Origin: Sphingobium indicum B90A
Lineage (GTDB): Bacteria > Pseudomonadota > Alphaproteobacteria > Sphingomonadales > Sphingomonadaceae
Direction of reading: 5' to 3'
NCBI RefSeq assembly: GCF_000264945.2
Contig: NZ_CP013070.1
Span: 62,001-126,000 of the forward strand
DNA: 64,000 nucleotides
Below the pieces are notes generated by a model, which did not search any database, had not been told where the DNA came from, and saw nothing but the letters and a program-made list of their open reading frames with translations. The number at the start of each line of letters is the position of its first letter. The first letter of the stretch is position 1. Both the position numbers and the translations under genes were made by a program. Of the stretch, positions 1-64,000 are shown one piece after another.

Positions 1-158
1 CGAAGCAGGCGGGCGAGATCGGCCGCACCTTCCGCACGGCCTATGCCGCCAAGCGCGGCGTTCGGCTGGTGCCCATCGGTCCCAGCGGCCATGTCGTCAT
101 GGCGGACCAGCCTGCGCGCTTCAACGCGGTGCTGGGCGATTTTCTGAAGACGGTTTGA
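1..158 (+). CDS. alpha/beta-hydrolase-like protein, C-terminal fragment
   Basis: This is the last 51 codons of a gene that starts before the window; the stop is TGA at 156-158. The translation contains SGHVVMADQP followed by a helix ending FLKTV. A Gly-His followed by a Pro and a final amphipathic helix is the usual position of the catalytic histidine in alpha/beta-hydrolase-fold enzymes. The nucleophile and substrate pocket lie outside the window, so neither the substrate nor the exact family can be named. The assignment rests only on this C-terminal pattern. Confidence 0.55.
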   Translation, partial: KQAGEIGRTFRTAYAAKRGVRLVPIGPSGHVVMADQPARFNAVLGDFLKTV

Positions 159-288
159 CGCCGATCAAAGCGGGGGAGGCATGGCCGGCGCATAAGGGGC
201 GCGGCGCTTGCAGCGTCACTCCTCTTCCTCATGGCGCAGCGCGATGGACCGCTGCGCCACCTTTTTTCGTGCATTAGGTTGATACAGC

Positions 289-1893
289 CTAAGGCGCCAG
301 CACGGTATCCACCGCCTGCGGCAGCATGTTCGGATAGTCGAGCGTATAGTGGAGCCCCCGGCTCTCCTTGCGATGCAACGCCGAACGCACGACCAGCCGC
401 GCCACCTCCAGCAGGTTGCGCAATTCGATCAGGTCGGGCGTCACGCGGAAATGGCCGTAATATTCGTCCACTTCCTTCGCCAGCAGGTCGATGCGGTGCT
501 GGGCGCGCTCCAGCCGCTTGGTGGTGCGGACGATGCCGACATAGTCCCACATGAAGCGGCGGATTTCCTTCCAATTATGCTGGACGATGACCTCTTCGTC
601 GGAATTGGTGACGCGGCTTTCGTCCCACGGGCGGACCGGCGGGGGCGCGGGCAGTTCATCCCAATGGGCGCGGATATGCCGGGCGGCGGCCTCCCCGAAG
701 ACGAAACATTCCAGCAGCGAATTGGACGCGAGGCGGTTGGCCCCGTGCAGCCCGCTCTCGGTCACTTCCCCCGCCGCATAGAGGCCCGGCAGGTCGGTGC
801 GCCCGTCCAGATCGATCACCACCCCGCCGCAGGTATAATGCTGCGCCGGGACGACCGGGATCGGCTCCTTCGTGATGTCGATGTCCAGGTCCAGCAGGCG
901 CGCATAGATGGTCGGAAAATGGGTGCGCACGAATTCCGGCGGCTTGTGGCTGATGTCCAGATGGACATAGTCCAGGCCCAGCCGCTTGATCTCATGGTCG
1001 ATGGCGCGGGCCACCACGTCGCGGGGCGCCAGTTCGGCGCGCTTGTCGAAGCGGGGCATGAACCGCTCCCCGCCGCCGGGCACGCCGGGGGGCAGCTTCA
1101 GATGCCCGCCCTCGCCGCGCACGGCCTCGGTGATCAGGAAATTCTTGACCTCCAGATTGTAGAGGCAGGTCGGGTGAAACTGGTTCATCTCCATGTTGGA
1201 GACGCGGCATCCCGCGCGCCAGGCCATGGCGATGCCGTCCCCGGTCGCGCCCCTGGGCGCGGTGGAGAAGAGATAGGTCCGCCCCGCGCCCCCGGTGCAG
1301 AGGATGGTCGCGCGGCCCAAAATGGCGTCGACATGCCCGCTCTGCTTGTTGAAGGCGTAGACGCCCCAGACATGGCCGTCGCCCGAATAGCGCTCCCCAT
1401 GGCGGCTGGTGATCAGATCGACGGCGACCCGGTCCTCCAGCAGGGTGATGTTGGGATTGGCGCGGGCCGCCTTCAACAGGGCGACCTGCACGGCATGGCC
1501 GGTGGCGTCGTCGACATGGACGATGCGCCGGTGGCTGTGGCCGCCTTCGCGGGTCAGGTGCCAGCGCTCCCCGAATTCCTCGCCCCCGTTAAAGGGCACG
1601 CCCAGTTCCGCCAGCCGCTCGATGGCGGCGGGGGCTTCGGAAACGACGAATTCGACGGTGCTGCGGTCGTTCAACCCCGCGCCGGCGACCATCGTATCCT
1701 CGATATGCGCCTCGAAACTGTCCCCGGCGTCGAGCACGGCGGCGATCCCCCCCTGCGCCCAGTTGGTGGACCCGCCGTCCAGCGCCCCCTTGGCCAGCAC
1801 CACGACCTTGCGGTCCTGCGCCAGGTTGATGGCGGCCGTCAGCCCCGCCGCGCCGGAACCGATGATGACGACGTCATAGGTGGTGATGGGCAT
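289..1893 (-). CDS. nadB: L-aspartate oxidase NadB
   Basis: Flavoenzyme that oxidises L-aspartate to iminoaspartate, the first step of de novo NAD synthesis, in the cytoplasm. The 534-residue protein is normal length. It opens with an FAD-binding Rossmann motif (VVIIGSGAAGLTAA, about residues 9-22), then GGSTNWAQGGIAA at about 41-53, the substrate/FAD region HPTCLY and EAVRGEGG in the middle, and the FAD-contacting GLYAAGEVTESGLHGANRLASNS block near residue 370. The succinate dehydrogenase/fumarate reductase family is the nearest alternative, but the short quinol-free architecture and the GLHGANR block favour NadB. The partners nadA and nadC are not in the window. Its ATG is 10 bp from the end of the DUF559 gene. 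Confidence 0.95.
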   Translation of the reverse strand: MPITTYDVVIIGSGAAGLTAAINLAQDRKVVVLAKGALDGGSTNWAQGGIAAVLDAGDSFEAHIEDTMVAGAGLNDRSTVEFVVSEAPAAIERLAELGVPFNGGEEFGERWHLTREGGHSHRRIVHVDDATGHAVQVALLKAARANPNITLLEDRVAVDLITSRHGERYSGDGHVWGVYAFNKQSGHVDAILGRATILCTGGAGRTYLFSTAPRGATGDGIAMAWRAGCRVSNMEMNQFHPTCLYNLEVKNFLITEAVRGEGGHLKLPPGVPGGGERFMPRFDKRAELAPRDVVARAIDHEIKRLGLDYVHLDISHKPPEFVRTHFPTIYARLLDLDIDITKEPIPVVPAQHYTCGGVVIDLDGRTDLPGLYAAGEVTESGLHGANRLASNSLLECFVFGEAAARHIRAHWDELPAPPPVRPWDESRVTNSDEEVIVQHNWKEIRRFMWDYVGIVRTTKRLERAQHRIDLLAKEVDEYYGHFRVTPDLIELRNLLEVARLVVRSALHRKESRGLHYTLDYPNMLPQAVDTVLAP

Positions 1894-1902
1894 AGGGTCT
1901 TC

Positions 1903-2346
1903 TTACTCCCCTCCCGCGGGCGGGAGGGGTTGGGGGTGGGCTTGCACGAGGGCTGCCATGATATGCGACAGCACGCCTTCGATATTCCCTATCACTTCCG
2001 CATTCTGAAAGCGCAAGACGGTAAAGCCCAGTTCGCGACAGCAGGCGTCGCGGCGGGCGTCATATTCCGCACTGTCGTCGTGGGTGGAGCCGTCCAGTTC
2101 GATGATGAGCTTCGCTTCGCGACAGAGGAAGTCGCAGAAATAGGGACCGAGCGGCATCTGGCGGCTGAATTTATGGCCATTGAGTTGGCGGTTGCGCAGG
2201 CGCTGCCAAAGGAACCGCTCAGGCGGAGAGGCCTCGTTCCTCAGGGATTTTGCGCGAGGCGTATTCCTGCTTCTGAAGGGTCGCGCCTGCCCACCCCCTA
2301 ACCCCCTCCCGCCTGCGGGAGGGGGAGAGGCATCGCTCTCCCTCAC
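1903..2346 (-). CDS. DUF559 (Vsr/PD-(D/E)XK-like) endonuclease-fold protein inside an inverted palindrome pair
   Basis: The conserved core (about 110 residues) has LWQRLRNRQLNGHKFSRQ, then FCDFLC and the acidic ELDG.H segment, and ends VLRFQNAEVIGNIEGVL. This is the DUF559 pattern, related to the very-short-patch-repair endonuclease fold. No ATG precedes the core in frame. The best start is GTG at 2346, which overlaps the stop of the ABC ATPase gene as GTGA, giving 147 residues. With that start both the first ~20 residues (rich in P, A, G) and the last ~12 (HPQPLPPAGGE) are translated from the flanking palindromes. Function is unknown; a nuclease acting on the flanking palindromes is an inference. 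Start position is uncertain. Confidence 0.6.
   Translation of the reverse strand: MRESDASPPPAGGRGLGGGQARPFRSRNTPRAKSLRNEASPPERFLWQRLRNRQLNGHKFSRQMPLGPYFCDFLCREAKLIIELDGSTHDDSAEYDARRDACCRELGFTVLRFQNAEVIGNIEGVLSHIMAALVQAHPQPLPPAGGE
1908..2325. mobile_element. candidate mobile unit: DUF559 gene bounded by inverted REP-type palindromes
   Basis: The left arm is a 22-base palindrome at 1908-1929 (two 10-base halves around GG) followed by TTGGGGGTGGGC. The right arm at 2289-2325 is the mirror image: GCCCACCCCCTAA followed by a palindrome with 11-base halves. So the DUF559 coding core is enclosed by two copies of the same palindrome-plus-GGGGGTGGG motif facing each other. The same arrangement without a gene inside occurs at 17351-17480, 49549-49675 and 54375-54487. 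The right arm, read on the minus strand, matches the left arm of the 49.5-kb pair over about 40 bases with one visible mismatch. Mobility is inferred and not demonstrated; no target duplication was recognised. Confidence 0.45.
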
Positions 2347-3284
2347 GCCGCCGCGGTCAGGTTCAGGAACACATCCTCCAGGTCCGGATCGCGCGTCACC
2401 ACGTCGACGATGGAAAGCCCGCTCGCCTGCACGGCGCTCAGCACCTGCCCGGCATTGGCGCGGTTCTTCATATAGGTGATGGTCAGCGTGCGCTCGTCCG
2501 ACAGTTCGACCTTCTCGAAACAGGGGTCGGCGGGCGGCGTCGCGATGTCGCGGTCCACCGTCACCTGCACCACCTTCTCCTGCGCCATGGCGATCAGTTC
2601 GCGGGTCGGCTTGTCGGTGATCACCTTGCCATGGTTGATGATGCCGATGCGGTCGCACAGCTCCTCGGCTTCCTCCAGATAGTGGGTCGTCAGCACGATG
2701 GTCACGCCCTGCCGGTTCAATTCCCGCACATAGGCCCAGAGCTGTTGCCGAAGCTGCACGTCGACGCCGGCGGTCGGTTCGTCCAGCACCAGGATCGGCG
2801 GCGAATGCACCATCGCCTTCGCCACCAGCAACCGGCGCTTCATGCCCCCCGACAGGGTGCGGGCATAGGCGTCCGCCTTGTCCTCCAGATGCACGGCGCG
2901 CAGCAATTCCATCGACCGGCGGCGGTCCTTGGGCACGCCATAATAGCCCGCCTGATTCTCCAGCGTCTCGAACGGCGTGAAGAAGGGATCGAAGACGATC
3001 TCCTGCGGCACGATGCCGATGCTGTTCTTGGCGTTGCGGGGATTCTGGTCGATGTCGAAGCCCCATATCCTGGCGCTGCCGCCGGTCTTGTTGACCAGCC
3101 CTGCGAGAATGTTGATCGTGGTTGATTTCCCCGCGCCGTTCGGCCCCAGCAGGCCGTAAATCTGCCCTCGCGGGATCGAGAGGCTGATATTGTCGAGCGC
3201 GCGCTTGCCGCCCTTATAGACCTTGGAAAGGTTTGTGATCTCGATGGCGGCTTGCGGGGCGGGGGAGGGGAAAGTGTCGGTCAT
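2343..3284 (-). CDS. ABC-2 type transporter ATP-binding protein (YadG-like)
   Basis: Cytoplasmic ATPase subunit of an export-type ABC transporter, 313 residues. Walker A GPNGAGKST is at about residue 48, the Q-loop VPQE follows, the signature LSGGMKRR is near 143, Walker B ILVLDEPTAGVD near 163 and the switch histidine TTHYLEEAEE near 199. The C-terminal ~80 residues form the regulatory tail common in this subfamily (ends DPDLEDVFLNLTA). The permease that should pair with it is not adjacent: downstream is DUF559 and nadB, and upstream lies a palindrome pair. Substrate cannot be inferred. ATG at 3284 follows no overlapping gene. Confidence 0.88.
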   Translation of the reverse strand: MTDTFPSPAPQAAIEITNLSKVYKGGKRALDNISLSIPRGQIYGLLGPNGAGKSTTINILAGLVNKTGGSARIWGFDIDQNPRNAKNSIGIVPQEIVFDPFFTPFETLENQAGYYGVPKDRRRSMELLRAVHLEDKADAYARTLSGGMKRRLLVAKAMVHSPPILVLDEPTAGVDVQLRQQLWAYVRELNRQGVTIVLTTHYLEEAEELCDRIGIINHGKVITDKPTRELIAMAQEKVVQVTVDRDIATPPADPCFEKVELSDERTLTITYMKNRANAGQVLSAVQASGLSIVDVVTRDPDLEDVFLNLTAAA

Positions 3285-3325
3285 GGCTGCCTATCTGGTG
3301 CGAAACAGCAGAAAATCAAAGCTGC

Positions 3326-3392
3326 GTGCTCCTGCGAAGGCAGGAGCCTAGATCAAACATCGGAACTGGGCTCCTGCCTTCGCAGGAGCACG
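3326..3392. repeat. inverted pair of REP-like palindromes, family 2 (CTCCTGC..GCAGGAG)
   Basis: Two palindromes, 3326-3348 and 3368-3392, are mirror images of each other separated by about 20 bases. Each is built on GCTCCTGC and GCAGGAGC. A second pair of the same family lies at 30844-30928 and a single copy at 61689-61712. Most of the 133-bp gap between the ABC ATPase and purN is this element; nothing else is visible there. Confidence 0.8.
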
Positions 3393-3417
3393 GCAGGCTG
3401 TAAAGCCAAGGCGTCCT

Positions 3418-4368
3418 CTAAAATTCGTCGGCGGCGTCCAGCAGGGCGGTGAGCTTCCTCGGCGCCACCTCCCGCCAGCTACGATGCAGCCGCTCGCCGA
3501 TCTGGTCCCAGTCCGTATCCCCCAGGTCGAGCCGGATGCCCACCCAGCCGTCCCCGAAATAGGCGGGCCGGTAATAGCGCGCCGGATCGCTTTCGATCAG
3601 CATCGCCTGCTCCTCGGGCGCGGTGGTCTTGACGAGGATGGCGATCACGCCGTCGCCATGACGGTCCTGCGTGAAATAGGCGAATTTCTTGCCCTTCTCG
3701 ATCCCGAAGCAGGGCATGCCGTGCGACGTCACCTCATCCGCCTGCGGCAGGGCCAGGGCGCGCTCCCGCACCTTGTTCAGCAGCCATTCGGGCTGCCGCT
3801 CGCGAGTCACGAAATCGGCCAGCGTGCGGGAATAAAGCTGATGCTCGGCGATCAGGATGCGCGCCGCCAGGCTCTCGGCGGTGTCGCCGGGCAGGATCGC
3901 GACTTCGGTCTGGCCCAGCACCGGCCCGTCGTCCAGTTCGGCGGTGACGATATGGACGGAGCAGCCCGCATGGGTATCGCCCGCGTCCAGCGCCTTCTGG
4001 TGGGTGTCCAGACCCTTATATTTGGGCAGCAGGCTGGGATGGATATTGAGCATCCGCCCCTCCCACCCCGCGACGAACTCCGGCGAGAGCAGGCGCATAT
4101 AGCCCGCCAGCGCCACATATTCCGCCCCCGCCTTGCGCAGTTCCGCGTCGATGACGGCGTCGAACTCGGCGCGCTTCATCCCCTTGTGGCTCTGCCCGAA
4201 GGTGGCGACGCCCTCGGCGGCCGCCAGCGCCAGGCCGGGCGCTTCGGGATCGTTGGCCGCGACCAGCACGATCTCATAGGGGCAGGACGGATGTTTGGCG
4301 GCATAAAGCAAGGCCGCCATGTTCGAACCGCGCCCGGAAATCAGAACGCCGACTTTGGCTTTGGTCAT
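3418..4368 (-). CDS. purN: PurN phosphoribosylglycinamide formyltransferase fused to an MmcQ/YjbR-like domain
   Basis: GART transfers a formyl group from 10-formyl-THF to GAR in purine synthesis. Residues 1-190 are PurN: VGVLISGRGSNMAAL at the N-terminus, the loop with LAGYMRLLS, the catalytic NIHPSLLPKYKGLDTH and the GCSVHIVT block. Residues ~200-316 are a second domain starting with LNKVRERALALPQADEVTSHG and ending in a YF.GWVGIRLD stretch, typical of MmcQ/YjbR-like (CyaY-fold) proteins. At 316 residues it is about 100 longer than a normal PurN. The start is ATG at 4368; an upstream in-frame ATG exists but its extension is only translated repeat sequence. purM lies just upstream on the same strand. 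Confidence 0.9.
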   Translation of the reverse strand: MTKAKVGVLISGRGSNMAALLYAAKHPSCPYEIVLVAANDPEAPGLALAAAEGVATFGQSHKGMKRAEFDAVIDAELRKAGAEYVALAGYMRLLSPEFVAGWEGRMLNIHPSLLPKYKGLDTHQKALDAGDTHAGCSVHIVTAELDDGPVLGQTEVAILPGDTAESLAARILIAEHQLYSRTLADFVTRERQPEWLLNKVRERALALPQADEVTSHGMPCFGIEKGKKFAYFTQDRHGDGVIAILVKTTAPEEQAMLIESDPARYYRPAYFGDGWVGIRLDLGDTDWDQIGERLHRSWREVAPRKLTALLDAADEF

Positions 4369-4379
4369 TTCTTGCGACC

Positions 4380-4525
4380 TCCGTTCGTCCTGAGTAGCCG
4401 CTGAGCCCTTCGACAGGCTCAGGACAGGCTTGTCGAAGCGGCGTATCGAAGGATGTTTTGCGCCCAGAGCCATGCTTCGATACGGGCCTTCGACTTCGCT
4501 CAGTCCCTACTCAGCACGAACGGGG
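4380..4525. repeat. imperfect inverted repeat, family 3 (CTTCGACAGGCTCAG)
   Basis: The gap between purM and purN carries CCTTCGACAGGCTCAGGACAG near 4407 with a partly inverted copy around 4436 and outer arms that pair imperfectly (CCGTTCGTCCTGAGTAG near 4380 with CTACTCAGCACGAACGG near 4507). The same core occurs as an inverted pair at 57881-57955. It could fold into a long hairpin in the purM-purN transcript. Confidence 0.65.
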
Positions 4526-4530
4526 GAAAT

Positions 4531-5625
4531 TTACCCCAGATGCGTCGCGGTCCAGTCCGCCTTGGCGCTCCATGTTTCCTGCGATCCCTTGACCGTGCAG
4601 CCCTTCTCGCCCGCTTCCACGGTGCCGACGCGAACCACCGTCTCGCCCGCCGCTTCCAGTTCAGCCGCCACGGCGTCCGCGCCATCCGCATCCACCGCCA
4701 GCACCATGCCGACGCCGCAGTTGAAGGTGCGCGCCATCTCTTCCGGCTCGATATTCCCCTGCGCCTGCAGGAAGGCCATCAGGCGCGGCTGTTCCCAGCC
4801 ATCGGCATCGACCACCGCATGGGTTCCTTCGGGCAGCACGCGCGGAATATTCTCCAGCAGGCCGCCGCCGGTGATATGGGCCAGCGCATGGATCTTCCCC
4901 GCCCGCACCAGCGGCAGCAGCGACTTCACGTAAATCCGCGTCGGCGCCATCAGCGCGTCGATCAGCAGCACTTCATTGTCGAAGATCGCCGGACGGTTGA
5001 GCTTCCAGCCCTTGTCGGCGGCCAGGCGGCGCACCAGCGAAAAACCGTTGCTGTGCACGCCCGATGAAGCAAGGCCCAGCAGCACGTCGCCCGCTTTCAC
5101 CCGGTTGCCGGTCAGCGCCTGGGACCGCTCCACCGCGCCCACGCAGAAACCGGCCAGATCATAGTCGCCCGGCCCATACATGCCCGGCATCTCGGCGGTC
5201 TCGCCGCCGATCAGCGCGCAACCCGCCTGCCTGCACCCTTCGGCGATGCCCGCGATCACCCGTTCGGCGACGCCGCTCTCCAGCTTGCCGGTGGCGTAAT
5301 AGTCCAGGAAAAAGAGCGGCTCGGCCCCCTGCACGATCAGGTCGTTGGCGCACATGGCGACCAGGTCGATGCCCACGCCGTCATGGGCGTCATGATCGAT
5401 GGCCAGCTTCAGCTTGGTGCCCACGCCGTCATTGGCCGCGACCAGCAGCGGATCGTCGTAACCGGCCGCCTTCAGGTCGAAGAAACCGCCAAAGCCGCCC
5501 AGTTCCGCGTCGGCGCCGGGGCGTCGGGTGGCCTTGGCCAGCGGGGCGATGGCGCGGACCAGCGCATTGCCCGCGGCGATGTCGACGCCAGCCTTGGCGT
5601 AGCTGTAGGATTCGGTGTCGCTCAT
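4531..5625 (-). CDS. purM: phosphoribosylformylglycinamidine cyclo-ligase PurM (AIR synthetase)
   Basis: Makes aminoimidazole ribotide from FGAM with ATP, fifth step of purine synthesis. The 364-residue protein starts [20 protein letters not shown], the standard N-terminus, so the ATG at 5625 is preferred to longer alternatives. Visible family blocks are [42 protein letters not shown], the [11 protein letters not shown] loop, [16 protein letters not shown] and the C-terminal [13 protein letters not shown]. purN follows on the same strand after about 160 bp of repeat DNA; the two enzymes act in the same pathway and are probably co-expressed. Confidence 0.96.
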
Positions 5626-5779
5626 GCTGAGCGCCACTAGAGCAATGTACAGGAAAACGGAACGGGAAATGGGTTGCCGCTTGGCAGGGCAGGCAAATCC
5701 CGCCAAAAGGACGCGCGTGAGCCTGCCCATTGTCCTTCGCGGCCTTCGATTTCGGCCTCTGAACCTGATTCGCGCCCCA

Positions 5780-7012
5780 ATGCGGATGCTGTCGCGACCG
5801 CTCCAGATTCTGGGCGCCGTCGCGCTCGGCCTCGCGGCGGCGGCCCTGTTCGCGCAGATGGAGGGGGAACGCGGCGTTCCGCCCATCGCCAGCGGCGGCG
5901 ATTTTCAGGTCAGCCATGTGAAGGTCGACGTCTTCGCCAGGGATGCGTTCAGCGCCCGGCAGGCGGGCTGGCGGCTGGCGCAGCGGCGGGCGTGGCAGAT
6001 GCTCTGGACTCGCACCCATGGCGGAACCGGCGCGCCGGGCCTGTCCGATTCGCAGCTTGAAGGCATGATCTCCGGCATAGAGATCGAATATGAGCAGGCC
6101 GGTCCCAACCGCTATGTCGCGACGCTGGGCGTCATGTTCGACCGGGCGCGCACCGGGCAGGTGCTGGGCGTCACCGGCAGCAATGTCGTGCATTCGCCGC
6201 CGCTGCTGGTGATCCCGGTGCTGTGGGACGGCGGTTCGGCCGTGTCCTATGAACGGATCAATGAGTGGCAGAAGGCCTGGGCGCGCTTCCGCACCGGGGA
6301 CAGCGCCATCGACTATGTGCGCGTGGCCGGGTCGATCGCCGATCCGATCCTGCTGAACGCCGGACAGACCGGACGGCGCGGGCGGCTGTGGTGGCGCGTG
6401 CTGCTCGACCAATATGGCGCGGCGGACGTGGTGATCCCCATCGCCCGGCTCGACCGCCAATATCCCGGCGGCCCCGTGACCGGCACCTTCACCGCCCGCT
6501 ATGGCCCCGACAATTTCCTGATCGGCAGCTTTTCCCTGCGCGCCTCCAGCGACAGCGCGATCCCGCAGATGATGGATCAGGCGGCGCAGCGGATCGACCA
6601 GCTCTACACCCAGGCGCTGAACGACGGCCGCCTGCGCCCCGATCCGTCGCTGATCATCGAGGAGCCGGTCGATCCCGACGCGCTGGCCATCGAAAACGCC
6701 GCCGACCTGCCCGTGGAGATGCTGGACGCGCCGACGCCCGCCGCCGCGACCGGCAGCTTCGCGATCCAGTTCGACACGCCCGACGTTGGATCGGTGGCGC
6801 AGGGGGAGGCGGCGCTGCGCTCCATCCCCGGCGTCCGCTCCGCCGCGACCAGCAGCCTGGCGCTGGGCGGCACGTCGGTCATGCAGGTCAGCTTCGACGG
6901 CACGGTCGACGCGCTGCGCGCCGCGCTGACGGCCAGGGGCTATGGCGTGGCGGTGTCCGGCAACACGCTGCGCATCCGCCGCGCCGCCGCCGGAACCGCC
7001 CCGGCGCAATGA
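5780..7012 (+). CDS. exported protein of unknown function with C-terminal metal-binding-like (HMA-fold) domain
   Basis: The 410-residue protein starts at ATG 5780 (a second ATG is at 5786) and has an N-terminal hydrophobic segment ([15 protein letters not shown]) that looks like an uncleaved anchor or signal. The middle is unrecognised; it contains [22 protein letters not shown] near the start, as in DUF2066-type proteins, and repeated mentions of [13 protein letters not shown]. The last ~75 residues ([22 protein letters not shown]...[15 protein letters not shown]) have the beta-alpha-beta pattern of heavy-metal-associated domains but lack a CxxC. The stop overlaps the hdaA start (ATGA), so the two are translationally coupled. 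Confidence 0.7.
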
Positions 7013-7635
7013 GACAGATCAGCCTGCCGTTCGACCGGCCAATACACGCAGGCTCTCAGGCGAAGGCCGACGAATTCCTGGTCAGCGAAGCCAACCGCAT
7101 CGCCGTCCGCCATCTGGAGAACTGGCGCGGCTGGCCGCTGGCGGTCAGCGTGCTGAGCGGCCCGCCCTTGTCCGGCCGTTCGACGCTGGGCCGCCATTTC
7201 GCCGCGCAGAGCGGCGGCGCGGTGATCGACGATGCGCAGCGGCAGGACGAGCGGACCCTGTTCAATGCCTGGAACGACGCGCAGACGGCGCAGCGCCCCC
7301 TGCTGCTGATCGCCGACGCGCCGCCCGCGATCTGGCAGGTGGCCTTGCCCGACCTGCGTTCCCGCCTGGCCGCCGCGCCGCACGTCGCGCTGGAGGAACC
7401 GGACGAGGCGCTGGCCCGCGCCCTGATCGAACGTTCCCTGTCCTCGGCGGGGGCCAGCTATGCCGCCGACCTGCCCGAATGGCTGCTGCGCCGCATCGAA
7501 CGCAGCTATGCCGCCATCGCGGCGGCGACGCGCCTGCTGGACGAGGCTGCATTGTCATCAGGACGCAAGATTTCTACCGCTATGGCGAAACATGTCCTGC
7601 AAGGCGCGGGATTTTTGCCTATAGTCCCGGACTGA
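7009..7635 (+). CDS. hdaA: HdaA, DnaA-related regulatory inactivator
   Basis: A 208-residue AAA+ protein resembling the ATPase core of DnaA without its DNA-binding domain. In alphaproteobacteria HdaA binds the beta clamp and promotes ATP hydrolysis on DnaA, limiting re-initiation. The N-terminus QISLPF matches the clamp-binding motif (QxxLPF). A Walker-like stretch GPPLSGRSTLGRHFA is at about residues 50-65 (the usual GKS is GRS here), then IDDAQ (Walker B-like) and a C-terminal helical lid. It starts four bases inside the preceding gene and is followed 26 bp later by ppk, linking replication control and polyphosphate genes. Confidence 0.85.
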   Translation: MRQISLPFDRPIHAGSQAKADEFLVSEANRIAVRHLENWRGWPLAVSVLSGPPLSGRSTLGRHFAAQSGGAVIDDAQRQDERTLFNAWNDAQTAQRPLLLIADAPPAIWQVALPDLRSRLAAAPHVALEEPDEALARALIERSLSSAGASYAADLPEWLLRRIERSYAAIAAATRLLDEAALSSGRKISTAMAKHVLQGAGFLPIVPD

Positions 7636-7661
7636 CCCGGTTCTGAAACGATGAGAGACAT

Positions 7662-9800
7662 GTGGCCGAAGCCGACCCCTCCGCCAGCCTGACGCTGCCC
7701 GGCGATCGCTATTTCAACCGGGAACTGTCCTGGCTGGCGTTCAACCAGCGCGTGCTGGAGGAGGCGATGAACCGCGCCCATCCGCTGCTGGAACGGCTGC
7801 GCTTCCTGTCCATCTCCGGCGCCAATCTGGACGAATTCTTCTCCGTCCGCGTGGCGGGCCTGAAGGGGCAGCAGTTGCAGGATGTCGACATGCGCTCCGC
7901 CGACGGGCTGACCCCCGCGCAGCAGCTTGCCGCCATCACGGAGGAGACGGCCCGGCTGATGGGCGCGCAGCAGAAGGTGTGGGGCGCGCTGCACGGCGAA
8001 CTGGGGCGGGTGGGGATAGAGGTGATCGGCCCTTCGACCCCGCTGGACGCAAGCTGCGAAAACTGGCTGCGCGACCATTTCCTGACCCAGATCTTCCCCA
8101 TCCTGACGCCCCAGGCGCTGGACCCGGCGCATCCCTTCCCCTTCATCCCCAATCAGGGCCTGTCCATCGTCTTCGACCTGGAACGGCTGTCGGACAAGGA
8201 ATCGATCCGCGAACTGGTGATGATCCCCTCCTCGCTCGCCCGCTTCGTGCGCATGCCGGGCGACATAGCGCGCTACATGGCGCTGGAGGCGGTGATCCGG
8301 CGCTTCTCCGCCGATCTCTTCCCCGGCTACCGCGTCCGCAACAGCGGCGTGTTCCGCATCATCCGCGACAGCGACATCGAAATAGAGGAAGAGGCGGAGG
8401 ATCTCGTCCGCTATTTCCGCAGCGCCATCAAGCGCCGGCGCCGGGGCCGCGTGATCCGCATGGAGATAGAGGAGCGCATCCCCGAACCCGTCGAGGAGAT
8501 GCTCCAGGACATGCTCCAGGGCCATGAGGCGATCATCGCGGAGGTGGAGGGCTTCGTCGGCATCGGCGACCTCAGCGGCATCGTCGAGGAGGATCGGCCC
8601 GACCTCAAGTTCGAACCCTATGCCCCCCGCTTCCCCGAACGCATCCGCGAATATGGCGGCGATTGCTTCGCCGCGATCCGGGCGAAGGACATCGTCGTCC
8701 ACCATCCCTATGAGGCGTTCGACGTGGTGGTCTCCTTCCTGAAGCAGGCGGCCAGCGACCCCGATGTCGTCGCGATCAAGCAGACGCTCTACCGCGCCGG
8801 CAAGCAGTCCGCGATCATCCGCGCCCTGATCGACGCGGCGGAGGCGGGCAAGTCCGTGACCGCCGTGGTCGAACTCAAGGCCCGCTTCGACGAGGAGCAG
8901 AACCTGATGTGGGCCGACGCGCTGGAACGCGCGGGCGTGCAGGTGGTCTACGGCTTCATCGACTGGAAGACCCATGCCAAGGTGTCGATGGTCGTCCGGC
9001 GGGAGGGGGAGCAGTTCCGCACCTACTGCCATTTCGGCACCGGCAACTATCATCCGGTGACGGCGCGCATCTATACCGACCTCAGCTTCTTCACCGCCGA
9101 CCCCGCCTATGGCCGCGACGCGGCGGCGCTGTTCAACTACATCACCGGCTATGTCGAGCCGCAGCGGCTGGAAAAGCTGGTCATGTCGCCCCGCGACCTG
9201 CGCGACCGGCTGTGCAATCTGATCGATGCGGAGATCGAGCATGTCCGCGCCGGGCGGCCGGGCACCATCTGGGCGAAGATGAATTCGCTGGTCGATCCGG
9301 CGATCATCGAAAAACTCTATGCGGCCAGCAATGCGGGGGTTCAGATCGACCTCATCGTGCGCGGCATATGCTGCCTGCGGCCGGGCGTGCCGGGCATGTC
9401 GGACAATATCCGGGTGAAGTCGGTCGTCGGCCGCTTCCTGGAACATAGCCGCATCACCGTGTTCGGCAATGGCAAGGCGCTGCCCAACAACGGCGCGAAA
9501 GTCTATATCAGTTCGGCCGACTGGATGCCGCGCAATTTCGACCGGCGCGTCGAGTTCCTGGCCCCGGTCGAAAACCCCACTGTGCACGACCAGATACTGG
9601 ACCAGGTGATGGTCGCCAACCTGATCGACACCGAACAAAGCTGGGTGCTGGACAGCGAGGGCCATTACAGCCGGGTGGAGGCGACCGACCGCCCCTTCAA
9701 CCTGCACCGCTATTTCATGACCAACCCGTCGCTTTCGGGCCGCGGCGCGTCGCTGGACAGCGTGGCGGTGCCGACGCTGCGCCTGCGCGGGCGGGCCTGA
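7662..9800 (+). CDS. ppk1: polyphosphate kinase Ppk1
   Basis: Reversibly polymerises the gamma-phosphate of ATP into polyphosphate. The 712-residue protein opens with RYFNRELSWLAFNQRVLEEA, the diagnostic Ppk1 N-terminus, which supports the GTG start at 7662 (no in-frame ATG is better placed). The middle holds FPFIPN and AIKQTLYR; the phosphohistidine motif YCHFGTGNYHP is near residue 456, and the second conserved block RGICCLRPGVPG near 567 is followed by SADWMPRNFDRRVE. ppx follows 5 bp after the stop, so synthesis and hydrolysis of polyphosphate are probably in one operon. Confidence 0.97.
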   Translation: MAEADPSASLTLPGDRYFNRELSWLAFNQRVLEEAMNRAHPLLERLRFLSISGANLDEFFSVRVAGLKGQQLQDVDMRSADGLTPAQQLAAITEETARLMGAQQKVWGALHGELGRVGIEVIGPSTPLDASCENWLRDHFLTQIFPILTPQALDPAHPFPFIPNQGLSIVFDLERLSDKESIRELVMIPSSLARFVRMPGDIARYMALEAVIRRFSADLFPGYRVRNSGVFRIIRDSDIEIEEEAEDLVRYFRSAIKRRRRGRVIRMEIEERIPEPVEEMLQDMLQGHEAIIAEVEGFVGIGDLSGIVEEDRPDLKFEPYAPRFPERIREYGGDCFAAIRAKDIVVHHPYEAFDVVVSFLKQAASDPDVVAIKQTLYRAGKQSAIIRALIDAAEAGKSVTAVVELKARFDEEQNLMWADALERAGVQVVYGFIDWKTHAKVSMVVRREGEQFRTYCHFGTGNYHPVTARIYTDLSFFTADPAYGRDAAALFNYITGYVEPQRLEKLVMSPRDLRDRLCNLIDAEIEHVRAGRPGTIWAKMNSLVDPAIIEKLYAASNAGVQIDLIVRGICCLRPGVPGMSDNIRVKSVVGRFLEHSRITVFGNGKALPNNGAKVYISSADWMPRNFDRRVEFLAPVENPTVHDQILDQVMVANLIDTEQSWVLDSEGHYSRVEATDRPFNLHRYFMTNPSLSGRGASLDSVAVPTLRLRGRA

Positions 9801-9805
9801 CGCGC

Positions 9806-11320
9806 ATGAATTCCATGCTGAGCCAGGTCCGGGCGATCGCGCCGGGCATGGCGACCTCGCCCCAACAGGCGAAGGCGCGCACGGCGATCATCGACATCGG
9901 CTCCAACAGCGTGCGCCTGGTCGTCTATGACGGGCCGCGCCGCATTCCCTTCATCCTCTTCAACGAAAAGGTGATGGCCGGGCTGGGCGCGTCGCTGGGC
10001 AGGACCGGCCGGATCGAGCCGGAGGCGATGGAGCGCGGCCTGCGCGCCGCCGGCCGATTCGCCCATCTCTGCCGGGAGATGGAGGTGCAGGAGGTGCGCT
10101 GCGTCGCCACCGCCGCCGTCCGCGACGCGGAAAATGGCGACGAATTCATCCGCCGCGCCAGGGAGATGGGGCTGGAGGTCGAACTGCTGACCGGCGGGCA
10201 GGAAGCGGTTGCGGCGGCCCATGGCGTGCTGTCGGGCATTCCCGGCGCGGACGGCATCGTCGGCGACCTGGGCGGCGGCAGCCTGGAACTGGCCCGCATC
10301 CGCGACGGCGCGGTGCATGAGACGATATCGCTGCCGCTGGGCGTGCTGCGCCTGCCGCAGATCCGCGCCAAGGGTCCGGCGGTGCTGGAACGGATGGTGC
10401 GGAAGATGCTGGCGAAGGCGGGCTGGGACGCGCCTGCGGACTTGCCCTTCTACCTGGTCGGCGGGTCGTGGCGCGCATTGGCCCGGTTCGACATGGAACT
10501 GACCCGGTTCCCGCTGCCGGTCGTCCACCAATATGAAATGCCCGCCACCCGCGCCGAACAGTTGACGCGCATCGTGTCCCATGTCGGCAAGGCGCGGTTC
10601 AAGGATATTCCCCAGATCACCGGATCGCGCGTGCCCACCCTGCCGGACGCGGCGGCGCTGCTGTCGGTGATCGTCCGCCAGTTGAAGTCGAGCAGGCTGG
10701 TGGTTTCGGCCTATGGCCTGCGCGAAGGCCTGCTGTTCGGCGACCTGCCGCCGGACATCCGGGCGCACGACCCGCTGCTGGTCGCGGCGGAGGCGGAGGG
10801 GGAGGCGCAGGCCCGCTTCACCGGCCATGGCGACATGATCGAACGCTGGATCGCGCCGCTGTTCCTGGATGACGGCGACGCCTGGCGGCGCATCCGCCGC
10901 GCCGCCTGTCTGCTGGCCGATGTCGGTTGGCGCGCCAATCCCGATTTCCGGTCCGAACGGGGCGTGGAGATCGCGCTGCACAGCAATTGGGTGGGCATCA
11001 ACGCCGCAGAGCGCGCCATGCTGGCGCAGGCGCTGCACAGCAATTTCGGCGGCGGCCTGTCCACCCCGCCCGGCATCGAACGGCTCGCCCCGCCCGAAGC
11101 GCTGCGCCGCGCGACCCTATGGGGTCTGGCGATCAGGCTGGGGCAAAGGCTGTCCGGCGGGGTGGAGGGGCCTTTGCTGGCGTCCCGGCTGGGGATGGAG
11201 GGCAATGTGCTCGAACTGCGGTTGCGGAGCGTGGACGCCGACCTTTTCGGGGAAGCGGTCGAGCGGCGGCAGCGGCAATTGGCCCAGGCCATGGGCGTGA
11301 AGCACCGGCTGGCCTGGTAG
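9806..11320 (+). CDS. ppx: exopolyphosphatase / GppA-family phosphatase
   Basis: Hydrolyses terminal phosphate from polyphosphate and possibly pppGpp. The 504-residue protein has the ASKHA ATPase-fold signature AIIDIGSNSVRLVVYD at about residues 30-45, the catalytic-region GIPGADGIVGDLGGGSLELARI near 145 and LVGGSWRALARFD near 220, typical of Ppx/GppA. The C-terminal ~200 residues are the helical HD-like extension of long Ppx forms. It begins 5 bp after ppk1 and ends just before a hairpin shared with the convergent OmpA-like gene. Confidence 0.93.
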   Translation: MNSMLSQVRAIAPGMATSPQQAKARTAIIDIGSNSVRLVVYDGPRRIPFILFNEKVMAGLGASLGRTGRIEPEAMERGLRAAGRFAHLCREMEVQEVRCVATAAVRDAENGDEFIRRAREMGLEVELLTGGQEAVAAAHGVLSGIPGADGIVGDLGGGSLELARIRDGAVHETISLPLGVLRLPQIRAKGPAVLERMVRKMLAKAGWDAPADLPFYLVGGSWRALARFDMELTRFPLPVVHQYEMPATRAEQLTRIVSHVGKARFKDIPQITGSRVPTLPDAAALLSVIVRQLKSSRLVVSAYGLREGLLFGDLPPDIRAHDPLLVAAEAEGEAQARFTGHGDMIERWIAPLFLDDGDAWRRIRRAACLLADVGWRANPDFRSERGVEIALHSNWVGINAAERAMLAQALHSNFGGGLSTPPGIERLAPPEALRRATLWGLAIRLGQRLSGGVEGPLLASRLGMEGNVLELRLRSVDADLFGEAVERRQRQLAQAMGVKHRLAW

Positions 11321-11351
11321 GCCGATGCCCCGGCTGAAACGGGGCATCGGC
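11321..11351. terminator. hairpin between convergent ppx and OmpA-like genes
   Basis: GCCGATGCCCCG at 11321-11332 pairs perfectly with CGGGGCATCGGC at 11340-11351 around a 7-base loop. There is no U-tract on either side, so it may be a bidirectional weak terminator or a transcript-end stabilising hairpin. Confidence 0.5.
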
Positions 11352-11361
11352 TGCTGGCGCC

Positions 11362-12042
11362 TCAGCTCCGGACGTCCTGCTCCGTCACGGGAGCGATCTT
11401 GATTTCGACGCGGCGGTTGGACGCCTTGCCCTCCGCCGTGGCGTTGGATGCGATCGGCTGGGTCTCGCCGAAGCCGCGGGTGGCGATGCGCGCCGACTGG
11501 ACGCCGTGGGTCGTCAGATAATCGCCCACCGCCTGGGCGCGCCGTTCCGACAGCGCCTGGTTATAGGTGTCGGTGCCGTCGCTGTCGGTGTGGCCGTACA
11601 CGTCGATATAGGTCTTGGGATATTGCGCCAGCACCGAAGCGACGTCGTTCAGCGTCGGCTGGAATTGCGGCTGCACGGCGGAACTGTCGGTGGCGAAGGT
11701 GATGCCCGACGGCATGCGCAGCACCAGATTGTCGCCGTCGCGGATCACGTCCACGCCGCTGCCGGCGGTTTCCTCCCGCAATTTGCGTTCCTGCGCGTCC
11801 ATATAGGCGCCGATGCCCGCGCCCGCGACCGCGCCGATGCCCGCGCCCAATATCTTTTCGGTGCGGTCATGCCGGCCGCCGACCAGGTCGCCCAGCAGAT
11901 AGCCGCCCAGCGCGCCGCCGATGCCGCCGATCGCGGCCTTCGAAATGGTGCGGTTGCCGGTGTTGGGATCGGTGGTGCAGGCCGTGGTCGCCAGCATGGC
12001 GGCCAGGCCGGTCGCGCCGACGATGCGATGAAAATTCCGCAT
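11362..12042 (-). CDS. OmpA-family protein with glycine zipper (YiaD-like)
   Basis: Envelope protein of 226 residues. The N-terminus MRNFHRIVGATGLAAMLATTACTT is a signal peptide with a lipobox-like TTAC, so it may be a lipoprotein. Residues ~45-90 form a glycine-zipper region (GGIGGALGGYLLGD, GAGIGAVAGAGIGAYMD) that probably inserts in or associates with membrane. The C-terminal ~110 residues are an OmpA domain with DVYGHTDSDGTDTYNQALSERRAQAVGDYL and the peptidoglycan-contacting GFGETQPIASN.T..G...NRRVEI. The ATG at 12042 is chosen because it begins the signal peptide. Probable role: peptidoglycan tethering. Confidence 0.9.
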   Translation of the reverse strand: MRNFHRIVGATGLAAMLATTACTTDPNTGNRTISKAAIGGIGGALGGYLLGDLVGGRHDRTEKILGAGIGAVAGAGIGAYMDAQERKLREETAGSGVDVIRDGDNLVLRMPSGITFATDSSAVQPQFQPTLNDVASVLAQYPKTYIDVYGHTDSDGTDTYNQALSERRAQAVGDYLTTHGVQSARIATRGFGETQPIASNATAEGKASNRRVEIKIAPVTEQDVRS

Positions 12043-12193
12043 GGATATGTTTCCCTTTCTCGTGCGCCCGAACGGATCGGATGCACCCCCAATGGTTGAG
12101 ACGGGGCCTTTGTTCCACAAGCGAACTGAACTGCACATGATGCGACGGTTGTGAAATTGACAGAATCAAGGCTATAGGTGGCCGCCGACCGCC

Positions 12194-13510
12194 ATGGCCA
12201 ATATCCCCCCGCACGCTCCGACGCCCTTTCCCTGGGTCGACCTCGTCATCATCCTGGCGCTGGTCGCGCTGAACGGCCTGTTCGCCATGTCGGAACTGGC
12301 CATCGTCTCCGCCCGCAGGCCGCGCCTTCAGGCGATGGAGAAGGCCGGGCGGCGCGGGGCGCGCTCCGCGCTGGCGGCGGCGAGCGATCCCGGCAAGTTC
12401 CTTTCCACCGTGCAGATCGGCATCACCCTGATCGGCATCGTCGCGGGCGCCTATTCCGGGGCCAGCCTGGGCGGGCCGACCGGCGAACGATTGCAGATGC
12501 TGGGCCTGTCGCCCAACGCCGCGCAAAATGCCGGTTTCGCGCTGGTGATCGGCCTTACCACCTATGCCTCGCTGATCGTCGGCGAACTGGTGCCCAAGCA
12601 GTTCGCCCTGCGCGCTCCGGAACCGATCGCGGTGCTGGTCGCCGGGCCGATGCTGTGGCTGGCGAAGCTGACCGCGCCCATCGTCTGGCTGCTGGACGGG
12701 TCCAGCGCCCTCATCTTCCGCCTGCTGGGAATGACCCGCGAATCGGAACAGCATGTGACGGCGGAGGAACTGCACCTGATCGTCGCCGAAGCCAGCAGGT
12801 CCGGCGTGATCGAGGAGAGCGAGCGGGCCATCATCTCCGGCGTGGTGCGGCTGGTCGACCGGCCGGTGCGCGAGGTGATGACCCAGCGCATGGACGTGGA
12901 CTGGATCGACATCCACGCCGATGAGGATGCGATTCGCGCCAAGCTGCTCGACACGCCGCACACCCGCCTGCCGGTGGGCCGGGGCACGGTGGAGGACATC
13001 ATAGGCGTCGTGCAGGCGCGCGACATCATGACGGCGCTGTTCCGGGGCGAGGGGCTGAACCTCGAAACCCTGATGCGCAAGGTGGAGGTGGTGCCCGACC
13101 AGGTCGACGCCATGGACGCGCTGGAGGTGCTGCGCCGGGCCGAGGTGCCGATGGTCATGGTGCATGACGAATATGGGCATTTCGAAGGGATCGCGACGCC
13201 CGCCGACCTGCTGTCGGCCATTGCCGGCCATTTCGTGTCCGACCTGGACAGCGCGGACGAGCCTGAACTGGTCGAGCGGGAGGATGGCAGCCTGCTGGTG
13301 TCGGGGCAGATGCCGGTCGACCTGCTGGCGGACCGGATCGGCATCGACCTGCCGGAGGATCGCGACTATGCGACGGTCGCCGGCCATGCGCTGTGGCTGC
13401 TCAAGCGCTTGCCGGAGGTGGGCGATTTCATCGACGATCAGGGCTGGCGGTTCGAGATCGTGGACATGGACGGACGCAAGATCGACAAGCTGCTGATCGC
13501 GGAACGATAG
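12194..13510 (+). CDS. CNNM-domain/CBS/CorC_HlyC transporter-associated protein
   Basis: Membrane protein of 438 residues, often annotated as hemolysin-like or magnesium/cobalt efflux protein. Residues ~14-190 are the CNNM (DUF21) membrane domain with FAMSELAIVSARRPRL after the first helix and TYASLIVGELVPKQFALR. Two CBS motifs follow (about 210-330; VMTQRMDVDWID and EVLRRAEVPMVMVHDEYGHFEGI). The last ~80 residues are the CorC_HlyC domain (DGSLLVSGQMPVDLLADRI...ATVAGHALWLLKRLPEVGD). ATG at 12194 with no competing start. A role in metal ion efflux or sensing is family knowledge and is not shown by context here. Confidence 0.9.
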   Translation: MANIPPHAPTPFPWVDLVIILALVALNGLFAMSELAIVSARRPRLQAMEKAGRRGARSALAAASDPGKFLSTVQIGITLIGIVAGAYSGASLGGPTGERLQMLGLSPNAAQNAGFALVIGLTTYASLIVGELVPKQFALRAPEPIAVLVAGPMLWLAKLTAPIVWLLDGSSALIFRLLGMTRESEQHVTAEELHLIVAEASRSGVIEESERAIISGVVRLVDRPVREVMTQRMDVDWIDIHADEDAIRAKLLDTPHTRLPVGRGTVEDIIGVVQARDIMTALFRGEGLNLETLMRKVEVVPDQVDAMDALEVLRRAEVPMVMVHDEYGHFEGIATPADLLSAIAGHFVSDLDSADEPELVEREDGSLLVSGQMPVDLLADRIGIDLPEDRDYATVAGHALWLLKRLPEVGDFIDDQGWRFEIVDMDGRKIDKLLIAER

Positions 13511-13511
13511 C

Positions 13512-14315
13512 ATGGACGGCGCTGCGCTGGACGCGGTGGAGGGATTGGCGCGGCGGGCGCTGGCGGGGTCGGGCGATCGGCTGCTGGCGATCGGGCTGTG
13601 CGGGGCGCAGGGCAGCGGCAAGTCGACGCTGGCGGCGGGATTGCGGCAAAGGCTGGAAAGCGGCGGGGTTCCCGTCGCTGTCCTTTCCATCGACGATCTG
13701 TATCTGACGCGGGCGGAGCGGGAGGCGATGGCGCGGTCGATCCATCCGCTGCTGCGCACCCGCGGCGTGCCGGGGACGCATGACGTGGCGCTGGGGCTGC
13801 GGGTGATCGACGCGCTGGAACGGGGAGAGGCGGCCTTGCTGCCGCGCTTCGACAAGGCGTCCGACGACCGCTTGCCGGAGGCGCGCTGGGAAAGGGCGGC
13901 TGCGGGGACGCGGCTGCTGCTGCTGGAGGGCTGGTGCGTCGGGGCGCTGCCGCAGGCGCCGGCGGCGCTGGCGGAGCCGGTCAATGCGCTGGAGCGGGAG
14001 GAGGATGCGGACGGCGTCTGGCGCGCTTTCGTGAATCGCGCGCTGGCGGAGGATTATCGGCCGCTGTTCGGGCGGCTGGACCGGCTGGTGCTGCTGGCCG
14101 CGCCCGGCTTCGGGATCGTCCGGCGCTGGCGGACGCAGCAGGAGCATGAACTGCGCAAGGAAAGGGGAGGCGGCATGTCGGATGCCGGGGTGGCGCGCTT
14201 CATCCAGCATTATGAGAGGCTGACCCGGCATATCCTGACGGAGATGCCGGGCCGGGCCGAACTGACGATCGCGCTGGACGAGATGCGCCGGGCGGTCGCG
14301 ATTCGCGGCGGCTGA
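13512..14315 (+). CDS. P-loop kinase, D-glycerate 3-kinase-like
   Basis: A 267-residue cytoplasmic P-loop protein of the uridine kinase/phosphoribulokinase group. Walker A GAQGSGKS is at residues 31-38; VLSIDDLYLTRAER and RGVPGTHD near 55-90 match plant and fungal D-glycerate 3-kinases; a Walker B-like LLLLEGWCVGALP is near 140. It starts 1 base after the stop of the CNNM gene, so it is in the same transcript. Phosphorylation of D-glycerate is the best guess; the exact sugar-acid substrate is not proven. Confidence 0.78.
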   Translation: MDGAALDAVEGLARRALAGSGDRLLAIGLCGAQGSGKSTLAAGLRQRLESGGVPVAVLSIDDLYLTRAEREAMARSIHPLLRTRGVPGTHDVALGLRVIDALERGEAALLPRFDKASDDRLPEARWERAAAGTRLLLLEGWCVGALPQAPAALAEPVNALEREEDADGVWRAFVNRALAEDYRPLFGRLDRLVLLAAPGFGIVRRWRTQQEHELRKERGGGMSDAGVARFIQHYERLTRHILTEMPGRAELTIALDEMRRAVAIRGG

Positions 14316-14412
14316 CGGGCTGTTTCCGGGCAGTGCATGCCCGTCGCGCCGGACCCGATCCAGGCGACGGGATGGAGGAGGGCGCGGCCGGCAGGGACCG
14401 CGCCGTCAGTCC

Positions 14413-15036
14413 TTATTCGGCGGCGTTGGCGGCGGGCGCCTCTGCCGCGTTGGCGGAGGCATTGCCGCCCTCGGCAGCGGCATTGTCGCCGCCGGCTGCC
14501 GGGGCCGCATCGGCGGCGGGCAGCGGCAGGTTCGAACCCTGGGTGTTCAGCCAGGCGATCAGATTGGCGCGGTCGGCAGGGTTGCCCAGGCCCGCGAAGG
14601 TCATCTTGGTGCCGGGCGCGAATTCACGCGGGCTGGTCAGCCAGTGATCGAGATTCTCGAACGTCCAGTTGCCGCCCTTGCTCTTGAGCGCGTCGGAGAA
14701 GGCGAAGCCGCCCTTGCCCTGGCCGATCGGCTCGCCAACCGTGCCGTAGAGGTTGGGGCCGATGCCGTTGGCGCCGCCCTGGTTGACGGTGTGGCAGGCC
14801 GCGCACTTGGCGAAGACCTTTTCGCCCGCCGCGACGTCCGCGCTGGCGAGCAGGGTGTTAAGGCCGGGGCCGCTGGCCGCTCCGCCTTCGCCTTCCGCTT
14901 CGACGCCTTCGATGGCGTAGCCCATTTTCTCGGGCCGTTCCTCATGGAAGAATTTGGAACTGACGATGGCACCGCCCAGCGCGATGATACCCGCGAACAA
15001 CGCCCAACCGGCAGCGGTGTTGAAACGATCGCCCAT
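14413..15036 (-). CDS. membrane-anchored class I cytochrome c (CycM-like)
   Basis: Periplasmic c-type cytochrome held by an N-terminal helix (WALFAGIIALGGAIVSSKFF, residues ~11-30). The heme-binding CAACH is near residue 78 and the methionine ligand is in GTKMTFAGL near 143. The C-terminal ~45 residues are an Ala/Gly/Asn-rich low-complexity tail. This architecture is that of CycM-type electron carriers between the bc1 complex and cytochrome oxidase in alphaproteobacteria. It is monocistronic and divergent from pheA, with about 185 bp between them. Confidence 0.92.
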   Translation of the reverse strand: MGDRFNTAAGWALFAGIIALGGAIVSSKFFHEERPEKMGYAIEGVEAEGEGGAASGPGLNTLLASADVAAGEKVFAKCAACHTVNQGGANGIGPNLYGTVGEPIGQGKGGFAFSDALKSKGGNWTFENLDHWLTSPREFAPGTKMTFAGLGNPADRANLIAWLNTQGSNLPLPAADAAPAAGGDNAAAEGGNASANAAEAPAANAAE

Positions 15037-15222
15037 TCGCTCGAATTCCCCTGGATTTCTGTTCTGGCCGCTAGTGTCGCGTCCCCTCTAGCGCGCTGCC
15101 ATAATGGCGCAAGCGCGAACGCGCAAGCGGGCTTGAACGGGATCGCGCACGCTTTTCATGGCTTTGCGGCCGGAGAGGATGCTTGCGCGGGCGCGATGAA
15201 GTGAATAAGCGCGCAGGCGCCC

Positions 15223-16113
15223 ATGGAAAACTATCCCGCCCCCGCCCGCGACCTGGTCGCGGACCTCGCCGCGAAGGCCGCCGTCGATCCCGCTCGCGCC
15301 GTCGCCTTCCAGGGCGCGCCGGGCGCCAATTCGCACCTGGCCGCGCTGGATTATGCGCCCGATTGCGTGCCGCTGCCCTGCTTCGCGTTCGAGGATGCGA
15401 TAGACGCCGTGCGGGAAGGGCGCGCGGCGCGGGCGATCATCCCGATCGAGAACAGCCTGCATGGCCGCGTGGCCGACATGCATTTCCTGCTGCCCGAATC
15501 CGGGCTGCACATCGTCGACGAATATTTCCTGCGCATCCGGCACTGCCTGATGGCCGCCGACACCGCGCCGGTGACGAGCGCGGTCAGCCACCCGCAGGCG
15601 CTGGGCCAGTGCCGCCATTATCTGCGCGAGCGCGGCATCCAGCCGGTCAGCTATGCCGACACGGCGGGCGCGGCGGCGCTGGTCGCGGAAACGAAGGTTC
15701 CCGGCGAAGCGGCCATCGCCCCGTATCTGGCGGCGGAACTCTATGGCCTGCGGCTGGTGGCGGAGAATATCGAGGACAGCGACGACAATATGACGCGCTT
15801 CCTGGTGCTCTCGCGAGAGCCGAAGATGCCGGCCGCGGGCGTCGGCCCGGTGATGACCACCTTCCTGTTCGAGGTGAAGAACATCCCGGCCGCCCTCTAC
15901 AAGGCGATGGGCGGCTTCGCCACCAACGGCGTCAACATGACGAAGCTGGAAAGCTACCAGCGCGGGGCCAGCTTCGCGGCGACCGAATTCTACTGCGACA
16001 TAGAGGGAATGCCGGGCGATCCCGCGATAGACCGGGCGCTGGCGGAACTGGAATTCCACACCAAATGGGTGCGCATCCTCGGCAGCTATCGCCAGGCGCG
16101 TCCCCGCACTTAA
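15223..16113 (+). CDS. pheA: prephenate dehydratase PheA
   Basis: Converts prephenate to phenylpyruvate for phenylalanine synthesis. In the 296-residue protein, residues ~25-200 are the dehydratase domain (VAFQGAPGANSHLAA, IPIENSLHGRVADMHFLL, VSHPQALGQCRHYL, then the DNMTRFLVLSREP end) and residues ~208-290 are a regulatory ACT domain (TTFLFEVKNIPAALYKAM, NMTKLESYQ) that normally binds phenylalanine. There is no chorismate mutase domain, so that activity must come from another gene. ATG at 15223 is the first good start after the divergent cytochrome gene. Confidence 0.95.
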   Translation: MENYPAPARDLVADLAAKAAVDPARAVAFQGAPGANSHLAALDYAPDCVPLPCFAFEDAIDAVREGRAARAIIPIENSLHGRVADMHFLLPESGLHIVDEYFLRIRHCLMAADTAPVTSAVSHPQALGQCRHYLRERGIQPVSYADTAGAAALVAETKVPGEAAIAPYLAAELYGLRLVAENIEDSDDNMTRFLVLSREPKMPAAGVGPVMTTFLFEVKNIPAALYKAMGGFATNGVNMTKLESYQRGASFAATEFYCDIEGMPGDPAIDRALAELEFHTKWVRILGSYRQARPRT

Positions 16114-16176
16114 AATCCGCGTCCCCGCACCTGAACGGCGCGTGACGGCGGGCGCGGGACTGCCTATGGTCGGCCC

Positions 16177-16902
16177 ATGTTCGCCGCGATCCTTCTGTCC
16201 GCCCTCGCCATGAGCCTGATCGTGGGCGCGCGCTACCTGCTGGCGAGCGGGGCCTTCGCGCTGGCCACGCGCCATCGCAGGCCGGGCCTCTATACCGGGC
16301 TGGACCGCCAGATCCGGCGCGAAATCGCCTGGTCGCTGGCGTCCGCGCTGATCTATGGCGCGCCCGCGGGCATCGTCGCCTGGGGCTGGCAGGCGCATGG
16401 CTGGACGCTGGTCTATACCGACCTCCACGCCCGGCCGCTCTGGTATCTGCCGCTCTCGGTGCTGCTCTACCTCGCCGCGCACGACACATGGTTCTACTGG
16501 ACGCATCGGTGGATGCACCGGCCCCGGCCCTTCCGCATCGCCCATGCCGTGCATCATGCCAGCCGCCCGCCCACGGCCTGGGCCGCGATGAGCTTCCACC
16601 CCTGGGAGGCCGTTACCGGCGCTGTGGTGATCCCCGCGCTGGTCTTCCTGATCCCCATCCATGTCGGCACGCTGGGCGTGGTGCTGACGATCATGACGGT
16701 GATGGGCGTCAGCAACCATATGGGGTGGGAGATGTTTCCGCGCCGGATGGTGCGGGGGCCTGCGGGCCGCTGGCTGATCACCGCGAGCCATCACCAGCGG
16801 CACCATGAACGATATGCGTGCAATTACGGCCTCTATTTCCGATTCTGGGATCGGCTGTGCGGCACCGACGCGGGATTGGGCAGCTTCAGGGAGGCGGCGT
16901 GA
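16177..16902 (+). CDS. sterol desaturase / fatty acid hydroxylase family membrane protein
   Basis: Integral membrane di-iron oxygenase of 241 residues with several hydrophobic helices. The histidine clusters of the family are visible: HDTWFYWTHRWMH (about 108-120), HAVHHASR (about 127-134), SNHMGWE, and HHQRHHERYACNYGLYF near the C-terminus. The family hydroxylates or desaturates lipids such as sterols, fatty acids or carotenoids; the substrate is not evident from the neighbours. Its stop overlaps the start of the DUF2141 gene (GTGA), so they are coupled. Confidence 0.87.
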   Translation: MFAAILLSALAMSLIVGARYLLASGAFALATRHRRPGLYTGLDRQIRREIAWSLASALIYGAPAGIVAWGWQAHGWTLVYTDLHARPLWYLPLSVLLYLAAHDTWFYWTHRWMHRPRPFRIAHAVHHASRPPTAWAAMSFHPWEAVTGAVVIPALVFLIPIHVGTLGVVLTIMTVMGVSNHMGWEMFPRRMVRGPAGRWLITASHHQRHHERYACNYGLYFRFWDRLCGTDAGLGSFREAA

Positions 16903-17336
16903 GAATCGGAACGGTCTTGTTGGTCGCGGCGGCGGCGATGGCGGTGGCCGCCGCCCCGCCGGACATGGGCCAGCCGCTCAGCATGGACGTGCAGGGCCTG
17001 CGCTCGGCCAGAGGCAATTTCCTGATCTGCGTCACGCGGCAGGCGGCCCATTTCCCCGATTGCAGCAAAGATCCGGAGGGACGGCATTTCACCCTGCCCG
17101 TAACCTCCGGCGCCGTCGCGCTTGGCCGGATGGAGCCGGGCACCTATGCCATCGCGATCATCCACGACGAGAACGGCAACGGAAAACTGGACACGTTCGC
17201 AGGCATCCCGCGGGAGGGCGTGGGCTTTTCCCGCAACCCCGCGATCCGCTTCGGCGCGCCCAGCTTCCGCTCGGCGCAGTTCGCCGTGACGGGCGCGGCG
17301 GTGCGGCAGGACATAAAGGTCAAATATTTCCTCTGA
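16899..17336 (+). CDS. DUF2141-family exported protein
   Basis: Small exported protein of 145 residues with a signal peptide (GTVLLVAAAAMAVAAA). The core has the DUF2141 pattern: an early beta strand with GLRSARGNFLICV, then MEPGTYAIAIIHDENGNGKLDTF.GIPREGVGFSRN, a short beta-sandwich domain with a conserved HD.N.NGKLD loop resembling a calcium-binding turn. Start is GTG at 16899, overlapping the stop of the desaturase gene. Function is unknown; coupling to the desaturase suggests an envelope lipid role, which is inference. Confidence 0.82.
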   Translation: MRIGTVLLVAAAAMAVAAAPPDMGQPLSMDVQGLRSARGNFLICVTRQAAHFPDCSKDPEGRHFTLPVTSGAVALGRMEPGTYAIAIIHDENGNGKLDTFAGIPREGVGFSRNPAIRFGAPSFRSAQFAVTGAAVRQDIKVKYFL

Positions 17337-17350
17337 GAAACGACCATCAA

Positions 17351-17480
17351 AGCCCCTCCCCTTTAGGTTCAAACGAGGCACGTGACTCGTTGAAGGCTTG
17401 GGGTGGGGGCGCGCCAACCATCCGACTTGGCCTGTAAGGCACGCCCCCACCCCTCAATCCCCTCCCCTGAAGGGGAGGGG
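17351..17480. repeat. inverted palindrome pair, family 1 (GGGGTGGGGGC..GCCCCCACCCC)
   Basis: The left arm (17351-17412) starts CCCCTCCCC, contains an imperfect hairpin, and ends GGGGTGGGGGCGCG. The right arm (17439-17480) begins CACGCCCCCACCCC and ends in a palindrome with 10-base halves around GA (17459-17480). The arms face each other with about 25 bases between, as in the DUF559-containing unit at 1908-2325. This fills most of the 239-bp gap before the thioredoxin gene. Confidence 0.7.
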
Positions 17481-17575
17481 AAGATCAAGCGCCCACCCTC
17501 CCTTGTTCCAATGGGGTGACGCCCCACATAAGGCGCTGTATGAGGGCGGCTTGAAAACCGCGTTTGCAGCAGGAG

Positions 17576-18496
17576 ATGAGTGAAGTGGCGACCCTTGGAC
17601 TGAGCGAGGCCGACAAGGCATCGGTGGAGGCTTTCCGCCGCGATGTGGTGGAGCCGTCGCGCAACCAGTTGGTGATCGTCGATTTCTGGGCCGAATGGTG
17701 CGGCCCCTGCAAGCAGCTTGCGCCCGTGATCGAGAAGGTGTGCGCCGACTATGCGGCCAAGGGCGTCAAGCTGGTCAAGATCAACGTCGATGAGGACAAG
17801 TTCATCGCCGCCCAGTTCCGCGTCCAGTCGATCCCCACCGTCTATGCCGTGTTCCAGGGCCAGCCTGTCGCCGACCTCAGCCAGGCGCGGACCGAGGGGC
17901 AGTTCAAGCAATATCTCGACCAGTTGCTGAGCCAGTTGCCGATCGAATCGGAGGAGAAGGCGCAGCTTGAGGAAATCGCGCCGCTGATCGCCATGGGCGA
18001 GGAGATGCTGGCGGGCGGAGAGCCGGAACGGGCGCTTTCCGTGTTCCAGCAGATCGCGCAGATGGTGCCGGACAATGCCGACGTCGCTTCGGGCGAGGCG
18101 CGGGCGCTGGTGGCGCTGGGGCGGCTGGACGAGGCGGAGGCGGCGCTGGCGGCCCTGCCCGCCGACGTGGCGAAGGATCAGGCGGTGGAGCGCGCCCGCG
18201 CCGCCATCGCGCTCGCCCGCGACGCGAAGCCGGTGGCCGACCTGTCGGGCATCGAAGCGAAAGTGGCTGCCGACGCGGACGATCATGAAGCCCGCTTCGA
18301 ACTGGCGAACGGCCTGATGGCCAATGGCGACCGCGACGGCGCGGCCGAACAACTGCTGGAGATCGTGCGGCGCGACCGGGCGTGGAACGACGGCGCGGCG
18401 CGGGCGCAGCTCCTCAAGCTGTTCGAGGCGACGGGGCTGGAAGACCCCTGGGTCGCGGCCCAGCGGCGTAGGCTTTCGCAGATTCTCTTTTCCTGA
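17576..18496 (+). CDS. cnoX: CnoX/YbbN-like thioredoxin-TPR protein
   Basis: A 306-residue cytoplasmic protein: residues ~10-115 are a thioredoxin domain with the active site WCGPC (near residue 43) and the cis-Pro SIPTVY; residues ~120-300 are helical TPR repeats (GEPERALSVFQQIAQMVP, LGRLDEAEAALAALP, ANGDRDGAAEQLLEIV). This matches the CnoX/YbbN chaperone-oxidoreductase, which protects proteins from oxidative aggregation and hands them to GroEL or DnaK. E. coli CnoX has SxxC; here both cysteines are present. ATG at 17576 is preferred; TTG at 17564 is an alternative. Confidence 0.88.
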   Translation: MSEVATLGLSEADKASVEAFRRDVVEPSRNQLVIVDFWAEWCGPCKQLAPVIEKVCADYAAKGVKLVKINVDEDKFIAAQFRVQSIPTVYAVFQGQPVADLSQARTEGQFKQYLDQLLSQLPIESEEKAQLEEIAPLIAMGEEMLAGGEPERALSVFQQIAQMVPDNADVASGEARALVALGRLDEAEAALAALPADVAKDQAVERARAAIALARDAKPVADLSGIEAKVAADADDHEARFELANGLMANGDRDGAAEQLLEIVRRDRAWNDGAARAQLLKLFEATGLEDPWVAAQRRRLSQILFS

Positions 18497-18509
18497 CCGG
18501 CGCTGCGGC

Positions 18510-19118
18510 ATGGCGCGCGTCTCGATCTTTCCCCTGCCGGGCGCGCTGCTGCTGCCGGGCATGGAATTGCCGCTCCATATCTTCGAGCCGCGCTATCAGG
18601 CGATGATCCATGACGCCATGGCGCGGGACAGGCGCATCGGCATGATCCAGCCGAGGGAAGAAGGGGTGAAGCCCGCGCTGTTCGACATGGGATGCCTGGG
18701 CCACATCACCCATATCGAGGCGCTGGACGGCGGCCGCTACAATATCCTGCTGAAGGGGATTGCGCGCTTTCGGGTGGTGCGGGAACTGGCGGTGCCGACC
18801 GCCTTCCGCCAGATCGAGGCGGATGTGGAGCCGGTTGCGCAGGAGGATGAAATCCTCTCCGCCGTGGAACGGGCGGCGCTGGAGCAGGAATCGCGGCGCT
18901 TTGCCGATGCGCTGGGCTATGTGGTCGACTGGACGGCGGTGTCGCGGCTGGACGACATGGCGCTGGTGAACGGGATCGCCCAGATCGTGCCCTTCGATCC
19001 GGCGGCCAAGCAGACCCTGCTGGAGGCGGATACGCTGGGCGAAAGGGCCGACCGGATCATCCAGTTGATGCAGATCGTCGGGCGGATCGAACGCGACGGC
19101 GGCGCGACCATGCAATGA
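18510..19118 (+). CDS. LON-substrate-binding-domain protein (lone N-terminal Lon domain)
   Basis: A 202-residue protein consisting of only the Lon N-terminal (PUA-like) domain: starts VSIFPLPGALLLPGMELPLHIFEPRYQAM, continues MIQPR and LGCLGHI-like (FDMGCLGHITHIEALDGGRYNILLKGIARFRV), and ends in a helical section. There is no AAA+ or protease part. Such proteins may bind unfolded substrates; the role is not established. It follows the CnoX gene after 13 bp and overlaps the next small gene by 4 bp, so the three form an operon with a protein-quality theme. Confidence 0.88.
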   Translation: MARVSIFPLPGALLLPGMELPLHIFEPRYQAMIHDAMARDRRIGMIQPREEGVKPALFDMGCLGHITHIEALDGGRYNILLKGIARFRVVRELAVPTAFRQIEADVEPVAQEDEILSAVERAALEQESRRFADALGYVVDWTAVSRLDDMALVNGIAQIVPFDPAAKQTLLEADTLGERADRIIQLMQIVGRIERDGGATMQ

Positions 19119-19294
19119 ACGCCACGCTCGACCCGGCGCTGCTCGCGAAGCTGGTCTGCCCGGTGACGCGCATGCCGCTGCGCTGGGATGCGGAGCGGAG
19201 CGAATTGCTGTCCGATGCGGCGGGGCTTGCCTTTCCGGTGCGGGATGGCGTCCCCGTGCTGGTGGTGCGGGAGGCGCGGCCCATGCCGGAGTGA
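19115..19294 (+). CDS. Trm112/UPF0434-like small protein
   Basis: A 59-residue protein starting ATG at 19115, overlapping the previous stop (ATGA). It reads LDPALLAKLVCPVTRMPLRWD, then ELLSDAAGLAFPVRDGVPVLVV, the pattern of Trm112/YcaR proteins that serve as partners of methyltransferases. The usual zinc-binding CxxC is reduced to one Cys (CPVTR), as in several Gram-negative members. Partner unknown; the operon with CnoX and the Lon-domain protein is the only context. Confidence 0.85.
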   Translation: MNATLDPALLAKLVCPVTRMPLRWDAERSELLSDAAGLAFPVRDGVPVLVVREARPMPE

Positions 19295-19342
19295 CGCGGC
19301 GCTACCGGCCTATTTCCGTCTCCAGCGATCCCAAGCGCCGGT

Positions 19343-20044
19343 TCACGCCGCTCCGTCGGTATCCAGCGCATAGCCGGCCGAGCGCACCGTGCGGATGATG
19401 TCGCGATGGCGGCCGTCCGCGTTGATCGCCTTGCGCAGGCGGCGGATATGCACGTCCACCGTGCGCAGTTCGATGTCGCTGTCCTGCCCCCATACGCTGT
19501 CCAGCAGCCGCTCGCGGGAGAAGACCCAGCCGGGATGCTCCAGGAAATGCTTGAGCAGGCGGAATTCCGTGGGGCCGAGCGGGATCACCTGGCCGCCGCG
19601 ACGGACCTTGTGCCCCACCGTGTCCATCTCCACATCCGCGAAGGTCAGCGTCTCGCCCGCCAGCGCGGGGCGCACGCGCCGCAGCACCGCGCCGACGCGC
19701 GCCACCAGTTCGCGGGGCGAGAAGGGCTTGGTCACATAATCGTCCGCGCCCGTTTCCAGCCCGCGCACGCGATCCTCCTCCTCGCCCCTCGCGGTCAGCA
19801 TGATGATCGGCACGTTGGCCGTGCCGTTCATGCGGCGCAGGCGGCGGCAGACCTCTATGCCCGACAGGCTTTCCACCATCCAGTCGAGCAGCACGATGTC
19901 GGGCACATTCTCCTGCGCCAGAAGCAGCGCTTCCTCGCCGTCCACCGTATGGACGACCTCGAAATCCTCGCGCTTGAAGTGCCAGATGAGCAGTTCGGCC
20001 AACGCCGCGTCATCCTCCACCAGCAGCATCCTGGCCCGCGCCAT
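19343..20044 (-). CDS. phoB: phosphate regulon response regulator PhoB
   Basis: DNA-binding response regulator of 233 residues that activates phosphate-starvation genes when phosphorylated by PhoR. The receiver domain (1-~120) has acidic EDD, the phospho-acceptor in IVLLDWMV, the LTARGEEED switch and the lysine in YVTKPFSP. The winged-helix output domain (~130-230) contains LGPTEFRLLKHFLEHPGWVFSRERLLDSVWG and VDVHIRRLRKAI. It is the last gene of the phoR-pst-phoU-phoB run and starts 3 bp after phoU. The Pho box at 25352-25384 is its probable own target. Confidence 0.96.
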   Translation of the reverse strand: MARARMLLVEDDAALAELLIWHFKREDFEVVHTVDGEEALLLAQENVPDIVLLDWMVESLSGIEVCRRLRRMNGTANVPIIMLTARGEEEDRVRGLETGADDYVTKPFSPRELVARVGAVLRRVRPALAGETLTFADVEMDTVGHKVRRGGQVIPLGPTEFRLLKHFLEHPGWVFSRERLLDSVWGQDSDIELRTVDVHIRRLRKAINADGRHRDIIRTVRSAGYALDTDGAA

Positions 20045-20046
20045 GT

Positions 20047-20742
20047 TCAGCCCTCCGCCGCCGCCGCGCCGCCGCGTTCGCGGTCGGGCAGGGTCTGGCC
20101 GGTCGCGGCATAATAGACCATCTCCGCCACATTGGTGGCATGGTCGCCGATCCGCTCGATATTCTTGGCGATGAACAGCAGATGGGCGCATTCGCTGATC
20201 GTCTTGGGATTTTCGACCATGAAGGTGACCAGCGTGCGGAAGACGCTGTTGTAGAAATCGTCCACCACCGTGTCGCGCTCGACCACGGCGATGGCCAGTT
20301 CCGCGTCCCGCGCCGCGAAGGCGTTGAGGGCATCCTGCACCATCTCCGCCGCGACCTGCCCCATGGAGGGAAGAAGCGCGATGGGTTCCTGCGTCCGCTG
20401 GTTGGCGGCGATCAGGGGCACGCGCTTGGCGATGTTCTTGGCATAGTCGCCGATCCGCTCGACCACGCCGACGATCTTCAATGCCGCGATCACGTCGCGC
20501 AGGTCGTTGGCCATCGGGGCGCGAAGCGCGATGATCTCGATGGCGAGCTTCTCCACCTCCGCCTCTATGGCGTCGATGCGCTTGTCGTCGGCGACGACCT
20601 CCGCCGCCAGCGCCTCGTCATGGCGTTGCAGCGCCAGCATCGCCTTTTCGATGGCCGATTCGGCGCGGCCGCCCATTTCGGCGATCAGGCCGCGCAGCTT
20701 GTCCATCTCCTGATCGAACGCCTTGATCGTATGTTCTGCCAT
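20047..20742 (-). CDS. phoU: phosphate signalling protein PhoU
   Basis: A 231-residue all-helical peripheral membrane protein that connects the Pst transporter with PhoR and represses the regulon when phosphate is plentiful. Two PhoU repeats are visible: FDQEMDKLRGLIAEMGGRAESAIEKAM near the N-terminus and IGDYAKNIAKR plus IGDHATNVAEMVYYAATG near residues ~90 and ~195, carrying the metal-binding (D/E)xxxD pattern. It lies between pstB and phoB with short gaps. Confidence 0.96.
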   Translation of the reverse strand: MAEHTIKAFDQEMDKLRGLIAEMGGRAESAIEKAMLALQRHDEALAAEVVADDKRIDAIEAEVEKLAIEIIALRAPMANDLRDVIAALKIVGVVERIGDYAKNIAKRVPLIAANQRTQEPIALLPSMGQVAAEMVQDALNAFAARDAELAIAVVERDTVVDDFYNSVFRTLVTFMVENPKTISECAHLLFIAKNIERIGDHATNVAEMVYYAATGQTLPDRERGGAAAAEG

Positions 20743-20760
20743 GTCCGTTCTCCCCCGGTC

Positions 20761-21561
20761 TCAGCCGTAGCGTCCGGTGATGTAATCCTTCGTCCGTTCC
20801 TGCTTCGGATTGGTGAATATGTCCGACGTCACGCCATATTCGACCAGTTCGCCCAGGTGGAAGAAGGCGGTCCGCTGCGACACGCGGGCCGCCTGCTGCA
20901 TATTGTGCGTCACGATCACGATGGCGTAGCGGCCGCGCAGTTCGTGGATCAGTTCCTCGATCTTCGCCGTCGCGATGGGGTCCAGCGCGGAGCATGGCTC
21001 GTCCATCAGGATCACTTCCGGTTCGACGGCGATGGCGCGGCCGATGCACAGGCGCTGCTGCTGGCCGCCCGACAATGCGGTGCCGCTGTCGTGCAGGCGG
21101 TCCTTCACCTCGTCCCAAAGCCCCGCCCGGCGCAGCGATTTCTCGACGATCACGTCCAGGTCCGCCTTCGCATGGGCAAGGCCATGGATGCGCGGGCCAT
21201 AGGCGATGTTCTCGTAGATCGACTTGGGGAAGGGGTTGGGCTTCTGGAACACCATGCCGACGCGGGCGCGCAGTTGCACCACGTCCATGCTGGGGGCGTA
21301 GATGTCCTCCCCGTCCAGCGTGATCGCGCCTTCGACACGCGCGCTGGCCACGGTGTCGTTCATGCGATTGAGCGTCCGCAGGAAGGTCGACTTGCCGCAG
21401 CCCGACGGGCCGATGAAGGCGGTGACATTGTCCATGTCGACATCGATCGACACGCCCTTGATGGCCTGCTTGTCGCCATAGAAGACCTTGACGTCGCGGG
21501 CCGTCATCTTGGGCTCTGCGGCAGGGGCCAGCGTCTGTTGTTCATGCATCATGGCTGTCAT
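20761..21561 (-). CDS. pstB: phosphate ABC transporter ATPase PstB
   Basis: A 266-residue ATPase that powers high-affinity phosphate import. Walker [10 protein letters not shown] is at about 52-60, the PstB-specific [14 protein letters not shown] follows, then [20 protein letters not shown], signature [16 protein letters not shown], Walker [18 protein letters not shown] and the switch [21 protein letters not shown]. Start: ATG at 21561 (MTAMMHEQQ); two internal ATGs follow within 12 bases. It begins 6 bases after the end of pstA, in the pstSCAB order. Confidence 0.97.
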
Positions 21562-21566
21562 CGCGG

Positions 21567-22811
21567 TCACCACCGCCTTTCGAACTTGTTGCGCAGGTAG
21601 ATGGCGAGGCCGTTCATCGCGAGCAGGAAGACCAGCAGGACGATGATGGCGGCGGAGGTCTTTTCGACGAAGCCCTTGGAGACTTCGTCGGACCAGAGGA
21701 AGATCTGCACCGGCAACACGGTCGCCGGATCGGTGATCCCGCCGGGCGGCGTGGCGATGAAGGCGCGCATGCCGATCATCAGCAGCGGCGCGGTCTCCCC
21801 CAAGGCGCGGGCCATGCCGATGATGGTGCCGGTGAGGATGCCGGGCAGGGCCAGCGGCAGCACATGGTGGAACACCACCTGCACCGGGCTGGCCCCGATG
21901 CCGAGCGCCGCGTCGCGGATGCTGGGCGGCACGGACTTGATGGCGTTGCGGCCCGCGATGACGATGACCGGCATGGTCATCAGCGCCAGCGTCATGCCGC
22001 CGACCAGCGCGGCCGATCGCGGCAGGTGCAGGAAGTTGAGGAAGATCGACAGGCCCAGCAGGCCGAAGATGATGGACGGGACGGCGGCGAGGTTGTTGAT
22101 CGACACTTCGATGATGTCGGTCATCCAGTTCTTGCGCGCATATTCCTCCAGATAGACGGCAGTCGCGACCCCGATGGGAAAGCTGAGCGCCAGCGTCACC
22201 AGCATGGTCAGCAGCGACCCCTTGAACGCGCCCCAGATGCCGACCTGGGTCGGATCGGTGCCGTCGCTGGCGGTCAGGAAGCCCCAGTTGATGCCGGTCG
22301 TCAGCAGGCCCGCCTTGTCCAGCCGTGCCACCGCCGCTTCCGCTTCGGGCGACCCGTCGCCCTTGGCGGCCAGGTCGATTGCAGTGGCGGCGGGCAGCCT
22401 GATCGTCACCGTCTGCGCCAGGATCTTCGGATCGGCCTTGATCGCGTCGCGCAGCGCGGTCCAGGCGGTGGGCGCCACCCATTGTTCGGCATCGGCGCCC
22501 AGCGCCTTCTTCACGACCTCGCCCGTCACCATCGGCAGGTTGGCGTTGGCGAGCGCCTGGTCGGTGATGGCGTTGGGGTCGAGCAGCAGCGGGGAGGCGG
22601 GGAAGTCCACCTTCACCGCGATCTCCGTCCCGGTGAAGCCGCGCAGGCCATTGCCGACCATGGTGAACAGCAGGAAGGCGAGGAAAGCGGCGGACAGCAG
22701 CACGGCGAACAGCCCTGCGGCTCTGAACCGGCGCTCGGCGGCGTAGCGCCGGGCGATCCGCCTGCGCATCGCGTCCGACTTCCAGTCGGTGGGGAGGCGT
22801 TCGGCGGTCAT
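21567..22811 (-). CDS. pstA: phosphate ABC transporter permease PstA (long alphaproteobacterial form)
   Basis: Inner-membrane permease subunit of 414 residues. After a basic N-terminus and first helix ([23 protein letters not shown]) there is a ~130-residue non-membrane insertion ([19 protein letters not shown]...) found in alphaproteobacterial PstA. The C-terminal half is the BPD permease domain: [42 protein letters not shown], and the EAA loop [31 protein letters not shown] at 22811 shares a base with the stop of pstC (TAATG). Confidence 0.95.
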
Positions 22812-24205
22812 TATTCGTAAGCCTCGCGATATTTCTTCACGACCCGCAGGGCCACGATGTTGAGCAGCAGCGTGACGATGAACAGCACCAGCCCCAGGGC
22901 GAAGGCGGCGAGCGTCTTGGCGCTGTCGAATTCCTGGTCGCCGGTCAGAAGCTGGACGATCTGCGTCGTCACCGTCGTCACGCTGGCGAAGGGGTTGAGC
23001 GTCAGGTTGGCGGCCAGGCCCGCCGCCATCACCACGATCATCGTCTCGCCGATGGCGCGGCTGACGGCCAGCAGCACGCCGCCGACCACGCCGGGCAGCG
23101 CGGCGGGGATCAGCACGCGGCGGATCGTCTCGCTGGTGGTGGCGCCCATGGCGAGGCTGCCGTCGCGCATCGACTGCGGCACGGCGGCGATGCTGTCGTC
23201 CGCCATGGAGGAGACGAAGGGAATGATCATCACGCCCATCACCAGCCCCGCCGCCAGCGCGCTTTCCGAAGAGGCGCCGTGGATGCCGATCGTCACGGCA
23301 AAGTCGCGCAGCGCCGGGGCGATGGTGAGCGCCGCGAAATAGCCGTAGACCACGGTCGGGACGCCCGCCAGCATCTCCAGCGTCGGCTTCATCCACCTGC
23401 GCACGGTCGGGCTGGCATATTGGGTGAGGTAGATGGCGCTCATCAGGCCGAGCGGGATGGCGACGGCCATGGCGATGATCGCGCCGATGAAGATGGTCCC
23501 CCAGAACAGGGGCACCGCGCCGAAGGCGTCGTCATTGCCATAGCCGAGCGCGGCCGATTGCGGGCTCCATTTGGCGCCGAACAGGAAATCGAGGGGGCTG
23601 ACCATGGAGAAGAAGCGGAAGCTCTCCCACAGCAGGGATGCGACGATGCCCAGCGTCGTAACGATGGCGAGCAGTGAAGCGATCAGCAGGGTCGCCATCA
23701 CCAGCCGCTCGACCCGCGTGCGCGCCCGGAAATCGGGGCGGACGCGGGTGAAGGCATAGGCCCCCCCGGCAAAGGCCAGCATGATCGCCAGCGCCGTGCC
23801 CGCCAACCCATATTTGCCGATGGCGTCCCTATATGGTTCGACCAGGCCCTGCGACAGCGGGTTGAACGCCCCCGCCTGCATCCCCGTGGCGATGGCCCGC
23901 GCCTCGCCCAATATGGCGGAGCGCGAGAAATCGTCGGCGGGCAGGGCCTGCGCCGCCGGGCTGCCTAGCACGTCCTGCGTGACCAGGCCCGGCGCGACAT
24001 TCGCCCAGACCGCCAGGAAGATGCCGGCGGGCACCAGCGTCCAGAGCGCGACATACCAGCCATGATAGCCCGGCAGGCTATGCACGGCGTCGCGGCGGCC
24101 GGAGGCCCGCGCCGCGCCTTGCAGCCGCAGCGCGCGGGCGCGGGCGCTGACCCAGGCTATGGCGCCCAGGCCAGCCAGCAGCAGGAAGGTGGCGGAACCT
24201 GTCAT
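22811..24205 (-). CDS. pstC: phosphate ABC transporter permease PstC (long form)
   Basis: Inner-membrane permease of 464 residues, longer than the ~320 of enterobacterial PstC because of an N-terminal membrane region with helices at ~1-20, ~53-70 and ~128-150 ([18 protein letters not shown]). The C-terminal 300 residues form the BPD domain: [44 protein letters not shown], and the EAA loop [40 protein letters not shown]. It is followed directly by pstA and preceded by pstS, 10 bp away. Confidence 0.95.
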
Positions 24206-24215
24206 CTCGCCTGTC

Positions 24216-25268
24216 TTACTTGAGCTGCGAACCGTCGAGGACCGCCAGCGACTTGACGGTTGCCGCGCTCGCCTTGCGCACGTCCTCCGGCGCGGCGACC
24301 ATGCCGCGCCTGGTCAGCGCGCCGTTGGGATCCCAGTTCGCCGCGAAAGTGTCGAGATAGGCCTGAAGCCCCGGAATGGCCTGCATATGCGCCTTCTTGA
24401 CGTAGATGTAGAGCGGGCGCGCGCCGGGATATTGGCTGGTGGACACGGTTTCATAGGTCGCCTCGACGCCGTTGATGGAAACGTCCTTCAGCCTGTCCTT
24501 GTTCTCCTCCAGGAAGCTGTAGCCGAACACGCCGAGCGCGTTGGGATTGGCGCCCAGCTTCTGGACGATCAGATTGTCGTTCTCGCCGGAGTCCACATAT
24601 TTGCCGTCCTCGCGGATGCGGGTGCAGGTGGCCTTGAACTCGTCCTCGCTCTTTTCCTTGAGCGCCTTCATCGCCGGGTCGCTCTCGCAGCCCTTGGTCA
24701 GGATCAGTTCGGCCAGCGAATCGCGGGTGCCGCTGGTGGACGGCGGGCCGAAGACGGAAATCGGCGTGGCGGGCAGGCTGGGGTCGACATCCTTCCAGCT
24801 TTGCGTCTTGTTCGGACCCTTGCCATAGGGATTGGCGGCCAGCGCCTCATAGACGATCCTGGGGGTCAGCTTGAGGCCGGGACCGTTCTTCGATTCCGCG
24901 AAGGCCAGGCCGTCCACGCCGATCTGGATTTCGACGATGTCCGTGACGCCGTTCTTCCGGCAATCCTCGAATTCCGACTTCTTCATGCGGCGCGAGGCGT
25001 TGGCGATGTCGGGGTGCTGCGCCCCCACGCCCTGGCAAAACAGCTTCATGCCCCCGCCGGTGCCGGTCGATTCGACGATGGGCGACTTCATGCCGGGATT
25101 GCCCTGAACGAACATCTCGGCAATCGCGGTGGCGAAGGGGTAGACGGTGGAGGAGCCGACGGCGCGGATCTGGTCGCGGGTGGCGCCGGCCCCGCCGCCG
25201 GACTGCTGGCCGCAGCCGGCAAGAGTGAGTGCGGCGGCGGTCGCGGTCATCAGGGCAAAATGCTTCAC
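24216..25268 (-). CDS. pstS: phosphate-binding periplasmic protein PstS
   Basis: High-affinity phosphate-binding protein, 350 residues. The N-terminus MKHFALMTATAAALTLAGCGQQ carries a lipobox (LAGC), so it is probably a lipoprotein. Phosphate-contacting loops are visible: VGSSTVYPFATAIAE (about 37-51), ESTGTGGGMKLFC (about 67-79) and PPSTSGTRDSLAE (about 155-170). A Pho box lies about 85 bp upstream. It is the first gene of pstSCAB-phoU-phoB. Confidence 0.97.
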   Translation of the reverse strand: MKHFALMTATAAALTLAGCGQQSGGGAGATRDQIRAVGSSTVYPFATAIAEMFVQGNPGMKSPIVESTGTGGGMKLFCQGVGAQHPDIANASRRMKKSEFEDCRKNGVTDIVEIQIGVDGLAFAESKNGPGLKLTPRIVYEALAANPYGKGPNKTQSWKDVDPSLPATPISVFGPPSTSGTRDSLAELILTKGCESDPAMKALKEKSEDEFKATCTRIREDGKYVDSGENDNLIVQKLGANPNALGVFGYSFLEENKDRLKDVSINGVEATYETVSTSQYPGARPLYIYVKKAHMQAIPGLQAYLDTFAANWDPNGALTRRGMVAAPEDVRKASAATVKSLAVLDGSQLK

Positions 25269-25351
25269 CGGAAAATCTCCTTCGTCAAAAGGCCGCGATT
25301 CGCTTTTCGCCGCCCCCCTCTGGGCACGCGCCGTAGCCGCGGTACGTCGCG

Positions 25352-25384
25352 CCTTTGTGACAATGGGATTGCACTTTTATGACA
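25352..25384 (-). promoter_or_regulatory. Pho box (three 11-base units) upstream of pstS
   Basis: Read on the minus strand, three consecutive 11-mers line up: TGTCATAAAAG, TGCAATCCCAT, TGTCACAAAGG. A 7-base half resembling TGTCATA repeated every 11 bases is the PhoB-binding pattern. It sits between phoR and pstS, pointing toward pstS and the rest of the operon. phoR lies upstream of the box, so it may have its own promoter. Confidence 0.8.
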
Positions 25385-25423
25385 TTGACGGCGGAAGGCC
25401 GCGCTGTCGCCGTCTTTTTTCGT

Positions 25424-26680
25424 TCAGGCCTTTGCCGCGACCGCCTTTTCCTCGGCGGCGAAGCGGGGAAGCAGGATGGAGATGGTGGTGCCCTTGCCCA
25501 GCACGCTGGCGATGTCCAGCCGTCCGCGATGCCGTTCCACGATATGCTTGACGATGGCGAGGCCCAGCCCCGTGCCGCCCACCGCCCGGCTGCGCCCCGA
25601 ATCGACGCGGTAGAAGCGTTCGGTGAGGCGCGGCAGGTGATCGGGGCCGATGCCTTCGCCCTCATCCGCGACGGTCAGCCGCAACAGGCCGTTCGGCCCA
25701 TCGGACAGGGACACGCGGATCGGCGTGCCGGCCCGGCCATATTTGACCGAATTGCCGATCAGATTATGGAGCAGTTGGGACAGTTGGGCGCGGTCGCCCT
25801 GCGCTTCGGGCAGGCCGGGCGCGATCTCCATCTCCACGTCGCGCCCGCGTTCGCCGTGGCTGGCGCGGAACACGCCCACCACCTCTGCCACCAGGCCGGA
25901 CAGGTCGACCGCGCTTTCGGGCAGCCTGTGTTTCTCCGCCTCGATGCGGGAGAGGGAGATGAGGTCGTCGATCAGCCGCTGCATCCGCCGCGCCTCCCCG
26001 TCCATGATCTTCAGGAAGCGCTGCCGGGTTTCGTCGTCCTTGCCCAGTTCCGGGTCGGCCAGCGTCTCTATGAAGCCCAATATGCCCGCGAGCGGGGTGC
26101 GCAGTTCGTGGCTGGCGTTGGCGACGAAATCGACGCGCATCTTTTCCGCCGCATGGGCGCCGCTATGGTCGGCCAGATGGACGAGCCGCCGGGCATGGCC
26201 GTCCTCCCCCACCGGCGCGATCCGCATCTGCCAGCGCTGGTCGCGGGCGCCCAGGCCGACCAGTTCGATCGTCACCGGCTCGGCCAGCGGCGCCTGGCTG
26301 GCGAGCCGTTCGGCGGCGGCGGGATGGCGGATGGCGATGCGGGCATCCTCCCCCTCTATATGCGCACCCAGCAGCCGCTGCGCGGCGCGGTTGGCGGCGA
26401 CGATCCGGCCCCGCTCGATCAGCATCAGCGGGTCGGCCATGGCCTCCATCAGGTCGCGCGCGTCGGGATGGGCGACGATGTCCGGCACCTCCGCCAGCAT
26501 GGTCGACAGTGCGGGTTCGGCGCGATCCGGCCCGGCCGCGCAGATGGCGAGCACCAGCAGCGCCGCCAGCACCGGCAGGAGGATGTCGAGCGGCCCCGCC
26601 CCCATCATCAACGCGCCCCCGGTGCCGAGCAGCAGAACGGCCAGCGAGGCGGTGATCTGGGAAGCGGTCAGGCGATTCAT
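25424..26680 (-). CDS. phoR: phosphate regulon sensor histidine kinase PhoR
   Basis: Membrane sensor kinase of about 418 residues. Two closely spaced hydrophobic helices at the N-terminus (ITASLAVLLLGTGGALMMG, ILLPVLAALLVLAICAA) leave almost no periplasmic domain, as in PhoR. A PAS-like region (MEAMADPLMLIERGRIVAANRAAQRLL) follows, then the HisKA block FVANASHELRTPLAGILGF with the phospho-accepting histidine, and the HATPase N box LLHNLIGNSVKYG, G1 DEGEGIG and G2 GGTGLGLAIVKH. Start chosen at ATG 26680; an in-frame ATG three codons upstream (26689) is equally possible. Confidence 0.95.
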   Translation of the reverse strand: MNRLTASQITASLAVLLLGTGGALMMGAGPLDILLPVLAALLVLAICAAGPDRAEPALSTMLAEVPDIVAHPDARDLMEAMADPLMLIERGRIVAANRAAQRLLGAHIEGEDARIAIRHPAAAERLASQAPLAEPVTIELVGLGARDQRWQMRIAPVGEDGHARRLVHLADHSGAHAAEKMRVDFVANASHELRTPLAGILGFIETLADPELGKDDETRQRFLKIMDGEARRMQRLIDDLISLSRIEAEKHRLPESAVDLSGLVAEVVGVFRASHGERGRDVEMEIAPGLPEAQGDRAQLSQLLHNLIGNSVKYGRAGTPIRVSLSDGPNGLLRLTVADEGEGIGPDHLPRLTERFYRVDSGRSRAVGGTGLGLAIVKHIVERHRGRLDIASVLGKGTTISILLPRFAAEEKAVAAKA

Positions 26681-26778
26681 GGTTACCATGCTGGAAATTT
26701 GAGGCATTTGCTGCAAAGAGGGCCGCAGTAGCCGGCAATTTTTACAATTTGGCAAGCGCGATAGCGGATCAGGATGAC

Positions 26779-27195
26779 ATGAGCGAGCCGTTCCCCCCAC
26801 AGAAGGAAGCCGAGTCGCGGGACGATGCCCCTGCCGCGCCGTCGCGCCGCCAGTTGCTGATGGGCGGCGCCGTCGCGGCATCCGCGATCATATCGATCCG
26901 GCCGGCGCTGGCGAACACGGCCGCGTCGGTGCTCAACTGCACGATACCCGTTCCCGACCAGGGCAGGGCCGGCAATTATATCGCGGCCAACGGTCAGGTG
27001 GTGCCGGCGGGCACCCAGGGCGCGTTCCCCGCCGGCAAGAGCTTCAGCGGGGAACAGGTCCGCCAGGCCATGCGCGGCGGCCGGCTGCCGGGCACCGGCT
27101 ATGAGCAGAATCAGGCCTATCTGAACTATATCCGCCGCCTCCAGTCGGGGACGAGCGGCTTCACCTGCTACGCGTCGCTGCAAATGCCGCGTTAG
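26779..27195 (+). CDS. small exported protein with twin-arginine-like signal, partner candidate of the PqqD/HprK cluster
   Basis: A 138-residue protein (from ATG 26779; an in-frame ATG is also at 26749). Its N-terminus has SRRQLLMGGAVAASAIISIRPALA, a twin-arginine followed by a hydrophobic stretch and an AxA-type cleavage site, so export by Tat is likely. The mature part has two cysteines, VLNCTIPVP near the start and FTCYASLQ at the very end, with a Gly/Ala/Gln-rich middle. No known family is recognised. It precedes the PqqD-like gene by about 70 bp on the same strand, which makes it a candidate substrate or partner; this is inference. Confidence 0.7.
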   Translation: MSEPFPPQKEAESRDDAPAAPSRRQLLMGGAVAASAIISIRPALANTAASVLNCTIPVPDQGRAGNYIAANGQVVPAGTQGAFPAGKSFSGEQVRQAMRGGRLPGTGYEQNQAYLNYIRRLQSGTSGFTCYASLQMPR

Positions 27196-27262
27196 GCACT
27201 TGGCTACTCCTATGCCCTAAGGATGGCGCGACAGTCCCATCCGAAGGCCGAATTCCGCGACC

Positions 27263-27544
27263 ATGCCAGCCCGCTATTGCCAGGACAGCCCCGACGCCAT
27301 CCTATGCTGCGCGCTGGAGGATATGGTGCTGCTCTATCACCGCCCATCGGGGCAGACCCATATGACGATCAGCCCGGTGCCGGAGATACTGGCGACGCTG
27401 GACGATGGCGCGGCGCTGACGGCGGACGAGATATTGGGGCAGTTGGCCCGGCGCTACGATCCGGGCGAGCCGGGGGAGGCCCTGCCGCTGGTGGAGGCGC
27501 ATCTGGCGGAACTGGCCGCGCTTGGACTGGTCCGCATCGCGTGA
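27263..27544 (+). CDS. PqqD-family peptide chaperone (HPr-rel-A system type)
   Basis: A 93-residue protein of the PqqD fold: short strands around DAILCCALEDMVLLYHRPSGQTHMTISPVPEILATLDDG followed by helices TADEILGQLARRY and a C-terminal winged-helix-like LVEAHLAELAALGLV. PqqD proteins bind precursor peptides and deliver them to modifying enzymes. Here no radical SAM enzyme is adjacent; instead a HprK-like kinase gene overlaps its stop (GTGA), the arrangement called the HPr-rel-A system. Peptide target unknown. Confidence 0.8.
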   Translation: MPARYCQDSPDAILCCALEDMVLLYHRPSGQTHMTISPVPEILATLDDGAALTADEILGQLARRYDPGEPGEALPLVEAHLAELAALGLVRIA

Positions 27545-28404
27545 ACCATGACCTGACCCTGACGATCGGTCCGGCGACCTTCCGCATCGGATCGGCATGG
27601 CGGCAGCCGGTGGAGGCGCTGGCGGGGCTCTATGCCGATTATCCCATGCCGGCCGACGCGATAGCCGACTTCACCGTGCGGCTGGAGCCTGCGGGGCCGT
27701 TCCGGCGCTGGTTTCGGCCATCCATCTTCATCACCGGCGATCATGGGCTGGCCGACGCCGCGCCGATGAGCCTTGCCCACGGGCTGCTGGCGGCGGAAAT
27801 GGGGATGAACCTGCAAATGGCGCTCGGCTGGCGGCGGCACCTGCTGCTCCATGCCTCCAGCGTGGAAAAGAATGGGCGGGCGCTGGTGATGACCGGCGAA
27901 TCGGGTTCCGGCAAGTCGACGCTGGCCGCGCAACTGGGCGAGCGGGGCTGGCGGCTGATGGGCGACGAATTCGCGCTGCTCGACCTGGAAACCGGGGCGA
28001 TCTTTCCCTTTCCCCGCCTCGTCTCGCTCAAGAACCGCGCCATCGACGTCATCGCGGCGGAGGCGCCGGCGCAGCGCATGGGGCCGATGCTCGCGGGGAC
28101 GGCCAAGGGCGATATTCGCCACCTCGTCCCCCGCGGGGAAGCGGTGGCGCGGATGACGGAAGGCGCGCCGCCCGCGCTGCTGCTGTTCCCGCGTTTCGGC
28201 CATGAAGCGGACGTGCGTCCGGTCGGCCAGGGGGAGGTCTTCATGCGGCTGACCCAGGCATCGACCAACTATGTCGCGCTGGGCGAGCCGGGCTTTGCGG
28301 CGTTGAGCCGCTTTGTCGGGAATGTCCCCGCGCGCGCCATCGACTTTCCGTCGGGCGACGAAGCCATCGCCCTGGTGGAGCGGCTCTGGGAGGAACTGGC
28401 ATGA
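27541..28404 (+). CDS. HprK-related kinase A
   Basis: A 287-residue protein related to the C-terminal catalytic domain of HPr kinase/phosphorylase. The P-loop MTGESGSGKSTLAAQLGERGW is near residue 120, preceded by LLLHASSVEKNGRALV as in HprK, and MGDEFALLDLETG supplies the following acidic motif. The N-terminal ~100 residues do not resemble the HprK N-domain. No HPr gene is nearby, so a non-PTS substrate is likely. GTG start at 27541 overlaps the PqqD-like gene, and the next gene overlaps its stop (ATGA), so the three are translationally coupled. Confidence 0.83.
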   Translation: MNHDLTLTIGPATFRIGSAWRQPVEALAGLYADYPMPADAIADFTVRLEPAGPFRRWFRPSIFITGDHGLADAAPMSLAHGLLAAEMGMNLQMALGWRRHLLLHASSVEKNGRALVMTGESGSGKSTLAAQLGERGWRLMGDEFALLDLETGAIFPFPRLVSLKNRAIDVIAAEAPAQRMGPMLAGTAKGDIRHLVPRGEAVARMTEGAPPALLLFPRFGHEADVRPVGQGEVFMRLTQASTNYVALGEPGFAALSRFVGNVPARAIDFPSGDEAIALVERLWEELA

Positions 28405-29390
28405 ATGCCCGGCGGCTGGCGCAGGCCCTGCGCGACCCCGACGGGGTGGCGGCGCTGGATGCGGGCGGGTGGAACGCCCTTGTCGCGATGGCGAGGGCGG
28501 AACGGCTGATCGGCACGCTCGCCCTGCGAATCGGGGATCGGCCCGTGCCCGCGGCGGTGCGGCCGATATTGTCCGACGCCCGGCTGGATGCGGAGCGCGA
28601 GGCCCGGCAGGCATTGTGGGAGGCGGATCGCGCAGCGGAGGCGCTTGCCGGCCTGGACGTGCCGGTCGTGCTGCTCAAGGGCACGGCCTATGCGGCGGCG
28701 GGGCTGCGCGCCGGGCAGGGGCGCTTCATCGGCGATCTCGACATATTGGTGCCGCGCGATGCGATGGAGCGGGTGGAGCGGGCGCTGATCGACGCCGGAT
28801 GGGAATGGGTCAAGGACGACCCCTATGACGACGCCTATTACCGGCAGTGGATGCATGAACTGCCGCCGATGATCCATGCGGCGCGGGACCGGATGATCGA
28901 CGTGCACCACACGGTCCTGCCGCTGACGGCGCGGCAGACGCCGGATGCGGCGGCAATGATCGCGCAGGCGGTTCCCATCGCCAACCAATTGTCCATGCTC
29001 TCGCCCGAGGACCGGGTCTGCCACGCGGCGGCGCATCTGCTGGCGGACGGCGATCTGGCGGGGGGGCTTCGCAACCTCTGGGACATATATTGCCTGCTCG
29101 ACGGCGTTGACGGCGCGGCGCTGGAGGCGCGGGCGGCGCGGCATGGCCTGCTGCCCCATGTGCGGCAGGCGCGGCGGCTGGCCAACGCGTTCTATGGCGA
29201 AGGGGCGCGGCTCACGCTCTGGGACCGGATCGTCATGGCCCGGCTGCTGGCGCGCGACGGGTGGGGACGGGAAAGGCGCAGGCTGCTGCGTTTCGCCTTC
29301 TACCTGCGGTCCCATTGGCTGCGGATGCCGCCCGCCATGCTGGCGCGGCACCTGTTCGCCAAATGGCGCAGGGGGCATCGGCCTGTTTAG
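28401..29390 (+). CDS. nucleotidyltransferase-family protein (HPr-rel-A cluster)
   Basis: A 329-residue protein of the Nuc-transf/MNT-like fold (often found with HprK-related kinases). The catalytic strand is in VPVVLLKGTAYAAAGL followed by GRFIGDLDILVPRDAMERVERAL (GDxD motif near 112-117), then HELPPMIH...IDVHHTVLP. The C-terminal half is helical and contains SPEDRVCHAAAHLLADGDL. It probably transfers a nucleotide or uses one to modify a partner; target unknown. It overlaps the kinase gene by 4 bases and ends the coupled cluster. Confidence 0.82.
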   Translation: MNARRLAQALRDPDGVAALDAGGWNALVAMARAERLIGTLALRIGDRPVPAAVRPILSDARLDAEREARQALWEADRAAEALAGLDVPVVLLKGTAYAAAGLRAGQGRFIGDLDILVPRDAMERVERALIDAGWEWVKDDPYDDAYYRQWMHELPPMIHAARDRMIDVHHTVLPLTARQTPDAAAMIAQAVPIANQLSMLSPEDRVCHAAAHLLADGDLAGGLRNLWDIYCLLDGVDGAALEARAARHGLLPHVRQARRLANAFYGEGARLTLWDRIVMARLLARDGWGRERRRLLRFAFYLRSHWLRMPPAMLARHLFAKWRRGHRPV

Positions 29391-29465
29391 GGGCGCGAGC
29401 AAGATTTTTGCGTCTGCACGGAAATGCCCTATATTGCCGTTTCGATGCCAGGACTCAGGACACGC

Positions 29466-30815
29466 ATGAAATCCAATTTCTTCCGGGGCGCCGTCGCCCT
29501 TGGCGCGCTCGCGCTCATCCCTGCCACCACCGCGGCGCTCGCCGATGGGGAGGCAAGCAGCTACAAGGCGCTCGACGAGTTCATGGACGTGTTCCAGAAG
29601 GTCCGCAGCGACTATGTCGAGAAGGTCGACGACGAAAAGCTGATCAAGGGCGCCATCGACGGCATGCTGGCCAGCCTGGACCCGCATTCGAGCTTCCTCG
29701 ACGCCCGCGATTTCCAGAATCTCCGCACGCAGACGGAGGGCAGCTATGGCGGCCTTGGCCTTTCCGTCACGCAGGAGGACGGCGCGGTGAAGGTGATCGC
29801 GCCGACGCAGGATACCCCGGCCTGGCGCGCGGGGATCAAGGCGGGCGACTATATCACCCATCTCGACGGGCAACTCATCTATGGCGGCACGCTGGACGAG
29901 GCGGTCGACAAGATGCGCGGCGCGCCGGGCACGCAGATCAAGCTGACCATCGTCCGCCCCGGCCGCGACAAGCCGATCGACCTCACCCTGACGCGTGAGA
30001 TCATCCAGTTGAAGCCGGTGAAGTGGGAGGTGAAGAACGGCATCGGCGTCATCAACATCGTCAGCTTCTCGGCCAATACCGGCGCCGACGTGCGCCAGGC
30101 GATCCGCAGCATCGACAAGTCGCTGGGCCGCAAGCCCACCGGCTATATCCTCGACCTGCGGTCCAACCCGGGCGGGCTGCTGGACGAAGCCGTGTCGGTC
30201 AGCGACACCTTCCTGGAACGCGGCGAGATCGTGTCGCAGCGCGGCCGCAACAAGGGCGATGTCGAGCGCTATTATGCCAAGCCCGGCGACGATGCGAGGG
30301 GCCTGCCGGTGATCGTGCTGGTGGACGCGGGCTCCGCCTCCGCATCGGAAATCGTCGCGGGCGCGCTGCAGGACCAGCATCGCGCGCTGGTGATGGGGGA
30401 ACGCAGCTTCGGCAAGGGCAGCGTTCAGACCATGCTGCCGCTCAGCAACACCACGGCGCTCAAGCTGACCACGGCGCGCTATTACACGCCGTCGGGCCGA
30501 TCCGTGCAGGAAGGCGGGATCGAACCGGACGTCAGGGTGCCGCAACTGAGCGACCCCGATTACAAGAATCGCCCGAAATTCCGCGAAAGCGACCTGCGCC
30601 GGCACCTGATCAACGAGATCAAGACCGACAATGCGGCGCTGGAAGAGGACAGCAAGGACGACCCCCGCTTCGCCGCCACGGCCGAGGAGTTGAAGAAGAA
30701 GGGGATCGAGGATTTCCAGCTCGACTATGCGTTGAAGACCATCGCCCGCCTGGCGGCCAGGCCGGGCGGGGCGGTGGCGCAGGCCACTCCCGCCCGCAAA
30801 CCCGCCACGCACTGA
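29466..30815 (+). CDS. ctpA: carboxy-terminal processing protease (S41 family)
   Basis: Periplasmic serine protease of 449 residues with an N-terminal signal (FFRGAVALGALALIPATTAALA). After a helical N-domain (FMDVFQKVRSDYVEKVDDEKLIKGAIDGMLASLDPHSSFLD) comes a PDZ domain (~90-170; GGLGLSVTQEDGAVKVIAPTQDTPAWRAGIKAGDYI) and the catalytic core with LRSNPGGLLDEAV, the Ser in GSASASEIVAGALQD and Lys in SFGKGSVQTM. The last ~80 residues are family-variable. ATG 29466 is preferred over 29424 because it starts the signal peptide. Likely processes cell-wall or envelope proteins. Confidence 0.95.
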   Translation: MKSNFFRGAVALGALALIPATTAALADGEASSYKALDEFMDVFQKVRSDYVEKVDDEKLIKGAIDGMLASLDPHSSFLDARDFQNLRTQTEGSYGGLGLSVTQEDGAVKVIAPTQDTPAWRAGIKAGDYITHLDGQLIYGGTLDEAVDKMRGAPGTQIKLTIVRPGRDKPIDLTLTREIIQLKPVKWEVKNGIGVINIVSFSANTGADVRQAIRSIDKSLGRKPTGYILDLRSNPGGLLDEAVSVSDTFLERGEIVSQRGRNKGDVERYYAKPGDDARGLPVIVLVDAGSASASEIVAGALQDQHRALVMGERSFGKGSVQTMLPLSNTTALKLTTARYYTPSGRSVQEGGIEPDVRVPQLSDPDYKNRPKFRESDLRRHLINEIKTDNAALEEDSKDDPRFAATAEELKKKGIEDFQLDYALKTIARLAARPGGAVAQATPARKPATH

Positions 30816-30843
30816 TAGCGAGGGCGACCCCCACAAACCAACC

Positions 30844-30928
30844 TGCTCCTGCGAAGGCAGGAGCCCAGTTCAGATGTTGCCCGGTTTTTCATTGGGCGGG
30901 ACTGGGCTCCTGCCTTCGCAGGAGCACG
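30844..30928. repeat. inverted pair of REP-like palindromes, family 2
   Basis: Palindromes at 30844-30865 and 30904-30928, mirror images with about 38 bases between, same core as at 3326-3392. They occupy the 202-bp gap between ctpA and dsbB; the rest of the gap shows no obvious gene or promoter. Confidence 0.8.
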
Positions 30929-31017
30929 TTACATAAAACGGATAGAACCTTCCCCGCTCCCTTTCACCACCGCAAGTTCAGCATGACGAAAGCCGCGGGA
31001 CGGTTTAAGCGAACGCT

Positions 31018-31503
31018 ATGACAAACCTGCCCCTCGCCCGCGCATTGGCGCTGATCTTTCCCCTGGCCATGCTGGCGGGCGCCTATGCCTTCCAATATGT
31101 TGGGGGGATGCACCCCTGCGAAATGTGCTGGTGGCAGCGTTACGCCCATTTCGCCGCGATTCCGCTGGCGCTGGTCGCCTATGCGATGCGCGGCAAGGCC
31201 TGCGTGAGCGCGCTGTTCACGGGCCTGGCGGGCCTTGCCATCGGCATCGGCGGCGGCATCGGCCTGTTCCATGCAGGCGTCGAATATGGCTGGTGGGAAG
31301 GGCTCACCGCCTGCTCGACCAGCCCGGCCGGCGGCAATCCGGCAGACATCCTCAACCAGATCATGGCGACGCCGATCACCCGCTGCGACGTGGCGCCCTG
31401 GAGCCTGCTGGGCATTTCGATGGCGGGCTATAACGGCCTCTTGTCGGGCGTGGCCGCGCTCCTCATCTTGGCGCTGCTGATCGGAAAAGGGAGCAAGGCA
31501 TGA
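31018..31503 (+). CDS. dsbB: disulfide bond formation protein DsbB family
   Basis: Inner-membrane quinone-linked oxidoreductase that re-oxidises DsbA. The 161-residue protein has four hydrophobic helices; the first cysteine pair is PCEMCWWQRY (C34, C37) after helix 1, and the second pair is ACSTS and RCDVAPW, in the second periplasmic loop. Helix 3 holds GIGGGIGLFHAGVEY. The stop overlaps the coq7 start (ATGA), so they share a transcript; both use quinones, which may explain the link (inference). Confidence 0.94.
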   Translation: MTNLPLARALALIFPLAMLAGAYAFQYVGGMHPCEMCWWQRYAHFAAIPLALVAYAMRGKACVSALFTGLAGLAIGIGGGIGLFHAGVEYGWWEGLTACSTSPAGGNPADILNQIMATPITRCDVAPWSLLGISMAGYNGLLSGVAALLILALLIGKGSKA

Positions 31504-32051
31504 GCGTAAAGGACTTCCCGCGCCCCGGCCGCCGCGTGACCGACGCGGAGCGCGCCTCCATGCTGCGCGTCGATCAGGCGGGGGAATTCGGCGCGACCCG
31601 CATCTATGCCGGGCAACTGGCCGTCATGGGGGATCGGCATCCCGATTCCCGCCTGATCGCCGGCATGGCCGCGCAGGAGGAACGGCACCGCAAGCATTTC
31701 GACGCGATGATCGCGCGGCGGGGGGTGCGGCCGACCGCCTTGCAGCCGGTCTGGAACCTGGCGGGCTTTGCCCTGGGCGCGGTGACGGCGGCGATCGGGC
31801 CGCGCGCCGCCATGGCCTGCACCGCCGCGATCGAGACGGAGATCGACCGGCACTATGCCGAGCAGCTGGAGCAATTGGGAGAGGACGATCCGGAACTCTC
31901 CACCGTCATCGCGGATTTCCAGGCGGAGGAGGTGGAGCATCGCGAAACCGCCATCGCCCATGGCGCGGAGCAGGCTCCGGCCTATCCCTTATTGTCGGGC
32001 GCCATCCGATTGGGCTGTCGTGCCGCCATCGCCCTTTCTAAGTATATCTAA
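31500..32051 (+). CDS. coq7: Coq7-family demethoxyubiquinone hydroxylase
   Basis: Di-iron hydroxylase of ubiquinone synthesis converting demethoxyubiquinone to its hydroxylated form. The 183-residue protein has the carboxylate/histidine ligands in DQAGEFGATRIY, QEERHRKHFD, ETEIDRHYAEQL and EEVEHRETA, typical of Coq7. Length is normal. It starts four bases inside dsbB and is followed 24 bp later by an exported protein of unknown function. Confidence 0.95.
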   Translation: MSVKDFPRPGRRVTDAERASMLRVDQAGEFGATRIYAGQLAVMGDRHPDSRLIAGMAAQEERHRKHFDAMIARRGVRPTALQPVWNLAGFALGAVTAAIGPRAAMACTAAIETEIDRHYAEQLEQLGEDDPELSTVIADFQAEEVEHRETAIAHGAEQAPAYPLLSGAIRLGCRAAIALSKYI

Positions 32052-32075
32052 GGCGAAGCGCATCTGAGGAGAAGC

Positions 32076-32660
32076 ATGATGAAGACCAGCCTGATCGCCG
32101 CCATGCTTTTGCTGGGCACGGCTTCCCCCGTGCTGGCGCAGCAGGGACCAAGCGTGCCGCAGGAACAGGCCCCCGCCGCGCAGGCGGGGTCGGAACGCGT
32201 CAACCTGGTCATCGTCTATGGCGACGATCCCTGTCCGCAGAGCCAGGGCAGCGACATCGTCGTGTGCGCGCGCAAGGGCGAGGAGGAACGCTATCGCATT
32301 CCCGAACCGTTGCGCGGCGATCCGAACCAGCCCAGCCACCAGGCCTGGGGAGAACGGGTGAGGTCGATGGAATATGTCGGCCGCAGCGGCACCGAAAGCT
32401 GCTCGCCGGTCGGCGGCGGCGGGGCCACCGGCTGCTTCGCGCAATTGGCGCGGCTCGCCAAGGCGGAGCGGCAGGCCGCGGACAATGCGAACTGGAAGGA
32501 TCTGGTGGAGGCGGAGCGGGCCCGGCGCCTCTCCACCATCGATGCGGAAAGCAAGGCGATCGAGGCGCAGGCCGTTGCGGAGGAAAAGGCGCGGGCCGCC
32601 CAGCAACAGCAGCAAGGTGCGGCTGAAGCGACGCCGCAGGGAACGACGCCGCAGCAGTGA
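32076..32660 (+). CDS. exported protein of unknown function with YGDDPCP/VCARK motif (paralogue A)
   Basis: A 194-residue protein with a signal peptide (MKTSLIAAMLLLGTASPVLAQQ). Its core has NLVIVYGDDPCPQSQGSDIVVCARKGEEERYRIPEPLR near residues 43-80, then CSPVGGGGATGCFAQL, giving four cysteines that could pair. The C-terminal ~60 residues are a charged helix (KAERQAADNANWKDLVEAERARRL) with a Gln-rich tail. The same core recurs in the next gene. No known domain is recognised. Coding lies downstream of dsbB and coq7, so oxidative folding by DsbA/DsbB is plausible but inferred. Confidence 0.7.
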   Translation: MMKTSLIAAMLLLGTASPVLAQQGPSVPQEQAPAAQAGSERVNLVIVYGDDPCPQSQGSDIVVCARKGEEERYRIPEPLRGDPNQPSHQAWGERVRSMEYVGRSGTESCSPVGGGGATGCFAQLARLAKAERQAADNANWKDLVEAERARRLSTIDAESKAIEAQAVAEEKARAAQQQQQGAAEATPQGTTPQQ

Positions 32661-32753
32661 CGGCATGCGCCGCGGCGCGCCGTCTGGAAGAAGGCTGCCG
32701 CAAACCGGGCAATCCGGACGGCGGGACAGGGGACGAACAAGGAATATGGATCG

Positions 32754-33149
32754 ATGCGCCTCCTCACCGCCCTTCCCCTCGCCGCCGTCGCGCTGGCGCC
32801 CCTGACTTTCGCCGGCGCGGCCCATGCGCAACCGCCCCAAAAAATCTTCAACCTGATAGTCTATGGCGACGATCCTTGCCCCAAGGGGCAGGGCGACGAG
32901 ATCATCGTCTGCGCGCGCAAGCCCGAATCCGAACGCTATCGCATTCCCCGGAAACTGCGCGAAAAGCCGGAGCCGGCCGGCAGCCCCGGCTGGGGCAGCC
33001 AGGTCGCGACCATGGAGCAGGTGCAGCGGCAGGCCCTGCCGGGCGGTTGCTCCGCCATCGGCAGCAACGGCTTCACCGGCTGCACCGCCAAGATGCTGGA
33101 ACAATGGTTCGCGGAACGGCGGATGCGGGAGTCGAAGGGCGAACCTTAG
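32754..33149 (+). CDS. exported protein of unknown function with YGDDPCP/VCARK motif (paralogue B)
   Basis: A 131-residue protein with a signal peptide (LLTALPLAAVALAPLTFAGAAHA). The core FNLIVYGDDPCPKGQGDEIIVCARKPESERYRIP at ~32-65 is closely related to paralogue A, as are the later cysteine regions CSAIGSNGFTGC. It lacks the long helical tail. The two genes are tandem duplicates, about 90 bp apart. Function unknown. Confidence 0.7.
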   Translation: MRLLTALPLAAVALAPLTFAGAAHAQPPQKIFNLIVYGDDPCPKGQGDEIIVCARKPESERYRIPRKLREKPEPAGSPGWGSQVATMEQVQRQALPGGCSAIGSNGFTGCTAKMLEQWFAERRMRESKGEP

Positions 33150-33176
33150 GGCCTTCGGTCGTCGCCATCGGCGCTT

Positions 33177-33578
33177 CTATTTGAGGCTCGCGATGCACTC
33201 GATTTCCAGCGGCGCGCCCATGGCCAACCCGTCCGCGCCGAATGCGCTTCGGGCGGGCAGCCGCTTGCCCTGGAAATAGCTGACATAGGTGCCGTTGAAC
33301 CGGGGCCAGTCCGCCATATCGTCCAGCATCACCGTGCATTTGACGACATGGCCGAAGTCGAGGCCATTGTCCTTGAGGATCCTGCCGATCGAATCCATCG
33401 CGCCGCGAACCGCCGCGTCGAAGCCCTCCTTATGGGGGTCCATGCCGTCCGGCACCCGGCCGATCTGGCCCGAAAGATAGAGAATGTCGCCCGCCCGCAC
33501 GGCGGGGGAGAAAGGGGGCTGCTGCGCGGCCAGCGGCGTGGCGCCGAGGGCCAGGAACAGGGCGAGCCATTTCTTCAT
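33177..33578 (-). CDS. RidA-family protein with signal peptide
   Basis: RidA (YjgF) proteins deaminate reactive imines/enamines in the cytoplasm. This 133-residue copy has an added N-terminal signal (MKKWLALFLALGATPLAAQQ), so it is probably periplasmic, which is unusual. The domain includes AGDILYLSGQIGR, then DAAVRGAMDSIGRILKDNGLDFGHVVKCTVMLDDMADWPRFN and the catalytic-arginine region LPARSAFGADGLAMGAPLEIECIA. ATG at 33578 is chosen because it starts the signal. It lies downstream of the TonB receptor on the same strand, separated by a terminator hairpin. Confidence 0.9.
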   Translation of the reverse strand: MKKWLALFLALGATPLAAQQPPFSPAVRAGDILYLSGQIGRVPDGMDPHKEGFDAAVRGAMDSIGRILKDNGLDFGHVVKCTVMLDDMADWPRFNGTYVSYFQGKRLPARSAFGADGLAMGAPLEIECIASLK

Positions 33579-33595
33579 ATGCCTATTTCCCCGAT

Positions 33596-33630
33596 ACAAA
33601 AAGGGCCGGTCCTTTCCGGACCGGCCCTCC
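33596..33630 (-). terminator. intrinsic terminator between the TonB receptor and the RidA-like gene
   Basis: GGGCCGGTCC pairs with GGACCGGCCC around a short loop (stem 33602-33626), followed on the minus strand by a run of T (AAAAA on plus at 33598-33602). This fits a Rho-independent end for the TonB receptor transcript on the minus strand. Confidence 0.78.
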
Positions 33631-33642
33631 CTTCGTGACGCT

Positions 33643-36204
33643 TTAGAACTTGAAGTCGAGGCGAGCGTAATAATAGCCGCCTGACGTGCTGTAGGGACTG
33701 TGGCCATAATAGCTGTTGTAGGACCCGGCGCCGTTGATGAACGGTGACGTGCCCGCCGGGATGGTGACGCCCTGCAACAGGCTGGGCGTTTCGGGACGCT
33801 TGCCGAACAGATTGTTCGCGCCGACCGAGAAGGTCACGAAATCGGTGAAATCGTAACTGGCCTCCACGTCCGTAAGCGCCGTCGCCTTGACGACGCCTTC
33901 ATAGGTGCAGGGTTGGTTGGCTGCCGTCAGCGTGGAGCAGGACACCTGGGGCGTGACGAGCACGCTGGTCTTGCCATAGAATGTTTCGCGCGCGTTGAAC
34001 GTGAAGCGACCACTGGTGAAGAGGAAGCCGGCGACGATCTTATATTCCGGCGAGGCCCTTTCAATATTGCTTTCGGATACGGCGCTGAAGACCGTCGGGA
34101 TTTTGTTCTGCGTGATCTTCGTCTTGTTGTAGTTCGCTGTCAGCGACAGGTCGAGTTTGCCGAAGTCCAGCGCGATCGGATAAGCGGCGGCGAAGTCGAT
34201 TCCCCAGGTGCGCGTATCAATGCCGTTGGTGAAGCTAGCCACGCCCACGTTAGGAAGTGCCGGATCAAGGACGATACCCGCAGCGTTCAACGCGCTGAAG
34301 ATGGCGGCGCCGCCGGGCTGCGTCACGCCGCCTTGCACCGCAAAGCGGGGAGCGGTGCCGGCGATGCGATCCTTGATCTTGATATAATAGCCGTCCAAGG
34401 TGATGGCGAGCTTGGGGATGGGACGCAGCACGACGCCGCTCGAAAAATTGGTCGATTTTTCGGGCTTGAGCGATTGGAAGCCCAACAGCACGGCAGCAGG
34501 CGTGCCGGCAGGGAGTTGCGCGACGGCGCTGGTCGGGCCGACGTTGATGGTCGAATATTTCTGCTCCGCCAGCGTGGGAGCGCGGAAGCCGGTGCTGACC
34601 GTGCCGCGCAGCGCGAAGGCGTCGCTGAAGTCGTAGCGGGTCGTGATCTTGCCGATGGTCGTGTCGCCGAAGTCGGTATAATCCTCATAACGGCCGGCAA
34701 GGTCGATGGACCAGTTTTCGATGGGTTCCGCGATCAGGTTGATATAACCCGCCCGCGAGCTGCGGCGGAACTTGCCCGCGTCGGTCGACTTGTAGCCGGG
34801 GAAGGACTGAACGCCGGTCTTGTAGGTCGAATAATAATCGCCCGCGACGATCTCATAGGTGTCCCGGCGATATTCGCCGCCGAACGCGAAGGTGAGGGGA
34901 CCAGCCAGTCCGACTTCGAATTCCTTGCGGATGTCGGCGGTAACCGTGGTCTGGCTCAGGCGGAAGCCGCCGTCATAGGCCTTGTCCACCGTGTTGGGGA
35001 CGCCGATTCCCTGCAACGACGCGGCGTAGCTTTCCTGCCAGACTTCGCGATGGGCCGACGCTTCGGTCCAGATGTCGTCCTTCTGATAGCCATAGGTGGT
35101 GCTGAGGTCGTAGTTCCAGCCCGAAGCCTCGCCCTTGGCGCCGACAGTGAAGCTATATTCGTCCTCGATCACATGCTGGAGCGGAACCATGCCCCAGGTG
35201 CCGGTGTTGCTGTAGCAGATATTGGGATTATAGGCCGCGGGCGTGATGCCGCCGCTAAGGTTGCCGGTTTCGTAGCAGATGCGCTTGGGATGGCGGTAGC
35301 CCTGCTTGGCGTAGCCGATGCGGCGGGCATAATCGCCGAAGCTGTACAGTTCGATCCCGCCGAAATCATAGCCCATATTGTAGAAGGCTTCGGTCAGGTA
35401 GGTTTTGGGTTGGCCGCCGTTGATGCCCGACAGGGCGTCGCCCGCCAGGTTGGACCATTGGGCGGGGGTGTTGGGCTGAAGCGTGCCGTCCGGCCTGGTG
35501 ATCTGTACCTGCCCGGTGCCGACGGTGGTGTAATCCTGGCGGCGGTGGAACAGGCTCAGGTTGAAGAAGCCGTCTTCGCCCAGCTTGAAGCCCATATTGC
35601 CGGAGGCGGAGAACAGCTCGCCTTCGCTGTCATAATATTGGCCGCCCGTGATCTTGAAGCTGCCGCCCTCGTTGTTGTCCTTGAGGATGAAGTTGATGAC
35701 GCCCGCAATGGCGTCCGTGCCGTAGACGGCCGCCGCGCCTTCCTGAAACACTTCGACACGGGCGATGGCGTCCGGCGGGATCAGGTCGATGCTGGGCGCG
35801 GCCGAACCCTGGAACGCGCCGGAGATCACCTGCAGGATGCCGTTGCCGTGGCGGCGCTTGCCGTTGACCAGCACCAGCGTGTGGTTCGGGCTGAGGCCGC
35901 GCAGGCGGGCGGAAAGCGAGAAGCTGGAAAGGTCGGTGCCCTGCGTCTGGGCGGTGAAGCTCGGCACGATCTGGGTCAGCACCTGGTTCAGGTTCGGCTG
36001 GCCGACATGGCTGATCGCCTCCTGGCTCAGCACCTGGATCGGCGCGGCGCTTTCGGCTGCCTGCATGCCGACGGCGCGGGTGCCGGTGACGATGATGGCG
36101 CCGCCGTCATCGACCTGCGGCGACTGCGCCTCCTGGGCCATCGCGCAGGCCGACCAGGACGAGGCCAGCACCAATGAAAGGCGAAGTGCGGATAATCTTG
36201 TCAT
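33643..36204 (-). CDS. TonB-dependent outer-membrane receptor
   Basis: An 853-residue outer-membrane receptor with a signal peptide (LRLSLVLASSWSACAMA), a plug domain (~35-160; IIVTGTRAVGMQAAESAAPIQVLSQEAI, LNQVLTQIVPSFTAQTQG, LVLVNGKRRHGNG) and a beta-barrel ending in KF, the normal C-terminal aromatic. The DGGAIIVTG segment is the TonB-box neighbourhood. The length and QG..LSSFSL... LRGLSPNHTLVLVNGKRRH are typical of sphingomonad receptors of unknown ligand. Nearby there is no transporter, so the substrate cannot be named. Strong AT-rich promoter-like DNA lies upstream (36205-36345). Confidence 0.9.
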   Translation of the reverse strand: MTRLSALRLSLVLASSWSACAMAQEAQSPQVDDGGAIIVTGTRAVGMQAAESAAPIQVLSQEAISHVGQPNLNQVLTQIVPSFTAQTQGTDLSSFSLSARLRGLSPNHTLVLVNGKRRHGNGILQVISGAFQGSAAPSIDLIPPDAIARVEVFQEGAAAVYGTDAIAGVINFILKDNNEGGSFKITGGQYYDSEGELFSASGNMGFKLGEDGFFNLSLFHRRQDYTTVGTGQVQITRPDGTLQPNTPAQWSNLAGDALSGINGGQPKTYLTEAFYNMGYDFGGIELYSFGDYARRIGYAKQGYRHPKRICYETGNLSGGITPAAYNPNICYSNTGTWGMVPLQHVIEDEYSFTVGAKGEASGWNYDLSTTYGYQKDDIWTEASAHREVWQESYAASLQGIGVPNTVDKAYDGGFRLSQTTVTADIRKEFEVGLAGPLTFAFGGEYRRDTYEIVAGDYYSTYKTGVQSFPGYKSTDAGKFRRSSRAGYINLIAEPIENWSIDLAGRYEDYTDFGDTTIGKITTRYDFSDAFALRGTVSTGFRAPTLAEQKYSTINVGPTSAVAQLPAGTPAAVLLGFQSLKPEKSTNFSSGVVLRPIPKLAITLDGYYIKIKDRIAGTAPRFAVQGGVTQPGGAAIFSALNAAGIVLDPALPNVGVASFTNGIDTRTWGIDFAAAYPIALDFGKLDLSLTANYNKTKITQNKIPTVFSAVSESNIERASPEYKIVAGFLFTSGRFTFNARETFYGKTSVLVTPQVSCSTLTAANQPCTYEGVVKATALTDVEASYDFTDFVTFSVGANNLFGKRPETPSLLQGVTIPAGTSPFINGAGSYNSYYGHSPYSTSGGYYYARLDFKF

Positions 36205-36501
36205 CTATGCCCCCTGTTCTGCATTTATTTATGACAAGGGGCTCAACGAAGTTCCTGGACGAAACCTCTACCGCACCGCACAAAATGATAGAAAAAATTA
36301 AATATTTCTTCTTCATTTCCGCTAAAAATCAGGACAGGCTGCCATGCTGCGCGGCGAAATGGCAATTGATTAGGGCGCATGTGGCGCTGCGCATTTTGCA
36401 AGCGGCGCGCATGGCGGATTTTTGACCGAAGTTCGTTTAAATGAAATTCCGCCCTCAGCCGTCATGCCTGCCATGGTCGGCATGACGAGCGGGGGGGGGG
36501 A
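36205..36501. other. 297-bp gap: AT-rich upstream region of the TonB receptor and a G10 run
   Basis: Upstream of the TonB receptor start the base composition drops (36270-36345 is rich in A and T, e.g. AAAAAATTAAATATTTC), unlike the rest of the window; this is probably its promoter region. At 36491-36500 there are ten consecutive G, one base before the stop of the TlpA-like gene on the minus strand. No gene is supported. Confidence 0.6.
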
Positions 36502-37101
36502 TCAACTCGCCATCGCCGCCTCGATCAATGCGCGGCCTTCCCTGCTGTTCCAATCCATCGCGCCGACCACCCGCGCCGTTTCCCTGCCCTGCGCGTCATA
36601 GATCACCGTGGTGGGCAGCATGCCGGTGTTGTAGTGGAAGCCGAACTGGTTTTCCGGGTCGATCCAGCCCTTGAGATGCGGCAGCGGATGCTTTTCGAAA
36701 AAGGGCTTGATCACCGCCTCGCCCTGGCTGTCCTGCGATATGGTGAGGACGGCCAGGCCCTGTTTGCCATATTCCGCCGCCACCGCGTCCAGCGTCGGCA
36801 TCTCCGCCACGCAGGGCGCGCACCATGTCGCCCAGAGGTTGACCAGCATCGGCCTGCCCGCGAAATCGCTCAGCTTCGCATCGCTCCCGTCAGGGTTCTG
36901 GAAGGTGAAGCCGGGGGCAGGCGTCCCCGCCTTCGACCTGTCGAGCGTATAGCTGAACGCGCCCTTCCCGCTCTGCGCCGGCCCGGTCGCCTCGCCGCTG
37001 GTGGCGTTCGGCCCTTGCCCGGCGGGCGGGGATTGCTTATCGCACGCGCCAAGGCCAGCCAGCAGGAGCAGTGTCATTACGCAGGGCAAGGAAGATCGCA
37101 C
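36502..37101 (-). CDS. TlpA/ResA-like thioredoxin-family lipoprotein
   Basis: Periplasmic-facing thioredoxin-fold protein of about 199 residues. The N-terminus ([12 protein letters not shown]) is a lipoprotein signal with lipobox LGAC. The domain starts at [14 protein letters not shown], the active site is [13 protein letters not shown], followed by [20 protein letters not shown] and the cis-Pro in [13 protein letters not shown]. The family reduces disulfides, e.g. in cytochrome c maturation. Start: GTG at 37101 is preferred; ATG at 37122 would overlap the argH start by two bases and ATG 37077 would remove the basic N-region. Confidence 0.85.
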
Positions 37102-37120
37102 GGGAAAAAGCTCCAACAGC

Positions 37121-38500
37121 ATGTGGGGCGGACGCTTCGCGGCCGGTCCGGCTTCGGTCATGCGGGAGATAAATGCCTCCATCCCCTTCGACAAGCGCCT
37201 GTGGAAACAGGACATCGTCGGATCGAAGGCGCATGTCGCGATGCTGGCCAAGCAGGGTATCGTCGATGGCGAGGACGCGCAGGCGATCACCGAGGGGCTG
37301 ACCCGCATCGCCGCCGAATATGAGGCAGACGGCGTGCCGGTGAACCTGGACCTGGAGGACATCCACATGGTCACGGAGTCGCGCCTCGCGGAACTGATCG
37401 GCCCGGCGGCCGGGCGGCTGCACACGGCCCGCTCCCGCAACGACCAGGTGGCGACCGATTTCCGCCTCTGGGTGCGCGACGCCATCGATGAGGTCGAGGC
37501 GGGCCTGCAGGGCCTGTCGGACATGCTGCTGACCCGCGCCGAGGAACATGCCGACGCGGTAATGCCTGGCTTCACCCATCTCCAGTCCGCGCAGCCGGTG
37601 ACGCTCGGCCATCACCTCATGGCCTATCATGAGATGATCCGCCGCGACCGCAGCCGCTTCGCCGACGCCCGCGCCCGCCTCAACGAATGCCCGCTGGGCG
37701 CGGCGGCGCTGGCCGGGACGGGCTTTCCCATAGACCGTCACGCCACGGCGGCGGCGCTGGGCTTCGCCAAGCCGACCGACAACAGCCTCGACAGCGTGTC
37801 GGACCGCGACTTCGCGCTCGATTACCTGATGGCCGCGACCCAGTGCAGCCTGCACCTCTCGCGCCTGGCCGAGGAATTCATCATCTGGGCGAGCCAGCCC
37901 TTCGGCTTCGTGAAATTGCCCGACGCCTATTCGACCGGCAGCTCGATCATGCCGCAGAAGCGCAACCCCGACGCCGCCGAACTGGTGCGCGGCCATGCCG
38001 GGCGGATCATGGGCTGCATGAACGCGCTCTGCGTCACGATGAAGGGCCTGCCGCTCGCCTATTCGAAGGACATGCAGGACGACAAGCCGCCGGTGTTCGA
38101 GGCGCACGACCTGCTCGGCCTTTCCATCGCGGCGATGACCGGCATGATAGAGACGGTGACGTTCCGCACCGACCGCATGCGCGGCCTGGCGGAAAGCGGC
38201 TTCGCCACCGCCACCGACCTGGCCGACTGGCTGGTTCGCGAAGGCGACGTCCCCTTCCGCGAGGCGCACCACATCACCGGCCGCGCCGTCGCGGCGGCGG
38301 AGGCGGCGGGCGTGCAGCTTGCCGATCTGCCGCTGGAAACGCTCAAGGCCATTGATGCGCGGATCGATGAGCGTATCTATGCGGTGCTGACGGTCGACGC
38401 CTCGATCGCCAGCCGCAGGAGCCATGGCGGCACAGCGCCCGATCAGGTGCGCGCGCGCATTGCCGAGGCCCGGAAGAAGGCGAAAGGGCAGGGCAAGTGA
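37121..38500 (+). CDS. argH: argininosuccinate lyase ArgH
   Basis: Last step of arginine synthesis, releasing fumarate. The 459-residue protein starts MWGGRF, the standard N-terminus, so ATG at 37121 is preferred over an in-frame upstream start. Visible blocks: [70 protein letters not shown], and the fumarase-superfamily signature [12 protein letters not shown] near residue 280. The start is almost back to back with the divergent TlpA-like gene, so the promoters must overlap coding sequence. Confidence 0.97.
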
Positions 38501-38763
38501 TGACCGCACGGATCGCCAAGGCATGCGCGCTCGCCGCGCTGGCGCTGACCCTGGCGTCCTGCGGCGGCCGCCAGCCGTTGAAGCCCCTGCAGGGTCAGCG
38601 CCTGCCCGCCGTGCCGGTGGGCGCTGCGGCCGCGCCGACCGCGGCGGAGCTGACCACGCCCCCCATTCAGGCGCGGCCGGAACGCAATGTCGAACTGCTG
38701 ACCCAGTCCAGGGTGCGCGGCGACGACGAATTCGACCTGCCGCCCGAAAGCGACCCGCGCTAG
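38500..38763 (+). CDS. lptM: LptM-like lipoprotein
   Basis: A small lipoprotein of 87 residues: signal ALAALALTLASC, lipobox LASC, and then the short LptM-type motif CGGRQPLKP. LptM binds the LPS translocon LptD/E and aids its disulfide maturation. The argH-lptM-lysA order is common in alphaproteobacteria. ATG overlaps the argH stop by one base (TGATG). The rest of the protein is low complexity, Pro/Ala rich. Confidence 0.75.
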   Translation: MTARIAKACALAALALTLASCGGRQPLKPLQGQRLPAVPVGAAAAPTAAELTTPPIQARPERNVELLTQSRVRGDDEFDLPPESDPR

Positions 38764-38796
38764 ATTTTGGCGCCGGCATTTCTAGGATAGACTGAC

Positions 38797-40077
38797 TTGG
38801 ACCATTTTACCTATGTCGATGGCGCGATGCTGGCGGAGCAGGTGCCGATGGCGGACATCGCCGCGCAGGTCGGCACGCCCGTCTATATCTATTCCACCGC
38901 GACCCTGACCCGCCATGTCGCCGTGTTTCGCGAGGGGCTGTCGCAAATCCACGATCCGCTGATCGCCTTCGCGGTGAAGGCCAATCCCAACGCCGCCGTG
39001 CTGGCGACGCTGGCGAAGCTGGGCCTGGGCGCGGACGTCGTGTCGGCGGGCGAATTGCTGCGCGCCATCGCGGCGGGCATCCCGGCGGAGCGCATCGTTT
39101 TTTCCGGCGTCGGCAAGACGGCGGACGAAATGCGCATCGCGCTGGAACAGGGCATCTACCAGTTCAATCTGGAAAGCGAACCCGAAGCGGAAATGCTCTC
39201 CGAAGTCGCCTTGTCGATGGGCAGGAAGGCCCCGGTCGCCTACCGCATCAACCCGGATGTCGACGCGGGCACCCATGCGAAAATCTCCACCGGCAAGTCG
39301 GAAAACAAGTTCGGCATCCCCTATGACCGGGCGCTCGCCAGCTATGCCGCCGCCCGCGACCTGCCCGGCCTGGACGTGCAGGGCGTGGCGGTGCATATCG
39401 GCAGCCAGTTGACCGACCTGACGCCGCTGGAGGCCGCCTTCATCAAGGTCGGCGCGCTGATCGAAAGGCTGCGGGCGGCGGGCCACGACATCCGCACCGC
39501 CGACCTGGGGGGCGGTCTCGGCGTCCCCTATGACCCGTCGCAGCCGCCGCCGCCCAGCCCCGCCGACTATGGCGCGATGGTGACGCGGATCACGCAGGGC
39601 TGGAACGTCCGCCTGATGTTCGAACCGGGCCGCCTGATCGTCGGCAATGCGGGCGTGCTGCTGTCGCAGGTGGTGCGGGTGAAGCAGGGCGCGCAGGCCC
39701 CGTTCGTCATCGTCGACGCCGCCATGAACGACCTGCTGCGCCCCAGCCTCTATGACGCATGGCACGACATCCGCGCCGTCCATCCGAAGGGGGAGCGTGC
39801 CGCCGCCAATGTCGTGGGGCCGGTGTGCGAGACCGGCGACACCTTCGCCATGCATCGCGACATGGACGTGGTGGGCGCGGGCGACCTGGTCGCCTTCATG
39901 ACCGCGGGCGCCTATGGCGCGACCATGGCGAGCACCTATAACAGCCGCGCCCTGACGCCCGAAGTGCTGGTGTCGGGCGACAAATGGGCCGTGGTCCGCG
40001 CCCGTCCGCCGATAGAGGCGCTGATCCAGGGCGACAGCATTCCCGCCTGGATAGCGTCGGAAGGCGTGCAGGACTGA
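38797..40077 (+). CDS. lysA: diaminopimelate decarboxylase LysA
   Basis: PLP-dependent enzyme making L-lysine from meso-diaminopimelate; 426 residues. The PLP lysine is in FAVKANPNAAVLATLAKLG (near residue 57), followed by GADVVSAGEL, the glycine loop DLGGGLGVPY and the C-terminal substrate pocket GPVCETGDTFA. Homology to other LysA (which start M(D/N)HF.Y.DG) supports the TTG start at 38797; ATG 38827 would remove ten conserved residues. It ends overlapping the siroheme-synthase-like gene (TGATG). Confidence 0.96.
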   Translation: MDHFTYVDGAMLAEQVPMADIAAQVGTPVYIYSTATLTRHVAVFREGLSQIHDPLIAFAVKANPNAAVLATLAKLGLGADVVSAGELLRAIAAGIPAERIVFSGVGKTADEMRIALEQGIYQFNLESEPEAEMLSEVALSMGRKAPVAYRINPDVDAGTHAKISTGKSENKFGIPYDRALASYAAARDLPGLDVQGVAVHIGSQLTDLTPLEAAFIKVGALIERLRAAGHDIRTADLGGGLGVPYDPSQPPPPSPADYGAMVTRITQGWNVRLMFEPGRLIVGNAGVLLSQVVRVKQGAQAPFVIVDAAMNDLLRPSLYDAWHDIRAVHPKGERAAANVVGPVCETGDTFAMHRDMDVVGAGDLVAFMTAGAYGATMASTYNSRALTPEVLVSGDKWAVVRARPPIEALIQGDSIPAWIASEGVQD

Positions 40078-40835
40078 TGCACAGCCTGCCCGTCTTCCTG
40101 CGGTTGCAAGGGCGGGCCGTCATCCTGACCGGCGAGGGCGAGGCGGCGGACGCCAAGCGCCGCCTGCTGGAACGGGCCGGGGCGCGCATCGTGGGCGAGG
40201 GGGAGGAGGCCGCGCTCGCCATCGTCGCGGACGGTGACGAGGCGACCGTGCAGAGGCTCCAGGCGCGCGGCATATGGGTGAACGCCACCGACCGGCCGGA
40301 CCTGTGCGACTTCACTTTGCCCGCCATCGTCGACCGCGATCCGGTGCTGATCGCCATCGGCACCGGCGGCGCTTCGGCCGGGCTGGCCAAGGCGCTGCGG
40401 CAACGGCTGGAGGCTTTGCTGCCCGCTCGGCTGGGCGCGCTGGCGACGGCGCTGCGCGATGCGCGGGCCGCGATCCGCAAGCGCTGGCCCGACGCGGCGG
40501 CGCGGCGGCGCGGCATCGACGCCGGACTGGCCGCTGGCGGCCCGATCGATCCCTTGTCGGACGTTGGGGCGGACGCCGTGCCGGACTGGCTGGCCGGAAG
40601 CGGCGATGCCGATGCCGACCGGCTGGAGACGATCCGCCTGCTGTCCGCCGATCCCGACGATCTGACGCTGCGCGCCGCCCGCCTGCTGGGCGAAGCGGAT
40701 CGCGTCTATCACGCGCCCGGCGTGCCCGCCGCCATATTGGACCGCGCCCGCGCCGACGCGGCGCGCGTCGCGGCAAGCGCACCACCCGGCCAACCGGGCG
40801 CAGGCCTGTCGCTCTGGCTGGAGATGGCGCCATGA
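40077..40835 (+). CDS. cysG: precorrin-2 dehydrogenase / siroheme synthase N-terminal domain protein
   Basis: A 252-residue protein corresponding to the CysG N-terminal half (CysG-B), which oxidises precorrin-2 to sirohydrochlorin and often inserts iron. The NAD-binding part has GRAVILTGEGEAADAKRRLLERAGARI and WVNATDRPDLCDFTLPAIVDR, then a siroheme-synthase dimerisation segment GTGGASAGLAKALRQRLE. The methyltransferase half is absent; that activity can come from CobA at 57.1 kb. Together they would supply siroheme to NirB. ATG overlaps the lysA stop. Confidence 0.85.
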   Translation: MHSLPVFLRLQGRAVILTGEGEAADAKRRLLERAGARIVGEGEEAALAIVADGDEATVQRLQARGIWVNATDRPDLCDFTLPAIVDRDPVLIAIGTGGASAGLAKALRQRLEALLPARLGALATALRDARAAIRKRWPDAAARRRGIDAGLAAGGPIDPLSDVGADAVPDWLAGSGDADADRLETIRLLSADPDDLTLRAARLLGEADRVYHAPGVPAAILDRARADAARVAASAPPGQPGAGLSLWLEMAP

Positions 40836-41785
40836 GCCGGGTCTTCCTTTTCGAGGGCGGGCAGGCGCGGGAAATCTCGCTGGACGCCTTCTGCGAGCGG
40901 ACGGAGGACGCGCCCTTCAGTTGGGTGCATGCCGACGGCTGGCGGGAGGATGCCCGCACGGTTGTGTCCCGCTGCGACCATATGCCGCAAGCCGCCCTGT
41001 CCGCGCTGCTGGCGCAGGAAACCCGCCCCCGCTGCACGCTGATGGGGCATGGCGCGCTGGTGAACCTGCGCGGGCTAGGCGCGGCGGAGGACGGGGTGGG
41101 CGATCCGCTGGTGTCGATCCGCCTTTGGGCCGAACAGGCGCGGGTGATCTCCGTCAGCTATCGTCCGCTCGCCGCGATGGAACCGGTGGCGGCGCAGATG
41201 CTGGCGGGCAGGATACGCGATCCGGGCGACCTGATCGCCGCCTTCGCGCAGCAGATCACCGAAGCGCTGGACCCCGAAGTCGCCGATCTGGGCGACGGAC
41301 TGGACGAGATCGAAAGCGCGCTGACCGAACATGGCCCGGCGGAGGCGCGGCGGCGGGTGTCGGAAATCCGCGCCACCGCCATCGGCTATCGCCGCTTCAT
41401 CGCGCCGCAGCGGCAGGCGCTGGAAAGACTGTCCGCCGCGGACGCGCCCTGGCTGGAGCCGGACGACCGGCTGCACCTGCAGGAAGCCGCCGACCGCTGC
41501 GCCCGCATGGCCGAGGAACTGGAGGCGGTGCGCGAACGCTCCGCGCTCGCCCATGAAGAATTGACCGACCTGCGCGCCGAACAGATGAACCGGCAGGCGC
41601 TGATCATATCGGTGGTGGCGCTGGTGTTCCTGCCGCTGACCTTCCTGACCGGCCTGCTGGGCATGAATGTCGATGGCATCCCCTATGCCCACGAACCCTG
41701 GGCCTTCTGGGGCGTGGTCGGCGTCTGCGTAGCCATGGCCGCCGGCATCAGCGGCTGGTTCGCGGCAACGCAATGGTTGAAGTGA
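40832..41785 (+). CDS. CorA/ZntB-family divalent metal transporter
   Basis: A 317-residue inner-membrane transporter: N-terminal cytoplasmic domain (about 1-240) with long helices, then two C-terminal transmembrane helices (IISVVALVFLPLTFLTGLLGMN and WAFWGVVGVCVAMAAGISGWF). The second motif after helix 1 is GMNVDG, the GMN signature of CorA/ZntB. The N-terminus resembles the ZntB subgroup, so zinc or magnesium are both possible. ATG overlaps the previous stop by four bases. Confidence 0.87.
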   Translation: MSRVFLFEGGQAREISLDAFCERTEDAPFSWVHADGWREDARTVVSRCDHMPQAALSALLAQETRPRCTLMGHGALVNLRGLGAAEDGVGDPLVSIRLWAEQARVISVSYRPLAAMEPVAAQMLAGRIRDPGDLIAAFAQQITEALDPEVADLGDGLDEIESALTEHGPAEARRRVSEIRATAIGYRRFIAPQRQALERLSAADAPWLEPDDRLHLQEAADRCARMAEELEAVRERSALAHEELTDLRAEQMNRQALIISVVALVFLPLTFLTGLLGMNVDGIPYAHEPWAFWGVVGVCVAMAAGISGWFAATQWLK

Positions 41786-41795
41786 TGGCGTAAAT

Positions 41796-41849
41796 CCTCC
41801 CCATCGCAGATGGGGAGGGGGACCGCTCGCGAAGCGAGTGGTGGAGGGG
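41796..41849. repeat. single family 1-like palindrome
   Basis: CCTCCCCATC and GATGGGGAGG form a palindrome at 41796-41818, followed by an inverted CCGCTCGC/GCGAGTGG and GGTGGAGGGG. It lies in the 117-bp gap between the CorA-like gene and the response regulator. It has no mirrored partner nearby. Confidence 0.6.
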
Positions 41850-41903
41850 AACTGCGCAGGTCGAGCCTCTTCCGCCCAACCCGCCTAAAATCGCTCCCCA
41901 GCC

Positions 41904-42527
41904 CTAATTCCGCGCCGCGTTCAACCGCGCAATCTCGTCATGCAGCGCCTGGATCGACGACACCAGCCGCGCCCGGTCCGCCTGCATTTCCGCCAGCGCG
42001 TCCCGCGTTTCGCCCAGTTCCAGGGCGCGCCGGGCGATCCGGGCGTCCAGTTCGGCATTGTGCCGCGCCAGCGCGCCCACCTGCTCGGCCCGCGCGCACA
42101 GATGGCGCAGCCGCGCATCCAGCAGGTCGAAATCGAACGGCTTGACCACATGGTCGTCGGCGCCCGCGTCCAGCGCCTCCACCGCGGAGACCCTGTCGTT
42201 CCGCCCGCCGATCATGACGAAGCAGGCATTGTCGGCCAGGCCCGCCGCCCGGATCTTCCGCATCGTCGTCAGGGCGGGCAGCAGCGTCAGCCCCATGTCG
42301 ATCAGGATGATGTCCACCGGCCGCGTGACCAGCATGTTGAGCGCGGAAAAGCCATGTTCCGCCAGCGCGACGTCATAGCCCAGATGCGACAGCCGCCGCG
42401 CCACGACGGCGCGGGACGTGGCGTCTTCATCGACCAGCAGAAGGCGCAATCGTCGGGGCGCCCGCCCATTTGCCTGGGCCTGCGCCCGTTGCGGCCTGCT
42501 GATGCTTTCGCGTTTCCAGAATTGCAT
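41904..42527 (-). CDS. single-domain response regulator with coiled-coil tail
   Basis: A 207-residue protein. Residues ~25-140 form a receiver domain (LRLLLVDEDATSRAVVARRLSHLGYDVALAEHG) with the phospho-acceptor in DIILIDMGL and the lysine in HVVKPFDF. The C-terminal ~65 residues (NAELDARIARRALELGETRDALAEMQADRARL) are a predicted coiled coil, with no DNA-binding domain. No cognate kinase is adjacent. ATG at 42527 is preferred over 42572. It may be a phosphorelay or scaffold component. Confidence 0.8.
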   Translation of the reverse strand: MQFWKRESISRPQRAQAQANGRAPRRLRLLLVDEDATSRAVVARRLSHLGYDVALAEHGFSALNMLVTRPVDIILIDMGLTLLPALTTMRKIRAAGLADNACFVMIGGRNDRVSAVEALDAGADDHVVKPFDFDLLDARLRHLCARAEQVGALARHNAELDARIARRALELGETRDALAEMQADRARLVSSIQALHDEIARLNAARN

Positions 42528-42580
42528 GGCGTCCCACCTGTTGCAGGCGCGCAGCATAGGATCGGCGGGCAAAGAAATGG

Positions 42581-43222
42581 TTAACGGGCCGGCGGCGCAT
42601 AGGCGCGCAGGAAACAGTCCAGCCCATGTTCGACATCGGCCTCGATCTGTTCCGCCGTCGCCCGTTCGATCTGTCCCCAGACCAGCGACTGGTGACAGCC
42701 CGACAGCATCAGGACGGCGAAGGTGCGTGCCGCCAGCTCGGGATCGGCGCGGCGCAAAAGGCCGCGGTCCATCGCCCTTTCCAGGAATTCGGCTATCAGC
42801 CGCCGCGTACTGCCGGGCGCATATTGGTAGAAGATCGCGCCCATTTCGGGAAAGCGGCCCGATTCGGACGCCACCAGCCGATAGAGCGCGATGCTTTCGG
42901 GCGAGGTGATTTTCGTGAGCAGGTTCAACCCCAGCGTCCGCAACGTTCCCGCAAGGTCGCCCTCAGGATCCAGGATTTCGGCGAGGCGCGCCCGATAGGC
43001 GGTGGTCGCGTCGTCCAGAACGGCGGCGAACAACGCCTCCTTGCACGGGAAATAGCTCCAGAGCGTGCCCTTCGATCCGCCCAGCGTCGCGGCGATCGAC
43101 GACATCGTCGTCGCGGCATAGCCATTTTCCATGAAGGAACGCGACGCCACGTCCAATATGGCCTTGCGTCGATCTCTACGCCGTGCCTCTCTGCGGCTGA
43201 GCGGGGGAAGGGACTTTGTCAT
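42581..43222 (-). CDS. TetR-family regulator of the efflux operon
   Basis: A 213-residue TetR protein: the N-terminal helix-turn-helix (RRKAILDVASRSFMENGYAATTMSSIAATLGGSKGTLWSYFPCKEALFAAVLDDAT) is followed by a ligand-binding helical domain. It is divergent from the outer-membrane factor gene, with about 90 bp between. Two related palindromic sites lie in this gap, so it probably represses both itself and the efflux genes. Confidence 0.92.
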   Translation of the reverse strand: MTKSLPPLSRREARRRDRRKAILDVASRSFMENGYAATTMSSIAATLGGSKGTLWSYFPCKEALFAAVLDDATTAYRARLAEILDPEGDLAGTLRTLGLNLLTKITSPESIALYRLVASESGRFPEMGAIFYQYAPGSTRRLIAEFLERAMDRGLLRRADPELAARTFAVLMLSGCHQSLVWGQIERATAEQIEADVEHGLDCFLRAYAPPAR

Positions 43223-43227
43223 GAAAT

Positions 43228-43243
43228 CGTACCATATAGTACG
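43228..43243. promoter_or_regulatory. operator-like palindrome 1 for the TetR regulator
   Basis: CGTACCATATAGTACG: the ends (CGTAC/GTACG) are perfectly inverted. It sits 6 bases upstream of the TetR start. A second, 14-of-16-base match to its reverse complement lies at 43289-43304. Confidence 0.75.
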
Positions 43244-43288
43244 CTATTTCTGTTGACAAGGATTCGCAACCGGCGCAAAGCCTGATTT

Positions 43289-43304
43289 CATACTATCTGG
43301 TACG
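43289..43304. promoter_or_regulatory. operator-like palindrome 2, next to the outer-membrane factor start
   Basis: CATACTATCTGGTACG matches the reverse complement of site 1 at 14 of 16 bases. It ends 6 bases before the ATG at 43311, so bound regulator would cover the 5' end of the transcript. A TTGACA (43253-43258) lies between the two sites and may be a -35 element. Confidence 0.7.
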
Positions 43305-43310
43305 GTTTTT

Positions 43311-44852
43311 ATGCCCGCGAGTCGCCATCCGAATCCTTCGCGCTTTTCCGCCCGGACCGGGCTTCTCGCCGGCGCGGCGTTGCTGTCCGCCTGCGCGGCT
43401 GTGCCGGACCTGGGTCCGCAGCCGGTCGCGCGCGGGCCGGCCAGCATCGCGGCGGAACGCAGCCTGCAGGCCGACAATGCCACCCAATGGCCGGCGGAAG
43501 GATGGTGGAAGGCCTATGGCGATCCGCAACTCGACGCGCTGATAGAGGAAGGGCTGAAGGGATCGCCGGACGTCGCCGCCGCCGCCGCCCGCTTCGCTGA
43601 GGCCAATGCCGCCGCGCAGCAGGCGGGCGCGCCGCTGCTGCCCGCGATAGACCTCGACGCCAATAGCGGCGTGACCAAGTCCAGCTACAATATGGGCATG
43701 CCCAAGGAATTCGTGCCCAAGGGCTGGCTGGGCACGGGCCGGGTGGCGCTGAATTTCGGCTTCGACCTCGACCTGTGGGGCAGGAACCGGGCGGCGCTGG
43801 CGGCGGCGACGTCCGAAGCGCGGGCGGCGGAGATCGACGCGCGGCAGGCGCGGCTGGCGCTGGCGACCGGCGTGGCCGACGCCTATGCCGACCTTGCCCG
43901 CCTGCATGACGAGCGCGACATCCAGGCGCGGGCGCTCGAAATCCGCACCGCCAGCCGGAAACTGGTCGCGGACCGCCGCGCCAACGGGCTGGAAACCCGC
44001 GGCAGCGAGCGGCAGGCGGACGCCACCGTCTCCTCCGCCAAGGCGCAACTCGCCGCCGCCGACCAGGCTATCGCGGTGCGCCGGCATCAGATTGCGGCGC
44101 TGATCGGCGCGGGGCCTGACCGCGGCCTTGCCATCGCCCGTCCCCGCCTGGGCAGGCCCGGCCCCCTCGGCCTGCCCGCGGACGTGACCACCGATCTGGT
44201 CGCCCGCCGCCCGGACATCGCCGCCGCGCTCGCCCGGACGGAGGCGGCGGCCAAGCGGATCAAGGTGGCCCGCGCCGATTTCTTCCCCGCCATCCGCCTG
44301 AACGCCCTGATCGGCGTCCAGTCGCTGGGCTACCAGACAGTGCTTCAGAACGGCGGCTTTGCCGGCGGCCCCAGCCCCTTCACCGACACGCTGTTCAAGA
44401 AGGATTCGCTGTTCGGCAATGCCGGCCCGGCGATCAGCCTGCCCATCTTCCACGGCGGCGCGCTCAGCGGCCAGTATCGCGGCGCCCGCGCCGTCTATGA
44501 CCAGGCGGTGGCCAATTATGACAAGACAGTGCTCGGCGCCTATCAGCAGGTGGCCGACGCCGTGACCGGCCGCCAGGCGCTGGACCGGCGGCTGGCCGAC
44601 GCCCGCGCCGCGCTGACCGCGTCGGAGGAAGCCTATGGCATCGCCCGCCAGCGCTATGAAGGCGGCCTCAACACCTATCTTGACGTGCTGAACGTGGAGG
44701 ACCAGCTTCTGGCCGCCCGCCAGGCCGTCGCGGAGCTGGAGGCGAGCGCCTTCACGCTCGACATCGCCCTCATTCGCGCGCTGGGCGGCGGCTTTGCCGG
44801 AAACGGCGCGCAGACACAGCTCCAGTTGTCCAAGGATACGCCCCATGGCTGA
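43311..44852 (+). CDS. outer-membrane efflux protein of the OprM/NodT family
   Basis: Outer-membrane channel of a tripartite exporter, 513 residues. Signal peptide with lipobox LLSAC at about 20-28. The TolC-like helical repeats are visible: DAYADLARLHDERDIQARALEIRTA and QVADAVTGRQALDRRLADARAALTASEEAYGIARQRYEGGLNTYLDVLNVEDQLLAARQA. It starts a three-gene operon with the membrane fusion protein and DHA2 pump. Confidence 0.93.
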   Translation: MPASRHPNPSRFSARTGLLAGAALLSACAAVPDLGPQPVARGPASIAAERSLQADNATQWPAEGWWKAYGDPQLDALIEEGLKGSPDVAAAAARFAEANAAAQQAGAPLLPAIDLDANSGVTKSSYNMGMPKEFVPKGWLGTGRVALNFGFDLDLWGRNRAALAAATSEARAAEIDARQARLALATGVADAYADLARLHDERDIQARALEIRTASRKLVADRRANGLETRGSERQADATVSSAKAQLAAADQAIAVRRHQIAALIGAGPDRGLAIARPRLGRPGPLGLPADVTTDLVARRPDIAAALARTEAAAKRIKVARADFFPAIRLNALIGVQSLGYQTVLQNGGFAGGPSPFTDTLFKKDSLFGNAGPAISLPIFHGGALSGQYRGARAVYDQAVANYDKTVLGAYQQVADAVTGRQALDRRLADARAALTASEEAYGIARQRYEGGLNTYLDVLNVEDQLLAARQAVAELEASAFTLDIALIRALGGGFAGNGAQTQLQLSKDTPHG

Positions 44853-45996
44853 CGCCAAGCCCGAATTCACGTCCGACGCGAGCAAGGCCGACGCCGCGGC
44901 GCAGCGCATGGAAGCCCGGAAGAAATGGCTGCTGCGGCTGGCGCTGGCCGTGCTGGCCGTCGGCGCGGCCTATGCCCTGTGGTACCTGCTGGTCGGCCGC
45001 AACCATGTCAGCACCGACAATGCCTATGTGAATGCCGAAGTGGCGCAGGTGACGCCGCTCATTTCCGCCCAGGCGGTCGAGGTGCTGGTGACGGACACCC
45101 AGGCGGTCAAGCGCGGCGACATATTGGTGAAGCTGGACCCCACCAACGCCCGCATCGCCGTGGCGCAGGCGGAGGCCGACCTGGCCGAGGCCCGCCGCCG
45201 TTTCCGCCAGGCCGTCGCGACCAGCGGTTCGCTGGCCGCGCAGGTGGAGGCGCGGGGCGCCGACATCAGCCAGGCGCGGGCCCAGCTCGCGACGGCGCAG
45301 GCCGATTTCGAAAAGGCGCGCATCGACCTGCGGCGGCGCGAGGCGCTGGCCCCCAACGGCGCCGTCTCCGGCGAGGAACTGACCAGCGCGCGCAAGGCCT
45401 ATGCCGCGGCGCAGGCGGCGCTCGACCTGGCGAAGGCCGGGGTGGCGACGGCCGAAGCGACGCGGGGCGCGGCCAGCGGGCAGCTTGCCGCCAATGACGC
45501 GCTGGTGCGCGGGTCCACCATCGACACCGACCCCGCCGTGCTGGCCGCCAAGGCGAAGCTGGAAAATGCCCGGCTCGACCTTGACCGCTCCGTCATCCGC
45601 GCCCCGATCGACGGCGTCGTGACCCGGCGGTCGGTGCAGGTCGGCCAGCGCGTCGCGCAGGGCAGCCCGATCATGACCATCGTGCCGCTCGCCAGGGTCT
45701 ATGTCGACGCCAATTTCAAGGAACGCCAGCTCCGCCGGGTCAAGATCGGCATGCCGGCGACGGTCACGTCGGACCTTTACGGCGGCGGCGTCGTCTATCA
45801 TGGCAAGGTGGTCGGCTTTTCCGGCGGCACGGGCGCGTCGATGGCGCTGATCCCCGCGCAGAACGCCACCGGCAACTGGATCAAGGTGGTGCAGCGCCTG
45901 CCCGTGCGCATCGCGCTCGACCCGCGCGAACTGGCCGAGCATCCGTTGCGCATCGGGCTTTCCATGGAAGCCGAAATCGACCTTTCCGGCGAATAA
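44845..45996 (+). CDS. emrA: EmrA/HlyD-family membrane fusion protein
   Basis: Periplasmic adaptor linking the pump to the outer-membrane channel, 383 residues. A single N-terminal transmembrane helix (LLRLALAVLAVGAAYALWYLLVG) is followed by VSTDNAYVNAEVAQVTPLISAQAVEVLVTDTQAVKRGDILVKLDP, a typical lipoyl/HlyD start, long coiled-coil helices and the second half IRAPIDGVVTRRSVQVGQRVAQGSPI. ATG at 44845 overlaps the previous gene by eight bases. Confidence 0.94.
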   Translation: MADAKPEFTSDASKADAAAQRMEARKKWLLRLALAVLAVGAAYALWYLLVGRNHVSTDNAYVNAEVAQVTPLISAQAVEVLVTDTQAVKRGDILVKLDPTNARIAVAQAEADLAEARRRFRQAVATSGSLAAQVEARGADISQARAQLATAQADFEKARIDLRRREALAPNGAVSGEELTSARKAYAAAQAALDLAKAGVATAEATRGAASGQLAANDALVRGSTIDTDPAVLAAKAKLENARLDLDRSVIRAPIDGVVTRRSVQVGQRVAQGSPIMTIVPLARVYVDANFKERQLRRVKIGMPATVTSDLYGGGVVYHGKVVGFSGGTGASMALIPAQNATGNWIKVVQRLPVRIALDPRELAEHPLRIGLSMEAEIDLSGE

Positions 45997-46007
45997 GGAA
46001 GCCGCCG

Positions 46008-47537
46008 GTGAGCCGCCCGACCGAGACGTTCACGCTCCTGTCGCCCCGTCATCGCCTGCTGGCGGGGATGACGCTGGCGCTCAGCAATTTCATGGTCGTG
46101 CTCGACCTGACCATCGCCAACGTCTCGGTGCCGCACATCGCGGGCAATCTGGGCATTTCGCCCGATCAGGGCACCTGGATCATCACCAGCTACGCCGTGG
46201 CGGAGGCGATCTGCGTGCCGCTGACCGGATGGCTGGCGCAGCGTTTCGGCGCCGTCAGGCTGTTCACCATGAGCATGCTGGGCTTTGGCCTTTTCTCGCT
46301 GCTGTGCGGCCTGTCCATGACGCTGGGCATGATCGTCGCCTGCCGCATCGGCCAGGGCCTGTGCGGCGGGCCGCTGATGCCGATGTCGCAGACCCTGCTG
46401 ATGCGCATCTTCCCGCCGCAGCAGCGCGGGCGCGTGATGGGGCTGTGGGCGATGACGACCATGCTGGGCCCCGCCCTGGGGCCGATCGTCGGGGGATATA
46501 TCAGCGACAACTGGAGCTGGCACTGGATCTTCTTCATCAACCTGCCCATCGCCGCCCTGTGCATCTTTTCGGCGCTGACGCTGCTGCGCCCGGTGGAAAC
46601 CGAGCGGGTGAAGCTGCCCATCGACTATATCGGCCTTGCCCTGCTGGTCTTCTGGATCGGTTCCCTCCAGATCATGCTGGACATCGGGCGGGACCATGAC
46701 TGGTTCGGCGATCCGATGATCGTCGCGCTGGCGCTGATGGCGGGAATCGGCTTCTGCATCTTCCTGATCTGGGAACTGACCGAGGAACATCCGATCGTCG
46801 ACCTGCGCGTGTTCCGCCATATCGGCTTCACATCGGGCGTGTTCACCCTGGCGCTGTGCTTCGGCGCCTATTTCGCGGGCATCGTGATCATTCCCCAATG
46901 GTTGCAGATCTCGATGGGCTATACCGCCACCTGGGCAGGCCTGGCGGCATCCTTCGTCGGCATGTCCGCCATGGTCATCGCGCCGATCGTCGGCCGCGTC
47001 GTCGGCAAGCTGGACGTGCGCCTGATGATTTCCAGCGGCGTGCTCTGGATCGGCGCCGTGACGCTGTGGCGGGCGCACTGGACGACCGACGCGGATTTCT
47101 GGACGGTCGCGCTGCCGCAACTGGTCCAGGGTTTCGGCATGCCGCTGTTCATGATCCCGCTGACGACGCTGACCCTGGGATCGGTCCGGCCGGAGGAAAC
47201 CGCCTCTGCCGCTGGCATGCAGAATTTCCTGCGCACGCTCGCCATCGCCATTTCCACCTCCATCGTGCTGACTGGCTGGGGCGACGGGCAGCGCGTGTCG
47301 CGCAACGAGATGGTCGGCACGCTCCATCCGGACGCGACCCTGGCCGACCTGACGAGCCGCGGCTTCACGCAGGAACAGGCGCGGCAGATGGTGGCGAACC
47401 TGGTCGACGCGCAGGCGATGGTGGTGTCGATGAACCACGTCTTCTTCATCGCCGCGCTGGTCATGTTCGCGGCGGCCGCCCTGGTGTGGCTGGCGCCGCG
47501 CCCCATGGCGAAGGTCGATACGTCCTCGGCGCACTGA
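46008..47537 (+). CDS. emrB: EmrB/QacA-family (DHA2) drug:proton antiporter
   Basis: A 509-residue major facilitator with about 14 transmembrane helices. The family motif D1 LDLTIANVSVPHI follows helix 1; then SYAVAEAICVPLTGWLAQRFG, motif C GPALGPIVGGYISDNWSWHWIFFINLPI and later TSRGFTQEQARQMVANLVDAQA. The GTG at 46008 is used (no ATG precedes). It completes the efflux operon; substrate not known. Confidence 0.94.
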   Translation: MSRPTETFTLLSPRHRLLAGMTLALSNFMVVLDLTIANVSVPHIAGNLGISPDQGTWIITSYAVAEAICVPLTGWLAQRFGAVRLFTMSMLGFGLFSLLCGLSMTLGMIVACRIGQGLCGGPLMPMSQTLLMRIFPPQQRGRVMGLWAMTTMLGPALGPIVGGYISDNWSWHWIFFINLPIAALCIFSALTLLRPVETERVKLPIDYIGLALLVFWIGSLQIMLDIGRDHDWFGDPMIVALALMAGIGFCIFLIWELTEEHPIVDLRVFRHIGFTSGVFTLALCFGAYFAGIVIIPQWLQISMGYTATWAGLAASFVGMSAMVIAPIVGRVVGKLDVRLMISSGVLWIGAVTLWRAHWTTDADFWTVALPQLVQGFGMPLFMIPLTTLTLGSVRPEETASAAGMQNFLRTLAIAISTSIVLTGWGDGQRVSRNEMVGTLHPDATLADLTSRGFTQEQARQMVANLVDAQAMVVSMNHVFFIAALVMFAAAALVWLAPRPMAKVDTSSAH

Positions 47538-47743
47538 ACGGAGGGCGGAGGGCAGGGACGGCCCCTTGCCCCCGGAAGCGGCGTGATCGGGCTTTGCGAT
47601 CAGCGACTTGTCCATCGCGGCATCCTCCGCCGGAGGGGGCGGGAACAGGGCGGCGCGCCGCCGTCGGCGTCTCCCCTCTGCCGCGCCCGATTGACGCGGC
47701 GCGACATCGCGGTCACTGAGTGGCAAAAAAGGCTTGGGGTCTC

Positions 47744-48322
47744 ATGCGAATCGTCATCATCGACGACAGCGGCCTGCGCGCGACGGTCCTGGAGGAAGGA
47801 CTGCGCGAGGCGGGCTATGACGATATTCACATCGTCCCCCCGCGCGGCGGCTTCGTCGCGCGGCTGGAGCGCATGGCGCCCGACGTGGTGCTGATGGACC
47901 TGGGCAGCCCCAGCCGCGACACGCTGGAGGAGATGCTGACGGTCAGCCGCGCTCTGGCCCGGCCCATCGCCATGTTCGTGGACCAGTCGGACGAAAGCAT
48001 GATCGGCGCCGCCATCGACGCGGGCGTCTCCGCCTATGTCGTGGACGGGCTGCGCAAGGAACGGGTGAAGCCGGTGCTGGAGCTCGCGGTGCGCCGCTTC
48101 AACGCCTTCGCCCGGCTCCAGAGCGAACTGGACGAGGCGCGCACGGCGCTGTCCGACCGCAAGATCATCGACCGCGCCAAATCCATCCTGATGAGCCAGC
48201 GCGGCCTTGGCGAGCCGGAGGCCTATGCGCTGCTGCGGTCGAGCGCGATGAATCAAGGGAAGAAGATCGTGGACGTCGCCCAGGCCCTCATCACGGCCAG
48301 CGACCTGTTGGGAGGGATGTGA
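47744..48322 (+). CDS. nasT: ANTAR-domain antiterminator NasT
   Basis: A 192-residue regulator with a receiver-like domain (IVIIDDSGLRATVLEEGLREAGY; VVLMDLGSPSRDTLE; aspartate present) followed by an ANTAR RNA-binding domain (~130-190; LSDRKIIDRAKSILMSQRGLGEPEAYALLRSSAMNQGKKIVDVAQALI). NasT prevents transcription termination in leaders of nitrate assimilation genes. It overlaps nasS by one base. ATG 47744 is chosen because the receiver begins MRIVIIDD; an upstream GTG is possible. Confidence 0.93.
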   Translation: MRIVIIDDSGLRATVLEEGLREAGYDDIHIVPPRGGFVARLERMAPDVVLMDLGSPSRDTLEEMLTVSRALARPIAMFVDQSDESMIGAAIDAGVSAYVVDGLRKERVKPVLELAVRRFNAFARLQSELDEARTALSDRKIIDRAKSILMSQRGLGEPEAYALLRSSAMNQGKKIVDVAQALITASDLLGGM

Positions 48323-49530
48323 TGGTGATGACGACCGACCTGCGCATCGCCTTCCTGCCGCTGACCGACGTCGCCGTGCTCGCCGTGGCGCGGGAAAGGG
48401 GCTTCGCGGAGGAGGAGGGGCTGCATCTCGACCTCGTCCGCACGACCAGTTGGGCGACGTTGCGCGACCGGCTGGTGTTCGGCCAGGTGCAGGCGGCGCA
48501 TATGCTGGCGCCGCTGGCCGTCGCGGTGACGCTGGGATTGAGCCAGCAGGCCGCGCCCTTGTCCGCCCCCTACAAGCTCAACGTCAACGGCAACATGCTG
48601 GTGATGGCCAGCGAATTCGCCCAGGCGCTGGCCCCGGACGTGGCGGCGCGGCTGGACGATCCGCTGGGCACCGCGCATGACTTCGCGACCGCCATTGGCC
48701 TGTGGAAACGCAAGCCGGTGATCGGCGTCGTCCATCGCTATTCCAGCCATGCCGTCATGCTGCGCTACTGGCTGGCGAGCGCGGGGGTGGACCCGGATCG
48801 CGACGTCATCCTGCGCGTGCTGCCGCCCTCGCTGACGGTGGAGGCGATCCGCGCCGGGGAGATCGACGGCTTCATCGCGGGCGAACCCTGGGGCAGCGCG
48901 GCGGTGGATGCGGGCCTGGCGGAGGGGGTCGCCATTGGCGAGCGCATCTGGCGGCGCGGGGTTGAGAAGGTGCTGGCCTTCCGCACCCCCTGGCTGGAGG
49001 AGAATCCCGACAGCGTCGACCGGCTGCTGCGGGCGTTGGTAAGGGCGGGCGCCTGGTGCGACGATCCGGACCATCATGAGGCGCTGGCGCATCTCCTGTC
49101 GCAACCGCATTATGTCGACCAGCCCGCCGACCTGATCCTGCGCGCCCTGTCGGGCAGGATCGTCCCGCGGGTGGACATGGCGCCGCTCTCCATGCCCGAT
49201 TTCATGCTCTTTTCGCGGGAGGCGACGCCCTTTCCGTGGCGCAGCCAGGCGCTGTGGATATATTCGCAGCTCGTCCGCTGGAAGATGGTGGACCATAGCG
49301 CGGAAAACGCCGCCAAGGCCGCCTCGGTCTTCCGCCCCGACATCTTCCGCCGGGCGCTGGCCGACAGCGATGTGGCGATGCCGGGGGCCAGCATGAAGGT
49401 GGAAGGGGCGGTGGCGTCCCCGCTGGCGGTCGGATCGAAGCGGGGCGAACTGACGCTGGGTCCGGACAGTTTCTTCGACGGCCGGGTGTTCGATCCGGAA
49501 CGGATAGAGGATTTCCTGGCGAGCTTTTAA
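48322..49530 (+). CDS. nasS: NasS-like nitrate/nitrite sensor (NrtA/CmpA family)
   Basis: A 402-residue protein of the NrtA/CmpA/ThiY-like periplasmic-binding fold but without a signal peptide, so it is cytoplasmic: LRIAFLPLTDVAVLAVARERGFAEEEGLHLDLVRTTSW..., LGLSQQAAP, NGNMLVMAS, IRAGEIDGFIAGEPWGSAAVD. In nitrate assimilation NasS binds NasT and releases it when nitrate or nitrite is present. Starts ATG 48322, overlapping the nasT stop by one base. Confidence 0.9.
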   Translation: MVMTTDLRIAFLPLTDVAVLAVARERGFAEEEGLHLDLVRTTSWATLRDRLVFGQVQAAHMLAPLAVAVTLGLSQQAAPLSAPYKLNVNGNMLVMASEFAQALAPDVAARLDDPLGTAHDFATAIGLWKRKPVIGVVHRYSSHAVMLRYWLASAGVDPDRDVILRVLPPSLTVEAIRAGEIDGFIAGEPWGSAAVDAGLAEGVAIGERIWRRGVEKVLAFRTPWLEENPDSVDRLLRALVRAGAWCDDPDHHEALAHLLSQPHYVDQPADLILRALSGRIVPRVDMAPLSMPDFMLFSREATPFPWRSQALWIYSQLVRWKMVDHSAENAAKAASVFRPDIFRRALADSDVAMPGASMKVEGAVASPLAVGSKRGELTLGPDSFFDGRVFDPERIEDFLASF

Positions 49531-49548
49531 GGGTGGTTTGCCGTCATT

Positions 49549-49675
49549 CCCCCTCCCGCAGGCGGGAGGGGGTTAGGGGGTGGGCTGGCGCAACATCGGC
49601 GTTGTTTCGCAACGGCCAAGTCAGAAGCTCGCTCCGCTCGCACCCACCCCTAACCCCTCCCGTTTACGGGAGGGG
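49549..49675. repeat. inverted palindrome pair, family 1
   Basis: Left palindrome 49549-49572 followed by TTAGGGGGTGGGC; right arm CACCCACCCCTAA followed by palindrome 49654-49675. Same arrangement as around the DUF559 gene (1908-2325). The left arm matches the minus-strand reading of 2289-2325 over about 40 bases with a single visible mismatch. About 60 bases of unrelated sequence lie between the arms. It fills the first part of the 407-bp gap between nasS and the transporter gene. Confidence 0.78.
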
Positions 49676-49779
49676 AATGTCTTGGATTGGCCATTTTCCG
49701 ACCTGCGGCGTAACTCCCCTCTGCTTCCCGAAATTTGTGCCTTGCAACATAGGTCGAATCGCGAGATAATATCGGAGTC

Positions 49780-49903
49780 GCGCGACGAGGCGCGTTTTCC
49801 GGGATGAGCCCTTCCCAAGGTCGGGATCGCGTTCTCCCTTCGATTCTACAGCAAAGCCGCTGGCCGGATTTCGCAAGGAGCGAGGTCCGGAAGCGGCTTT
49901 TTT
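49780..49903 (+). promoter_or_regulatory. narK leader: candidate NasT-responsive hairpins plus terminator
   Basis: A hairpin at about 49779-49795 has a hexaloop that can be read as GACGAG (five Watson-Crick pairs) or ACGAGG. A second hairpin at 49813-49826 has a TCCC/GGGA stem with hexaloop AAGGTC (A at position 1, G at position 4). A strong terminator follows at 49853-49903. Two small hexaloop hairpins just before a terminator is the ANTAR-target arrangement. The first loop is a poorer match, so this assignment is less certain than the nirB leader. Confidence 0.65.
49853..49903 (+). terminator. terminator/attenuator upstream of the nitrate transporter
   Basis: GCCGCT and AGCGGC plus inner CCGGA/TCCGG form a long stem (49856-49897) followed by six T. 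It lies 34 bp before the ATG, so read-through is needed for transporter expression. Confidence 0.85.
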
Positions 49904-49937
49904 CATGCCCATTTCATAAAGATTGAGGGACGACATC

Positions 49938-51194
49938 ATGGCAACTGCTTATTGGGAGCGCCCGGAGGGCCAGGCTCCGGAGGCTGAGGGGGAAACCGGC
50001 CAGACCAGTTTCTGGAAGGCCGGGCACACGCCCACTCTTGTCGCCGCCTTCCTCTATTTCGACCTGGCTTTCATGGTGTGGGTGCTGCTGGGGCCGCTGG
50101 CGCCCTCCATCTCCAAGACGCTGGGCCTGACTCCGGCGGAAAAGGGCCTGATGGTCGCCGTTCCCACGCTGGCGGGCGCCGTGCTGCGCGTCGTCAACGG
50201 CCTGCTGGTCGACCGGATCGGCTGCAAGCAGGCGGGCGCGATCAGCCAGGCGATCGTCATCCTTGGCCTCTTCACCGCCTGGTCCATGGGCGTCGACAGC
50301 TTCGCGGGCACGCTGGCGCTGGGCGTCATCCTGGGCTTTGCGGGGGCCAGTTTCGCGATCGCGCTGCCGCTCGCCAGCCGCTGGTATCCCGCCGAACATC
50401 AGGGCAAGGCGATGGGCCTCGCCGGCATGGGCAATTCGGGCACGGTGCTGGCGTCGCTGTTCGCGCCGATGCTGGCCAAGCTGTTCGGCTGGAACGCGGT
50501 GCTGGGCCTGGCCTGCATTCCGCTGACCATCGTCTTCATCCTGTACATGATCATGGCGAAGAACGCGCCGGACGCGCCCGCGCCCAAGAAGCTGGTCGAT
50601 TATTTCCACCCGCTGAAAAGCGCCGACGCCTGGTGGCTGATGGGCTTTTATTCGGTGACCTTCGGCGGCTTCGTGGGGCTTGCCGCCTCGCTGCCCATCT
50701 ATTTCACCGACCAGTTCGGCCTGACCCCGGTGGTCGCGGGCTATTGCACGGCGGGCTGCGTCTTCGCCGGGTCGCTGGTGCGCCCGATGGGCGGGGCGCT
50801 GGCGGACCGGATCGGCGGCGTCAAAGCGCTGATGATGGTCTATGTCGCCGCCGCCCTGGCCCTGGCGGGGGTCGCCTATGCGCCGACGCTGTTCTCCGCC
50901 CTTGGCCTGTTCGTCGCGGCGATGCTGGCGCTGGGCGTCGGCAACGGCGCGGTCTTCCAACTCGTGCCCCAGCGGTTCCAGGCGGAAATCGGGGTCATGA
51001 CCGGCCTGGTCGGCATGGCGGGCGGCATTGGCGGCTTCTATCTCGCCTCGTCGCTGGGCATCGCCAAGCAGTTCACCGGCAGCTTCGCGCCCGGCTTCCT
51101 GATCTTCGCGGGCCTGGCGCTGGTCGCGTTTCTCGGCATCTCGCTGGTCCGCGCCCGCTGGCGCGCCACCTGGACCAGCGCGGCGCGCATCTGA
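49938..51194 (+). CDS. narK: NarK-type nitrate/nitrite transporter (MFS)
   Basis: A 418-residue major facilitator with 12 predicted helices. The first motif FLYFDLAFMVWVLLGPLAPSISKTLGLTPAEKGLMVAVPTLAGAVLRVVNGLLVDRIGCK and the nitrate signature GFAGASFAIALPLASRWYPAEHQGKAMGLAGMGNSGTV are both typical of the NarK/NasA group, as is VGNGAVFQLVPQRFQAEIGVMTGLVGMAGGIGGF in the second half. ATG at 49938 follows a terminator-containing leader, suggesting NasT control. It imports nitrate for the downstream reductases. Confidence 0.95.
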   Translation: MATAYWERPEGQAPEAEGETGQTSFWKAGHTPTLVAAFLYFDLAFMVWVLLGPLAPSISKTLGLTPAEKGLMVAVPTLAGAVLRVVNGLLVDRIGCKQAGAISQAIVILGLFTAWSMGVDSFAGTLALGVILGFAGASFAIALPLASRWYPAEHQGKAMGLAGMGNSGTVLASLFAPMLAKLFGWNAVLGLACIPLTIVFILYMIMAKNAPDAPAPKKLVDYFHPLKSADAWWLMGFYSVTFGGFVGLAASLPIYFTDQFGLTPVVAGYCTAGCVFAGSLVRPMGGALADRIGGVKALMMVYVAAALALAGVAYAPTLFSALGLFVAAMLALGVGNGAVFQLVPQRFQAEIGVMTGLVGMAGGIGGFYLASSLGIAKQFTGSFAPGFLIFAGLALVAFLGISLVRARWRATWTSAARI

Positions 51195-51339
51195 TCGGTC
51201 AAGGAGAGGGAGGCGGCGGCCCGCGCAGGCCGCCGCCCTTTTCGCGCCTGCGATAGGGCGCATGGACGGCGAAACGAAAATACATCGTTCTGCGAGGAAT
51301 CGCTTGACGCGAATCGCCAAAAGCCTATGCTGCAATGCA

Positions 51340-51392
51340 AAGGACAGGGTTGTCCTTCTTCCATAGCCGCGATGGTCCAGGGACGGACGATC
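51340..51392 (+). promoter_or_regulatory. nirB leader: tandem hexaloop hairpins (candidate ANTAR RNA target)
   Basis: Hairpin 1: AAGGAC-AGGGTT-GTCCTT at 51340-51357, a 6-bp stem with hexaloop AGGGTT. Hairpin 2: GTCC-AGGGAC-GGAC at 51375-51388, extended after one mismatch by GAT/ATC to 51371-51392. Both loops have A at position 1 and G at position 4, the pattern recognised by ANTAR proteins. The gap between the core stems is 17 bases. A strong terminator follows at 51410-51469. Confidence 0.8.
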
Positions 51393-51409
51393 AAGGCGCT
51401 TATGATGGC

Positions 51410-51469
51410 AAGGCCGCCATCCAGACCCTCCGGTTTCAAAGACCGAGGGTCCGGATGGCGGCCTTTTTC
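51410..51469 (+). terminator. strong intrinsic terminator in the nirB leader
   Basis: AAGGCCGCCATCC.GACCCTC (51410-51430) pairs with GAGGGTCCGGATGGCGGCCTT (51445-51465), then a T-rich tract. The ~19-bp stem stands between the promoter region and nirB, so read-through control by NasT is expected. Confidence 0.9.
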
Positions 51470-51486
51470 TTTTCTGGAGTCGAGGG

Positions 51487-54018
51487 ATGGATTTTCAGAA
51501 CAACGGACCGGAAATGGCCAGCGAAGAACAACGCTTCGCGCCGTCCCAAGATGTTCGGGAACATCTGGTGGTCGTGGGCAACGGCATGGCCGGCTGCCGC
51601 GCCGTCGAGGAACTGCTGGCGCGGGACAAGGACCGCTATCGCGTCACCATCTTCGGCGCGGAACCCTATGTGAACTATAACCGCATCATGCTCTCCCCGG
51701 TGCTGGCCGGGGAAAAGAGCTTCGACGACATCATCATCAACGGCCGCGACTGGTACAAAGACAATGGTATCGAACTGATCGCGGGCGACCCCGTGACGGC
51801 CATCGACCGCGCCGCCAGGACCGTCACGAGCCAATCGGGTCGCACCGTCGGCTATGACAAGCTGCTGATCGCGACGGGTTCGGACCCCTTCATCATCCCG
51901 GTTCCGGGGAAGGATCTGCCCGGCGTGATCAGCTTCCGCGACATGAAGGATGTCGACACCATGCTGGCCGCCGCCGAAGCCGGCAAGGCTTTGGGGGGCG
52001 GCAACGCAGTCGTGATCGGCGGCGGCCTGCTGGGGCTGGAGGCCGCGCATGGCCTCACCCTGCGCGGCATGAAGGTCACGGTCATCCACCTCATGGACAC
52101 GCTGATGGAACGGCAGCTCGACGAGGCGGCGGGCTGGCTGTTGAAATCGGCGCTGGAAGGGCGCGGCCAGACCATCCTGACCGGCGCCAACACCGCAGAA
52201 ATCTACGGCGACGGCAAGGTCGAGGGCGTTCGCCTGAAGGACGGCCGCGAAATCCCGGCCAGCCTTGTGGTCATGGCGGTGGGCATCCGCCCCTCGACCG
52301 CTCTCGCCCGCGAAGCCGGGCTGGAGGTCAATCGCGGCATCAAGGTCGACGATCATATGGTGACCAGCGACCCGGACGTGCTGGCGGTCGGCGAATGCGT
52401 CGAGCATGACGGCAATGTCTATGGCCTGGTCGCGCCGCTGTGGGACATGTGCCGCAGCCTGGCGGACGGGCTGACCGACCGGCATAGCGGCTACAGGGGG
52501 TCGGTCACCTCCACCAAGCTCAAGGTCGCGGGTCTGGACGTCTTCTCCGCCGGCGATTTTTCGGGCGGCGAGGGGTGCGAGGACATCGTCCTGCGCGATG
52601 CGTCTCGCGGCGTCTACAAGCGCGTCGTCGTCAGGGACGACAGGATCGTGGGCGCCGTGCTCTATGGCGACACGGCGGACGGCGGCTGGTATTTCGACCT
52701 GCTGAAGCGCGAGGAGGATGTCAGCGAAATCCGCGACCTGCTGATCTTCGGCCAGGCCTTCGCCTCCGGAGGGGGCGCGCTGGACCCTAAGGCGGCCGTT
52801 GCGGCGCTCTCGGACGATGCCGAGATTTGCGGCTGCAACGGCGTAGCCAAGGGCCAGGTCGTCGCCTGCATCGAAAAGGGCGCATGCAGCCTGGACGCGG
52901 TGCGCGCCACCTGCAAGGCGTCGGCAAGCTGCGGAAGCTGCACCGGCCTTGTCGAAAACCTGCTGAGCGTCGTGCTGGGCGAGGACGTCCAGTCCGGCCC
53001 CAAGACCCTATGCAAATGCACCAGCTTCACCCATGACGATGTCCGTCGGGAGATCGTGGCGCAGAATATGCGCTCCATCCCGGAGGTGATGCAGTTGCTG
53101 CATTGGTCGACGCCGGACGGCTGCTCCTCCTGCCGCCCCGCGCTCAACTATTATCTGCTCTGCGCGCTGCCCGGCGAATATCAGGACGACCAGCAGAGCC
53201 GCTTCGTCAATGAGCGCATGCACGCCAACATCCAGAAGGACGGCACCTATTCGGTGGTGCCGCGCATGTGGGGCGGCCTCACCAACCCGCGCGAACTGCG
53301 CGCCATCGCCGATGTGGTCGAGAAATATAACGCCCCGATGGTGAAGGTGACGGGCGGCCAGCGCCTCGACATTTTCGGCATCAGGAAGGAAGACCTGCCC
53401 GCCGTCTGGGCGGACCTCAACGCCGCGGGCATGGTTTCGGGCCATGCCTATGGCAAGTCGCTGCGCACGGTGAAGACCTGCGTCGGGTCCGAATGGTGCC
53501 GCTTCGGCACGCAGGATTCGACCGGCCTCGGCGTCAAGATAGAGCGGATGACCTGGGGATCGTGGATGCCCCACAAGTTCAAGATCGCTGCCTCCGGTTG
53601 CCCCCGCAACTGCGCGGAAGCGACGATCAAGGACTTCGGCGTGGTCTGCGTGGATTCGGGCTATGAACTGCATGTCGGCGGCAATGGCGGCATCCATGTC
53701 CGCGCCACCGACCTGCTGTGCAAGGTCTCGACCGAGCAGGAGGCGCTGGATTATTGCGCCGCCTTCATCCAGCTCTACCGCGAGGAAGCCCGCTATCTGG
53801 AGCGCACCGCGCCCTGGATCGAGCGCGTCGGCGTCGACTATGTGAAGCGGCGGATCGTCGAGGACGAAGCGGGCCGCGAGGCGCTGCGCAGCCGCTTCCT
53901 CTATTCGCAGAGCTTCTCCCAGGAAGACCCCTGGGCGCAGCGCGCGGCCGGTGCGGACAGCGAACTGCACCAGCACCTCGAACCCCCAATGCCCTTTGGC
54001 GCCATCGCCGCGGAGTGA
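51487..54018 (+). CDS. nirB: assimilatory nitrite reductase [NAD(P)H] large subunit NirB
   Basis: An 843-residue cytoplasmic enzyme reducing nitrite to ammonium. The N-terminal FAD/NAD pyridine nucleotide disulfide reductase domain has VVVGNGMAGCRAVEELL and VVIGGGLLGLEAAHGL; a BFD-like [2Fe-2S] domain follows (CGCNGVAKG...CKASASCGSCTGLVENLL). The C-terminal half is the sulfite/nitrite reductase part with siroheme/[4Fe-4S] ligands in TCVGSEWCRFG and ASGCPRNCAEATIKD. ATG 51487 with GAGG upstream is the start. nirD follows in 5 bp. Confidence 0.97.
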   Translation: MDFQNNGPEMASEEQRFAPSQDVREHLVVVGNGMAGCRAVEELLARDKDRYRVTIFGAEPYVNYNRIMLSPVLAGEKSFDDIIINGRDWYKDNGIELIAGDPVTAIDRAARTVTSQSGRTVGYDKLLIATGSDPFIIPVPGKDLPGVISFRDMKDVDTMLAAAEAGKALGGGNAVVIGGGLLGLEAAHGLTLRGMKVTVIHLMDTLMERQLDEAAGWLLKSALEGRGQTILTGANTAEIYGDGKVEGVRLKDGREIPASLVVMAVGIRPSTALAREAGLEVNRGIKVDDHMVTSDPDVLAVGECVEHDGNVYGLVAPLWDMCRSLADGLTDRHSGYRGSVTSTKLKVAGLDVFSAGDFSGGEGCEDIVLRDASRGVYKRVVVRDDRIVGAVLYGDTADGGWYFDLLKREEDVSEIRDLLIFGQAFASGGGALDPKAAVAALSDDAEICGCNGVAKGQVVACIEKGACSLDAVRATCKASASCGSCTGLVENLLSVVLGEDVQSGPKTLCKCTSFTHDDVRREIVAQNMRSIPEVMQLLHWSTPDGCSSCRPALNYYLLCALPGEYQDDQQSRFVNERMHANIQKDGTYSVVPRMWGGLTNPRELRAIADVVEKYNAPMVKVTGGQRLDIFGIRKEDLPAVWADLNAAGMVSGHAYGKSLRTVKTCVGSEWCRFGTQDSTGLGVKIERMTWGSWMPHKFKIAASGCPRNCAEATIKDFGVVCVDSGYELHVGGNGGIHVRATDLLCKVSTEQEALDYCAAFIQLYREEARYLERTAPWIERVGVDYVKRRIVEDEAGREALRSRFLYSQSFSQEDPWAQRAAGADSELHQHLEPPMPFGAIAAE

Positions 54019-54023
54019 ACCAC

Positions 54024-54359
54024 ATGACCGACTGGATCGACATCGGAACGCTGGCCGACATTCCCCAGCGCGGCGCCCGCACGGTGCGGATTGCCGGACA
54101 GAAGGAAATCGCCGTCTTCCGCACCGGCGACGACCATGTCTTCGCGCTGGTCAACGAATGCCCGCACAAGAAAGGCCCGCTGAGCCAGGGCATCGTCCAC
54201 GGCCACAGCGTCGCCTGCCCGCTGCACAACTGGAACATCGCGCTCAAGACGGGCGAAGCGCAGGGCAATGACGAGGGCTGCACCCCGACCGTCGCGGTCA
54301 AGCAGGAGGGCGGCCGCATCCTGATCGCCCGCCCGGCCTCGCTCAAGGCGGCTGCATGA
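54024..54359 (+). CDS. nirD: nitrite reductase small subunit NirD (Rieske type)
   Basis: A 111-residue Rieske-domain protein with cluster ligands CPHKKGPLSQG and CPLHNWNIALKTGEAQG. It partners NirB. Length and motif spacing are normal. Starts 5 bases after the NirB stop. After its stop a family 1 inverted palindrome pair separates it from nasC. Confidence 0.95.
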   Translation: MTDWIDIGTLADIPQRGARTVRIAGQKEIAVFRTGDDHVFALVNECPHKKGPLSQGIVHGHSVACPLHNWNIALKTGEAQGNDEGCTPTVAVKQEGGRILIARPASLKAAA

Positions 54360-54374
54360 AGGTCAGTCTCCTTT

Positions 54375-54487
54375 CTCCCCTCCCTTTCAAGGGAGGAGCC
54401 GGGGGTGGGTGCGCCGCGCCCGCGGCGCCCGCGACGGTAGTGCTGCAGGCTCCCACCCACCCCAACCCCTCCCTTGAAAGGGAGGGG
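54375..54487. repeat. inverted palindrome pair, family 1, between nirD and nasC
   Basis: Left palindrome 54375-54398 followed by GGGGGTGGGTG; right arm CCCACCCACCCC then palindrome 54466-54487 (10-base halves around GA). The last half, AAGGGAGGGG, stands directly before ATG 54490 and contains GGAGG-type purines, so it can serve as the ribosome binding site of nasC. No target duplication seen. Confidence 0.75.
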
Positions 54488-54489
54488 CT

Positions 54490-57096
54490 ATGACAAGTGT
54501 CCGCACCACCTGCGCCTATTGCGGCGTCGGCTGCGGCATTTCGGCCACGCCGACCGGGCCGCGCTCGGCCGACATCAAGGGCGATGAGGCGCATCCCGCC
54601 AATGCCGGCCGCCTCTGCTCCAAGGGCACGCATCTGGGCGAAACGGTGGGCCTGACGGGGCGCCTGCTGCACCCGATGATCGGCAACAGGCGCGCAAGCT
54701 GGGACAAGGCGCTGGACCTGGTGGCGCGGAAATTCCGCGAAACCATCGACCGCCACGGTCCCGACAGCGTGGCCTTCTACGTCTCCGGTCAATTGATGAC
54801 CGAGGATTATTATGTCGCCAACAAGCTGATGAAGGGCTTTATCGGCTCGGCGAACATCGACACCAACAGCCGCCTCTGCATGTCGAGCGCGGTCGCCGGG
54901 CACAATCGCGCCTTTGGCGAGGATGTGGTGCCCGCCAGCTATGACGATCTGGACGAAGCGGACCTGATCGTGCTGGTCGGCTCCAACACCGCATGGTGCC
55001 ACCCGATCGTCTACCAGCGCATCCAGGCGGCCCGCGCCGCGCGCGGGACGAAGCTCGTCGTCATCGATCCGCGCCGCACCGAAAGCTGCGAAGGCGCGGA
55101 CCTGCATCTGCCGGTGAAGCCCGGCACCGACGTCGCCCTGATGAACGGCCTGCTCGCTTGGGTAGCGGCGGAGGGCGCCACCGACCCCGCCTTCCTCGCC
55201 GATCATGTCAGCGCGCCCGAAGATTTCTGGGATCATGTCCGCGCCGGGCACGACCTCTGGACGACGGCGAAGACCTGCGACGTCGCGCCCGCGCTGCTGG
55301 AACAATTCTACAAGCTGTTCGCCGCCACGCCGCGCACCGTCACGCTGTTCAGCCAGGGCATCAACCAGTCGATCCGCGGCACCGACCAGGTGAACGCGAT
55401 CATCAACGTCCACCTCGCCACCGGCCGCATCGGCAAGCCGGGCGCGGCGCCCTTCTCGATCACCGGCCAGCCCAACGCCATGGGCGGCCGCGAAGTCGGC
55501 GGCCTTGCCTCCAGCCTTGCCGCCCATATGGATTTCGCGCCGGAAAATGTGGAGCGGGTGGGCCGCTTCTGGGCCGCCCCCGCCATGGCCACCAAGCCGG
55601 GCCTGAAAGCGGTCGACCTGTTCCGCGCCATCAACGAAGGCCGGATCAAGGCGCTCTGGATCATGGCGACCAACCCCGCCGTCTCCATGCCCGACGCGGG
55701 CCGCGTGCGGGAGGCGCTGGAGGCGATCCCCTTCCTCGTCGTGTCGGACATCATGGCCGACACCGACAGCAGCACGCATGCCCATGTCCGCCTGCCCGCC
55801 GCCGGATGGGGGGAAAAGGACGGCACCGTCACCAATTCGGACCGCACGATCAGCCGCCAGCGACCCTTCCTGCCGCTGCCGGGAGAGGCGAAGCCGGACT
55901 GGTGGATCGTCAAGGAAGTCGCCCGCCGCATGGGATGGCGCAGCGCCTTCGCCTATGATCGGCCCGCCGACATCTGGCGCGAACATGCCCGCCTGACCGC
56001 CTATCGGAATGACGGAGAGCGGCTGCTCAACCTGCGCTCCCATGCGACCATCGGCAACGACGCCTATGACGCCATGGAGCCGTTCCGCTGGGGCGGCACG
56101 CCCTTCGCCGACGGCCGCTTCCCGACGCCGGACGGCAAGGCGCGACTGGTCCTGACCAGGCAGATGGAGGTTCAGGAGCCGCTGCGGGATTGGCCGATGA
56201 CGCTCAACACCGGGCGTTACCGCGACCAGTGGCACACGATGAGCCGCACCGGCCTGTCCCCGAAACTCGCGCGCCATCGCGAGGAGCCGCAGGTCGAAAT
56301 CCATCCGAAGGATGCCGAGGCGCTGGGCATCGTCGACCGCGACCTTGCCCGCGTCCAGACGGCGCAGGGCAACAGCATCTTCCGCGTCAGCCTGAGCGAA
56401 GGCCAGCGCCCCGGCGAGATCTTCACGCCGATCCACTGGACCGACCAGATGTCGAGCGGCGGCCGCACCGGCCTGCTCCCTCGTCCGCTGGTCGATCCGC
56501 ATTCGGGCCAGCCCGGCTTCAAATCCACCCCGGCCAGCGTCGAGAAGGTCGCGACCGAGTGGAGCGGTTTCCTCATCCTGCGCGGCGATGAGCCGGTGAA
56601 GCTGCCCTGCCTCTGGTCCACCCGGATCACCGTTCCGGGCGGCGCGCTGTACGAGATCGCCGGCAATGGCGACCCGGCCCGCCTCGACGCCTTTCTTCCG
56701 AAGGGCGACCGGGTCGAGGCCATGGACGCCTCCCGCGGCACCCGGCGCGTCGCGACCATCAGCGAAGGCAGGCTGAACGGCGTGCTGTTCGTGACGCGCA
56801 CCGGCCTGTTGCCCTCGCGCGACTGGCTGATCGGCCAGTTGCAGGCAGAGGGAGTCGGCGGCTCCGTCCTCGCGGCGCGGGGACCGGGCAGCCAGCCGGA
56901 AAAGGGCGCGACCGTCTGCGTCTGCTTCGACATCGGGTTGAACCAGATCGTCGCCGCCATCCGCGAGCAGGATCTGGTCGACGTCGCCGCCGTCGGCAAG
57001 GCGCTGGGGGCGGGGACCAATTGCGGATCGTGCCGCCCCGCGCTCGCCAATATCCTCACCCAGACATTGCAGGAGACGCTTCATGCAGCCGAATGA
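54490..57096 (+). CDS. nasC: assimilatory nitrate reductase catalytic subunit NasC
   Basis: An 868-residue molybdopterin enzyme reducing nitrate to nitrite. The [4Fe-4S] motif CAYCGVGCGI..LCSKG is at about 8-45, DTNSRLCMSSAV near 128 is the Mo-binding region, then typical MGD-binding blocks (VLVGSNTAWCHPIVYQR, DPRRTESCEGADLHLPVKPGTD, NPAVSMPDAGRVREAL). The C-terminal ~60 residues are a BFD-like [2Fe-2S] domain (CVCFDIGLNQIV...NCGSCRPALANIL), as in NADH-linked NasC. Its last codons overlap the cobA start. Confidence 0.96.
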   Translation: MTSVRTTCAYCGVGCGISATPTGPRSADIKGDEAHPANAGRLCSKGTHLGETVGLTGRLLHPMIGNRRASWDKALDLVARKFRETIDRHGPDSVAFYVSGQLMTEDYYVANKLMKGFIGSANIDTNSRLCMSSAVAGHNRAFGEDVVPASYDDLDEADLIVLVGSNTAWCHPIVYQRIQAARAARGTKLVVIDPRRTESCEGADLHLPVKPGTDVALMNGLLAWVAAEGATDPAFLADHVSAPEDFWDHVRAGHDLWTTAKTCDVAPALLEQFYKLFAATPRTVTLFSQGINQSIRGTDQVNAIINVHLATGRIGKPGAAPFSITGQPNAMGGREVGGLASSLAAHMDFAPENVERVGRFWAAPAMATKPGLKAVDLFRAINEGRIKALWIMATNPAVSMPDAGRVREALEAIPFLVVSDIMADTDSSTHAHVRLPAAGWGEKDGTVTNSDRTISRQRPFLPLPGEAKPDWWIVKEVARRMGWRSAFAYDRPADIWREHARLTAYRNDGERLLNLRSHATIGNDAYDAMEPFRWGGTPFADGRFPTPDGKARLVLTRQMEVQEPLRDWPMTLNTGRYRDQWHTMSRTGLSPKLARHREEPQVEIHPKDAEALGIVDRDLARVQTAQGNSIFRVSLSEGQRPGEIFTPIHWTDQMSSGGRTGLLPRPLVDPHSGQPGFKSTPASVEKVATEWSGFLILRGDEPVKLPCLWSTRITVPGGALYEIAGNGDPARLDAFLPKGDRVEAMDASRGTRRVATISEGRLNGVLFVTRTGLLPSRDWLIGQLQAEGVGGSVLAARGPGSQPEKGATVCVCFDIGLNQIVAAIREQDLVDVAAVGKALGAGTNCGSCRPALANILTQTLQETLHAAE

Positions 57097-57865
57097 GCTT
57101 ATCGCCCCCGGCGAGGTCTGGCTGGTGGGCGCAGGCCCCGGCGACCCGGACCTGCTGACCCGCAAGGCCGAAAAGCTGATCGCTGCGGCGGAGATCGTCT
57201 TCCACGACGCGCTGGTGGGGCCGGGGGTGCTGGACCTGATCCCGCAGGGCGTCGAGCGGGTCAGCGTCGGCAAACGCTCCGGCCGCCACAGCAAGGCGCA
57301 GGAAAGCATCAACGACCTGCTGCTGGCGGCGGCGAAGGCGGGCAAGCGCGTCGTGCGGCTGAAGGGGGGCGACCCCTCGGTCTTCGGCCGCTCGGCGGAG
57401 GAGATGGAGCATCTGGCGGAGGCGGGCGTCGCCGTGCGCATCTGCCCCGGCATCACCACCGCCAGCGCGGCGGCGGCGAACGGCCATGCCTCGCTCACCC
57501 TGCGCGGCGTGGCGCGGGGACTGACGCTGGTGACGGCGCATCTGAAGGCAGGCGAGCCGCTGAAGCTCGACTGGGAAGCGCTGGCCCGGCCGGGCGGCAC
57601 GCTCGGCATCTATATGGGCCGCGCCGCTGCCGGAGAAATCAGCCGCTCGCTGATCGCCGCCGGGCGCGATCCCGAAACGCCGGTGATGGTGGCGGTCAAT
57701 GTCTCGCTCCCCAATGAACGGCTGATCCGGGGCAAGCTGTCGGCGCTGGCCTTCCTGGTGGCGACGATCAGCGACGAAGACCCAACCCTGCTGCTGATCG
57801 GGGAAGCAGTGGCGGGAACCCATTTGCCGGTGGAAGTGGTTGAGAGTGCTACCGTCCGGGCCTGA
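57083..57865 (+). CDS. cobA: uroporphyrinogen-III C-methyltransferase CobA
   Basis: A 260-residue SAM-dependent methyltransferase converting uroporphyrinogen III to precorrin-2. Family motifs: VWLVGAGPGDPDLLTRKAEKLI, VFHDALVGPGVLD, VSVGKRSGRHSKAQESINDLL, VVRLKGGDPSVFGR and ICPGITTASAAAA. It overlaps nasC by 14 bp and supplies precursor for siroheme of NirB, with the N-domain protein at 40.1 kb completing the route. Confidence 0.95.
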   Translation: MQPNELIAPGEVWLVGAGPGDPDLLTRKAEKLIAAAEIVFHDALVGPGVLDLIPQGVERVSVGKRSGRHSKAQESINDLLLAAAKAGKRVVRLKGGDPSVFGRSAEEMEHLAEAGVAVRICPGITTASAAAANGHASLTLRGVARGLTLVTAHLKAGEPLKLDWEALARPGGTLGIYMGRAAAGEISRSLIAAGRDPETPVMVAVNVSLPNERLIRGKLSALAFLVATISDEDPTLLLIGEAVAGTHLPVEVVESATVRA

Positions 57866-57880
57866 CGACCAACCCTACCT

Positions 57881-57955
57881 CCGTTCGGGCTGAGCCTGTC
57901 GAAGCCCTTTTCTCCTCAAGAGAAGCCGAACCCTTCGACAGGCTCAGCCCAATCG
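57881..57955. repeat. inverted pair, family 3 (CTTCGACAGGCTCAG)
   Basis: CCGTTCGGGCTGAGCCTGTCGAAG (57881-57904, approximately) and CCCTTCGACAGGCTCAGCCC (57931-57950) form an inverted pair with about 26 bases between. It is the same family as the purN-purM gap (4380-4525). It occupies the gap between cobA and the convergent mobA gene. Confidence 0.75.
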
Positions 57956-58483
57956 GGGAAAAGTGAACCGCTCCAGATCCTCCGGCCGGTTGATATTGGG
58001 CAGCACGAACTCCGGCCGCTCCACGATCCGCGCCCCGACCCGCTCCAGCCAGCCATGGATCGCCCGGCTATTCTCCTCGGCCAGATGCGCATCCAGCTCT
58101 CCCGCCAATGAAGCGGGCCAGAAGCCGGCCAGTTGCTGCCCCTTCAGGATCGCCGCGCCATCCCCGATCAAGGCCTGCGCCAACCCGTCCGGATAGACCG
58201 GAACGTCGCACCCCGTCGTCAGCACCGCGTCATAACCCTGCGCCGCCGCATGATGCAGCGCGGCGTTCAGCCCCCCTAACGGTCCCATGTCCGCCGCCGG
58301 CCGGTCCGCCAGCCCGGTCATTCCCGGAACGTGCCGCCCGCAAATCACCACCGTCTCGACATGCGCGCCCAGCGCCGCCGCCGCATGATCCAGCAATGTC
58401 CGCCCATCGAGCATCGCCAAGGCCTTGTCGCTGCCGAAGCGGCTGGATCGTCCCCCGGCCAGAACCGCGCCCAGCAATCGCAT
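57944..58483 (-). CDS. mobA: molybdenum cofactor guanylyltransferase MobA
   Basis: Adds GMP to molybdopterin to make the MGD cofactor needed by NasC. The 179-residue protein begins LLGAVLAGGRSSRFGSDKALA (glycine-rich GTP-binding loop) and has PAADMGPLGGLNAALHHA and VLTTGCDVPVYP, the family motifs. ATG at 58483 has a strong AGGAGGG upstream (8-base spacing), so it is preferred over ATGs at 58498 and 58510. It is convergent with cobA. Confidence 0.94.
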   Translation of the reverse strand: MRLLGAVLAGGRSSRFGSDKALAMLDGRTLLDHAAAALGAHVETVVICGRHVPGMTGLADRPAADMGPLGGLNAALHHAAAQGYDAVLTTGCDVPVYPDGLAQALIGDGAAILKGQQLAGFWPASLAGELDAHLAEENSRAIHGWLERVGARIVERPEFVLPNINRPEDLERFTFPRLG

Positions 58484-58575
58484 TCCGTCCCTCCTCATGC
58501 CGCTTGGCATTGTCCTCGCTTTCCCTTATGGCGCGCGGCGCGGGCGGGGACAAACCCTCGCGCGCAAAGAAGATC

Positions 58576-58764
58576 GCGCCGGTGCCCCCAAAGGGCTGAA
58601 AACGGGAATGCGGTGCGGGCGGGAAACCGTCCTATTCCGCGGCTGTCCCTGCAACTGTAAGCGGTGAGCGCGATGCACTTCGGTCCATGGACCGGCCACT
58701 GGACGCAAGTCCGGGAAGGCATGCATCGCTGCGTTGACCCGCGAGCCAGGAGACCTGCCGGCGC
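58576..58764 (+). promoter_or_regulatory. cobalamin riboswitch controlling btuB
   Basis: Stem P1: GCGCCGG at 58576-58582 pairs with CCGGCGC at 58758-58764. In between are the conserved elements GGAATGCGGTGCGG, AAACCG, GCAACTGTAAGCGG, CACTGG and GAGCCAGGAGACCTGCC, in the right order. This is the B12 box and cobalamin-aptamer pattern. The btu genes follow. Adenosylcobalamin binding is expected to lower expression. Confidence 0.92.
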
Positions 58765-58948
58765 ACGGTCGCTCTTGCCCTGGCCCAGGTGTTGGCCATG
58801 GCACGGTGTTTTCCGTCTGAGCGACGAAGCGGCGCAGGGCCGCATCGGTGCGGGGGAGGGCACTGGCGTCGACTTCCCCCTGCGCCGACCGCGATGAGCG
58901 GATGCCCTGAGCCATGAAGTCGCAGCGACGCTCAGGGAAACAGATATA
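58765..58948 (+). promoter_or_regulatory. riboswitch expression platform with RBS-masking hairpin
   Basis: Between the aptamer and the btuB ATG there are two hairpins. The last pairs CCCTGAGC (58905-58912) with GCTCAGGG (58930-58937), 8 bp, and buries AGGG, the probable Shine-Dalgarno of btuB (about 11 bases before ATG 58949). An upstream stem (CGGTGCGGGGGA with TCCCCCTGCGCCG) overlaps. No U-tract terminator is present, so translational control is the likely mode. Confidence 0.6.
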
Positions 58949-60769
58949 ATGTTGAAAGCCACCCTCTCTCTTGCCGCTTTGCTCGCGGCCGCGCCCGCCC
59001 TCGCCGCCGATGATGACGAGATCATCGTCACCGCATTGGGCATCGAGCAGCCCCGCGACGAGGTCGGCCAGGCCGTCACCGTCATCGACGCCGACACCAT
59101 CCGCACCCGCCAGAGCGTCAGCGTCGTGGACCTGCTGGCGACCACGCCGGGCGTGCGCTTCAACCGCAGCGGCAGCTTGGGCGGGGTGACCGGCGTTTCG
59201 CTGCGCGGCGCTGAAACGACGCAGACGCTGGTGCTGATCGACGGGGTCAAGGTCAACGACACCAGCGGCATTGGCGACATGTACGATTTCGGCAATCTGC
59301 TGACCGGCAATATCCGGCGGATCGAAATTTTGCGGGGGTCCAACTCCATCGCCTATGGCAGCCAGGCGGTCGGCGGCGTCGTCAACGTCATGACCGGCAC
59401 GCCTGCCGCCGGTTTCGCGGGCAATGCATCGGTCGATTACGGCTATAGCGACACGCTGAACGCCAAGGCGGACGTTTCGGGCGGCAGCGGCATCGCATCG
59501 GGCGGCGTTGGCATCGCCTATTTCAACACCGACGGCATTTCCTCCGCCGCCAATGGCACGGAAAAGGACGGCTATGAGAATATCGCCGCCAACGCCAAGC
59601 TGAAGCTGGCCTTCACCGATACGCTCAGCCTCGACCTGCGCGGCTATTATATCCATGCCGATCTGGATACCGACAACGGCGTGTTGGACAGCACAGCGGA
59701 CACTTCCAAATCGGATCAATATGTCGGCTATGCCGGGCTGAACCTGGAGCTGTTCGACGGCAGGCTCACCAACCGGGCGGCCGTGACCTGGTTCCGCATG
59801 GACCGCGACTATACATCCGCATTCGGCCCCTATGGCTATTCGGGCACCAATCTGCGCTTCGAATATGAGGGCGTCTATCAGCCGGTCGATCAGGCGAAGC
59901 TGGTCTTCGGCTATGAACATGAACGGCCCGACTATGACTTCTCCGGCTTCGGCTCGGTGGAAAGCCACAAGGCCGATGTCGACAGCGTCTATGCGCTGGC
60001 CATCGTGAAGCCGGTCGCCGGCCTGTCGCTGACCGCCGGCGCGCGGCATGACGATCACAGCCAGTTCGGCGGCGCGACCACCTTCGGCGCCAATGCCAAC
60101 TACACGCCCAACGCCGGCGCGACCAATATCCGCATGAGCTATGGCGAAGGGTTCAAGGCCCCGTCCCTTTATCAGCTTTACGGCGCCGATGTCGGCAATG
60201 CGGGCCTGCGTCCGGAGCGGTCGAAAAGCTACGACATCGGCTTCGACCAAAGGCTGGATGGCGACCGGGCGATCCTCTCTGTCACGGCGTTCCGCCGCGA
60301 CACCAAAGACCAGATCAACTATGATTATTCGATCGGCCTTTACGGCGGGTACAATAATCTGGACCGCACCCGCGCCAAGGGCGTGGAGGCGATGCTGGCC
60401 CTGAAGCCTGTCGATGCGCTGACGGTCACGGCCGCCTACAGCCATGTCGATGCGCGCGACCGCAATACCGACGCCCGGCTGCCGCGCCGCGCCGCCGATG
60501 CGGTCAGCGTTTCGGCGGACTATGTCTGGCCCTTCGGCCTGTCGACCGGCGCGACCGTGACGATGGTGGGCGACAGCTTCAACGATGCGACCAACGCGAT
60601 CCGGCTGGACGGCTATGCCGTGACGGACGTGCGGGCATCCTTCCCGATCCGGGAGAATCTGGAGATCTACGGCCGCATCGACAATCTGACCGATGAGAAA
60701 TATGCCACTGTCTATGGCTATGGCACATATGGCCGCTCGGCCTTCGGCGGCGTGCGTGTGCGCTTCTGA
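58949..60769 (+). CDS. btuB: TonB-dependent vitamin B12 receptor BtuB
   Basis: A 606-residue outer-membrane receptor with signal peptide (LKATLSLAALLAAAPALAADDD), TonB box-like DEIIVTALG, a plug (VSVVDLLATTPGVRFNRSGSLGGVTGVSLRGAETTQTLVLIDGVKVND) and a beta-barrel that ends RVRF, an aromatic C-terminus. Cobalamin uptake is inferred from the riboswitch upstream and from btuF/C/D downstream. The 600-residue size is that of BtuB. Confidence 0.92.
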   Translation: MLKATLSLAALLAAAPALAADDDEIIVTALGIEQPRDEVGQAVTVIDADTIRTRQSVSVVDLLATTPGVRFNRSGSLGGVTGVSLRGAETTQTLVLIDGVKVNDTSGIGDMYDFGNLLTGNIRRIEILRGSNSIAYGSQAVGGVVNVMTGTPAAGFAGNASVDYGYSDTLNAKADVSGGSGIASGGVGIAYFNTDGISSAANGTEKDGYENIAANAKLKLAFTDTLSLDLRGYYIHADLDTDNGVLDSTADTSKSDQYVGYAGLNLELFDGRLTNRAAVTWFRMDRDYTSAFGPYGYSGTNLRFEYEGVYQPVDQAKLVFGYEHERPDYDFSGFGSVESHKADVDSVYALAIVKPVAGLSLTAGARHDDHSQFGGATTFGANANYTPNAGATNIRMSYGEGFKAPSLYQLYGADVGNAGLRPERSKSYDIGFDQRLDGDRAILSVTAFRRDTKDQINYDYSIGLYGGYNNLDRTRAKGVEAMLALKPVDALTVTAAYSHVDARDRNTDARLPRRAADAVSVSADYVWPFGLSTGATVTMVGDSFNDATNAIRLDGYAVTDVRASFPIRENLEIYGRIDNLTDEKYATVYGYGTYGRSAFGGVRVRF

Positions 60770-60776
60770 AAATAGC

Positions 60777-61652
60777 CTAATGGCGCGGCGCGGCGTTCAC
60801 CCGCGCCGCGCCCTTGCGCACGGCTCCGTCAAGCTGCGCCATGCCCTTGTGCGCAGCGCCGTCAAGCTGCGCAGCGATGCTCCGCGCCGCATCGACATAG
60901 GCGGGGCCGCCGCACACCGTCCACGCCTGCGGCAGGCGGATGCGCGGAATGGCGCGCAATATGGGATGGCGCAGCATCTCCGTCCCCTGATCGACCACCT
61001 CTTCGCTGCCGCTCTCCACGATCAGCCAGTCGGGGCGGGCGGCGATCATCTCCTCCAGCGACAGTTGCGACAGCGCCGGCTTGCCCAGCCTGCCCGCCAG
61101 ATTGACCAGCCCCACGCGCCGCATCAGGTCGTCGACCAGCGTGCCGGTGCCGGTCATATAGCCGCGCCGCTGATAATAGGCGGCAACCCCGCGACGCTTC
61201 GGGCGGGGCAGGGCGGCGAGGTCGCGATTCATGGCCCGGATCAGCGCTTCGCCCCGTTCGGTATGGCCGACCGCCGCTGCAACCTGACGGATCTGCGCCA
61301 GGATCATGGGATAGCCGTCCGCGCTCGCCAGCCCCAAAGTCCGCCATCGGCCCGGAGGCGCGCCGACGACGCCGTCGTTTTCGGGAAAGCCGATCAGCAG
61401 GTCGGGCCGCAGCGCCAGCACTTCCTCCGCCGGGCGCTTGAGCGTGCGGAAGGCGCGGGCCTTGCCGACCGCCGCCGACAGTTCCGGGTCGTGCCCATAG
61501 GGGCTGAGCGCCGCGATCTGCGCCGGGTCGGCCAGAGCGAGCACATATTGATCGGCGCAGGTGTTGAGCGACACGATGCGCCGGGGTTGGGTGGGCGCCG
61601 CGCCGGTCAGGACCAGGGCGCAGAACGCTGTAAAGATTATTCTGCGCCGCAC
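60777..61652 (-). CDS. btuF: periplasmic cobalamin-binding protein BtuF-like
   Basis: A 291-residue ABC substrate-binding protein with a signal (IIFTAFCALVLTGAAP). It has the BtuF/FhuD pattern: RRIVSLNTCADQYVLALADPAQIAALS, then RTLKRPAEEVLALRPDLLIGF, SLEEMIAARPDWLIVESGS and a long helix. GTG at 61652 is used; the upstream ATG at 61730 would translate palindrome sequence. The gene is on the opposite strand to btuB and btuC, so expression may be separate. The C-terminal ~35 residues contain a short duplication (AQLDGAAHKG / AQLDGAVRKG). Confidence 0.85.
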   Translation of the reverse strand: MRRRIIFTAFCALVLTGAAPTQPRRIVSLNTCADQYVLALADPAQIAALSPYGHDPELSAAVGKARAFRTLKRPAEEVLALRPDLLIGFPENDGVVGAPPGRWRTLGLASADGYPMILAQIRQVAAAVGHTERGEALIRAMNRDLAALPRPKRRGVAAYYQRRGYMTGTGTLVDDLMRRVGLVNLAGRLGKPALSQLSLEEMIAARPDWLIVESGSEEVVDQGTEMLRHPILRAIPRIRLPQAWTVCGGPAYVDAARSIAAQLDGAAHKGMAQLDGAVRKGAARVNAAPRH

Positions 61653-61688
61653 GCTGCTGCTCCCGGATTGTGCCTCAACAAACCACCA

Positions 61689-61712
61689 TGCTCCTGCCTT
61701 CGCAGGAGCACG
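61689..61712. repeat. single REP-like palindrome, family 2
   Basis: TGCTCCTGCCTTCGCAGGAGCACG, the same palindrome as at 3326-3392 and 30844-30928, here unpaired. Its downstream flank GGCA.GCTGTA also matches the 3.3-kb copy. It lies between btuF and btuC, which are divergent here. Confidence 0.8.
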
Positions 61713-61747
61713 GCACGCTGTAGCAAGCAACGAAGGCCGCGCAAGCC

Positions 61748-62743
61748 ATGAGCGTCCGCCGTCACCCGCTGCTGATCCCCGCGCTGATCCTGTTGATGCT
61801 GATCGCCGCCCTCGGCTCTGTCACGCTGGGGGCCGTGCCGCTCTCTCCGGAGCGCATCCTTGCCGTCCTGACCGGCGGCGGCGACGATGTCGCCCGCGCC
61901 ATCCTGATCGACCTGCGCCTGCCGCGCATGCTGCTCGGCCTGATCGTCGGGGCGATGCTGGGCCTCGCCGGCGCCGCGCTTCAGGGCTATCTGCGCAACC
62001 CGCTGGCCGAACCTTCGGTCTTGGGGGTGTCCAATGCTGCGGCCCTCGGCGCCGTCTGCGCGCTGTATTTCGGGCTGGCGCAGGTGCATCCGCTGGCGCT
62101 TCCGGCACTCGCCATCCTCACCAGCCTGATCGGCATCGGCGCGCTGTTCCTGCTGGCCGGCCCTGCCGAAAGCCCCCTTACCCTGATCCTCGCGGGGATC
62201 GCCATCGCCACGCTGAGCGGGGCGGGGATCAGCCTGTCCCTGAATCTCTCGCCCAATCCCTTCGCGGCGATGGAGATCATGAGCTGGCTGATGGGCAGTC
62301 TGGAAAACCGCGCCTACAGCCATGTCTGGATCGCGCTGCCCTGCGTTGCCGTCGGCGCGGCGCTGCTGATCGCGGACGGGCGGACGCTGGACGCGCTGAC
62401 GCTGGGGGAGGATGGGGCGCAGGCGCTGGGCATCGACCTTCGCCGGGCGCGCATCCGCCTGATGCTGGGCGTCGCCATAGGCGTGGGCGGCGCGGTGGCG
62501 GTGTCCGGGGCCATCGGCTTCGTCGGGCTGATCGTGCCGCATCTGGTGCGGCCGCTGACCGACCGTTCGCCCTCCGCTATCCTGCTGCCCTCCATGCTGG
62601 GCGGGGCGGCGCTGCTGACGCTGGCGGACATCGGCGTCAGGCTGATCCCGACCAGCAGCGAACTCAAGCTGGGGGTGCTGACGGCCTTGCTGGGCGTGCC
62701 CGTCTTCCTGATCCACCTGATGCGGGAGCGGCGGCTATGGTGA
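61748..62743 (+). CDS. btuC: cobalamin ABC transporter permease BtuC
   Basis: A 331-residue membrane protein with about 10 helices of the FecCD/BtuC family: LRLPRMLLGLIVGAMLGLAGAALQGYLRNPLAEPSVLGVSNAAALGA, LILAGIAIATLSGAGISL, and ATP-binding-subunit contact IGVGGAVAVSGAIGFVGLIVPHLVRPLTD. The ATG at 61748 starts a good basic N-terminus. btuD overlaps it by 7 bases. Confidence 0.94.
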   Translation: MSVRRHPLLIPALILLMLIAALGSVTLGAVPLSPERILAVLTGGGDDVARAILIDLRLPRMLLGLIVGAMLGLAGAALQGYLRNPLAEPSVLGVSNAAALGAVCALYFGLAQVHPLALPALAILTSLIGIGALFLLAGPAESPLTLILAGIAIATLSGAGISLSLNLSPNPFAAMEIMSWLMGSLENRAYSHVWIALPCVAVGAALLIADGRTLDALTLGEDGAQALGIDLRRARIRLMLGVAIGVGGAVAVSGAIGFVGLIVPHLVRPLTDRSPSAILLPSMLGGAALLTLADIGVRLIPTSSELKLGVLTALLGVPVFLIHLMRERRLW

Positions 62744-63516
62744 CGATCCGCGCGCAGGCGCTTTCCATCAGGCTGGGCCGGCATCCGGCGGTGAACGGCG
62801 TCGACCTGCTGCTGGAGCCGGGATGCCTGTTGGGCATTATCGGGCCGAACGGCGCCGGCAAGTCGACCCTGATCCGGGCGCTGCTGGGGCTGGTGCCGCG
62901 GGCGGGCGGCACGGTCCTCATCGACGGCGTCGATAGCGGCCGGCTCAGCCGGCAGGAGATCGCCCGGCGCATCGCCTATCTGCCGCAGGGGCAGGCGCTG
63001 CACTGGCCGCTGGCGGTGGAGCGGCTGGTGGCGCTGGGCCGCCTGCCGCATCTGGGGCCGCTGTCCCGCCTTTCCGCGGAGGATGAGGCGCTGATCGACG
63101 CCGCCCTGATGCGCGCCGATGCGCTGCATCTGAAGGGGCGGGTCGCGACCGAACTGTCCGGCGGCGAGCGCGCCCGCGTGCTGCTGGCCCGGGCGCTGGC
63201 GGTCGGCGCCCCCGCGCTGATCGTGGACGAGCCTCTGGCCGCGCTCGATCCGGGGCATCAGATCGACGTCATGGACCTGCTGAAGGCGGAGGCGCGGGCG
63301 GGATCGCTGGTCGTCGCCGTGCTGCACGACCTGGGCATGGCGGCCCGCTATTGCGACCGGCTGGTGCTGATGGACCACGGCTCGCCGGTGGCCGACGGCG
63401 CGCCGCTGGAGGTGCTGACGGAGCGGAATCTCGCCCAAGTGTACGGCATTGCAGCGCGCATCGAGGCAGACGGAAAGTGGCCGCTGATCCTGCCCGTGGG
63501 GCGAGTCAAAAGCTGA
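62737..63516 (+). CDS. btuD: cobalamin ABC transporter ATPase BtuD
   Basis: A 259-residue ATPase: Walker A IIGPNGAGKSTLIRALLGL near 33, Q-loop YLPQGQALHWPLAVERLVALGRLPH, signature LSGGERARVLLARAL near 140, Walker B PALIVDEPLAALDPGHQ and switch VAVLHDLGMAARYCDR. ATG at 62737 overlaps btuC. With btuB, btuF and btuC it makes a full B12 import set. Confidence 0.95.
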   Translation: MVTIRAQALSIRLGRHPAVNGVDLLLEPGCLLGIIGPNGAGKSTLIRALLGLVPRAGGTVLIDGVDSGRLSRQEIARRIAYLPQGQALHWPLAVERLVALGRLPHLGPLSRLSAEDEALIDAALMRADALHLKGRVATELSGGERARVLLARALAVGAPALIVDEPLAALDPGHQIDVMDLLKAEARAGSLVVAVLHDLGMAARYCDRLVLMDHGSPVADGAPLEVLTERNLAQVYGIAARIEADGKWPLILPVGRVKS

Positions 63517-63553
63517 ACTCCCTGTCGTTCCCGCGAGAAGCGGGGAGGCGCCC

Positions 63554-64000
63554 TTACTCCGCAAAAGACCGGGGCGCCGGAGCCACCACCGTGAACGCTC
63601 CCGCGCCGATCTCCGACACTTCCAGCGCCCGTTCCGCAATGCCGTCGCGGCCGAAGCGGAACGCCCCGTCGATCCCGGCAAAACCCCCCGCATCGCGCAG
63701 CCGCGCCGCCGGGAAGGTCGTGCCCGGCTTCCAGTCGCGGGCAATCCGCACCGTCAGCAGCACCGAATCATAACCCAAAGCCGACAGCCGGAACGGCGCA
63801 TTGCCGTAGCGCGCCCGATATTTGGTCGCGAGCTGGCTGTAGAGCCCATCCGAAACGCTGGCGAACCATGCGCCGCGCAGCACCCGGCTGGACGCCAGGC
63901 CGCTGTCCGTATTCCACAATTCGGTGCCCAGCAGCCGCGCCGTCGCGCCGCCATTCTTCCGCACGATCGGCGCGACCTGCATCGCCACGCGGCCGCTGTC
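63554..64000 (-). CDS. penicillin-binding protein activator / type 1 periplasmic-binding-like protein, C-terminal part
   Basis: The C-terminal ~149 residues of a gene whose start lies beyond the window end. The sequence AMQVAPIVRKNGG.ARLLGTELWNTDS..., then FRLSALGYDSVLLTVRIARDW and LRDAGGFAGIDGAFRFGRDGIAERALEV resembles the type-1 periplasmic-binding (LivJ-like) fold used by penicillin-binding protein activators (LpoA-like) in sphingomonads. The end signature ALGYDS..L..... followed by FGIDG.FRF supports this. Precise function unproven; truncated by the window. Confidence 0.7.
   Translation of the reverse strand, partial: DSGRVAMQVAPIVRKNGGATARLLGTELWNTDSGLASSRVLRGAWFASVSDGLYSQLATKYRARYGNAPFRLSALGYDSVLLTVRIARDWKPGTTFPAARLRDAGGFAGIDGAFRFGRDGIAERALEVSEIGAGAFTVVAPAPRSFAE

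Follow-up and report, generated by a model that had tools for sequence, protein, structure and literature searches.

Closest described systems

Of the systems described so far, RAYT/REP is the closest parallel in build to the locus reported here. According to the accessible parts of the REPtron account (PMC3733652), the gene of a RAYT transposase lies between inverted palindromic repeats, the GTAG REPs, and repeat-specific enzymes are found where several repeat families coexist; dispersed gene-less facing pairs are likewise described for REPtrons and REPINs (PMC3733652 and PMC3116915, accessible parts). The DUF559 unit resembles REPtrons in all of these respects, but membership fails on the enzyme. 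REPtrons encode a Y1/HUH transposase, whereas the protein here is predicted to be a Vsr-like nuclease and the repeats consist of a hairpin with a mirrored purine tail. The CGTC REPs of Alphaproteobacteria share the lineage and form facing dimers, reportedly without a dedicated transposase; they have 8–9 bp stems and a CGTC foot, and were compared with the DUF559 arms by description only (PMC3733652, accessible parts).

The boxC, PIT and TM_ECO motifs have the same build as the DUF559 arms, and facing pairs are described for them too (PMC4666352, in the accessible text, as for all statements from this source). That text reports no gene associated with these motifs, and its authors (Holder 2015) never found mobility functions near TM_ECO sites. 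It presents in vitro triplex data for TM_ECO, and in vivo footprints that gave no support for a stable triplex.

Pfam lists DUF559 as a family of unknown function. Vsr and the homing endonuclease I-Bth0305I differ from DUF559, which is framed by triplex repeats. A DUF559 protein of Caulobacter, VsrA, has a proposed mismatch-repair role and is linked to a methyltransferase and the SOS response (PMC12907096, accessible parts). Among the matches listed by our searches of the open PubMed Central literature, which covers neither subscription papers nor preprints, we found no paper joining DUF559 with REP or triplex repeats.

A DUF559 gene between two facing arms

The window, a 64-kb stretch of DNA analysed as a whole, contains a DUF559 gene (PF04480, 130 bits, E 4e-38, residues 28–133 of the minus-strand frame 1906–2346) located between an ABC-transporter gene and a gene that, from its sequence, we take to be nadB (L-aspartate oxidase). 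The initial annotation had placed this gene between inverted palindromes, and this was borne out, with arms on both sides of the domain (Table 1). One arm reads CCCCTCCCGC..GCGGGAGGGGTTGGGGGTGGGC and the other is its mirrored partner. The stop codon, TAA, sits directly outside the 3' arm, so the C terminus of the protein (AHPQPLPPAGGE) is translated from the arm. The only in-frame ATG, GTG or TTG upstream of the domain, up to position 2420, is GTG 2344–2346; if this uncertain start is used, the N terminus would also be read through the second arm. The proposal that both termini are palindrome-encoded therefore stands for the C terminus and, for the N terminus, depends on this GTG. Of 102 loci in the genus set, 72 have the stop codon within the 3' arm or no more than 15 nt beyond it, and 10 have it ahead of the arm. 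An Rfam scan of positions 1700–2600 gave no match at E 0.5 or below, and a PADLOC scan gave none at E 0.01.

Table 1. Coordinates of the DUF559 gene, its arms and gene-less arms in the window.
Feature	Position	Strand	Remarks
Predicted DUF559 nuclease ORF	1903..2346	minus	stop 1903–1905; domain 1948–2265; start uncertain
Inverted arm, class a, 3' side of DUF559 gene	1908..1941	+	tail points to gene
Inverted arm, class a, 5' side of DUF559 gene	2289..2324	-	tail points to gene
Gene-less pair	17353..17480	.	left arm interrupted by second hairpin
Single class c arm	41795..41849	+	class of the DUF559 gene in L003/L034
Gene-less facing pair, class a	49550..49675	.	arms 49550–49585 and about 49642–49675; clean
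Gene-less facing pair, class g type	54377..54487	.	clean; class outside the source genome's DUF559 classes a, b and c

An arm consists of a hairpin, pyrimidine on its 5' strand and purine on its 3' strand, and then a tail in which the purine sequence recurs as a mirror image, stem A being matched by A or T. The tail points toward the gene as a rule in relatives and outward in some distant lineages (L264, L265 and L304). Of 204 arms examined for this build, 179 passed filters on stem, purines and tail length. The tail mirrored the purine strand in at least seven of eight positions in 177 of these and in all eight in 151, compared with an average of 6.7 of eight for a shuffled stem; A in the stem was opposite A or T in 248 of 255 cases. 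Judged from their letters, the arms are built like intrastrand-triplex motifs of the boxC/PIT/TM_ECO kind. They are inverted and palindromic, as the initial annotation had it, and their build is that of triplex repeats.

Arms of classes b and c carry a further hairpin between stem and tail. Of the 35 distinct inner hairpins of class c, 33 pair, with varying sequence and several pair types per position; this retention of pairing despite sequence variation points to selection on the fold. We also considered whether the left and right arms differ constantly in the second loop (CC versus TT), so that annealing would give a Vsr-type T:G substrate. We rejected this idea: 58 of 102 elements could be scored, and 33 of them differ and 20 are TT/TT. 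The CC/TT difference, seen in classes a, e and g, recalls the type A/type B pairing that is reported for five of five facing TM_ECO pairs in E. coli (PMC4666352).

DUF559 genes are regularly framed by arms

Arms were called by local alignment of the 200 nt on the left with the reverse complement of the 200 nt on the right, at a threshold score of 35, so that weaker or one-sided arms count as misses. A profile search of the 3.95-Mb genome from which the window comes (the source genome) found three DUF559 genes, all three framed by arms of differing sequence, which define classes a, b and c. In a set of 61 related genomes, 43 have DUF559, with 0 to 8 copies each. We examined 130 of the 146 matches in this set, omitting 16 that were partial, weak or at contig edges, and found arms at 118 (102 of 110 and 16 of 20), with 12 below threshold. 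By contrast, none of 295 other ORFs in these loci had such flanks, and only 4 of 3,120 pseudo-cores passed, which rules out chance or local repeat density as the cause of the framing. Many loci are orthologous, and the first 110 amount to about 31 distinct sites; at 28 of these, one or more members are framed. The link would have been doubtful if most sphingomonad DUF559 genes lacked these flanks; the opposite was found. Mismatched flank pairs taken from different loci also often matched (467 of 2,000 in relatives and 72 of 500 in the Alphaproteobacteria set), because the arm classes are few and all G-rich.

Framing extends beyond these relatives, in sets that consist of the best-scoring DUF559 matches among those listed. 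For Alphaproteobacteria, 19 of 30 such loci passed and 11 were below threshold, with none of 250 pseudo-cores passing. The named-genome set comprised 80 loci, three of them short-flanked; 54 of 77 passed, one of which was an N-run artefact, leaving 53 of 76, with 23 below threshold. Framed loci in this set come from Alpha-, Beta- and Gammaproteobacteria, Desulfobacteria, Myxococcota, Binatota, Chloroflexota and Melainabacteria, among others. In the phylum set 11 of 28 loci passed and 17 were below threshold, and in a plasmid collection two of five passed, including one from Deinococcus. Framing is thus a strong trait of DUF559 loci in Alphaproteobacteria and a weaker one in other lineages.

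One group of 21 loci at the same site (including L012, L022, L091 and L013) seems to hold DUF559 elements of several arm classes across species, sometimes two of them a few kb apart, and may be an insertion hotspot.

Gene-less pairs carry the same arms

The initial annotation had noted gene-less pairs of the same arrangement elsewhere in the window. Three gene-less pairs and one single arm were found (Table 1); the pair at 49550–49675 is of class a, with one arm identical to the 5' arm of the DUF559 gene over 36 nt, and the pair at 54377–54487 is of another class. A pattern search of the source genome found 48 class-a and 80 class-c arms, with no match for the reversed-pattern control. Many of these arms are paired face to face, at a fixed spacing of 56–68 nt in class a and about 23 nt in class c. 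In the 20 gene-less pairs listed from this genome, each has its own spacer and its own outer flanks, which makes such pairs REPIN-like partners and not products of simple deletion. One true deletion derivative was found, in a relative (G031, L329), where internal sequence is lost and both arms are kept. The earlier idea of MITE-like derivatives thus holds for the shared arms and for this one case, but not for the 20 listed pairs, whose spacers are unrelated.

Arm number followed the class of the gene present. Beyond the framing two, class-a arms had a median of 7 in the 13 genomes with a class-a gene versus 1 in the 24 without (p = 1e-4), and class-c arms a median of 12 in 15 genomes with a class-c gene versus 1 in 22 without (p = 0.002). 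The crossed comparisons of class and gene were weaker (p = 0.03 and 0.27). One exception is G028, in which 26 class-c arms were counted but the class-c gene is missing.

Two side observations concern these pairs. G027 has 327 class-c arms, compared with at most 80 in the other 60 genomes searched, perhaps reflecting a recent burst. Among loci L143–L162 of the source genome, gene-less pairs of classes a and c often lie within a larger repeat with ends GTGGACAAATTC / GAATTTGTCCAC (for example, L157 and L145), which, judged from its sequence, resembles either an outer element or a target that is preferred.

One triplex pattern co-occurs with DUF559 and not with Y1 transposases

The pattern CCCTCNCCCN(1-8)GGGNGAGGGN(1-4)GGGNGAGGG, which covers one subset of triplex repeats, occurred in 100 of 396 Pseudomonadota genomes, whereas the pattern read backwards gave four matches in total. 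With DUF559 called at E 1e-10, 81 genomes had both, 19 the motif only, 48 DUF559 only and 248 neither, an odds ratio of 22 (p = 6e-32) that ignores kinship; at E 1e-3 for DUF559 the odds ratio was 16.9. The only kinship correction of the genome comparisons comes from three families, chosen because they vary, in which at least five motifs were present in 8 of 8, 5 of 5 and 4 of 4 genomes with strong DUF559 matches, compared with 3 of 13, 2 of 14 and 1 of 12 of the others. The source genome itself scores 0 for the pattern because its arm classes differ.

For Y1_Tnp (E 1e-3) in the same 396 genomes, the odds ratio was 1.4 (p = 0.17). A Y1_Tnp search of the source genome gave no match, in agreement with the earlier suggestion that the DUF559 system is distinct from Y1-based REP/RAYT. 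We rejected a RAYT as the mobiliser on this ground and because none of ten Y1 loci of relatives had arms, the best score being 25.

A Vsr-like nuclease whose clades largely keep their arm class

The fold matches of a predicted DUF559 structure are Vsr and the homing endonuclease I-Bth0305I; by fold, DUF559 belongs with the Vsr-like PD-(D/E)XK nucleases. Five residues (E43, D72, E83, D85 and H89) are invariant in 35 aligned sequences, including that of the window gene, and are candidate catalytic residues. DUF559 is under purifying selection, with a median dN/dS of 0.11 to 0.20 in six groups, in which many dS values are near saturation. At one locus (L305), a BREX methylase gene follows the DUF559 gene.

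In a tree of 110 DUF559 cores, the 12 arm classes require 15 changes in 95 rows, a raw count with no shuffled baseline that leaves out eight rows without arms and seven unclassed ones. The classes were assigned by hand-made patterns, and four loci were then reassigned by eye. Classes a and b are each found in more than one DUF559 clade. Class and clade agree largely through simple inheritance, because most clades occupy a single orthologous site. Clades g and d, however, keep their arm class at six sites each, and gene and arms therefore moved together.

Sites with and without the element

We opened the nadB|ABC site in 30 of the 61 genomes, including the source genome. Fourteen carry the DUF559 element; among these, the gene is broken in G019, with two partial DUF559 matches, and in G003 the arms are there but below the threshold of 35. 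The deletion derivative of G031 lies at this site. In four genomes (G008, G024, G001 and G007), a short arm-free interval of 54 to 75 nt separates the two genes, ten others have other sequence and G020 was unreadable. A similar-looking insert of about 650 nt takes the place of the element in G030 (L322) and G014 (L323).

At the first gene-less site, the pair is present in the source genome and G027 and missing in G008, G024, G018, G022, G030, G016 and G010; other sequence, similar in length, occupies the place in G012. At the second, the pair is missing in all six aligned relatives (G008, G024, G014, G015, G030 and G010). Comparison of sites with and without the element had been proposed as a way to find empty sites and target duplications. 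It yielded orthologous sites of both kinds; no target duplication could be read at nadB|ABC or the two gene-less sites, where the intergenic flanks are too diverged. Most DUF559 copies are at orthologous sites and were inherited in place, and mobility keeps the inferred status that the initial annotation gave it.

ycjD and boxC-type repeats in E. coli

In E. coli K-12 MG1655, ycjD is an annotated DUF559 gene between sapF and fabI, and ycjD matches occur in 3,365 of 5,426 E. coli genomes. Our E. coli control genome gave no PF04480 match although K-12 MG1655 has ycjD, and the search may miss some enterobacterial members. At L301, a boxC-type repeat (CCCCTCGCCCCTCTGGGGAGAGGGTTAGGGTGAGGGG) lies about 190 nt after the DUF559 domain and looks of the boxC/PIT/TM_ECO kind. 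Such repeats occur there on one side only and the locus fails the arm test (score 20), so the E. coli copy of ycjD looks decayed. Among 40 E. coli genomes listed, matches to part of boxC did not visibly depend on ycjD: 25 genomes with the gene had 3–6 and 15 without it had 1–6. We dismissed E. coli as a natural experiment with a clean empty site, since both ycjD-less sites that we opened hold efflux genes, in agreement with the accessible parts of PMC12817139.

What the nuclease may do to its arms

The explanation that we favour, and regard as probable, is that the window holds a single nuclease–repeat unit, in which a Vsr/homing-endonuclease-like DUF559 gene lies between facing intrastrand-triplex repeats and the nuclease acts on its own arms, moving or keeping them. 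It is supported by the association and its specificity, by arm class following clade, by selection on the protein, by conservation of the arm fold and by presence and absence at orthologous sites. That DUF559 binds and cuts the arms, and thereby moves or maintains them, we infer. The nuclease would recognise its own arm class when extruded as a hairpin or triplex, from single-stranded DNA at replication or as a cruciform, and would nick the extruded arm; repair or re-joining would then copy the segment to new places or keep it in place. The nuclease would also serve, in trans, the gene-less pairs that share its arms. Several observations weigh against this explanation: clades mostly confined to one site, no target duplication in two alignments, unrelated spacers, below-threshold loci, the class-c arms of G028, the 19 of 100 pattern genomes without a strong DUF559 hit, boxC counts that did not visibly depend on ycjD in the E. 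coli genomes listed and the repair role proposed for VsrA.

One alternative, which we think unlikely but deserving of attention, is a homing-type spread, in which DUF559 cuts the element-less allele and repair from a sister copy or incoming DNA copies the element, the arms protecting or marking the site rather than serving as transposon ends. Homing alone would not lead one to expect that the clades of classes g and d each keep their arms at six unrelated sites, nor that gene-less pairs are dispersed.

Alternatively, DUF559 could be a host repair nuclease that removes the structures formed by triplex repeats, the two being kept adjacent for regulation or by selection. The Vsr-like predicted fold, the link of VsrA to a methyltransferase and SOS (PMC12907096), purifying selection and the link of triplex motifs to genome instability (PMC4666352) all fit a repair nuclease. 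Yet 0–8 copies per genome, with several clades at once, presence and absence at an orthologous site, and arms as mirror ends are traits of an element rather than of a housekeeping gene, and we hold this account to be doubtful. It is improbable that another enzyme or replication slippage spreads the repeats, with DUF559 as a passenger or as a preferred neighbour for insertion: arms away from DUF559 do far outnumber adjoining ones in the source genome, and the outer flanks of gene-less pairs have a larger repeat in common across two classes, but no other ORF of 295 is framed, the triplex pattern co-occurs with DUF559 but not with Y1_Tnp (the two families compared), arm class tracks nuclease clade, no Y1 match was found in the source genome, and none of the ten Y1 loci of relatives has arms.

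The placement of the gene between facing repeats, here and in many distant bacteria, suggests that the two make up a selfish or mobile genetic unit of an undescribed kind. A broader proposal, on which we are evenly divided, is that bacterial intrastrand-triplex repeats have DUF559 proteins, among them E. coli YcjD, as their dedicated nucleases, which recognise folded ends and mobilise their own gene together with thousands of gene-less pairs, in parallel with and unrelated to RAYT/REP. Once DUF559, a common family, is linked with triplex repeats, each of them acquires a function that can be tested. Should the nuclease read triplex or hairpin DNA, the system would be a mobile one that is directed by DNA structure and belongs to neither the HUH nor the DDE class. 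E. coli K-12 has ycjD and 23 TM_ECO repeats (PMC4666352), so the question is directly testable in a laboratory strain.

Other palindromes in the window

Two more palindromic repeat families, CTCCTGCGAAGGCAGGAG and TTCGACAGGCTCAG, occur in the window, at positions 3325–3392, 30840–30930 and 57881–57956; within these 64 kb we noticed no gene associated with either. Repeats resembling the TTCGACAGGCTCAG family are also present at the nadB|ABC site in some species.
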